Positions 1 to 34,844 of a DNA stretch of 34,844 nucleotides are shown in pieces; positions within the stretch are counted from its first letter, which is position 1; the number at the start of each line of letters is the position of its first letter. Below the pieces are notes generated by a model. The model was given only the letters and a program-made list of their open reading frames with translations. It was not told the DNA's origin and made no database searches. This DNA comes from a bacterium (GTDB lineage Bacteria; UBP14; UBA6098): the NCBI GenBank assembly GCA_023145965.1, contig JAGLDC010000001.1:1-34844 (forward strand), written 5' to 3'. Position numbers and translations under genes: made by a program.

Positions 1-1
1 G

Positions 2-853
2 GAATACCGGGCTACACTTTTCGATAGTAAAGTGAAGTCCGGGAAGAGCATTTCCATCGACGCTTCCAAGGAAGTCGCTATCGGAAAGGGACTCGCAAAA
101 AAGCTCCGTGCGCAGATCGGCGATGAATTCATTATTCTATCGCAGGCCGCCGACGGCTCGTTCGCCAACGACCTATACGATATTATCGGCATCGTCGAAA
201 GCGGCGACGAGATGGGCGATAGGATAAACGCATATATGCACATTGCGGACGCGCAGGAGCTGTTCGTCCTCGAGGGAAAGGCTCACGAGATCGTCATCAT
301 GGTCGAGGATATCAAGCGGGTCGATAGGATCGTCGGGGATATCGAGTCGAAGCTCGCAAAACCGTCGCTCGAGGTTTTGCCGTGGAGAAAAGTCAACGAG
401 GCCTTTTATAATGCGATGCAGGCCGACCGTCAGGGCAACGACGTCGTCTATATTACAATAATGATAATCGTCGCTATCGGCGTTTTGAATACCGTCTTGA
501 TGTCCGTCCTCGAACGCACGCGCGAATTCGGGGTTCTCAAGGCCATCGGAACGAGGCCGGGACAGGTTTTTCGCCTGATAATAACCGAGGTTTTCTTCAT
601 GTCGATAATTGGCGTATCCATAGGCCAAATTCTCGGGTTGACTGCGAACTACATCCTCTCGATTCGCGGAATCAAACTGAACTTCCAGATCGATGTGGCG
701 GGGATCCCGTTCGACACGATGCGCGGAGAGATTAACCTGAAAAGCATCCTCGTGCCGACATTTATTGTCCTATTTTCGTCGATAATCGTTAGCTTTTTCC
801 CGGCGATCAAGGCGGCGAGAACCGTGCCGGCAAAGGCTATGCGATTCCATTAA
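2..853 (+). CDS. FtsX/MacB-like ABC transporter permease, type A1 (5'-truncated)
   Basis: Inner-membrane permease subunit of a MacB/LolCE-type ABC exporter, cut by the left edge of the window. The frame is open from base 2, and the residues read there (EYRATLFDSKVKSG) align with the internal part of the paralogue at 2132-3346, so the first in-frame GTG (base 32) is not the true start. What is visible is the end of the large periplasmic domain and the C-terminal FtsX domain with three membrane segments, including the family-typical TVLMSVLERTREFGVLKAIG cytoplasmic coupling region. The protein ends in AKAMRFH, like its paralogue. It lies 23 bp upstream of permease B1 in the same operon. FtsX-family permeases of this kind do not open a channel for substrate; they transmit ATPase motion to the periplasm. 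The substrate cannot be told from sequence. Confidence 0.9.
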   Translation, partial: EYRATLFDSKVKSGKSISIDASKEVAIGKGLAKKLRAQIGDEFIILSQAADGSFANDLYDIIGIVESGDEMGDRINAYMHIADAQELFVLEGKAHEIVIMVEDIKRVDRIVGDIESKLAKPSLEVLPWRKVNEAFYNAMQADRQGNDVVYITIMIIVAIGVLNTVLMSVLERTREFGVLKAIGTRPGQVFRLIITEVFFMSIIGVSIGQILGLTANYILSIRGIKLNFQIDVAGIPFDTMRGEINLKSILVPTFIVLFSSIIVSFFPAIKAARTVPAKAMRFH

Positions 854-876
854 AAAGGACCGATCGGGAGAAAGCT

Positions 877-2100
877 ATGATATATATAAAGCTCGCATGG
901 AGAAATCTTTTCAGGAACAAACGCCGGACTTTCATCGCTGGAACGGCGATAGGCCTCGGTTTGGCGGCACTTATTTTCACCGATGCGATGATTATCGGGA
1001 TGCTCGACAATTATATCCATAACGCGACCTCGTCTTTCATGGGCGAAGCGCAAATTCTGAACGAAAATTTTCGCGAGATTCAAGAGGTCGAGTTCACTAT
1101 AAACGAATTCGAGCGGGTTATAGACGGGCTCAAAAACGACCCGTCCGTCGATAAATTCGCACCCAGGATAAGCGCATTCGGAACGATTTCGTCGGCCTCG
1201 TCGATGTCCGGCATCGGTCTCTTCGGCGTCGATCCTGAAAACGAAAAATATCTCTCGATCATCGACGAGGCCGTGTTCGAGGGCGAGTATTTCGAAGGCG
1301 ATAATCCCCGCGATATATTGATCGGAAAAAAACTCGCGGAAATATTGAGTGTCGGTCTCGGAGACAGGGTCATAATAACGAACTCTCGCGCCGGTTCTGA
1401 GCATATAGTCCAGGATTTGTTCAGGGTCTCGGGGATATTCGAATTAGGCGAAAGGGCGATGGACGGCGGCGCCGCTTTTATCAGGCTCGACAAGGCTCGG
1501 GAGATTTTCGGACTCGGCCGGACAGCCCACATTATCGCTATCAAATTCACCGATCCCAAATTCAGTCAGAATAAGGATTTGCCTTTCTGGTCTAAATTCT
1601 CGACCGACGGTAACGAGGCGATATCCTGGAAAGAGATATTTCCACAATTGGTCAGCGTTTTCCAGATGAGCGACCTTTCGCGCGGGATAATGAGCTTCAT
1701 CTTAATGGGCGTAGTGGTTTTCGTGATCCTGAACACCCTGTTTATGTCTCTCTATGAGCGTATGTTCGAGTTCGGAGTCATAAAAGCCCTCGGAACGCGG
1801 CCTTTCGCGATTTTAAGGCTGATGATCTTCGAGGCGGCGGCGCTTTCGATTATCAGCATAGTTATCGGGGCGATAATCGGTATTCTTCTTACTAAAACCG
1901 TCGCCGCAATTGGGATAGATTACAGCGGCATGGAGATGATGGGCTTGACGATTCGCGACAAAATAAGGCCGGTATTAACTTTACAACAATTTATAATTTA
2001 TCCCATAGGTGTTTTTCTTTTCACGATTATAGTGGGGATATTCCCGGCGGTGAGCGCCGCGCGAATGAACCCGGCAAATGCTATGAGAAAAAGCGTATGA
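877..2100 (+). CDS. FtsX/MacB-like ABC transporter permease, type B1
   Basis: Full-length permease of 407 residues. It has an N-terminal membrane helix after the basic stretch WRNLFRNKRRT, a periplasmic MacB-like domain (about residues 45-265), then three C-terminal helices carrying the FtsX signature NTLFMSLYERMFEFGVIKAL. It is clearly paralogous to the permease at 3366-4589: same length, same opening (IYIKLAWRNLFRNKRRT against LYVKLAWRNLFRNKRRT) and the shared phrase GDNPRDILIG. It pairs in the gene order with the type A permease upstream, suggesting an A-B heterodimer like LolC/LolE. A GGGAGA ribosome-binding site precedes the ATG. The ABC exporter assignment is firm; the substrate is unknown. 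Confidence 0.92.
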   Translation: MIYIKLAWRNLFRNKRRTFIAGTAIGLGLAALIFTDAMIIGMLDNYIHNATSSFMGEAQILNENFREIQEVEFTINEFERVIDGLKNDPSVDKFAPRISAFGTISSASSMSGIGLFGVDPENEKYLSIIDEAVFEGEYFEGDNPRDILIGKKLAEILSVGLGDRVIITNSRAGSEHIVQDLFRVSGIFELGERAMDGGAAFIRLDKAREIFGLGRTAHIIAIKFTDPKFSQNKDLPFWSKFSTDGNEAISWKEIFPQLVSVFQMSDLSRGIMSFILMGVVVFVILNTLFMSLYERMFEFGVIKALGTRPFAILRLMIFEAAALSIISIVIGAIIGILLTKTVAAIGIDYSGMEMMGLTIRDKIRPVLTLQQFIIYPIGVFLFTIIVGIFPAVSAARMNPANAMRKSV

Positions 2101-2131
2101 CCTATTTTCCGAATAGGAGGATCGAGCTAAG

Positions 2132-3346
2132 ATGATCTTTAAATTAGCGTTCAGAAATATTATTCGCCAGAAACGCCGAAGCATACTCACGATAGCGACT
2201 ATCGTGGGGGGATTCGCCTTCGGCTCGATGGCTATCGGTATGCGAATGGGCAGTTTCAATATGATAATCGATATGTTCACAAGAGCATATTTAGGCCATA
2301 TTCAGCTTCATGCCGACGGCTATCTCGATCAGCCGACGCTTTATAAAGTGATCGAGGATTACGAGGGGATCGGGGGGGAGCTGGCATCGCTCGATTTCGT
2401 CGAGGCTTGGGCACCGAGGTTGTACGCGGCGGGACTCGTATCGGTCGATGATAAAAGCGACGCCGCGAGTATCATCGGGGTCGATCCGGAGCTGGAAGAA
2501 TCGGCGACGACGTTCTCGGCAAAGATCGAAACCGGAAATAATTTTTCGGATGACCAATCGAATGAGGTGATTCTCGGAAAAGGCCTAATGGAGGCTCTCG
2601 GTGCCGGGATCGGAGACGAGCTTGTGCTCGTCGTTCAGGCAGCCGACGGCTCGATGGGCAACGATCTATATCGAATAATCGGTTCCATCGATGTCGGCAA
2701 TGAAGGCACGAACCGCATGGCCGTATATATGCGCCTCGATGATGCGCAAGAGCTTATGGTGATGCCCGATCGTGCGCATGAGATCGTAGTTATTATCGAT
2801 AATATCAAGAAGCTTGGGAAATATTCGGGGGCAATAAAGAGCAAGCTCGCCGGAAAAGGGATAGAGGTATCTACATGGGACGAAATTAATGTCAATTTAG
2901 CTGAGATGATCGAGTCTAAAGAGCAGGCGCAAGCTGTGATGCAGTTTGTGATAATGCTCATTGTGGCCGTCGGGGTTCTCAATACCGTGCTGATGTCGGT
3001 ATTGGAGCGCACCCGCGAATTCGGGATTTTGAAGGCACTCGGCACAAGGCCTATAAGTATATTCCGTTTGATAATAACAGAATCTACAATGATGAGTCTT
3101 CTCGGTATAATCGGCGGGGCCATTGTCGGAAGTGCGGTCAATTTCGCTCTTTCGAGGGGCGGGATCGTATATCCCGAACCTTATGAGATTGGCGGTATTC
3201 TCGTCGATACGATGAAATCCGAGGTCAACCTTCGGACGATATTCGAACCGGCGATAGCCGTATTTTTTACGGCGCTTATTGTCAGCATTTTCCCGGCATT
3301 ACGCGCCGCAAAGACGGAGCCTGCAAAATCCATGAGATTTCATTGA
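2132..3346 (+). CDS. FtsX/MacB-like ABC transporter permease, type A2
   Basis: Permease of 404 residues with the MacB layout: basic N-terminus (RNIIRQKRRS), first membrane helix at about residues 20-42, periplasmic domain at about 45-270, then three membrane helices with NTVLMSVLERTREFGILKAL. Its second half matches the truncated permease at the left edge closely (AADGS-NDLY-IIG, DAQEL, the FtsX segment, and the MRFH terminus), so the two are duplicates. A strong AGGAGG ribosome-binding site precedes the ATG. It sits 31 bp after B1 and 19 bp before B2. It probably forms a heterodimer with B2 energised by the single ATPase at 4614. Confidence 0.92.
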   Translation: MIFKLAFRNIIRQKRRSILTIATIVGGFAFGSMAIGMRMGSFNMIIDMFTRAYLGHIQLHADGYLDQPTLYKVIEDYEGIGGELASLDFVEAWAPRLYAAGLVSVDDKSDAASIIGVDPELEESATTFSAKIETGNNFSDDQSNEVILGKGLMEALGAGIGDELVLVVQAADGSMGNDLYRIIGSIDVGNEGTNRMAVYMRLDDAQELMVMPDRAHEIVVIIDNIKKLGKYSGAIKSKLAGKGIEVSTWDEINVNLAEMIESKEQAQAVMQFVIMLIVAVGVLNTVLMSVLERTREFGILKALGTRPISIFRLIITESTMMSLLGIIGGAIVGSAVNFALSRGGIVYPEPYEIGGILVDTMKSEVNLRTIFEPAIAVFFTALIVSIFPALRAAKTEPAKSMRFH

Positions 3347-3365
3347 TAATGAAGAAGGAGAAAAA

Positions 3366-4589
3366 ATGTTATACGTAAAACTTGCATGGCGGAATCTCTT
3401 CAGGAATAAAAGGCGGACTATAATCGCCAGTTTTGCCATAGCTTTAGGACTCGCGGCGCTGATATTCATGGATGCCCTCTTCATCGGCGAGGAAAAAAGC
3501 TTCATAGAAGCCGCGACTTCGACCTTCCTCGGCGAGGCGCAGATTACCCATGTGGATTTTCGCAAAAAACAAACCTCCAATTTAACTATATCTAATTTTT
3601 CGGAGACTATCGAAAAGCTCGCGAACGATACTCTCGTCGCGGCTTTCACTCCGCGAACGCAATCATTCGGAACCGTGACCTCCGCCGCAGATGTCCGGGG
3701 TATATCGATCCACGGGATTGCTCCGCAGTCCGAACGCGACCTCTCGATTATCGACGAGGTTATAGTCGACGGCCAATTCTTCGATGGCGATAATCCGCGA
3801 GATATACTAATAGGCGTTAAACTCGCCGAGATCGTCGATGTCGAACTTGGCGACAAGTTAATATTATCCGTGGCTCAAACAAAGACCGGCGACATATCGC
3901 AACAGCTCTTCCGTGTTTCGGGCATTTTCGATTTCGGTGACCGCTCGATGAATTCCGGCGCGGTGTTTATCGGGCTACCGCAAGCCCGTGAGATGCTCGG
4001 GATCGGCGAGACCGCCCATACGATAACCATTAAATTCGTCGATCCGAATATCAGCCGGGACAGCACCGCCGCCTTCTGGTCGAATTACTCGGTCGATTCA
4101 AACGAAGCGATTAGCTGGACGACTATAATGCCGATGATCGCCTCGATGTCGGATATGTTGATCGTCGCTAAAATTTTCATGGCGCTGATCTTGATGGGGA
4201 TCGTGGTTTTCGTGATACTCAATACGCTTTTCATGGCTCTTTACGAGCGCATGTTCGAGCTGGGCGTCCTTCGCGCAGTGGGAACGAGACCGATGGGCAT
4301 CGTAAAATTATTGATATTGGAGGCCGCATCGCTTTCGATTGTCGGAATTGCGATGGGGGTCGTTCTCGGGTTCGGTGTCACCGCACTTATCGCGCACATC
4401 GGTATCGATTTCACCGGAATCGAATTCAGCGGAATCGCGATGCGCGAGAATATTTATCCGGTGCTAAAAGTTTCACAGTTCATTATTTATCCCATCGGGG
4501 TTTTTATATTCACAATTATCGTTGGAATCTATCCCGCAATACACGCCGCTCGAATGAGTCCGGCGAAAGCGATGAAACGAAGTTTTTAA
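3366..4589 (+). CDS. FtsX/MacB-like ABC transporter permease, type B2
   Basis: Permease of 407 residues, paralogous along its whole length to the B1 permease at 877-2100. The N-terminal helix follows WRNLFRNKRRT, the periplasmic domain contains GDNPRDILIG, and the C-terminal FtsX domain contains NTLFMALYERMFELGVLRAV. It ends in AKAMKRSF, matching the NAMRKSV end of B1. The start has an AAGGAG ribosome-binding site just upstream. The ATPase gene begins 24 bp downstream. The A-B-A-B order implies duplication of a two-gene unit. Its substrate and whether it pairs with A1 or A2 are not determinable here. Confidence 0.92.
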   Translation: MLYVKLAWRNLFRNKRRTIIASFAIALGLAALIFMDALFIGEEKSFIEAATSTFLGEAQITHVDFRKKQTSNLTISNFSETIEKLANDTLVAAFTPRTQSFGTVTSAADVRGISIHGIAPQSERDLSIIDEVIVDGQFFDGDNPRDILIGVKLAEIVDVELGDKLILSVAQTKTGDISQQLFRVSGIFDFGDRSMNSGAVFIGLPQAREMLGIGETAHTITIKFVDPNISRDSTAAFWSNYSVDSNEAISWTTIMPMIASMSDMLIVAKIFMALILMGIVVFVILNTLFMALYERMFELGVLRAVGTRPMGIVKLLILEAASLSIVGIAMGVVLGFGVTALIAHIGIDFTGIEFSGIAMRENIYPVLKVSQFIIYPIGVFIFTIIVGIYPAIHAARMSPAKAMKRSF

Positions 4590-4613
4590 CGACGAAAATT
4601 TAAGGAGATCAAA

Positions 4614-5306
4614 ATGAGCGAAAATATCATCCTAACGGAAAATGTTAAAAAAACATACGACGGAAAAGGCGTTCCGGTCGAGGCGGTTCGCGGGGTCGAT
4701 TTAAAAATCGAAAATGGCGAATTCAGCGCGTTGGTCGGGCCGTCCGGCTCCGGGAAGACCACGTTTTTAAACCTGATATCGGGACTCGACACGCCGACCG
4801 ACGGCAAGGTTTGGCTTAATGGCAGGCTTATGTCCGAGATGAGTGGTAAAGAACTGTCCGACTTTCGGCGCGACCATATCGGCTTTATATTTCAGGCGTA
4901 TAACCTGATTCCGGTGTTGACGGTCGAAGAGAATATCGAATACATTATGTTGCTCCAGGGAATCCCGAAGGACGAGCGCCATCGGCGAGTTCTGGAAATT
5001 CTCGAAGAGGTCGGACTCGAGGGATTCGAGGGCAGGGTTCCGCCGAAGCTCTCCGGCGGCCAGCAACAGCGCGTAGCCGTGGCTCGCGCGATGGTCGCGC
5101 GGCCGTCGATAATCCTCGCCGACGAACCGACCGCAAACCTCGACTCGGCTACAAGCGGCGCTCTTCTCGACACGATGCACAAGCTCAATAAAAAAACCGG
5201 GATGACCTTCCTATTCTCGACGCACGACCAAATCGTCATCGACCGTGCGGAACGCGTGATCACGCTCACTGACGGTAAAATATCGAACGACGAAGTGCGG
5301 ATTTGA
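4614..5306 (+). CDS. ABC transporter ATP-binding protein (LolD/MacB type)
   Basis: Cytoplasmic ATPase of 230 residues that would power the upstream permeases. All the motifs of an active nucleotide-binding domain are present: Walker A GPSGSGKTT (residues 42-50), Q-loop in FIFQAYNL (about 92-99), signature LSGGQQQRVAVARA (about 146), Walker B IILADEPT (about 166-173), D-loop NLDS and the switch histidine in FSTHD. The length and the SGLDTPTDG region are typical of the LolD/MacB/FtsE group that works with FtsX-like permeases. It is preceded by an AAGGAG ribosome-binding site and is the only ATPase gene for four permease genes in the visible operon. An orthology call to lolD is not justified without a tree. 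Confidence 0.95.
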   Translation: MSENIILTENVKKTYDGKGVPVEAVRGVDLKIENGEFSALVGPSGSGKTTFLNLISGLDTPTDGKVWLNGRLMSEMSGKELSDFRRDHIGFIFQAYNLIPVLTVEENIEYIMLLQGIPKDERHRRVLEILEEVGLEGFEGRVPPKLSGGQQQRVAVARAMVARPSIILADEPTANLDSATSGALLDTMHKLNKKTGMTFLFSTHDQIVIDRAERVITLTDGKISNDEVRI

Positions 5307-5338
5307 TAAATTATTATAGCTTGAAAAGGGGTGATCGA

Positions 5339-6571
5339 ATGAAGAGCATCGTTTTAATCTCGATTTTATTGACCGTCGTTTTCACTGCTTCCGCCGGAGA
5401 CTTCGGTGTTGGCGGATATTTTAAGAATTTCAATACCGTCGTCTATCCCCCGAAAGTCGAAGGAATATCTCTTCCCGAAATAACCGGCGCATCGAGCTAT
5501 AGAATCAACCTGAAGGCTACTTATTCACCCGCCGATTTCCTTACGATGAAGGTCTCTTACGATCTTATGCCCCGATTCACCGGCGAAATGATGAATCTCC
5601 TCGAAGGCGAAACCGACGAAGAATCCCAAAGCATCGCGAGTTACCGCGTGGGCGACATCACGCGGGTTATTTCGCCAGGCGATTACGACGGCACCGGCTT
5701 CGCGCTCATGCAGAACCTCGATCGCGCCCTGATCGCGGTCTATTTGCCATTCGCGGATATCGAACTCGGCAGGCAACCGATAGCATGGGGCAGCGCGCGC
5801 ATGGTAAATCCCACCGATGTTATCTCGCCGTTTTCGTTCGACGATCTCGATATCGAGGAGCGCCCCGGAGTCGATGCCGCGCGGATTCGAATCCCCCTCG
5901 GCATGATGTCCGAGATCGACGCAGGCTATCTCCCCGGATATAAATTCAATGACTTGCACATAACCGATGCCATCTTCGCGCGCACAAAATTGTATTTCCT
6001 CGAAACGGACATATCCGCGACGGTAATATCATTTTGGGACAACACGCTCTACGGTATCGATTTAGCTCGCGCTATCGGCGGTGCGGGAACATGGATCGAG
6101 GCGGCGCATGTCGAACCACGCGCGGTAGGTTGGCACACTGAGTTCTTTCGCCTCACCGCAGGCGCGGATTATATTCTGGGCGACGGAACATACCTTTTCG
6201 GCGAATACCACTACAATGGCGCGGGCACCGATGATCCCGATAATTACTTAACGAACACCGATAATATTGCCTATAAAGAATGCGGCGTCTATCTCATGGG
6301 AAAGCACTACGCCATGGCCGGCGGCGCGCATCCATTGACGCCGCTTTTAGGCGCTTCGCTGAACTGCATGTGGAATCTGAACGACTATTCCGCGATTTTC
6401 ACGCCGAACCTCGAATACAATTTCGCGCAGGACGTCTATATCTCGCTCGGCGCGAACCTCGGTTTCGGCAAAGAAGAGATCGAGTCGAGCGGCGGCCTAT
6501 CGTTTACCGGCAAATCCGAATTCGGGATATATCCCGACATGTGGTTCATGTCGTTTCGGGTGTATTTCTGA
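5339..6571 (+). CDS. secreted protein, probable outer-membrane beta-barrel of the ABC exporter operon
   Basis: Protein of 410 residues from an ATG preceded by AAAGGGG at a good distance. An upstream in-frame TTG at 5303 overlapping the ATPase stop is less likely, because the internal ATG gives a clean signal peptide (MKSIVLISILLTVVFTASAG). The mature part has alternating hydrophobic strands, frequent aromatic residues and Gly-rich turns, and it ends in SFRVYF. A terminal Phe is characteristic of BAM-assembled outer-membrane proteins. The segment IELGRQPIAWGSARMVNPTD resembles porin-like proteins of the DUF1302 kind, but I did not confirm a family. As last gene of the operon, it could be the outer-membrane partner or acceptor for cargo moved by the exporter. 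That role is inference. Confidence 0.8.
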   Translation: MKSIVLISILLTVVFTASAGDFGVGGYFKNFNTVVYPPKVEGISLPEITGASSYRINLKATYSPADFLTMKVSYDLMPRFTGEMMNLLEGETDEESQSIASYRVGDITRVISPGDYDGTGFALMQNLDRALIAVYLPFADIELGRQPIAWGSARMVNPTDVISPFSFDDLDIEERPGVDAARIRIPLGMMSEIDAGYLPGYKFNDLHITDAIFARTKLYFLETDISATVISFWDNTLYGIDLARAIGGAGTWIEAAHVEPRAVGWHTEFFRLTAGADYILGDGTYLFGEYHYNGAGTDDPDNYLTNTDNIAYKECGVYLMGKHYAMAGGAHPLTPLLGASLNCMWNLNDYSAIFTPNLEYNFAQDVYISLGANLGFGKEEIESSGGLSFTGKSEFGIYPDMWFMSFRVYF

Positions 6572-6666
6572 TTCAATCTCTAATCTAATAGCATATACCA
6601 TTTAAGCTGTCGGATTGCTTTTTTATAGAAGCTTCATTTTTTTATACAAATTGATATCGACAGTAT

Positions 6667-7269
6667 CTATTTGCCCTTTTTCCCAAATGGAAAAAAGCGA
6701 CGCGCGACTGAAACTTCACTACTCGGCCTGAAAGGCGGAATGGCATCACTGGCTTTACGGACATCCTCCACAGAATAGAAGGCGTGCGGATGAAAATCCT
6801 GTATTACATCGATCACTTCATTTAGATCGGCTCGCCTGAGAACTGTCCAAATTATATTGACCGGACCCGCACTACTGTCTGCCGGCACAGAAGTTGCCAT
6901 GAAACCATGCTCCCTTAAAGAAGCTATAAGCTCACTTGCGTCCTTTTTAGTTATTGTTCTTACAAGTTGTATCCCCATGGCTAGCCTCTCCTCTATCAAA
7001 ATCCCAATATAATTCCCTATTGCGAAACCCGCTCCATAAGCAATATAATAAAGAGGATTGGTTAGATTTTGCAATACCTGCCCAATAGCTAAAAGCCATA
7101 TCATAACTTCAAAAAAACCGAGTAAAGCCGAAATAAACTTGCGACTTCGGGAAACCATAATAATCCTTATAGTCCCAATTGAAACATCGAAAACCCTAGC
7201 AGAAAATATAAGCGCAGGGAGTATCGCCCATTTGAAAGCCCAGCTTTCAAAAAATAACTCAGAAAACAC
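6667..7269 (-). CDS. DUF5698/DUF2179 (UPF0316-like) membrane protein
   Basis: Protein of 200 residues starting at a GTG, with GAGGT upstream on the minus strand. The N-terminal half holds about three membrane helices in the arrangement of the UPF0316/DUF5698 family (ARVFDVSIGTIRIIMVSR, then FFEVMIWLLAIGQVLQNL, then YGAGFAIGNYIGILIEERLA). The C-terminal half is a soluble DUF2179-like domain (about residues 105-175, VRTITKKDASELIASLREHG through FYSVEDVRK), which in related proteins may bind a small ligand. Biochemical function is unknown for the family. It lies convergent to the exporter operon and about 280 bp from the next gene, with no evident operon partner. Confidence 0.88.
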   Translation of the reverse strand: MFSELFFESWAFKWAILPALIFSARVFDVSIGTIRIIMVSRSRKFISALLGFFEVMIWLLAIGQVLQNLTNPLYYIAYGAGFAIGNYIGILIEERLAMGIQLVRTITKKDASELIASLREHGFMATSVPADSSAGPVNIIWTVLRRADLNEVIDVIQDFHPHAFYSVEDVRKASDAIPPFRPSSEVSVARRFFPFGKKGK

Positions 7270-7552
7270 GATTACCTCATTTGTCTCAGTTCGAATTCAG
7301 AACGGCGATAATAGCAAAGAAAAATCCCTTTTCAATATAATAATAATCTTTTTTTACCGAATGGGGATGGGGGCGCTGGCGCGAGTGAGGAAGAAGGGTT
7401 TGGTGGGGATTTTTGCACAGGAAATGAGAATGCTATCTTAAGATTATTAACGGAAAAGCAAAAATCGTGACAGCGCCGGATGGGCGTGGCGGCTGAAGTC
7501 ATATGGAAATTAACAAAAGCGTTTTTCTAAATTAATCTATTGTATTAAGTTG
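7270..7552. other. 283-bp intergenic region with a short GC-rich patch
   Basis: No convincing gene is present between the DUF2179 gene and the LptF/G permease gene, both on the minus strand. The region contains a G-rich patch at about 7363-7412 inside otherwise AT-rich DNA. It also has small inverted matches, such as GATTTTTGC at about 7410-7418 with GCAAAAATC at about 7458-7466. The plus-strand reading frame here overlaps the start of the DUF2179 gene and has no family resemblance. The promoter of the DUF2179 gene should lie here, but I see no clear consensus. Confidence 0.4.
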
Positions 7553-8629
7553 CTATTCACGCAAAGAAAAAAGAAGATATATGCCAGCTATACCGAAGAT
7601 TATATTTCCAAGTGTTGCGGCAAGAATAGGAGGCAATGTTCCATTATACCCTAACACCTGGCCTGTTCTAATAACACCAAAATATAGAAAACCTATAGCT
7701 ACAGATTGCGCGAAGCCAACCATCAGGCCCGAGCGCCTAAATCTAAGGGAAAGAGGCACTCCAAAAAGAAGAATTATGAAATTAATAAATGGATATGTTA
7801 TCTTCATAAGAAGGTCTGTTCGCTCTTTAAGGGGATCACCACCCGCGCGTTGAACCCTTAAAATAAATCTCCTAAGTTCGAAGAAACCCATTTCGTCTGG
7901 ATTGACCCGACGCTCAGCAAGCTCGATGGGACTTTCGCGAAAACGTAGTTTTTTCTCTGAAAAACTACTATATAGATGTGTATTGTTGTCCGAGAAGCCA
8001 TAGATATGCCCGTCATATAATATCCATTGACCATGTTCATAACGGGCTTCGCGCGCTCTCGTCATCTTGTCAATTTTATCGTGAGAATCAAAACTCACTA
8101 TAAGAATATCCATCGCACGGGATCTTTTTGGGTCTAAAGAACCGATGGAATACACATTCCCGTCGTCTCCTTGATAAAGAAGATCCCTAACTCTCGTGGT
8201 CCGCGTGCGTTTTTTATCTATCTTTTCTGTTTTTATCTCTTCTCTTATTGCATTAGTTTTCGGAACGACGAACTCGCTGAAAAAGATAATAAAAAAAGCC
8301 CAGATAAGCCCAAATAATACTATGGGAGCACCCACTCTGAGCGAACTTATTCCACCAGATCGAGTTGCTACTATTTCTCGATGACGCGAAAAATTCCCGG
8401 AGGTAAAATTCCCAGCTAGAAGAAGCGCGATGGGGCTAACAAGCACTATTATATATGGAGTATACGACAGATAATATAAAATAACATCAATTAGTTCAGC
8501 TTCCTTATCGATGAACTTATCTACATTCTCGACTATATCGACAACATAATAAAGGATAAGAAAAGCGAGTATGGCCCATCCAATAAAAGCCAAAAAATTC
8601 CGGAGAATGTATTTATCTAAAAGCTTCAA
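7553..8629 (-). CDS. LptF/LptG-family permease (YjgP/YjgQ)
   Basis: Protein of 358 residues with the LptF/LptG fold. The N-terminal membrane helices begin MKLLDKYILRNFL and include the typical ALLLAGNFTSGNFSRHREI segment with the coupling helix that meets the LptB ATPase. A periplasmic jelly-roll-like domain follows at about residues 125-260, then three C-terminal helices. LptFG with LptB extracts lipopolysaccharide from the inner membrane and feeds the periplasmic bridge to the outer membrane. The start is TTG, chosen because a strong AGGAGG motif lies just upstream. It is transcribed divergently from the pilus-like cluster. The partner lptB and second permease are not in the window. LptF and LptG cannot be told apart confidently. 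Confidence 0.92.
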   Translation of the reverse strand: MKLLDKYILRNFLAFIGWAILAFLILYYVVDIVENVDKFIDKEAELIDVILYYLSYTPYIIVLVSPIALLLAGNFTSGNFSRHREIVATRSGGISSLRVGAPIVLFGLIWAFFIIFFSEFVVPKTNAIREEIKTEKIDKKRTRTTRVRDLLYQGDDGNVYSIGSLDPKRSRAMDILIVSFDSHDKIDKMTRAREARYEHGQWILYDGHIYGFSDNNTHLYSSFSEKKLRFRESPIELAERRVNPDEMGFFELRRFILRVQRAGGDPLKERTDLLMKITYPFINFIILLFGVPLSLRFRRSGLMVGFAQSVAIGFLYFGVIRTGQVLGYNGTLPPILAATLGNIIFGIAGIYLLFSLRE

Positions 8630-8695
8630 AACTCCTCCTATTAAACTCTAATATATTCAAAATATAAAAAATTAATAGTTTATAAAGGATTATTG

Positions 8696-8723
8696 TTGAT
8701 TAGATTGTATTTAGCGATATATT
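8696..8723 (+). promoter_or_regulatory. possible sigma70-type promoter for the ComEA/pilus-like cluster
   Basis: TTGATT (8696-8701) and TATATT (8718-8723) are separated by 16 bp, about 26 bp upstream of the start codon at 8750. They lie in the 120-bp gap shared with the divergent LptF/G gene. The elements are close to but not identical with consensus, and the surrounding AT-rich DNA raises the chance of coincidence. Confidence 0.4.
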
Positions 8724-8749
8724 TTATAGATCAAAAATAGGAAGATTGA

Positions 8750-9160
8750 ATGAACAATATATTTACTAAAAAAGAAATAACGCTTTTGTTGTTCATTCTC
8801 GGTGGGCTTGCTTCCGGGTTTGTGATAGACAGCTTTCTCAAACAAGGAGAGAACAATTTCCCTGAACAACAAGCCCCTATTGAAGTTGTTGATGTCGATT
8901 CTTCGATGGTTGAAATGGTCGAAGAATTAACAAAAGCTGATATTATTAAACCGGAACCCTCCGGCCCCGTTGATATCAATCGAGCTTGCAAGGAGCAATT
9001 GCTTCATGTTAACTCGATAGGGCCGGTTCTCGCCGATAGGATTATCGAGGACCGAAAGGCAAATGGCCCATATCATAAACCGGAGGATTTGCTTAGAGTG
9101 AAAGGCATCGGCTCTGTAACTCTTAGTAAAATTAAACCACAGATTATTGTTGAACAATAA
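8750..9160 (+). CDS. ComEA-like helix-hairpin-helix protein
   Basis: Small protein of 136 residues with an N-terminal membrane anchor (about residues 8-27) and a C-terminal tandem helix-hairpin-helix domain (about 75-136). The HhH part shows the ComEA pattern: VDINRACKEQLLHVNSIGP, LADRIIEDRK, GPYHKPEDLLRVKGIG, and LSKIKPQI. ComEA is the periplasmic double-stranded-DNA receptor in natural transformation, pulling DNA through the pilus channel. The anchor-linker-HhH architecture fits that role. It is the first gene of a plus-strand cluster with a pseudopilin and PilM/PilN-like genes, which supports a DNA-uptake function, although ComEC and a secretin are not in view. HhH proteins also occur in other contexts, so function is inferred. 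Confidence 0.88.
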   Translation: MNNIFTKKEITLLLFILGGLASGFVIDSFLKQGENNFPEQQAPIEVVDVDSSMVEMVEELTKADIIKPEPSGPVDINRACKEQLLHVNSIGPVLADRIIEDRKANGPYHKPEDLLRVKGIGSVTLSKIKPQIIVEQ

Positions 9161-9176
9161 AACAACTGGAGGACTC

Positions 9177-9659
9177 GTGAACCACAAATCTGGGATTTCT
9201 CTTTTAGATGTTATCATCTTGATACTTATCGTCGGTGTAATTGCCGCATTGATCGTCCCAAAAATGAAAAAGAATGAAATAGAAGAAGCCGAAAAGGAAT
9301 GCCATGCGCGTATGGAAACACTGAATTCGGCTATGGTAGATTTCTTTTCGACCTATGGAGATACATCTCTCCTTCATGCTTCTGATGAACCTGCCGAACC
9401 GGAAACAACTGAGGTTGCTGAAGAGGACGCAAAGGATAATGAAAATGAAGAAGAGACTGTCGAAAAAGCCAAAGTCAGGCTATTCACAAACGATATCGAG
9501 CTTCTAAAGCCGTTTTTACCAGAGGATTTTATAGCCAAATGCCCAATCGACGGCAAGGAATATATTATTCATGCACGCGATTCTATCTTTTATTCGATTT
9601 CTTGTCCTAGCGGCCACGGGCAGGTTATCAAAGGGCAGTTTACTTGGGAAGAAGAATAG
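9177..9659 (+). CDS. type IV pilin-like/type II pseudopilin
   Basis: I start this at GTG 9177 because CTGGAGGA lies just upstream. An upstream ATG at 9147 overlaps the previous gene and would only lengthen the leader. From GTG the protein has a short basic leader ending in Gly (NHKSG), then ISLLDVIILILIVGVIAALI, the hydrophobic N-terminal helix of a prepilin. The helix then turns amphipathic and charged (KKNEIEEAEKECHAR), as in GspG/PilA proteins. Unusual points are Ile at +1 and Asp instead of the near-universal Glu at +5. A very acidic, Thr/Glu-rich segment lies at about mature residues 60-90. The C-terminal part carries two Cys-Pro motifs (KCPIDGKEY and SCPSGHG), seen in pseudopilin-like proteins. 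About 160 residues, probably processed by a prepilin peptidase encoded elsewhere. Confidence 0.82.
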   Translation: MNHKSGISLLDVIILILIVGVIAALIVPKMKKNEIEEAEKECHARMETLNSAMVDFFSTYGDTSLLHASDEPAEPETTEVAEEDAKDNENEEETVEKAKVRLFTNDIELLKPFLPEDFIAKCPIDGKEYIIHARDSIFYSISCPSGHGQVIKGQFTWEEE

Positions 9660-9695
9660 GAGTTCTAAACGGGAAAGAAGGCAAAAAATAATACC

Positions 9696-10727
9696 GTGTC
9701 GGATAAAAAAGATCTAAAAAAATCCAATAAGGATAAGCCCAAACCGGCGCTTAAAGCACCTCAGATTAATATACCAGAGGGTTTCGATCTTACTCACAAA
9801 CGAAACGCCTTAGGTATTTCAATCGAAGAGGATAGAATCATAGCTCTTCAAGCTCTGATTAGTGGAAAATCTATTTCTATTAGTTCGGCTGACGAAGAAA
9901 AATTTCAACCGGGAATCGTAAAAAATGGCCGTATTGAAAATCCTGCTGCAATAGTGACAGCCTTCAAAACCTTGAAAAAACGCGCTAAATTTAATGCGTA
10001 TGTGGCTAGTATAAATATCCCTTCCCACTTTTTTACACTGAAGGAATTCGATACACCAGAGGGCTATTTCGTCGAGGATAACGATAATCTTCAATGGGAG
10101 ATGGGACAGCATATAAATGATAATCCCGCTTCATATAAGATACGCTCGGTTCAGACTGGTGAGGGAAAAATCGGTCAAAAGATCCTTGCTGTCGCCTCTC
10201 GCACTGGTTTTCTTGATGAGAGGATGAGACTTCTTATTTCTTTAGGTTTATCGCCTTGTGCCATCGAACCGGATATTATTGCGGCTTATAATGCGCTGTC
10301 TGTTATATTCATCGATTATCCTAGCGATAAATTTTTAATTGTCGATATATCCGCGCCTTTCACGAGTTTCTGTATGGTTGTGAATGGCGATTTTATTCCG
10401 GGAGGGTTGTTCCATACACCTAAAGAAGTCATCTCGGGCGAGGATGGTGCATTCGAGTTGGCCCAAGTTATGACACAAGCCTTCAATAAGCATTTCGCTA
10501 TTCATGGATATGTCTTAGGCAAAAAAAGCCCGGAGATGCTTATTGCAAGTGGTTGTTACGCCGAAGCATATCTTGTTTCTCAAATGGGGAATTATATGAA
10601 TATGCAGGTTTTCGATACAGATCCATTTAAAAGTTCGTGGGTAGATATTTCTAAACTTAAAACAACTGTTCCATGGCCAAGATTGATTAAACCTTTTGGG
10701 ATGGCGATGAGATCGCCTTATGTCTAA
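9696..10727 (+). CDS. PilM-like actin-fold pilus assembly protein
   Basis: Protein of 343 residues with a GTG start. After a Lys/Pro-rich N-terminal tail (about residues 1-25) it shows the PilM pattern: LGISIEEDRIIALQALI, paired strands, VASINIPSHFFTLKEF, QWEMGQHI, a middle segment SLGLSPCAIEPDIIAAYNAL, then FLIVDISAPFTSFCMVVNGD, and a C-terminal LIKPFGMAMRSPY. PilM is a cytoplasmic actin-like protein that binds the N-terminal tail of PilN and links the inner-membrane alignment complex to the assembly motor. The gene overlaps the next one by 8 bp, and the next product is PilN-like, so the PilM-PilN pair is conserved in order. No assembly ATPase gene is in the window. Confidence 0.8.
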   Translation: MSDKKDLKKSNKDKPKPALKAPQINIPEGFDLTHKRNALGISIEEDRIIALQALISGKSISISSADEEKFQPGIVKNGRIENPAAIVTAFKTLKKRAKFNAYVASINIPSHFFTLKEFDTPEGYFVEDNDNLQWEMGQHINDNPASYKIRSVQTGEGKIGQKILAVASRTGFLDERMRLLISLGLSPCAIEPDIIAAYNALSVIFIDYPSDKFLIVDISAPFTSFCMVVNGDFIPGGLFHTPKEVISGEDGAFELAQVMTQAFNKHFAIHGYVLGKKSPEMLIASGCYAEAYLVSQMGNYMNMQVFDTDPFKSSWVDISKLKTTVPWPRLIKPFGMAMRSPYV

Positions 10728-11694
10728 GTTTCTTACAATAAAGCTTATCGAGCCTCAGGCCGCACCGATTCTTGTTGAACAGGAAGAAGGCAAGAAAAAG
10801 AATCGATGGATTATTATGGCTATAGCCGGCGTATTCGTTGTAGTCCTGGCGATATTTGCATGGAACTATCTTCCAAAGATTATACCAAAACTTGCTATGA
10901 AACACTATGCCCGTTCGGAGCAAACTCCGAGAATCGGGCATGGTAGTGATAAGGCAAGTAATAATCAAGGTGAAACCACACCGAGGATACCTCAGGATCA
11001 AAAACTTCCTGTAACCGAAAAACCTCCGGAAAAACCACAACCCCCAAAAAGACTGTTTCCGGAGTTAATGCCATGGCACCGAAGGACCTCGCCCTTAATC
11101 GAAATTATTAGGGCGGTTCAGGGGGATGTTTTCTCGATGACAACCGGTTCGGAAGGTGTGATATTTATCACTGGGGTTCTTCCTATGGATGTCGATATTC
11201 AGACTTCAAGCCCCATTTTTAGAACTAATGCAGTTATGATCGAGAATATAATCGATTTTAATATCGTCCGAGGAAAAACAGAATACATTCTCGGAGTTAA
11301 TTTGGCTCCCGTTTTATCGTATAGCGGTAGCGAAACTCCAATTCCGCCATATCTGCGCGGAGCTATACTTCGGGAGATCGATTCCCTCGCTAGAAGTTGC
11401 GGGCTTTCTTCCGTAAATACAATTGCGGTTGGAAGAGAGGAAATTGCAGGCGGAAGTCGCTATTTAATTGGAGTCAAGGGGATTGGAAGTTACAATAAGA
11501 TAAATGGTTTTGTTAAAGCTATCGAGAACTCGGGCAAAATGATAGAAATATCTCGATTCTCCCTCGATGGGATTAATGATAAACCTCTGATAGAGGATAC
11601 AATCAAAGCGGGTTTTATTATAAGAGCTTATGATATTAAAATATCACAAACAACAGCGCTCGTTAAAAACCCGGAAAAAACAGCTGTTTTATGA
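10720..11694 (+). CDS. PilN-like bitopic membrane protein
   Basis: Protein of 324 residues. A short cytoplasmic N-terminus (FLTIKLIEPQAAP) resembles the PilM-binding tail of PilN. It is followed by a basic patch (GKKKNRWI), one membrane helix (about 30-50) and a periplasmic region. That region has a Pro-rich linker (about 80-110) and a folded domain (about 115-320). The periplasmic part is longer than in typical PilN (near 200 residues) and might combine PilN and PilO roles; this is inference. The gene overlaps the PilM-like gene at its 5' end and shares an ATGA overlap with the large envelope gene downstream, indicating strict co-translation. The identification rests mainly on position and topology. 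Confidence 0.6.
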   Translation: MSKFLTIKLIEPQAAPILVEQEEGKKKNRWIIMAIAGVFVVVLAIFAWNYLPKIIPKLAMKHYARSEQTPRIGHGSDKASNNQGETTPRIPQDQKLPVTEKPPEKPQPPKRLFPELMPWHRRTSPLIEIIRAVQGDVFSMTTGSEGVIFITGVLPMDVDIQTSSPIFRTNAVMIENIIDFNIVRGKTEYILGVNLAPVLSYSGSETPIPPYLRGAILREIDSLARSCGLSSVNTIAVGREEIAGGSRYLIGVKGIGSYNKINGFVKAIENSGKMIEISRFSLDGINDKPLIEDTIKAGFIIRAYDIKISQTTALVKNPEKTAVL

Positions 11695-14492
11695 ATAGAG
11701 GCAATGGTTTTTATATAGTCATCTTGCTTCTTTTTTCCTTTGTTGCTATTTCAGAGCAAGTCGATATTGATTCGTCGGATAGCGGTTTTTTCCCTTATGA
11801 AAACAATATTTTGTTGGATGGAATGCCTGCAAATGGGATCGGTTCTTTTGCTATGCCGCAAAGACCCGCATTATTGAACCCCGCAGGGCTTGCCTCTGTT
11901 CCACAAACCCAAGTTGCTTGTGATTTTCAAAGATATTTTTGGGGCATTGGAGACAACCTGTCCTCGGGGAATATATTGTTTGTTCATCATGTCCTAAACC
12001 GAGGTTTTGGCGCTGGCATCGGAATATTCAATGGCGGAATGGTTTCTACCCAGTCCTATTCATTACACTATGCCCAGAGATTGGGTAGGGCGAGAAATCC
12101 TTTTATCGAAACGAATCGAATAGGTCTTTTTGGTGGTGTGACAGCACGTTTTCGTCGAAGAGCATATTCCGAGAATGATTTCCATTTAGGCGATTCGGGC
12201 GACCCATTGTTCATTGATGGGTATAGTTCTACTGCTTTTTCTTTTGGATTCGGTTTCGTTTACCGCAAACCGAGTTATTCTCTCCAGTTCTCCTGCGATG
12301 ACCTTAATCGTCCGAATTTTGCGCTGGAAGCCGGCGAAAAGGATAGGCTTCCGATGGAGTTACAAGTTGGAGGAGAGTTTTTCCTTCCTTGGGAGGGTAT
12401 CCGCATTGCGCCTTCTCTGAACTATCGTTCTGAATACGGTGATTTTGCGTCCGATATTGACCCAAACATAGCTGTTCGTAGGGATTTTATGGACGGCAAA
12501 CTCGAACTTGGCTTTTTTGCAGGAAGATGGGCTTTCGGGCTTGGGGCTAATTATTATCTAGATTTGAATACTGGACCCGGTGCGAGATATGAAATATCTC
12601 AACCACTGACTGGGATAGGTGTTCCATCGCATAGGGTTTCTGCTTCATACAGATTCCAACCACCACCGCCAGCATATCCTGATCTCACGGTCAAAAACAT
12701 CGAAATTGAGGGAAATCCAATAATCGATGCTTCACTTATTGCTCGTATAGAGGTTAGGAATAAAGGCATTAGAAACGCCGAAGATGTTCGAGTATCTCTG
12801 TTTTCTGATGGAAGGCAATATAAGACTCAACAGATTCAGACTATCAAGCCGGATGAAAATGGTATTATTGAATTCGAGTTAATTCGCGAAGTTTCGGGCG
12901 AGTTCGAGCTGCTAGCTCGTGCCGATGACTCTGGTAATTCATACTCCCAAATCGATGGCCATATTCTAGAACTTGACGAAACTAATAACGAATTGAAGAA
13001 AAGATTTTTCATTTATGACCGTCCTAAAGCCTCACTCGATATTGATCTTGAGCTCTTGAGGCTTACTCAAGAGATAATTATTACTGAGGACGAACCGGTA
13101 ATACCTATTGTATTTTTCGAGGCGGAATCCGCAGCTGTTGCCGAGAGATTCGATAACCTCATTTCCAATGTGGCTGAGCGAATGGTCGATAATCCAGATG
13201 CGGTTCTCTATTTAAGCGGTTATTATTCAACGGACGATCCTCAAGGTGAACAGGGGCAAATTCTTTCGAGCGAACGCGCGCGAAATGTGGCACATGCGAT
13301 AATTGAAGTCGAACCCGAATTAGCCGATAGGATAGAAATTTCGACAGAGCATAGAAGATCTCATGCCAGGGCCGAGAAGGAAAAATTTGAGGGAACACGT
13401 CTTGGAAAAAAATATACCGCAGAGGAGAACCGCCGGGTCGAAATGAGTGTCCAGCCAGGCGAACCTAACGAATGGTTTCTTAAATCTTATGCTTTAAACA
13501 GCCTCGACATGGAGGAACTTCAGAAGCGTTTATACGAGAATCCGCTTTTCGAGATAGTTGCTATTGCGCCCACTCTCGATTCAGCATATGCTATCGAGAG
13601 AGAACTAGCTAAGCTTGTTGGGCAGAGATTTGCTGGAAGAGTGTATTCTCGCGAGGATAAAGACGAGAACCCCAAGATTATTATCACTGCCAGTGGGATT
13701 CTTTATAAACCGAGGGCTTTTGAGATCCCTGATGAAGAACTCAAAATTGAACCCGGATATGGTGAAAGTAAATTTAATATTGAAACCGAGGGTGGAGGCA
13801 AAATTGTTGGATCGCGCCTTATAATAGAGAACAGCAGTGGAAAGACATACAGAGAATTCAGCGATAAAAAAGGCCTATTGAAAACAGTAACATGGGATTG
13901 GACTATACCCGGCGACGGTCTAGTCGACCCCTCAGATTGCTATATAGCTTATGCTAAGATTGTCGATGAATTTGATCAGGAGTCGGTTACAAAGCCAGAG
14001 ACTCTTACTGTAGAGCTCACAAATAGTAGAGATATATCTGGCCGTCTTATTCTGGTTCAATTTGCTTTTGCCGGTGCTTTTGGTGAACCTGATTATGCTT
14101 CTGTGAGAATGGAGCAATTGACGCGAGAAATAGTTGGGAAAGTCCAAAGAGATGGGTGGCTCGATGTTGTCATAGGCGGACACACCGATGTTGTTGGTGT
14201 CGAAACTGGGAATCTCAAGCTTTCACAGCGTCGTGCCGAGGAACAGTTTCTTACTTTTAAAGAATATATAATGAAGATTCTTAATATGGACACCGAAGGT
14301 CAACTCGAGTCATGGCTCGCAGAGAATAATTCAACTATGTCCGCTCGAGGTTATGGATCTTCGAGGTCATATGCTATCACGCGAGGCAAAGGCTCGGATT
14401 CTTATAAAATCATTCATGGTAATAATGATCTTCCTGAAGGCCGAATAATCAACCGGAGGGTCGAGGTCGAATTTACACCCAGGATAGAATGA
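11691..14492 (+). CDS. large envelope protein: PorV-like barrel, CARDB, two OmpA-like domains
   Basis: Protein of 933 residues with a signal peptide (about 1-22). Domains in order: a PorV/UPF0164-like beta-barrel region with the opening RPALLNPAGLASVP (about 35-325); a CARDB-like adhesion domain starting PDLTVKNIEIEGNP (about 330-450); a first OmpA-like domain (about 465-588, with LSSERARNVAHAI and ENRRVEMSV); a linker domain (about 590-685); an Ig-like segment (about 695-780); and a second OmpA-like domain (about 782-933, with GGHTDVVG, LSQRRAEEQ and NRRVEVEF). OmpA-like domains bind peptidoglycan, so the protein probably anchors an outer-membrane barrel to the cell wall at two sites. The gene directly follows and overlaps the PilN-like gene, in the position where pilO/pilQ often lie. 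No secretin domain is visible. Confidence 0.78.
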   Translation: MNRGNGFYIVILLLFSFVAISEQVDIDSSDSGFFPYENNILLDGMPANGIGSFAMPQRPALLNPAGLASVPQTQVACDFQRYFWGIGDNLSSGNILFVHHVLNRGFGAGIGIFNGGMVSTQSYSLHYAQRLGRARNPFIETNRIGLFGGVTARFRRRAYSENDFHLGDSGDPLFIDGYSSTAFSFGFGFVYRKPSYSLQFSCDDLNRPNFALEAGEKDRLPMELQVGGEFFLPWEGIRIAPSLNYRSEYGDFASDIDPNIAVRRDFMDGKLELGFFAGRWAFGLGANYYLDLNTGPGARYEISQPLTGIGVPSHRVSASYRFQPPPPAYPDLTVKNIEIEGNPIIDASLIARIEVRNKGIRNAEDVRVSLFSDGRQYKTQQIQTIKPDENGIIEFELIREVSGEFELLARADDSGNSYSQIDGHILELDETNNELKKRFFIYDRPKASLDIDLELLRLTQEIIITEDEPVIPIVFFEAESAAVAERFDNLISNVAERMVDNPDAVLYLSGYYSTDDPQGEQGQILSSERARNVAHAIIEVEPELADRIEISTEHRRSHARAEKEKFEGTRLGKKYTAEENRRVEMSVQPGEPNEWFLKSYALNSLDMEELQKRLYENPLFEIVAIAPTLDSAYAIERELAKLVGQRFAGRVYSREDKDENPKIIITASGILYKPRAFEIPDEELKIEPGYGESKFNIETEGGGKIVGSRLIIENSSGKTYREFSDKKGLLKTVTWDWTIPGDGLVDPSDCYIAYAKIVDEFDQESVTKPETLTVELTNSRDISGRLILVQFAFAGAFGEPDYASVRMEQLTREIVGKVQRDGWLDVVIGGHTDVVGVETGNLKLSQRRAEEQFLTFKEYIMKILNMDTEGQLESWLAENNSTMSARGYGSSRSYAITRGKGSDSYKIIHGNNDLPEGRIINRRVEVEFTPRIE

Positions 14493-14514
14493 TTTTTGCT
14501 TTTCTTTTTTTCCT

Positions 14515-14543
14515 TTGACAAAAGGAAATAATAACCTTATAAT
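14515..14543 (+). promoter_or_regulatory. consensus sigma70-type promoter for secDF
   Basis: A perfect TTGACA (14515-14520) and a perfect TATAAT (14538-14543) are separated by exactly 17 bp, in the gap between the large envelope gene and secD. The predicted transcription start is near 14550, giving a leader of about 70 nt ending in a strong AAGGAGGAG ribosome-binding site before ATG 14622. Such an exact match is rare by chance. Confidence 0.85.
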
Positions 14544-14621
14544 CGTGAATTCTTATGTTCGAGAGTGAGTTAACGCTTTGAATCGAATGATTTATAATAA
14601 TTTTAATATAAGGAGGAGAAC

Positions 14622-16619
14622 ATGCGCGGCGCGCAGGTTTGGAGAATGGTAGTCACGGTAGTTATCGTGATATTGTCACTGTATTTTCTCTATCCAACAC
14701 TCAGGCTTAACCTTTTAACAGAGGAAAATAAGCTGGAGCGTCCGGATATAGAGGAAAATCTTTCATCGAAATCAATTAAACTCGGGTTGGATCTTCAAGG
14801 TGGAATGCATCTTCTTATGGAACCAGACATGGTTAGTTTATTATCAGCTAAAGCTACAAAGCGCGATGGCAATTTTATTGGTGCGCTTCGTGAAACTGAG
14901 AGGCTATCTGATAATCAGAATAAGGATTTTATCGAAGTCCTACCAAGTGTCTTCAAAAGGGAAAAACTTGATATAGTTGAGTATTTCCCAAATTTAGGTG
15001 GTAGCGATAACGAGGTTCTTACAGCTATTTATCAGGAACGAGAAAAGGCTGTCGATGGTGCATTAGAAGTTATTCGTAGCCGCATCGATCAATTCGGCGT
15101 TGCCGAACCAATTATCCAGAAAGCCGGCAATGATAGAATAATCGTCGAGCTTCCGGGGATTCAAGATGCCGAACGGGCGCGTTCGCTCCTGAAAGAAACT
15201 GCTATTTTGCAGTTTCAATTGGTTCGTCGCGAAAAAGATGTTATTCAGACTGTCGAAAAAGTAGATGCTGTACTTGCTGCAGATCCACAGCTTCTCACTA
15301 TGGCATATCGTGCCGAAAATGAAGAAGAACTCGAGGCTATGGAGGCAACAGAAGAAACATCTGAACAGGCTGATATGACTGTATCCGAGGATAAAACAGA
15401 ACCTGAACCGGTTGTCGAAGAGGCTCCTTCGATGGATGAGCTAATAGCATCGGAAGAGGTAGTTGAAGAAGAGGTTGTTTCAACAAGCGATCTTTTTGAA
15501 GCAGATAGCACTTCCCCTATTCCAGATGAATTACCGTTTGGAGAGGAAGCCGCCGCGAGTGAGATTAGCAGGCCTTTTTCTGCTCATGTCGAGGTTATGG
15601 GCGATGTTATCATGGTTCCTCGAAGTGAATATGAGATAGTCAATCGAATTATTCAGATTCCCAGCGTGATAGACGCGCTTCCACATGGAAGTGTTCTAGT
15701 TTGGGCTGCTAAAGATGAAGTTGTTCGTGGCATTCAATATCGCGCTCTTTATCTATTAAGCGATAAGATAGAGATTGCTGGCGATAGGATCGAAAAGGCG
15801 AATTTCGGCTTTGGAAGCGGAACAGATCCGCGTGCGGCAGGTAAACCGGTTGTGAATCTTGGCTTTGATGCACAGGGAAGTAGAATATTTGCACAGGTTA
15901 CAGGTTCCAATATTGGAAGAAGACTTGCTATCGTTCTCAACGAGCGTGTGTATTCAGCCCCGAATATTAGAAGCAAGATAACCGGCGATGCTCAGATCAG
16001 CGGTATCACCGAGCTCGATGAGGCAAAGATGATAAGCATCGTGCTTCGGGCAGGTTCACTTCCAGTCCCGTTAAATATTAAGAGTGAGAGAACGGTTGGA
16101 CCTTCCCTCGGTGAAGACTCAATCCGCAAGGGTGTCATGGCAACGGTTGTAGGCGCGATTCTTGTAGCCTTGTTCATGATTATGTATTATAAAATGTCCG
16201 GTGTTATCGCCGATATTGCTCTTATTCTCAATTTAGTGGCTTTAATGGCTGGAATGGCGGCATTTCGGGCGACATTGACATTGCCCGGAATCGCGGGTAT
16301 AATCCTAACTATCGGTATGGCGGTCGATGCTAATGTGCTGATATTTGAGCGTATTCGAGAAGAGCTTAAATCAGGAAAGACTGTCAGAACTGCCATCGAT
16401 ACTGGTTATTCACGCGCATTTAAAACTATTGTCGATGCAAACCTCACTACTCTTATTACAGCCGCAATTCTTTATAATTTCGGAACAGGAGCTGTGAAGG
16501 GGTTTGCTGTGACGCTGTTTATGGGCATTATTATTAGTATGATCACCGCTATTGTTGTTACGAGGTTGATATTTGAATTCATTACTTCGAAACGACATAT
16601 CGAAAAGCTTTCTATATAA
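14622..16619 (+). CDS. secD: protein translocase subunit SecD
   Basis: SecD of 665 residues, the inner-membrane partner of SecF that uses the proton gradient to drive late steps of Sec export. It has an N-terminal helix (about 8-28), KLGLDLQGGMHLLME at the start of the P1 domain, and IRSRIDQFGVAEPIIQ. The P4/membrane part (LPVPLNIKSERTVGPSLGEDSIRKG) is followed by five more helices with the conserved IGMAVDANVLIFERIREEL, which holds the essential Asp in the membrane. It is longer than usual because of a highly acidic, low-complexity insertion at about residues 230-318 inside the P1 head. The start has a near-ideal AAGGAGGAG ribosome-binding site. secF follows after 17 bp. Confidence 0.97.
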   Translation: MRGAQVWRMVVTVVIVILSLYFLYPTLRLNLLTEENKLERPDIEENLSSKSIKLGLDLQGGMHLLMEPDMVSLLSAKATKRDGNFIGALRETERLSDNQNKDFIEVLPSVFKREKLDIVEYFPNLGGSDNEVLTAIYQEREKAVDGALEVIRSRIDQFGVAEPIIQKAGNDRIIVELPGIQDAERARSLLKETAILQFQLVRREKDVIQTVEKVDAVLAADPQLLTMAYRAENEEELEAMEATEETSEQADMTVSEDKTEPEPVVEEAPSMDELIASEEVVEEEVVSTSDLFEADSTSPIPDELPFGEEAAASEISRPFSAHVEVMGDVIMVPRSEYEIVNRIIQIPSVIDALPHGSVLVWAAKDEVVRGIQYRALYLLSDKIEIAGDRIEKANFGFGSGTDPRAAGKPVVNLGFDAQGSRIFAQVTGSNIGRRLAIVLNERVYSAPNIRSKITGDAQISGITELDEAKMISIVLRAGSLPVPLNIKSERTVGPSLGEDSIRKGVMATVVGAILVALFMIMYYKMSGVIADIALILNLVALMAGMAAFRATLTLPGIAGIILTIGMAVDANVLIFERIREELKSGKTVRTAIDTGYSRAFKTIVDANLTTLITAAILYNFGTGAVKGFAVTLFMGIIISMITAIVVTRLIFEFITSKRHIEKLSI

Positions 16620-16636
16620 AGGGTCAGGAGGTAGTT

Positions 16637-17551
16637 ATGGAATTCCTTAAAAATACGAGTTGGGATTTCTTAGGCAAACGCAAAATTGCCTATACGATAA
16701 GTGGGATTCTGATTTTGGTAACAATCGTTGCGCTTATAGTTAACGGTGGACCAAAATATAATATTGACTTCAAAGGCGGAGAGGCTCTTGAAGTTAGTTT
16801 CGAATCCCCGGTCAATATGGCAGAAATTCGCTCTATGGTAGATAAAATAGGTGTTGCCGATGCCGAAATCCAATCAATTGGTGATGGAAGTATAGTTTTA
16901 TTTAGAATCCCTATAGATGTTACTGCAGATGGTAAGAATCCAGGGGAAGCTGTTATGGAAGTGCTTCAGCAACAATATGGCAAAGATTCGATTGAACTTC
17001 GCCGCCAGGAGGTTGTTGGACCTAAGGTCTCAGGCGAATTGAGAAATCAAGCGCTTTGGGCAACGTTGTTCGCATTGGTGGGTATATTACTATATGTTAC
17101 TATTCGTTTCAAATTCCGCTTCGGCGTAGCAGCGGTTATTGCTCTTTTCCACGATGTTATTATAACTATAGGTTTCTTAACGATTTTTGGCAAAGAGATT
17201 TCGCTTCCGGTTGTGGCTGCTTTACTCACTATTGTCGGATATTCGATTAATGATACAATTGTTATATCTGATCGTATTCGGGAGAACTCGAGAATTTTAT
17301 TTAGAGAAAAATTCGCCGATCTCGTCAATAGGTCGCTTAATCAGACTGTAAGCAGAACCATTATCACGACTTTGGTTGTGCTTATTGTATTGTTTTGCAT
17401 TTTCTTCTTTGGAGGACCTGTAGTTCACGATTTCTCTTTTGCCTTAATAGTCGGTTCAATTGTAGGAACATATAGCTCACTTTATGTGGTTAGTCCGATA
17501 GTTGTGGCTTGGGAAAAAGCTTCGCCGAAAAAAATAGGCGGCAAAAGATAA
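16637..17551 (+). CDS. secF: protein translocase subunit SecF
   Basis: SecF of 304 residues, typical for the family. It has an N-terminal helix after the conserved WDFLGKRKIAYTISG, a periplasmic P1 base with YNIDFKGGEALEVSF, then VVGPKVSGELRNQALWA and five membrane helices with AALLTIVGYSINDTIVISDR and SLNQTVSRTIITT, the proton-relay region shared with SecD. It lies 17 bp after secD with an AGGAGG ribosome-binding site and is presumably co-transcribed from the promoter at 14515. The C-terminal tail is short and basic. Confidence 0.97.
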   Translation: MEFLKNTSWDFLGKRKIAYTISGILILVTIVALIVNGGPKYNIDFKGGEALEVSFESPVNMAEIRSMVDKIGVADAEIQSIGDGSIVLFRIPIDVTADGKNPGEAVMEVLQQQYGKDSIELRRQEVVGPKVSGELRNQALWATLFALVGILLYVTIRFKFRFGVAAVIALFHDVIITIGFLTIFGKEISLPVVAALLTIVGYSINDTIVISDRIRENSRILFREKFADLVNRSLNQTVSRTIITTLVVLIVLFCIFFFGGPVVHDFSFALIVGSIVGTYSSLYVVSPIVVAWEKASPKKIGGKR

Positions 17552-17566
17552 TTTGGGTTTGTTTTA

Positions 17567-17588
17567 CCGGCGAAAATAAGGGCGCCGG
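17567..17588 (+). other. GC-rich hairpin between secF and the 177-residue gene
   Basis: CCGGCG (17567-17572) and CGCCGG (17583-17588) form a perfect 6-bp stem with a 10-nt loop, 15 bp after the secF stop. No T-run follows, so it is not a standard intrinsic terminator. It may stabilise the secDF message 3' end or act as an RNA processing site. This is a weak call. Confidence 0.3.
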
Positions 17589-17620
17589 AGTTAAATTCAT
17601 TATACCAAGAGGAGATTAAT

Positions 17621-18154
17621 ATGCCGGAATACTCAGCATTATCGCCATCTGCAGAGGTTAAGGGCAATGCTATGCTTGCGATTATTGAAGGGATGATGAG
17701 TGAGGAGTTAGCTAGAACCATTCTTGCAAAGTACGGTATTACTGATATTCACCCCGATAAATGGTATCCAGAACAAAGTTGGCTTGATGTCTTCAGTGAT
17801 ATTGCGGGCGAATTGGGCGATGCAGCTCTTTATTCAATAGGGCGCACTATCCCTAAAGTTCTCGATTTACCAAAGAATATTCACAATGCACATGAAGCGG
17901 TAGAAAAGCTAAACGATTTCTACCAGTCCCATCATCGCGGAGGTAATTCGGGGAGTTATATTGTCACAGACCTAGAGGATAGATCGGCTCGTATTATCAG
18001 TCACAATCCACGGCCTTGTGCTTACGATATGGGTTTTTTATCAGCATATATCGGACGTTTCAATGACAGTAAACCTGTCAAGGTCGAGCATGAGGATGAT
18101 ATGTGTTGTCGGAAAGTCCAATATCCCGAATGTGTTTACATCATAAATTGGTAA
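17621..18154 (+). CDS. uncharacterised 177-residue cytoplasmic protein
   Basis: I do not recognise this protein with confidence. It is soluble, with no signal peptide or membrane helix, and starts at ATG after a good GAGGAG site. The first half looks helical (KGNAMLAIIEGMMSEELARTILAKYG, then LDVFSDIAGELGDAALYSIG). The second half looks like beta strands ending in Cys-rich phrases (NPRPCAYDMGF, DDMCCRKVQYPECVYI), giving four Cys in the last 60 residues. This helical-then-strand order with a Cys/His-rich end is loosely reminiscent of heme-NO-binding or 4-vinyl-reductase (V4R)-like sensor domains, but the resemblance is by eye only. It is the last gene before a strong terminator and may be read through from secDF. 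Confidence 0.75.
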   Translation: MPEYSALSPSAEVKGNAMLAIIEGMMSEELARTILAKYGITDIHPDKWYPEQSWLDVFSDIAGELGDAALYSIGRTIPKVLDLPKNIHNAHEAVEKLNDFYQSHHRGGNSGSYIVTDLEDRSARIISHNPRPCAYDMGFLSAYIGRFNDSKPVKVEHEDDMCCRKVQYPECVYIINW

Positions 18155-18175
18155 AATGGAATCATTCTAAAATTA

Positions 18176-18216
18176 CTAGAAACCCAGCCATTCGGCTGGG
18201 TTTCTAGTTTTAATTT
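18176..18216 (+). terminator. strong intrinsic terminator after the secDF/177-residue gene unit
   Basis: A perfect 14-bp inverted repeat (CTAGAAACCCAGCC at 18176-18189 and GGCTGGGTTTCTAG at 18194-18207) has an ATTC loop and is followed by TTTTAATTT. It lies 22 bp after the stop at 18154. The symmetrical stem flanked by A and T residues on both sides could also terminate on the opposite strand, though no minus-strand gene is close enough to need it. Confidence 0.92.
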
Positions 18217-18436
18217 AACTGAACGCCATAGCGCTTTTCGCCGAATCCTCAAATCTGGTAACATTCTGACTCGAATATAGATACGATCTTATAGTAAAAC
18301 AAATTATAACCTTAAATCTTTCCTAACCTAAATTATTCGAATATCAAGTATCCATACAATTTTATAATTAAAATTGGTTGCAGAAATTTGGATAATCATA
18401 GATATTATTTATAAGTGTTAACTTATTAGGATGAAA
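18217..18436. other. AT-rich intergenic leader upstream of the PorE-like gene
   Basis: About 220 bp of AT-rich DNA between the terminator and the PorE-like gene. It must hold that gene's promoter, but no convincing -35/-10 pair was found. No ORF or structured RNA was recognised. Confidence 0.35.
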
Positions 18437-20236
18437 ATGAGCAATAGAATAAATTATATAATTACATTTATCTGTATTTTAACGACGGTTTTATCGGCGC
18501 GTCTGCCGGTTATATTTTTAAAGGGCAAGCAATATCTCGAAAAGGGACAATATAAAGAGGCTCTAGATATTTTTGAACAAGTTATCGATATGGAAAATAT
18601 TGAGAGTCGCGATAAATTGAGAGTTAAAAGAGAGATGGTAACAGCCTACATAGGTATCAAGGATTGGGATTCTGCTGCCCGAGAGTTGAACGCGATCCTT
18701 GAAGGAGTAAAAGATTCTAGAAAAAAAGCCGTTTTTGAAGAGTTGCTATCGATAGTCTCGGCTCCGGAGGACCCTGCTGTTAGAATAATAAACCTAGGGG
18801 CTAATGTGAACAGCTCATACGAAGAGCTCGCGCCGGTCATTTCCCCCGATGGTGATATGCTTTATTTTATAGTCGATGGGAATCCTCAAAGCGAAGGAAA
18901 GCAAGATATTTATTACTCGCAAAGGAACGAAAATGGGGAATGGGGTAAGGCCGCTAATATAGGGAAACCACTCAATACAAATTGGCACGATGGTATTCTT
19001 TCAATTTCCCCAAGTGGAACCTCGGCGCTTTTAGCGGGGGTGTATGAAAGGAATGGAAGTAAAGACAGCGGTTTTAGCACAGCCAATATCTCACGTGGTA
19101 TTTGGCGCGAACCTGTAGCGCTCGATATCGCAGATTATTACAATAATAACCGCTTAACAAGCGCATTTATGGCATCGGGTGGTAATGTATTATTTTTAGC
19201 GCTTGAAAGGAACGGAGGTTTCGGCGATTTGGATATTTATATCTCGCGAGCTGTGTCCGAGGGTTCAGGGGGAGCAAAATGGAGTTCGCCTCTCAATCTT
19301 GGTAAAGATATAAATACACGCGGAACCGATGGGACTCCTTTTCTGGCCCCCGATGGTAAAACGCTATATTTCTCCTCGAATGGTAGAGTAGGTCTCGGAA
19401 GCCAGGATATGTATAAATCAGAAAGGCTGGATGATTCGTGGAAAAGATGGTCTAAGCCCGTGAATCTGGGCAAACAGGTAAACACCGCTGGATGGGATGC
19501 ATATTATACAATCCCTGCGAAGGGAGATGTCGCATATTTTGTTTCGAGCGCTGATGGTGGGTATGGCATGAGCGATATTTGGATGATTACGCTACCCTCG
19601 GAGGCGCGACCGGGTGCTGTCGTTACAATATCCGGTAGAGTGATGGAACCGGATTCAACGCCGGTAGAAGCTCAAATATCATGGGAAAAACTCACGACCG
19701 GAGAGAATATCGGGGCGGTTATGAGTAATGATCTCACAGGGGAATACCTCATTGTTTTGCCTGTGGGAGAGGCATTCGGTTATGTTGCAGAAAAAGAAGG
19801 ATATTTACCGGCAAGTGCACATCTCGATCTTATAGAGGCGGAAGCCTATAGCGAGATGCACCATGATATTTTTATTTCACCAATTCAAAGGGGTGCACAG
19901 ACTGTTCTTAAAAATGTATTTTTTGACTTCGATAAAGCGATACTCAGGCCGGAATCGGTAGGCGAGCTTAATCGCGTGAAGACAATTTTGGACGAAAATA
20001 AAAGTCTCGTAGTAGAGATTGCCGGACATACGGACAGCCTTGGCACTTTCGAGTATAACAACGAACTATCGGCAAAAAGGGCCCAGGCCGTTGCCGACTG
20101 GCTAATTGAAAATGGTATAGATAAAGAAAGAATCGAGGTTCGTGGTTATGGTGAAAGCAATCCTATATCTGAAAATTCTACCGAGGTCGGACAACAAGAA
20201 AACAGGAGAGTTGTTTTCGAAATAATCGATTTGTGA
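18437..20236 (+). CDS. PorE-like lipoprotein/envelope protein: TPR, PD40 propeller, regulatory-like domain, OmpA
   Basis: Protein of about 600 residues. ATG 18437 is preferred over ATG 18431 because AGGA (18428-18431) then has normal spacing. An N-terminal signal sequence (about 1-22) is followed by TPR-like helices (about 25-110, GKQYLEKGQYKEALDIFEQV). A PD40/WD40-like propeller follows (about 115-390), with repeats such as APVISPDGDMLYFIV, TPFLAPDGKTLYFSS and SDIWMITL. Next comes a carboxypeptidase-regulatory-like domain (about 395-485, GRVMEPDSTPVEAQISW), then an OmpA-like domain (about 490-600, NVFFDFDKAILRPES, GHTDSLG, LSAKRAQAV, GYGESNP, ENRRVVFEI). This order matches PorE of the type IX secretion system, which links that machine to peptidoglycan. 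Similar proteins also occur without T9SS, so PorE function is not proven. No lipobox Cys is seen. Confidence 0.88.
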   Translation: MSNRINYIITFICILTTVLSARLPVIFLKGKQYLEKGQYKEALDIFEQVIDMENIESRDKLRVKREMVTAYIGIKDWDSAARELNAILEGVKDSRKKAVFEELLSIVSAPEDPAVRIINLGANVNSSYEELAPVISPDGDMLYFIVDGNPQSEGKQDIYYSQRNENGEWGKAANIGKPLNTNWHDGILSISPSGTSALLAGVYERNGSKDSGFSTANISRGIWREPVALDIADYYNNNRLTSAFMASGGNVLFLALERNGGFGDLDIYISRAVSEGSGGAKWSSPLNLGKDINTRGTDGTPFLAPDGKTLYFSSNGRVGLGSQDMYKSERLDDSWKRWSKPVNLGKQVNTAGWDAYYTIPAKGDVAYFVSSADGGYGMSDIWMITLPSEARPGAVVTISGRVMEPDSTPVEAQISWEKLTTGENIGAVMSNDLTGEYLIVLPVGEAFGYVAEKEGYLPASAHLDLIEAEAYSEMHHDIFISPIQRGAQTVLKNVFFDFDKAILRPESVGELNRVKTILDENKSLVVEIAGHTDSLGTFEYNNELSAKRAQAVADWLIENGIDKERIEVRGYGESNPISENSTEVGQQENRRVVFEIIDL

Positions 20237-20295
20237 TTGAATAATGAATTGATGTGGGGATAATAGCATTAAAGGGAGCAATTAAAGGAGGTATG

Positions 20296-21108
20296 ATGGA
20301 TAAAAAGTGTCCATATTGCGGTGGTTCTATCAACGAGGACAAATGCACTAATTGTGGTGCTATGGTTCCACCAGAAAGCCAATTAGATCCGGACGAAGCC
20401 CCTGCTTTCGAGCATATTCCGGGTGTTGGTGCTAACTGCGATGAAGATTCTCCATGGGAGAGGATGAAGGAACTCGGTTTCTTCCCCGCGCTCATCGATA
20501 CAGTCAAGAAGATAATATTTGAAGCATCCACTTTCTTTGAAGGAATGCCGAAGCATGGTGGCTATGGTATGCCGCTTTTATATGCTATTATTTTCGGTGC
20601 AATTGGTGGGGTTATTGGGCAGCTTTGGTCTCTTCTCGCGCAATCTTTAAGTATAGCGCCACTTGCTATGTTTGGCCTTAGCGAGCAAGCAACAGCTATG
20701 TCCGGGCAGATGGCCTTTGGGTTTCTGGGATTCTTTCTAGGAATTATTATAGTACCGATAGCCGTGACTATCGGCACTTTTGTGCAAGCTGGGATTTATC
20801 ATCTTATGTTAATGTTATTGGGCGGAGCCGAAGAGGATTTCGAAGTAACATTCCGCGTAGTAGCATATTCCAAAACAGCTGAAATTGCCAAGGTGGTGCC
20901 TATTGCCGGTTCTTTGGTGGCCACAATTTGGGGAATAATACTCTGTATTAATGGCCTTCGTGAAGCACATAACATAGAAAACAAAGTAGCTGTTTGGGCG
21001 GTTCTGCTTCCGATGATTGTGTGTTGTCTTTTCACTGGAGTTATTGTTATGATCTTCGGTGGGGCTATGTTAGCTGCTTTTAGTTCGATGGCTCGTGGTG
21101 GTTTATAA
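20296..21108 (+). CDS. zinc-ribbon YIP1-family membrane protein
   Basis: Protein of about 271 residues. The start at ATG 20296 sits behind AAAGGAGG; an upstream in-frame ATG at 20254 lacks such a site. The N-terminus is a two-Cys-pair zinc ribbon (CPYCGGSINEDKCTNCG, about residues 4-20), followed by a linker and a YIP1-like domain with about five membrane helices (about 90-265). The YIP1 features are PWERMKELGFFPALIDTVKK, a Gly-rich first helix, and KTAEIAKVVPIAGSLVATIW, with a regular pattern of small residues. Bacterial YIP1 proteins have no settled function. The gene overlaps the DUF2752 gene downstream, and the pair is probably co-translated. Confidence 0.85.
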   Translation: MDKKCPYCGGSINEDKCTNCGAMVPPESQLDPDEAPAFEHIPGVGANCDEDSPWERMKELGFFPALIDTVKKIIFEASTFFEGMPKHGGYGMPLLYAIIFGAIGGVIGQLWSLLAQSLSIAPLAMFGLSEQATAMSGQMAFGFLGFFLGIIIVPIAVTIGTFVQAGIYHLMLMLLGGAEEDFEVTFRVVAYSKTAEIAKVVPIAGSLVATIWGIILCINGLREAHNIENKVAVWAVLLPMIVCCLFTGVIVMIFGGAMLAAFSSMARGGL

Positions 21109-21499
21109 GAATTATGTGCACCCTATTCACGGAGTTTGGGTTTTAATAGCTCTTATTGCAGTAATAACTGCGAGGTTAATACTTCCTTATGTGCCGAATG
21201 AATTGATGTTCTGCCCATCATGGAAGTTTTTCGGGATTCGCTGTCCTGCCTGCGGATCAGGAACAGCATTGATGGAGTTATCTAATTTTCGATTGTTAGC
21301 GGCCATTTTGGCCAATCCGCTCTTTGTATTGGGGGGCTTAGCATTGCTTGTGTGGGGACTTATGGCCTTCGTTGGATATTCGATAGGTAGGCCTTTAAAA
21401 AAGTGGGCAACAACGCAGCAAAGAAAAGGTTTCCAGCGATACTTTATGATTGTTCTCTTAGCTTTGAATTGGATATATGAGGTATTTATTAGAGGGTGA
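21095..21499 (+). CDS. DUF2752 membrane protein
   Basis: Protein of up to 134 residues with the DUF2752 hallmark CPSWKFFGIRCPACGSGTAL (about residues 40-60) and three membrane helices. The start is uncertain. GTG codons at 21095, 21098 and 21116 are all possible, and the first two lie inside the end of the YIP1 gene, which suggests translational coupling. DUF2752 proteins are small inner-membrane proteins of unknown role with a conserved Cys-Pro-x-Cys-Gly motif, often near YIP1-like or zinc-ribbon proteins. The family call is firm; the function is unknown. Confidence 0.88.
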   Translation: MVVYKNYVHPIHGVWVLIALIAVITARLILPYVPNELMFCPSWKFFGIRCPACGSGTALMELSNFRLLAAILANPLFVLGGLALLVWGLMAFVGYSIGRPLKKWATTQQRKGFQRYFMIVLLALNWIYEVFIRG

Positions 21500-21587
21500 A
21501 TAGGGAGTAGTTTAGAATGTTCGTTTCAAGAATCGAATTTTAGTTTTGTGGGTAAGTAGTCAAGTATTAAAGAGTTTGGAGACTAAT

Positions 21588-21890
21588 ATGCCATATACAT
21601 TTTTAAGCGCGAATTCAGCGGATGTTTTTGTGGCTGGATTTTGTGGTTTGGGGCTAATTTTCTATTTTTTGTTTATTGTCTTTTGTAGCCTCTTGAGCAC
21701 TTTTTTAATGGTTCTAAAGATTCTCATGATAATCGATTGTGCGCGTAAAAGGTTCGAAAGCTCCACAGAACAAGCCATATGGTTGATTGTCAACCTTATT
21801 GTGCCTTTTGGTGCTGTTATTTACTGTTTTGTAGTTAAATACCCCGACTCGGAAAGCCCCGGCCTTTGCCCTAGGCCATCTAGCCTTTAA
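21588..21890 (+). CDS. small PLDc_N-like membrane protein
   Basis: Protein of 100 residues starting at ATG 21588, which has GGAG six bases upstream. An earlier in-frame start at 21546 lacks one. Two membrane helices span about residues 14-46 and 58-82. The second half (MIIDCARKRFESSTEQAIWL, then IVNLIVPFGAVIYCFVV) follows the PLDc_N pattern (phospholipase D-nuclease N-terminal domain family), a widespread small membrane domain of unknown role. It ends one base before the mfd stop on the opposite strand, so the two genes are convergent with practically no spacer. Confidence 0.75.
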   Translation: MPYTFLSANSADVFVAGFCGLGLIFYFLFIVFCSLLSTFLMVLKILMIIDCARKRFESSTEQAIWLIVNLIVPFGAVIYCFVVKYPDSESPGLCPRPSSL

Positions 21891-21891
21891 A

Positions 21892-24800
21892 TTAGCGCTC
21901 AATAGGAATTTTAGCTAATCGCTCGGATATATTTTTCATTAAAAGTAAATCTGTCCCGTGTTCTCCAGAAAGCTCGAAGCGAAGCTCGAAGGGGTCTCTT
22001 CTGAAATCGGCCTTGAGTTTAAGTGGAGAGATTGCCCTATCAAATTCGGCAAGGGAGGGATTCCATCCATGCTTGAAAAGGAATATGCCCTTGCCCTTTT
22101 TGAGTATTATCTCTTTGAGGGGGAGTTTTATAGATGAAGCGGCAAGACGCATTTTAAGATAGGTTAATAGTCTAAGCACTTCGGGTGGCGCAGAACCAAA
22201 ACGGTCGTGTATTTCCCCCTTGATTGCGGAGAGTTTTTTCTCGGAGGGAGCCATATAGAGTCGCTGATAGAACTCTATACGCATATTTGTGCTGGGCATA
22301 TAATTTTTCGGAATGAAAAGGGGAACATCGACCTGTGTATTAACCGGATTAAAGTGTGGTGATGCTTCACCCTTTATTGTAGCTACTGCTTCGGAGAGCA
22401 TTCGACTATAGAGATCGAGGCCTATTTCCTCTATAAAACCATGCTGTTGTGCTCCAAGTAGGTTTCCGGCTCCTCGAATCTCGAGGTCCCGCATAGCTAA
22501 AGCAAAACCAGATCCGAGATCTGAATGGTCGAGAAGTGCCTTAAGGCGCTTTTTTGCCTTGATAGACATCTTTTGATATGGGGGAGCTATCAAATAGCAG
22601 TAGGCTTGAGTATCCGAGCGCCCAACTCTTCCGCGAAGCTGATATAACTGCGCTACGCCGAATCGGTCAGCGCGGTTTATGAGTATAGTATTGACGTTTG
22701 GTATGTCTGTTCCGGATTCGATTATTGTTGTTGTTACGAGGACATCGAATTTCCCAGCTAGAAAATCCATAATAATGTCGGAAAGCTCGCCTTCTTTCAT
22801 CTGTCCATGAGCAACAGCAAAACGAGCATTGGGGACTATTGTTCTGAGGTAATGTGCCATCGCCTCAATGCTGCCAACACGGTTATGCAGAAAATAGACC
22901 TGCCCTCCACGCTCTATTTCTAGATTAATATTCTCTGCGATTATCTTGCCGGAAAAAGGCACGACGCGGGTGTAGATGGGAAGTCTCTGAGCTGGGGGTG
23001 TATCTATCGTGCTCATATCGCGGACGCCCGCAAGGGCCATATACATAGTCCGAGGAATAGGTGTTGCAGTCATGGTGAGGACATCGATCTTAGCTCTCCA
23101 CTGTTTGATGCGTTCTTTATGCTTCACGCCAAATCTTTGTTCCTCATCGATAATTAGGAGGCCAAGGTCTTTGAAATAGATATCCTTAGATAGAAGCCTA
23201 TGTGTGGCAATTACTATATCGACAGAGCCATCGACTAGGCCGGCAAGGGTCTTTTTTTGCTGTTTAGGCTGACGGAATCTAGAGAGCATATCGATATTCA
23301 CGGGTAAGTCTTCGAGCCTTTCCTTGAATGTTCTGTAATGTTGTTCTGCAAGAACTGTGGTAGGCACGAGAATAGCAACCTGTTTCCCGCCACGCGCTGC
23401 TTTAAACGCTGCACGTATCGCAACTTCAGTTTTCCCAAAACCGACATCACCAACAATAAGCCTATCCATAGGGCGTTCGCGTTCCATGTCTGAAATTACC
23501 TCTTCGATAACCTTTAGCTGGTCTTCGGTTTCATCATATATGAAAGAATCCGCCAGCGCATTTGATAAATCATCCTCTTTTGGTGATGTATAACCTTTTG
23601 CCATCTCGCGCATAGCGTAGAGCTGGACTAGTTCTCCGGCAAGGGCCATGATTCCCGCGCGTGCTTTGTCTTTTGCTTTTGTCCACGCGGCCCCACCGAG
23701 TTTTGCAAGGGGAACCGATTCGCCTCCAAGGTATTTTTGGACGAGATGAAAATCCTCGACTGGAACGAAAAGTTTCTCTTTATTAGTATAGAGAAGCACT
23801 AAGCACTCGGTCGAGAATCCACGGCTTTCTAGGGTTTCAGTTCCTAGGAAGCGTCCGATACCGTGATCTGTATGGACTACAAGATCGCCAGCAGCAAGAC
23901 CGGTTGGAAGCGAATATATACTTCCTTCTCTATAATACTTCTGCGGGGCTTTTTTTCTTCGTTTACCGAAGATAGTCCAACCGGTGATTATGGCTTCTTT
24001 ACTAAATTTGTGCTGGAAACCCGAGGAAATATTACCTGTAAATGCCGGAGCCTTTTCTGCCTCCTCTAGTATCTCCGGTAGTCTTTTAAGCTGAAACTCA
24101 TTCTGGCAGAAGATGCTTATATTATAATCTTCGGCGCGAAGACGATCCATTCCCTTTCTGAATGCTACAGGTCCCTCGAAAGTCGATGGAACGGGTAGAA
24201 ATCCCAGGTCTATCGATGATTCTTCGGTTGAGAACTGCCTTATAGGCATTAAATTGCATAAGCTCAGGCGCTTTTCAACGGCATCGGCATCGGGGGAAAT
24301 TAATGTTGGCTCTATGTGTATCTCGCCTTCGCGCGTAAGTTCCCTGTGGTGTTTTATGGCCAAAGCTAAAAGGTCTTCAGCTTTGTTTAAGAGGTCCTCC
24401 GGTTCGTCACAGAGAATTATCGCATCATCAGGCAGGTGGTTTTCAATCCATCCGAATCTTGGCTCGAATATCGAGGACAACCACATGCTTCCCGGTAAAT
24501 TGGGGTCGATGGACATACGGTCGATTATCTCCTCGATATGCACAGATGATAAATGACTTGTTATCTCCTTTACAAGCGAGTCACGAAGACTATTCGGATT
24601 TGAATTACCCCAAAAATCTTTCACCCACTCAACAGCAGGGGGAATTACAACTTTTTCGAGTTTAGAGCGGCTTCTCTGATTTTCCGCAGAGAAGGTGCGA
24701 ATCGATTCTATCGAATCGCCGAAAAACTCTATCCTCACTGGGTCGCGATGGGTTGAAGTAAAAATATCCACGACATCGCCACGGCGTGAAACCGTTCCTA

Positions 24801-25308
24801 GAAACTCCACAAGTTCCTCGCGCTCGTAACCTATTGCAACGAGTTTATCGATTAGTTTTTCCGGCGCAAAATCTTCTCCAACACTGAGGTTTATTGTTTT
24901 TTCCAGTAAAGAGTTTGGCGCGATAGTTGGCAATAGAAATGATTTTGGTGAAGCAGATATTACTTTCGGATTACTGCGGTGTAATTTAAGAAGTGTGTTA
25001 AGTCTGGTTGCGACTAGCTCTTCAGATGGATGTCTGTGCTCATAAGCATTGATGTCCCATTCGGGGAAGCGAAGCACATTTTCATCTCCGAGAAGCTCAG
25101 CACAATCAGAATAGCGAGTATATATATCGTCGTTTGATATCCAGAGCACAGTTTTCCCAAGCTCGCGGACAAGATAGTCCGCGAGTATAGCTGAACCCAA
25201 ACTGGAAGTTCCGATTATTTCCGGTAAATTTCCTTCCGAAACCATTTGCCTTAGGTTCTTGAATGGTTCCGAAAGCTGGATTTTCTTTCGAATTGCAGAT
25301 ATAGCCAT
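21892..25308 (-). CDS. mfd: transcription-repair coupling factor Mfd
   Basis: Mfd of 1138 residues, close to the E. coli length. It displaces RNA polymerase stalled at DNA damage and recruits UvrA. The UvrB-like N-terminal module runs over about residues 1-360. The RNA-polymerase-interacting (CarD-like) domain contains [16 protein letters not shown] near residue 473. The RecG-like helicase motor has Walker [12 protein letters not shown] (about 619), DEEQ Walker B (about 720), [10 protein letters not shown] and RGRVGRSD (about 890). The C-terminal TRCF domain contains [20 protein letters not shown] (about 1000) and would mask the UvrA-binding surface. The ATG has no recognisable Shine-Dalgarno sequence; the preceding 20 bases are mostly A and T. 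It is a single gene convergent with the PLDc_N-like gene. Confidence 0.97.
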
Positions 25309-25329
25309 ATTTTTTCAAAAACTGATTTT

Positions 25330-25356
25330 GCCGACGGGCGATTTTCGCCCCCCGGC
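25330..25356. other. GC-rich hairpin upstream of mfd
   Basis: GGGCGA (25336-25341) pairs with TCGCCC (25345-25350) across a TTT loop, and GCCG (25330-25333) pairs with CGGC (25353-25356) outside a 2x2 internal loop. On the minus strand it lies 22-48 bp upstream of the mfd start codon, in what may be the leader, and is followed there by A/T-rich sequence. It could be an attenuator-like or a spurious structure. Confidence 0.4.
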
Positions 25357-25527
25357 TGGTTTTAGATAATTTATGAAAATAGTGTTATATGTCTATAAAA
25401 AAATTCTTGGGTAAGAAGATGTATGAGATAAGATTGTGTTATATTTTCCTTTTAGTTGCACATCGTTACAGGATTTGCAGAAGAGTAGATCGCGTGCTAT
25501 CGATCTTGATCTGTTATAAAGGGAGGC

Positions 25528-25614
25528 AAGAGATACCCGCTTTTGTGAGGATGGCAGGAGTGCTTTCCTACAATGAAGGCGGTCATTCAAGGGGCAACTT
25601 AACGAGAAATCTCG
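25528..25614. repeat. degenerate intergenic inverted repeat
   Basis: The left arm (about 25528-25558) contains AGAGATACCCGCTTTTG and GAGGATGGCAG. The right arm (about 25581-25614) contains GTCATTC, AAGGGGCAAC and CGAGAAATCTCG. The right arm reverse-complemented resembles the left arm imperfectly. The GTCATTC...AATCTC pairing with a GGATGRCAG-like opposite end recalls dispersed intergenic repeats found in many bacterial genomes. Only one copy is in the window. Confidence 0.4.
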
Positions 25615-25780
25615 ATGCACACAAAGAAGGCTTCTTCCTTCGTATAAAATGATATAATTAACAAAATATAACGACGATATTTACACTGTGCAAATTGTCT
25701 TAATAACTAATCCCTTTCTTATTTTGTTTGCATTTGGCGTAAAAATGCTTTAATTGTTTTAATAAATGTTCTGGAGGAAT

Positions 25781-26188
25781 ATGGCCTTTTATGAAGATGG
25801 ACTAAAATTTTCGTGTAAGCGTTGTGGCGATTGTTGCAGGGGCATCAATGCCTATGTATGGCTATATCGCGGAGATATAGAGGCAATGGCTGAATTGCTC
25901 TCTATGAGTGTTGCAGATTTCAAGGCTAAATATACCGAAGTTTTCGAGAAATCGATGGTTTTGAAGAGCTTCCCAAATGGAGACTGCATTTTTTATAATG
26001 AAGATTCCGGCTGTAAAATTCATAAGGCAAGACCTATTCAATGTAGGGCTTTTCCGTTTTGGGCAGAATATTTGCGCAATCCCAGGTCGTGGGCGCTGGT
26101 TGCCAAACATTGTCCCGGGGTCGATTCGGGTGAGCTGCATTCAAAAGAGGAAATCGAGGATTATCTAAAAAAAATGGGTAGTTACTGA
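25781..26188 (+). CDS. YkgJ-family cysteine-cluster protein (zinc/iron-chelating domain)
   Basis: Protein of 135 residues from ATG 25781, which follows CTGGAGGA. An in-frame ATG at 25766 lies before that site. The family pattern is complete: FSCKRCGDCCRG near the N-terminus (about residues 9-20), then CIFYNEDSGCKIHKARPIQC (about 67-86) and RAFPFW. These Cys and His residues are thought to chelate a zinc or iron ion or an Fe-S cluster. The biochemical role of the family is not settled. The stop overlaps the nadE start by one base (TGATG), so it is the first gene of the polysaccharide operon visible here. Confidence 0.88.
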   Translation: MAFYEDGLKFSCKRCGDCCRGINAYVWLYRGDIEAMAELLSMSVADFKAKYTEVFEKSMVLKSFPNGDCIFYNEDSGCKIHKARPIQCRAFPFWAEYLRNPRSWALVAKHCPGVDSGELHSKEEIEDYLKKMGSY

Positions 26189-26958
26189 TGAATTGGAATT
26201 CTGTTAAAGAGAATATTGTAAGCTGGATACGTCAATATATCGCTGAATCGAAAAGCGGTGGGGTTGTGCTCGGTCTCTCTGGTGGGCTCGATTCGGCTGT
26301 TACAGCAGCGTTGAGTGTCGAAGCGTTGGGAGCGGATTCGGTAGATATGATTGCTTTACCGTATCGAGTAAGCGATCCTTCGAGCCTCGATGATGCACGA
26401 AAGATATCCGAACATCTGGGCGGGAAACTCGAAGTATTTAATATATCTGCGCCAGTAGATGATATGATCAAACTTATGGGCGGTATCGATGAGCTTCAGC
26501 TTGGGAATATCACCGCAAGAATGCGTATGATAGTGCTTTATAACCTTTCTGCGAAACGTTGCAGGCTCGTTGCTGGGACCGGAAACCGCACTGAATCCTA
26601 CCTTGGTTACTCGACGCTTTGGGGTGACATGGCATGCGCATTCACGCCTATCGGTGGATTGTTTAAGACGCAAGAGCGCAAATTAGCTCGTGAGTTGGGA
26701 TTACCCGAATGGATAATAACAAAAACACCAACAGCCGATCTTTGGCATGGCCAAACAGATGAAGGAGAGCTGGGTATTACATACGAAATAGCGGATAAAA
26801 TACTCTTCGCACATATCGAGAAAAGCGTTGATCGTGCTGAGTTATTGCAGATGGGTTTTTCATCGGACGAAATCGATCTTGTTCTGGATAGAATAATAAA
26901 ATACAATTACAAAAGGAGAATGCCGGTATTCCCTTCGATAAAGAGATTACCACTTTAA
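26188..26958 (+). CDS. nadE: NH3-dependent NAD+ synthetase
   Basis: NadE of 256 residues, the ammonia-dependent single-domain form with no glutaminase domain. It adenylates nicotinate adenine dinucleotide and amidates it to NAD+. The ATP-pyrophosphatase P-loop is SGGLDS (residues 31-36). Other conserved phrases are ITARMRMIVLYNLS, VAGTGNRTESYLGYSTLWGD and ITKTPTADLWHGQTDEGELG. The start overlaps the previous stop by one base. The next gene, for arabinose-5-phosphate isomerase, begins 3 bp after the stop. Its presence at the head of a glycan operon is probably just transcriptional linkage. Confidence 0.95.
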   Translation: MNWNSVKENIVSWIRQYIAESKSGGVVLGLSGGLDSAVTAALSVEALGADSVDMIALPYRVSDPSSLDDARKISEHLGGKLEVFNISAPVDDMIKLMGGIDELQLGNITARMRMIVLYNLSAKRCRLVAGTGNRTESYLGYSTLWGDMACAFTPIGGLFKTQERKLARELGLPEWIITKTPTADLWHGQTDEGELGITYEIADKILFAHIEKSVDRAELLQMGFSSDEIDLVLDRIIKYNYKRRMPVFPSIKRLPL

Positions 26959-26961
26959 ATC

Positions 26962-27918
26962 ATGAGTAAAAAAATTATATCTGAGCTTCTTCAGGCTGAA
27001 TCTGACGCGATTACTAACCTTATTGGCAAGATCGAAGACCCATTAATACAAGCCGTAGAATTATGCACAACTTGCACTGGCAGGGTTATTGTTGTAGGTT
27101 TAGGAAAAAGCGGGCTTGTAGGCAGGAAAATAGCAGCAACTCTTGCCTCGACTGGGACTTCGAGCCTTTTTATTCATGCCGCCGAGGCTCTCCATGGTGA
27201 TCTCGGGATGATAACCGCCAATGATTGTGTTATTCTAATAACAAAGAGTGGTTACACACCGGAAATCCAAAATCTTATTCCTCTTCTTAAAAGAATGGGT
27301 ATCAAGATTGTAGCTATTACGGGCAATCCAAATTCACCAACCGCCGAAGAAGCCGACCTTGTTCTCAATATCGGAGTTTCTGCCGAAGCCGAACCCATTG
27401 GGATCGTGCCGACTACCTCGACTACTGCTACTATGGCGCTCGGCGACGCTCTCGCTATTGCTCTTATGGCACGTAAGGGATTCACTAAAGAGGATTTTGC
27501 AATGTTCCATCCAGCAGGGAACCTTGGAGTGCTGCTAAAGCGTGTCTTTGACGTTATGCGTTCTGGCGATTCCATGCCTATTGTAAGTGCGAATGCCACT
27601 GTTATGGAGGGTATTCTTGAAATGAGCGAGAAGCGGCTTGGTCATGTCCTTATTTCCGAAAGAGAAATTTTAATGGCCATATTCTCAGACGGCGACCTTC
27701 GTCGAGCGCTTCAAGCACACCCCAATGAGGATATTGTTTCACTTCCAATATCAACTTTTTCTACCACAAAACCGTTTATTATCGAGGCAAATGCCCTTGT
27801 CGGGGAGGCGGTTAGGTTGATGGAAACCAAGAAAATCACAGCACTTCCTGTGCTTTCAGAAGGGAAGTTGGTTGGGATAGTTCATCTTCATGATATACTC
27901 GAAACTCGGGTCGTGTAG
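26962..27918 (+). CDS. kdsD: arabinose-5-phosphate isomerase (KdsD/KpsF family)
   Basis: Protein of 318 residues with a SIS domain (about 35-170) and two CBS domains (about 200-318), the full-length KdsD/KpsF/GutQ layout. It interconverts ribulose 5-phosphate and arabinose 5-phosphate, the first step to Kdo for lipopolysaccharide or capsule. The family motifs VVGLGKSGLVGRKIAATLAS, HAAEALHGDLGMI, TTSTTATMALGDALAIALM and FHPAGNLG are all present. It begins 3 bp after nadE with no obvious ribosome-binding site and ends one base before the first flippase start. The lipopolysaccharide and capsule versions cannot be told apart by sequence alone, but the flippase and glycosyltransferase neighbours favour a surface-glycan role. 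Confidence 0.95.
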   Translation: MSKKIISELLQAESDAITNLIGKIEDPLIQAVELCTTCTGRVIVVGLGKSGLVGRKIAATLASTGTSSLFIHAAEALHGDLGMITANDCVILITKSGYTPEIQNLIPLLKRMGIKIVAITGNPNSPTAEEADLVLNIGVSAEAEPIGIVPTTSTTATMALGDALAIALMARKGFTKEDFAMFHPAGNLGVLLKRVFDVMRSGDSMPIVSANATVMEGILEMSEKRLGHVLISEREILMAIFSDGDLRRALQAHPNEDIVSLPISTFSTTKPFIIEANALVGEAVRLMETKKITALPVLSEGKLVGIVHLHDILETRVV

Positions 27919-29391
27919 ATGTCTCTTAGGCGCGATCTTATACGCGACACCATGCTTTATGGTTTCGGTGATATTTTTACCAAGGCCATCGCTTTCCTGC
28001 TTATTCCACTTTATACAAATGCATTGCTTCCTGAGGAATACGGTATTTATCAGCTTATCGTGCTTTTTGTGACTGTTATGATGGTGCTTTCGATGAGTGG
28101 TATGAATGTAGCGCTTTTTAAGCACTTTGTGGTTACAAACGACCAACGTAAACGAAAAGAGCTATTCACGATAACTATAGTATGGGTTTTTTTTAGCTCT
28201 GTGGTTATAATCGGTTTATCGATGATCCTTTCGCGCCCTTTATCGAACTTACTTACGGGTAATCCCGGAAGGGGTGACCTAGTGGGGCTTGCCGCTCTTG
28301 GATCGAGTCTCGACACGGCATTACTTATTTTACTACTAATTTTCAGAATGGAGAAAAAGCCAATCGGTTATATCTCTTATTCTTTTGCGAAGATACTTCT
28401 TATTCTTGCGGGCAATTTCATTTTAGTGTGGCATATGGATATGGGAGTTGCCGGAATACTTATCGCGGGTATTATCGCTGATGTTATTATTCTGGCGCCG
28501 CTTCTTTATCGAGTAAGCTCGTATTTTGTATGGCCAATTTCAAAGAAGCTTCTAGCTTCATTATTATTTTGGGGAATTCCTTTTATACCTGCATCGTTGG
28601 CAACGGTTATTTTAACCTTATCGGATAGGCTTCTTTTAAGGTTTATGGAGGGCTTCGATTCAGCGGGGATTTATTCTGTGGGATACAAAATTGGCGGCGC
28701 TGTTTTGCTTTTATATACTGCCTTTAGGTTTGCATGGGGGCCTTATATGTTCGAGCTTGCGAAGGATAATGCAATCGCAAACCGGATATATCCTAAGGTT
28801 TTTAATTTATTATTCGCGTTTCTTGGCTTTGCTGCGCTTGGGCTTGTTACTTTTTCTACTGAAATCTTCCAATTATTTGTTGGCGAGCTTTATTATTCAG
28901 CGAGGCCGGTGTTGATACCTATTTCATTAGCAGTGTTGTTCGATGCCTCCTCTCTTTTCTTTGGTGCCGCTTTTCAAACGCGCGACCGCACCATATATAT
29001 TCCGGTTATAACCGGTCTTGCGGCACTTTCGAATATTTTACTAAATGTAATTTTAATACCTCAATACGGTTTCATAGGGGCGGCGTGGGCGACTTTGGCT
29101 TCCTATATCGCACTGGCATATATGAATTTCCGCGTGGCAAATCCATTCATGCCTGTCAAATATTCATGGGGGAGAATATTCTCCATTCTCGCGATTGTAA
29201 GTATCGGTATGGTTACTGTGTGGTTTGTCGAGCCGGTATTAATAAGGCTAGCAATATTCCTCGTATTTTCGGTGCTTATTCTCTTCTGCTTGGATGAGAA
29301 ACCATGGAGTAGGTTCAAATTAAATAAGGAAATGTCCATTAATCCGGATTCAAATAACGCAGGGGGATTTAATACTACTGATAATGGATAA
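27919..29391 (+). CDS. MOP-superfamily oligosaccharide flippase (first)
   Basis: Integral membrane protein of 490 residues with about 12-14 helices. The opening SLRRDLIRDTMLYGFGDIFT, then LLIPLYTNALLPEEYGIYQ, is typical of Wzx/RfbX-like flippases of the polysaccharide-biosynthesis (PST) family. These move lipid-linked sugar units across the inner membrane. The ATG immediately follows the kdsD stop (TAGATG), so translation is coupled. It overlaps the next flippase gene by 8 bp. The sugar it carries is not predictable. Confidence 0.9.
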   Translation: MSLRRDLIRDTMLYGFGDIFTKAIAFLLIPLYTNALLPEEYGIYQLIVLFVTVMMVLSMSGMNVALFKHFVVTNDQRKRKELFTITIVWVFFSSVVIIGLSMILSRPLSNLLTGNPGRGDLVGLAALGSSLDTALLILLLIFRMEKKPIGYISYSFAKILLILAGNFILVWHMDMGVAGILIAGIIADVIILAPLLYRVSSYFVWPISKKLLASLLFWGIPFIPASLATVILTLSDRLLLRFMEGFDSAGIYSVGYKIGGAVLLLYTAFRFAWGPYMFELAKDNAIANRIYPKVFNLLFAFLGFAALGLVTFSTEIFQLFVGELYYSARPVLIPISLAVLFDASSLFFGAAFQTRDRTIYIPVITGLAALSNILLNVILIPQYGFIGAAWATLASYIALAYMNFRVANPFMPVKYSWGRIFSILAIVSIGMVTVWFVEPVLIRLAIFLVFSVLILFCLDEKPWSRFKLNKEMSINPDSNNAGGFNTTDNG

Positions 29392-30895
29392 TACAGGGAA
29401 TATAGAATCTAATAAAAGACACGGATACACAGATAAAGCCATCTCGGGTGGTTTCTGGATTATGGCTGTGCGGATTACTCAGAAAACTCTGGGTTTTCTA
29501 AGGACTATTATTCTCGCCCGTTTTTTAGCTCCAAACGATTTCGGACTGATGGGTATAGCTCTTCTCGCTCTTTCGACTATAGAATTATTTTCTACAACAG
29601 GCTTTAGATCGAAACTTATCCAAAAAACAGGCGAAACCCGCGATTATCTCGATACAGCTTGGACACTCGAACTTATTCGTGAGATTGGTATCGCGATAAT
29701 ACTTCTGATGGCCGCAAAACCAATAGCGATATTCTTCGGGAATCCAGCTGCAGTCCACGTTATAAGGACTCTCGCCCTCGCCAATTTTGTCTGGGGCTTC
29801 AACAACATCGGGACTGTCCTATGGCGAAAGAGCCTAAATTTAAAAAAGGAGTTTGTGTGGCAATTATCAGGAGGAATATGTGATTTTGGGGTTGCAGTAG
29901 TCTTAGCATTTCTCTGGAAGGATGTCCGAGCTCTGGTCTATGGCTTTCTTGCTGGCCAAACTGTGCGTGTAATAATGGGTTATATTCTTTGTGATTATAG
30001 GCCGAAAATCGCTCTAGATATTGAAAAAGCGAAGGAATTATTTTCTTTTGGGAAATGGGTGCTTCTATCCAGCATCGTTGTTTTTCTCTCGACACAGGGC
30101 GATGATATTCTGCTTGGCAAGATAATGGGTGTGACAGCTTTGGGTTTTTATCAAATGGCCTATAAGATATCGAATCTCACCACCACAGAGATAACTCATT
30201 CAATATCTTTGGTGGCATTGCCAGTATATAGTAAGATTCAAAATGAATTGCCTCGACTGCGTGATGGTTTTTTCAGAACACTGAGACTTACACTTACAGT
30301 CTCTGTTCCGATGACGATTTTAATAATCGTATTGATGCCCGATTTTGTTGTTGTTATATTGGGAACAAAGTGGAACCCCGTGATTTTCCCTGCTCAAATT
30401 CTCGCTTTAAGTGGATTTATCAGGTCTGTAATGGCTTCTTTTGGCCCGGTTTTCGTTGCTATTGGAAAGCCTAGATACGATTTCGAAATGAACCTTATTC
30501 GCTTAGGAATATTGGCCCTTACAATTTATCCACTAATGGCGACATGGGGAATAGAAGGTGCCTCGATATCCGTTTTAATTAGCCATCTTTTGCCCTTGCC
30601 TTTTTCCTATATGAAATTAAAAGGTCTTTTCCAAATCGGGATGAAGGATGTATTTTCCAATACTTTTCCAACTCTATTGTCAGCTGCATTTACTGTAGCG
30701 ATTTATTTTCTTATTGGACCTTTTTTACCCTCTGGTAATTTTCAAGGGCTTATAATCAAAGCTCTGGTTGTATCGGTTTCATTCGCGATTATTCTTTTAT
30801 TAATTGACAGAATCATGCAACTAAACTACCTTAGTGATATAAAAACTATGGCAAAAAAACTCGGAGCGAAATTTGGAAAACGACAATCGATATAG
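29384..30895 (+). CDS. MOP-superfamily flippase (second, WzxC/TuaB-like)
   Basis: Integral membrane protein of 503 residues. Its opening GGFWIMAVRITQKTLGFLRT, followed by ARFLAPNDFGLMGIALL, is characteristic of the WzxC/TuaB-like subgroup of polysaccharide exporters. That subgroup differs from the preceding flippase, so these are not recent duplicates. The start codon lies within the last codons of the first flippase. The methyltransferase gene begins 23 bases before its stop. Two flippases in one operon suggest two exported glycans, or one flippase plus an exporter of a different lipid-linked precursor. Confidence 0.9.
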   Translation: MDNTGNIESNKRHGYTDKAISGGFWIMAVRITQKTLGFLRTIILARFLAPNDFGLMGIALLALSTIELFSTTGFRSKLIQKTGETRDYLDTAWTLELIREIGIAIILLMAAKPIAIFFGNPAAVHVIRTLALANFVWGFNNIGTVLWRKSLNLKKEFVWQLSGGICDFGVAVVLAFLWKDVRALVYGFLAGQTVRVIMGYILCDYRPKIALDIEKAKELFSFGKWVLLSSIVVFLSTQGDDILLGKIMGVTALGFYQMAYKISNLTTTEITHSISLVALPVYSKIQNELPRLRDGFFRTLRLTLTVSVPMTILIIVLMPDFVVVILGTKWNPVIFPAQILALSGFIRSVMASFGPVFVAIGKPRYDFEMNLIRLGILALTIYPLMATWGIEGASISVLISHLLPLPFSYMKLKGLFQIGMKDVFSNTFPTLLSAAFTVAIYFLIGPFLPSGNFQGLIIKALVVSVSFAIILLLIDRIMQLNYLSDIKTMAKKLGAKFGKRQSI

Positions 30896-31469
30896 CTTTA
30901 ATTATGATTCCAAAGAAAGGTTTATTTCTTATTGGCATCAAATACACGAGATTTTAACGACGAATCCCCAAAATGTTCTCGAAGTAGGCATCGGCAATGG
31001 ATTTGTTTCGGAATATCTCATCAAAAATGGTGTCAATATAACAACAGTCGATCTTGAACAAAGACTCGAACCCGATGTTGTAGGGGATATACACTCCTTA
31101 CCTTTTGCCGATTCCTCTTTCGATGCGGTATCTGCTTTTCAAGTTCTCGAACATCTGCCATTCGACGATTTTCAAAAGGGGATTGCCGAATTAGCTAGGA
31201 TATCGAGAAGCCATGTTTTAATCTCGCTTCCACATGGAAGACGCTATGGTAATTATAAGCTTCCGCGAATAGGTGAGGTGCTCTTTCCTAAACTCACCGG
31301 AAGATGGCATCTTTTAAGTAAGGAACATTTTTGGGAACTAGATTATCCCGGGTATAAGTTAAAAACCGTTATCGGGAAAATCGAATCGTGTGGGCTAAAT
31401 GTTGAGAAGACCTATAGGATATTCGAGAATCCCTATCATAGGATTTTCGTTTTACGGGAAAAGAAATGA
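30873..31469 (+). CDS. class I SAM-dependent methyltransferase
   Basis: Protein of 198 residues with a TTG start inside the end of the flippase gene; GGAG lies six bases before it. Motif I is VLEVGIGNG (residues 35-43), the acidic end of strand 2 is TTVDLEQ (about 58-64), and LPFADSSFDAVSAFQVLEHL covers the post-I region and motif II as in Methyltransf_11 enzymes. The likely substrate is a sugar, lipid or quinone-like molecule; being inside a glycan operon favours a sugar. The substrate is unknown. Confidence 0.9.
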   Translation: MENDNRYSFNYDSKERFISYWHQIHEILTTNPQNVLEVGIGNGFVSEYLIKNGVNITTVDLEQRLEPDVVGDIHSLPFADSSFDAVSAFQVLEHLPFDDFQKGIAELARISRSHVLISLPHGRRYGNYKLPRIGEVLFPKLTGRWHLLSKEHFWELDYPGYKLKTVIGKIESCGLNVEKTYRIFENPYHRIFVLREKK

Positions 31470-32377
31470 GTGTCAACAACTTGCCATTTGTTAGCGTTAT
31501 TATTCCAGTATATAATTTTGAAAAATATATTGCAAAGTGCATCGACCCTTTGCTTAACCAGGAATATCCAAAAGAGTCATTCGAGATAATCGTTGTCGAT
31601 AATGGCTCAACCGATGCAACCCCCGAAATAGTCCAGCGTTACGAGAAAGTCCGTCTTCTATATGAGCGCGAGGTTCAATCAAGTTATGCCGCTCGGAATA
31701 CCGGGATTAAAAAAGCGAAGGGGCAAGTTATCGCGCTTATCGATGCCGATTGTATTCCTGAAAAGCAATGGATAAGTGAGGGAGTTAAAACGCTCCTTGA
31801 ATCTGGGACCGACCTCGTGGGCGGACCTGTTAAATTTTTCTATGGAAAAATGACTGCTGCCGAACTTGTGGACTCGTATTCTCATTTTAACAATGAATCT
31901 CTTATAGGAAAAAAGCGCGCCGCTCTTTCCGGTAATCTTTTCGTGCATAAAAGAGTATTTGAAGAATATGGCCTATTCCCTCAAGACTCTAAATCAGGTG
32001 CGGATTACAGGTTTTCAAACGGCGTCTTGAAAGCTGGATATACGATAGGTTTTTCGGATAACGCTATCGTTTGGCATCCTACCAGAACTTTCTGGTCTTT
32101 GATAAAGAAGGTCCACAGAACCGGTATTGGAATGCCGAAGGCTATTATTCAGAACGGCGAGCGGATTTCGATATGGATATCATTTAGGCGGTTTTGTAAG
32201 GACCTTCTTATTCCTAAGAAGCCTTTTTACTATAGGGAATGGGCTAAACGACAGGACTTAAAGCTAAGCTCAGTGAAACTTTTAAGAATGGATTTCGTTT
32301 TATGGGCAACGACTGTTTCTCATAAATTGGGTATTCTGATCGAGACTTTTCGATTAAAAAAGAGGGGCGAGATTTGA
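31466..32377 (+). CDS. family 2 glycosyltransferase
   Basis: Protein of 303 residues with a GT-A fold. It has VSVIIPVYNFEKYIAKCID (residues 9-27), IIVVDNGSTDATPEIV (41-56), AARNTGI (75-81) and the DxD motif DAD at residues 93-95. It overlaps the preceding gene in an ATGA. The C-terminal half holds the usual acceptor-binding region (GADYRFSNGVLKAGY) and an amphipathic end. It transfers a sugar from a nucleotide donor, in an inverting reaction; sugar and acceptor unknown. Confidence 0.93.
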   Translation: MSVNNLPFVSVIIPVYNFEKYIAKCIDPLLNQEYPKESFEIIVVDNGSTDATPEIVQRYEKVRLLYEREVQSSYAARNTGIKKAKGQVIALIDADCIPEKQWISEGVKTLLESGTDLVGGPVKFFYGKMTAAELVDSYSHFNNESLIGKKRAALSGNLFVHKRVFEEYGLFPQDSKSGADYRFSNGVLKAGYTIGFSDNAIVWHPTRTFWSLIKKVHRTGIGMPKAIIQNGERISIWISFRRFCKDLLIPKKPFYYREWAKRQDLKLSSVKLLRMDFVLWATTVSHKLGILIETFRLKKRGEI

Positions 32378-33576
32378 AGCGAATAGCCATAATCCACGCG
32401 GAACCCTACCCCGAGGAAAGCAGGCTTAAAAAAGAAACAGAAGCCCTTGTTTCCTGTGGATACCATGTGTTTATTTTCTGTATGCATCGTAAAAGCGAGG
32501 CTTTGAAAGAGGTTATTCAAGATAATCTAGAAATTGTTAGATACTCGATTTACGACAATCCCATTATTCGAAAACTCGATACCTTGCTTTTCTCTTTTTC
32601 TTATAATCGCCCTTTTTTGAAGCGAGCGTTGGATAAATTCATCGAGAAAAAAAATATTGAGGTTCTTCATGTGGTGAATCTTCCGCTTGCAGAAATATGC
32701 CTAGAGTCAGCTCGAAAACATAATATTCCTGTCGTTTTAGATTTCTACGAGAATTATCCATATGCAATTCAAACATGGAGGGAAAGAACAAAGTTTCTCG
32801 ACTTTATAAAGAAACCATTTAAAGGTCTCGATAGATGGCTTAGATATGAGGCGCGGACGGTGAGGGATTTCGACGCCACGCTTGTCGATAGTGTTGAGTT
32901 TCGCGAAAGACTTATATCGTTAGGACTTCCGGAAAGCAAGATACACGTCGTTCAGAACACTATCGATATCGATCGGTTCGATCCACCGGATCCTGCTTTC
33001 GCCGAAAAATACAAGGATAAATTTGTGATTTTATATCTCGGTGTCGTTTCCCTCGACAAGGGCATCTCTATTGCTCTCGAAGCTTTTCCGAGGATATTAA
33101 AAGAAATTCCCAATGCGATTCTGATGGTTGTTGGGGCTGGTTTTCAGCGGGATATCCATGAGCTAAAATTGCGAGCCAAGGAACTAGGAGTGGAAAATAA
33201 TACGCTGATTATGGATAGAGTTCCTCATAAGGAGATATTTACAATTCTTTCAGCCGGAGATTTAGCATTATTACACCTAAGGGACAATGTTAATTACAAC
33301 GCTTCGAGTCCACATAAGCTTTTCGAGTATATGGCCGCAGGGCTTCCGATTATATGCAGTCCATCCGAATCGGTGGCCCGAATTGTGTGTGAAATCGGAT
33401 GTGGTGTTGTTGTGGGATTCGACCCGAGAGATTTTGCAAGCGCAGTTATTGAGCTTGCGAAGAATAACGAAAAGCGCAAAGCGATGGGAATCGCCGGCAA
33501 GAATGTCGTGCGGGAAAAATATAATTGGTCTGTCGATGCAAAGGTTTTAAGTAATGTTTATAAAGACATTTCTTAA
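32374..33576 (+). CDS. family 4 glycosyltransferase
   Basis: Protein of 400 residues with a GT-B fold and a TTG start overlapping the previous stop (TTGA). The N-terminal domain opens RIAIIHAEPYPEESRLKKET, a pattern seen in GT4 enzymes. The C-terminal donor-binding domain (about residues 215-385) has KFVILYLGVVSLDKGISIAL, NAILMVVGAGFQRDI and the donor-site segment SSPHKLFEYMAAGLPIICSP near 310. It is a retaining sugar transferase of the glycan operon. The donor and linkage cannot be inferred. Confidence 0.93.
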   Translation: MKRIAIIHAEPYPEESRLKKETEALVSCGYHVFIFCMHRKSEALKEVIQDNLEIVRYSIYDNPIIRKLDTLLFSFSYNRPFLKRALDKFIEKKNIEVLHVVNLPLAEICLESARKHNIPVVLDFYENYPYAIQTWRERTKFLDFIKKPFKGLDRWLRYEARTVRDFDATLVDSVEFRERLISLGLPESKIHVVQNTIDIDRFDPPDPAFAEKYKDKFVILYLGVVSLDKGISIALEAFPRILKEIPNAILMVVGAGFQRDIHELKLRAKELGVENNTLIMDRVPHKEIFTILSAGDLALLHLRDNVNYNASSPHKLFEYMAAGLPIICSPSESVARIVCEIGCGVVVGFDPRDFASAVIELAKNNEKRKAMGIAGKNVVREKYNWSVDAKVLSNVYKDIS

Positions 33577-33589
33577 TAGATGAGTTATT

Positions 33590-34423
33590 TTGTTAGAGAG
33601 TAAAAAAATAAGCGTGATCATAGCTGCCGGCCGAGCCGAAAGACAGGCTAATGTTAGATTACTTATTAAAATTCTTCTATCGGGTTCGTTAATTCCAGAC
33701 GAATTCATCATTGTGGAGGGAGTGAGCCCTAATTCTATGGCGCGGAACGTGGGTGTTGAACATTCCAATGGCGATATTCTCGTTTTCATTGATGACGATG
33801 CTATAATATCCGACTCTAATGTTTTAGAAAATGTGATAGATACTCTTCTGGAGAATGAAACAATCGGCATAGTCGGAACATCACAGGATATCCCTTTAGA
33901 TGTTGAGTTCTTCCAGAGAGAATACCGCCGAGAGTTTGCCCGAACGCATTCGCCGGTGGTCGATAAAGCAGTCGAAAGTGATATGGCAACTACTCTTTTC
34001 TGTGCTGTTCATCGCAGAGATTTCGATTCGATTGGTGGTTTTGACAATACGCTCGTTGCAGGTGTGGATAACCTATTTAGGCATCGAATGAGGTCTATCG
34101 GCAAGAAGGTGGTTGTTGCGCCCAATACGCTTGTTTATCACCCTCTTCCGAAAAACTGGGGGGAATTCTATCGGCGCGAAAAATGGTATGGTGGTGCACG
34201 GGCTATACTCGCGAAACGTCAAGATATTCCGTTCGAGGGCGTTCGGTTATTGTCCAAAGGGAAGGCGGTTGTTTATCTCATCTTGCAATGGAGTTTATTT
34301 CCGGTGAGATTTTTTGTCGGTGGTCCGACTGGTCACAGATTCGGGTTTTGGCCTCTTAGGGCGGTTGGACATTTTATAAACGCCACGAGTTATGTGTTTT
34401 CGGTAATTAGAGGAGGTGGCTAA
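33590..34423 (+). CDS. family 2 glycosyltransferase
   Basis: Protein of 277 residues with a GT-A fold: ISVIIAAGRA (about residues 7-16), ARNVGVEHSNGDILVFIDDD (51-70) with the DxD at 68-70. A late segment GGFDNTLVAGVDNLFRHRMR carries the acceptor/base region, and a hydrophobic C-terminus may contact the membrane. The start is a TTG without a strong ribosome-binding site, but the first beta strand begins six residues later, so the true start cannot be much further downstream. It is followed immediately by the last gene. Confidence 0.9.
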   Translation: MLESKKISVIIAAGRAERQANVRLLIKILLSGSLIPDEFIIVEGVSPNSMARNVGVEHSNGDILVFIDDDAIISDSNVLENVIDTLLENETIGIVGTSQDIPLDVEFFQREYRREFARTHSPVVDKAVESDMATTLFCAVHRRDFDSIGGFDNTLVAGVDNLFRHRMRSIGKKVVVAPNTLVYHPLPKNWGEFYRREKWYGGARAILAKRQDIPFEGVRLLSKGKAVVYLILQWSLFPVRFFVGGPTGHRFGFWPLRAVGHFINATSYVFSVIRGGG

Positions 34424-34844
34424 TGAAAATTGCTATCGACTGTTCTCCGCTTGCAAAAACCCGCACTGGAATTGGCACATACACTTTTAATCTGATTAAG
34501 TCACTTTCAAAAATAGATAGCGAAAATGAATATTATCTTTTCGCACATAGGAATTTTGATTTTGGTGCAGAGTTAGCTTCCAATTTTATTCAGATCAAAC
34601 CTAAGAGAGAATTTACCCGCTCGACACCATGGTTGTTTCGTTCGCTTCCGAAAGAACTTAGACGGAATAAAATAGATATTTTTCACGGCACGAATTTTCT
34701 TATTCCGCCGAATTCAGGTTGTAAAACTATCTCTACAGTTCATGATTTGTCCAGTCTTACAATGCCTTCGAGGCATTCATTTTTGCATAAAATTTCGCAT
34801 AGCCTTTTTTTAAAAAGTTCGCTCAAACGCGCTGATAGGCTAAT
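34423..34844 (+). CDS. family 4 glycosyltransferase (3'-truncated)
   Basis: N-terminal 140 residues of a GT-B enzyme cut by the right edge. It opens MKIAIDCSPLAKTRTGIGTY, with the TGIGTY motif that contacts the donor phosphate in GT4 enzymes. It continues with DIFHGTNFLIPP and STVHDLSSLTMPSRHS, as in mannosyl- or other sugar transferases of this family. ATG 34423 overlaps the previous TAA by one base and is preceded by AGGAGG at six bases. The donor domain is outside the window. Confidence 0.92.
   Translation, partial: MKIAIDCSPLAKTRTGIGTYTFNLIKSLSKIDSENEYYLFAHRNFDFGAELASNFIQIKPKREFTRSTPWLFRSLPKELRRNKIDIFHGTNFLIPPNSGCKTISTVHDLSSLTMPSRHSFLHKISHSLFLKSSLKRADRL

Follow-up and report, generated by a model that had tools for sequence, protein, structure and literature searches.

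The five genes packed on the plus strand between positions 8750 and 14492 of the window, by which we mean the whole 34,844-nucleotide stretch analysed here, encode a second system built from type IV pilus components alongside the canonical pilus of their host, an uncultured bacterium represented by a candidate-phylum (UBP14-like) MAG with an assembly of 2.5 Mb that is 96% complete. At slightly less than even odds (a rough probability of 0.45), we propose that their products form an inner-membrane complex that derives from the pilus, builds no filament and works with the type IX (SprA/PorP-type) secretion machinery. All five open reading frames are present and run, from 5' to 3', in the order ComEA-like protein, pilin-like protein (hereafter PPIL), PilM2, PilN2 and a barrel-CARDB-OmpA protein; the last three genes overlap by 8 and 4 bp, which bears out the tight packing at the 3' end noted in an initial sequence-only reading of this DNA. 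For the ComEA-like protein and the barrel the family assignments held up well, for PPIL and PilM2 they were weak but right, and for PilN2 none was obtained.

The first gene (8750..9160, +) codes for a ComEA-like protein with an N-terminal membrane anchor and a helix-hairpin-helix pair (Pfam HHH_3, 1.8e-17; TIGR00426, the ComEA repeat, 4e-11). It is the sole short HHH_3 protein of the studied genome, and most genomes of the class likewise have no short ComEA besides the cluster copy. PPIL (9147..9659, +, likely starting at the GTG at 9177) has a prepilin-type N-terminus with Gly-1 and an Asp at position 5 (GspG-type pilin N-terminus, 7e-6), and its profile matches pilins in the PDB (best 2.8e-4). 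Its C-terminus carries a conserved signature, CPxDGxxYI...CPxGHGxV..W in a 16-member alignment, which recurs outside the class and is lacking from the ordinary pilin near the pil operon of the same genome. Within the class Gly-1 and Asp5 are mostly retained, Gly-1 being lost in f3; several relatives outside the class are devoid of the acidic residue 5 or of the entire prepilin motif. By its sequence, PPIL is pilin-derived. A contig scan with a reduced PPIL alignment gave matches in UBP14-like records only.

PilM2 (9696..10727, +) is a PilM paralogue with a degenerate nucleotide site. TIGR01175 matches it at 8e-8, below the curated cut-offs; its membership in the PilM family is settled because a profile built from 16 related sequences matches solved PilM structures at 2.7e-23 (3jc8) and 1.7e-20 (5eox). 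The Asp of the GxDIG motif, the Lys of the ATP motif and the GG of the adenosine motif are each present in 10/10 canonical PilM proteins, as against 0/19, 2/19 and 1/19 PilM2 proteins, respectively. In Thermus PilM, ATP binding depends on K26, but interaction with the traffic ATPase and its stimulation do not (PMC6325625); by our reading of the motif, this residue probably occupies the same position as the Lys lost in PilM2. Phylogenetic analysis recovered PilM2 as one lineage, with a support of 100/100, against the canonical PilM proteins of the same class. The PilM2 proteins from outside the class lay among canonical PilMs with no resolved placement in the first tree, and on the PilM2 side with a support of 94/91 in the best one, which had a third outside sequence added and fewer long rows; this is suggestive of their belonging with PilM2, at a support short of the firm level. 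Taken together, the loss of the ATP-site residues and that of the PPIL hallmarks in several lineages make a working pilus base unlikely.

The PilN/PilO-type protein PilN2 (10720..11694, +) was recognised from an AlphaFold2 model and Foldseek searches, there being no family match. The model (mean pLDDT 74, mostly above 90 in the last periplasmic domain) predicts a short cytoplasmic tail and a single TM helix, joined by a linker to two alpha/beta domains. Structurally it comes closest to the PilO proteins of Pseudomonas and Myxococcus, at modest Foldseek E-values (top match 2rjz, E 1.8e-3, probability 1.0); Amuc_1100 and a T2SS membrane protein of the pullulanase type rank lower. By sequence, canonical PilO is matched weakly; with the canonical PilN profile, the alignment is confined to the N-terminal motif. 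The tail bears an INLLP-like motif, which reads IKLIEP in the window and INLY or IKFN in relatives; Thermus PilN binds PilM through its N-terminus (PMC6325625).

The last gene (11691..14492, +) encodes a 933-aa protein that had been taken as PorV-like. Its barrel domain (residues ~73-321, 14 predicted strands) instead belongs with PorP/SprF (PorP_SprF, PF11751, 7e-13, exceeding the cut-off), and is followed by a CARDB Ig domain (332-412), a degenerate OmpA-like domain (455-590), an Ig-like domain (676-780) and a C-terminal OmpA peptidoglycan-binding domain (785-930), with matches of 5e-11 for CARDB and 2e-8 for OmpA. A whole-chain Foldseek search returned mostly unrelated multi-domain beta proteins, the meaningful matches being CARDB (3idu) and outer-membrane barrels. 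The barrel family shows an unusual expansion in the class, with about ten matches per genome (range 8-17, some partial), among which the cluster-type barrel forms a separate clade (SH-aLRT 99). In the studied genome, PorP-CARDB-OmpA paralogues on contigs C8 (L076:1352-7173) and C51 (L077:6991-9720) adjoin giant proteins (1743 to 2231 aa) with T9SS-type C-terminal domains.

PilO, PilP, the secretin, the assembly ATPase and the platform are all absent from the cluster. The sequence-only reading had remarked on the lack of PilO, secretin, ATPase and platform; all of these but the platform are found elsewhere in the genome. A complete canonical pilMNOPQ operon with its own PilM, PilN, PilO, PilP and the one secretin of the genome lies on contig C37, pilB and pilT lie on C58, and comEC lies on C60. 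The suggested search of the genome thus recovered pilB, the secretin and comEC, and did not find PilC, the pilT gene sitting at a contig end; nearly all other genomes of the class have exactly one PilC, and here the platform gene probably sits in a gap between contigs. Canonical pil operons accompany the cluster in every genome inspected for them. The presence of pilMNOPQ, pilB and pilT, with one PilC in relatives, means that the cluster is not the organism's pilus machine. Two further GspE/PilB-like ATPases (L012:10795-13068 and L013:7052-8737) are encoded at loci unlinked to pilus genes. In the studied genome comEC is next to a gene for a PorU-like sortase (L078:278-6481), an association not repeated in the other comEC loci inspected.

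The gene order is strongly conserved in the class, whose members have been deposited under UBP14 or Zixiibacteriota, among others. PPIL, PilM2 and PilN2 stand side by side and in this order in 16/17 genomes, the missing one being 59% complete. At its two ends the five-gene order is less constant: ComEA is linked in 14/16 (it is absent from the cluster in f3, with two genomes, and lies elsewhere in the genome in G006), and the barrel directly follows PilN2 in 11/16. The barrel orthologue lies away from the cluster in two genomes (G012 and G015) and was not found in three f4 genomes (G007, G010 and G013); hence, the barrel is not obligatory. The conservation of the cluster is beyond chance. The strong linkage of the genes in relatives, together with the separate PilM lineage, establishes the cluster as a real second system, and the sequence comparisons indicate an old, vertically inherited module with a deep paralogue lineage.

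SecDF genes follow the cluster in the window and in G001, are nearby in G010, and are close to sprA in G006. A perfect match to the sigma-70 promoter consensus (TTGACA, 17 nt, TATAAT; 14515-14543, +) lies between the cluster and secD, and so secDF is probably transcribed separately. Further along, 4 kb downstream of the cluster, is a gene for a TPR-PD40-OmpA protein of the PorE/CHU_0125 type (18431..20236, +; NCBIfam CHU_0125 1.2e-74 and PorE 2.1e-69, both below curated cut-offs), a possible partner of PorP-type proteins that is linked by proximity only. Upstream, the window holds a row of three genes for FtsX/LolC-type permeases and, after them, one for a LolD-type ATPase (877-5306, +); in canonical Lol systems the number of permeases is one or two. 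The LolD-type gene overlaps by 4 bp with one for a 422-aa protein (5303-6571, +) having no Pfam or NCBIfam match.

A search with the PPIL profile over 386 genomes revealed a related locus containing PPIL in six genomes outside the class, from five families; the matches in G317, G031, G119 and G261 were discarded, having proved to be normal pilins or pilM operons. In all six loci these genes are followed by rsmD and coaD, which were identified by eye from their sequences. The fullest, on a single 5.0-Mb contig of G073, has the order sprA-comEA-PPIL-PilM2-short PilN2-rsmD-coaD, with PilN2 shrunk to the tail and TM helix. G021 shows sprA, an M28 peptidase, comEA, PPIL, a protein in the PilM2 position, rsmD and coaD; having no Pfam match and a weak profile match only (10.5% probability, E 0.003), this protein was not counted as PilM2. 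In G289 the 3' end of sprA is followed by comEA, PPIL, rsmD and coaD, in G070 and G344 the order is PPIL-PilM2-PilN2-rsmD-coaD, and G152 has PPIL-rsmD-coaD; thus, PPIL occurs in G289 and G152 without PilM2 or PilN2. Accordingly, sprA precedes the comEA-PPIL pair in 3/5 of the outside families, directly in G073 and G289 and with the one peptidase gene between in G021. The SprA of G073 is recognised by the SprA_N model (2.4e-44) and shows 32% identity over 1,994 aligned positions to that of the studied genome, which the SprA proteins of G021 and G289 also match. The presence of the same genes beside sprA in other phyla suggests that pilus parts have been reused in another envelope machine.

Within the class, SprA is found in 14/17 genomes, including 9/9 of those at least 90% complete, and was not detected in G004, G008 and G014, which are incomplete and carry the cluster; none of the class has sprA adjacent to the cluster, such adjacency being seen in the three outside genomes only. 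As for cargo with type A/B C-terminal domains, three proteins of the studied genome, including a giant protein beside a barrel paralogue, match TIGR04183 over the cut-off, and matches to TIGR04131 are below it. GldM (PorM) scored over the cut-off in 0/17 genomes (best E 0.04) with a model that derives from Bacteroidota and may miss distant forms. In Bacteroidota, PorP-like proteins and PorV are 14-strand barrels of the FadL family; they bind cargo, which they are proposed to take over from SprA, and PorE presumably links PorP to peptidoglycan (PMC9143113). A 2016 survey placed the T9SS only in Bacteroidota (PMC4793230), and our literature search found no paper combining SprA, ComEA and type IX secretion.

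The sequence-only reading had left a choice between a DNA-uptake and a secretion machine; of the two, secretion gains support from the PorP/SprF barrel and from sprA beside comEA-PPIL in three outside families. In the proposed complex, PilM2 would dock on the PilN2 tail, while PilN2, PPIL and ComEA would build a periplasmic stalk that the barrel protein might fasten to both the outer membrane and peptidoglycan. The complex would then position or energise SprA/PorP secretion where PorM/GldM is undetected, with a traffic ATPase conceivably borrowed, perhaps PilB or one of the two orphan GspE-like ATPases. This secretion role accounts for the sprA and PorP links, for the retention of the cluster without comEC and for the loss of the pilin and PilM hallmarks. 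The wider proposition, that the pilin/PilM/PilN/ComEA complex is integral to SprA-based secretion in several phyla and stands in for the PorL/PorM motor, so that type IV pilus parts were recruited to type IX, is rather doubtful. Against a role in secretion, rsmD and coaD are neighbours outside the class too, showing that neighbours can be unrelated housekeeping genes, and adjacency alone cannot therefore decide the matter; further, ComEA is the expected DNA receptor, comEC is usually present, and G289 and G152 have PPIL with neither PilM2 nor PilN2.

The main rival is DNA uptake through ComEA, which we regard as less likely, if the strongest of the competitors. Here, ComEA would receive periplasmic DNA, PPIL with PilM2/PilN2 would be a competence-specific variant of the platform acting on the shared PilB/PilC/PilT and PilQ, ComEC would translocate the strand, and the barrel and sprA would be mere neighbours. 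Such a module would explain ComEA, packed against PPIL in the class, paired with it outside and usually the only one of its genome, as well as the frequent comEC, which occurs in 13/17 genomes of the class (the studied one included; not found in G009, G011, G012 and G015) together with canonical type IV pilus genes. However, three of the genomes without detectable comEC (G011, G012 and G015) keep the cluster and its ComEA, and all three have sprA. Moreover, in f3 it is ComEA that moved off while PPIL, PilM2, PilN2 and the barrel stayed together, and neither PorP-type barrels nor sprA are known as competence genes.

Less probable still is an alternative type IV pilus or type II-like alignment subcomplex, in which PilM2, PilN2 and PPIL would assemble a short pseudopilus on the single PilC, with ComEA as a GspK-like cap and the barrel as an added outer-membrane anchor. 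The homologies to PilM, PilN/PilO and pilins fit this, both sets could share the one PilC platform of each genome, two additional GspE-like ATPases are at hand, and in Thermus a PilM defective in ATP binding still binds the traffic ATPase and, with PilN, stimulates it (PMC6325625). Yet several of the variants are ill-suited to a filament, namely PPIL without the prepilin Gly-1 in f3 or, in several outside genomes, without the acidic residue 5, the PilN2 of G073 with its two remaining elements, and the solitary PPIL of G289 and G152. The original proposal of a compact machine in which the barrel takes over from the secretin has very little left in its favour beyond the overlap of the barrel gene with pilN2 at the cluster end and the outer-membrane fold, and in its replacing form it is refuted by the secretin-containing operon on C37, the barrel being moreover one member of a protein family with some ten representatives per genome and without an orthologue in three genomes that have the cluster. 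What probability these readings leave goes to other roles.

With the PilMNOPQ alignment subcomplex the cluster shares the PilM fold, a tail resembling a PilM-docking one, a PilO-like periplasmic domain and a pilin-like partner, but it has no PilO, PilP, PilQ, ATPase or platform of its own, its PilM nucleotide site is degenerate, and the canonical operon is present besides. PilM2 recalls GspL of type II secretion, a PilM-type domain without an intact ATP motif, and the ComEA helix-hairpin-helix weakly resembles GspK (PF03934, E 0.14); unlike in that system, PilM2 and PilN2 are separate genes, the genome has a single secretin, and there is no second GspF platform (one per genome in relatives). 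The type IX PorP/SprF, PorE and SprA/Sov set is echoed in the PorP_SprF barrel and in the SprA and T9SS-type CTD proteins of the genome, and the wall-anchoring job of PorE would fall to the OmpA domain of the cluster barrel; the differences are the fusion of barrel, peptidoglycan-binding domains and CARDB in one chain, the undetected GldM and the linked PilM/PilN-type genes. Finally, the Thermus DNA translocator (PilM/N/O, ComEA, ComEC) likewise combines a PilM-PilN pair with ComEA and a pilin-like protein, whereas the present cluster is separate from the canonical pil operon, lacks PilO, has a barrel rather than a secretin, and includes a PPIL that is partly non-pilin.

Even if the cluster were a competence module, its PilM/PilN paralogue pair, which is vertically inherited and has a degenerate ATP site, would apparently not have been described before; it can be traced through the distinctive C-terminal signature of the pilin-like protein. 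Descriptions of the T9SS have restricted it to Bacteroidota, with PorL/PorM as the motor; a pilus-derived platform serving SprA elsewhere would, if true, connect two unrelated lineages of secretion systems and explain how SprA functions in the absence of its known motor.
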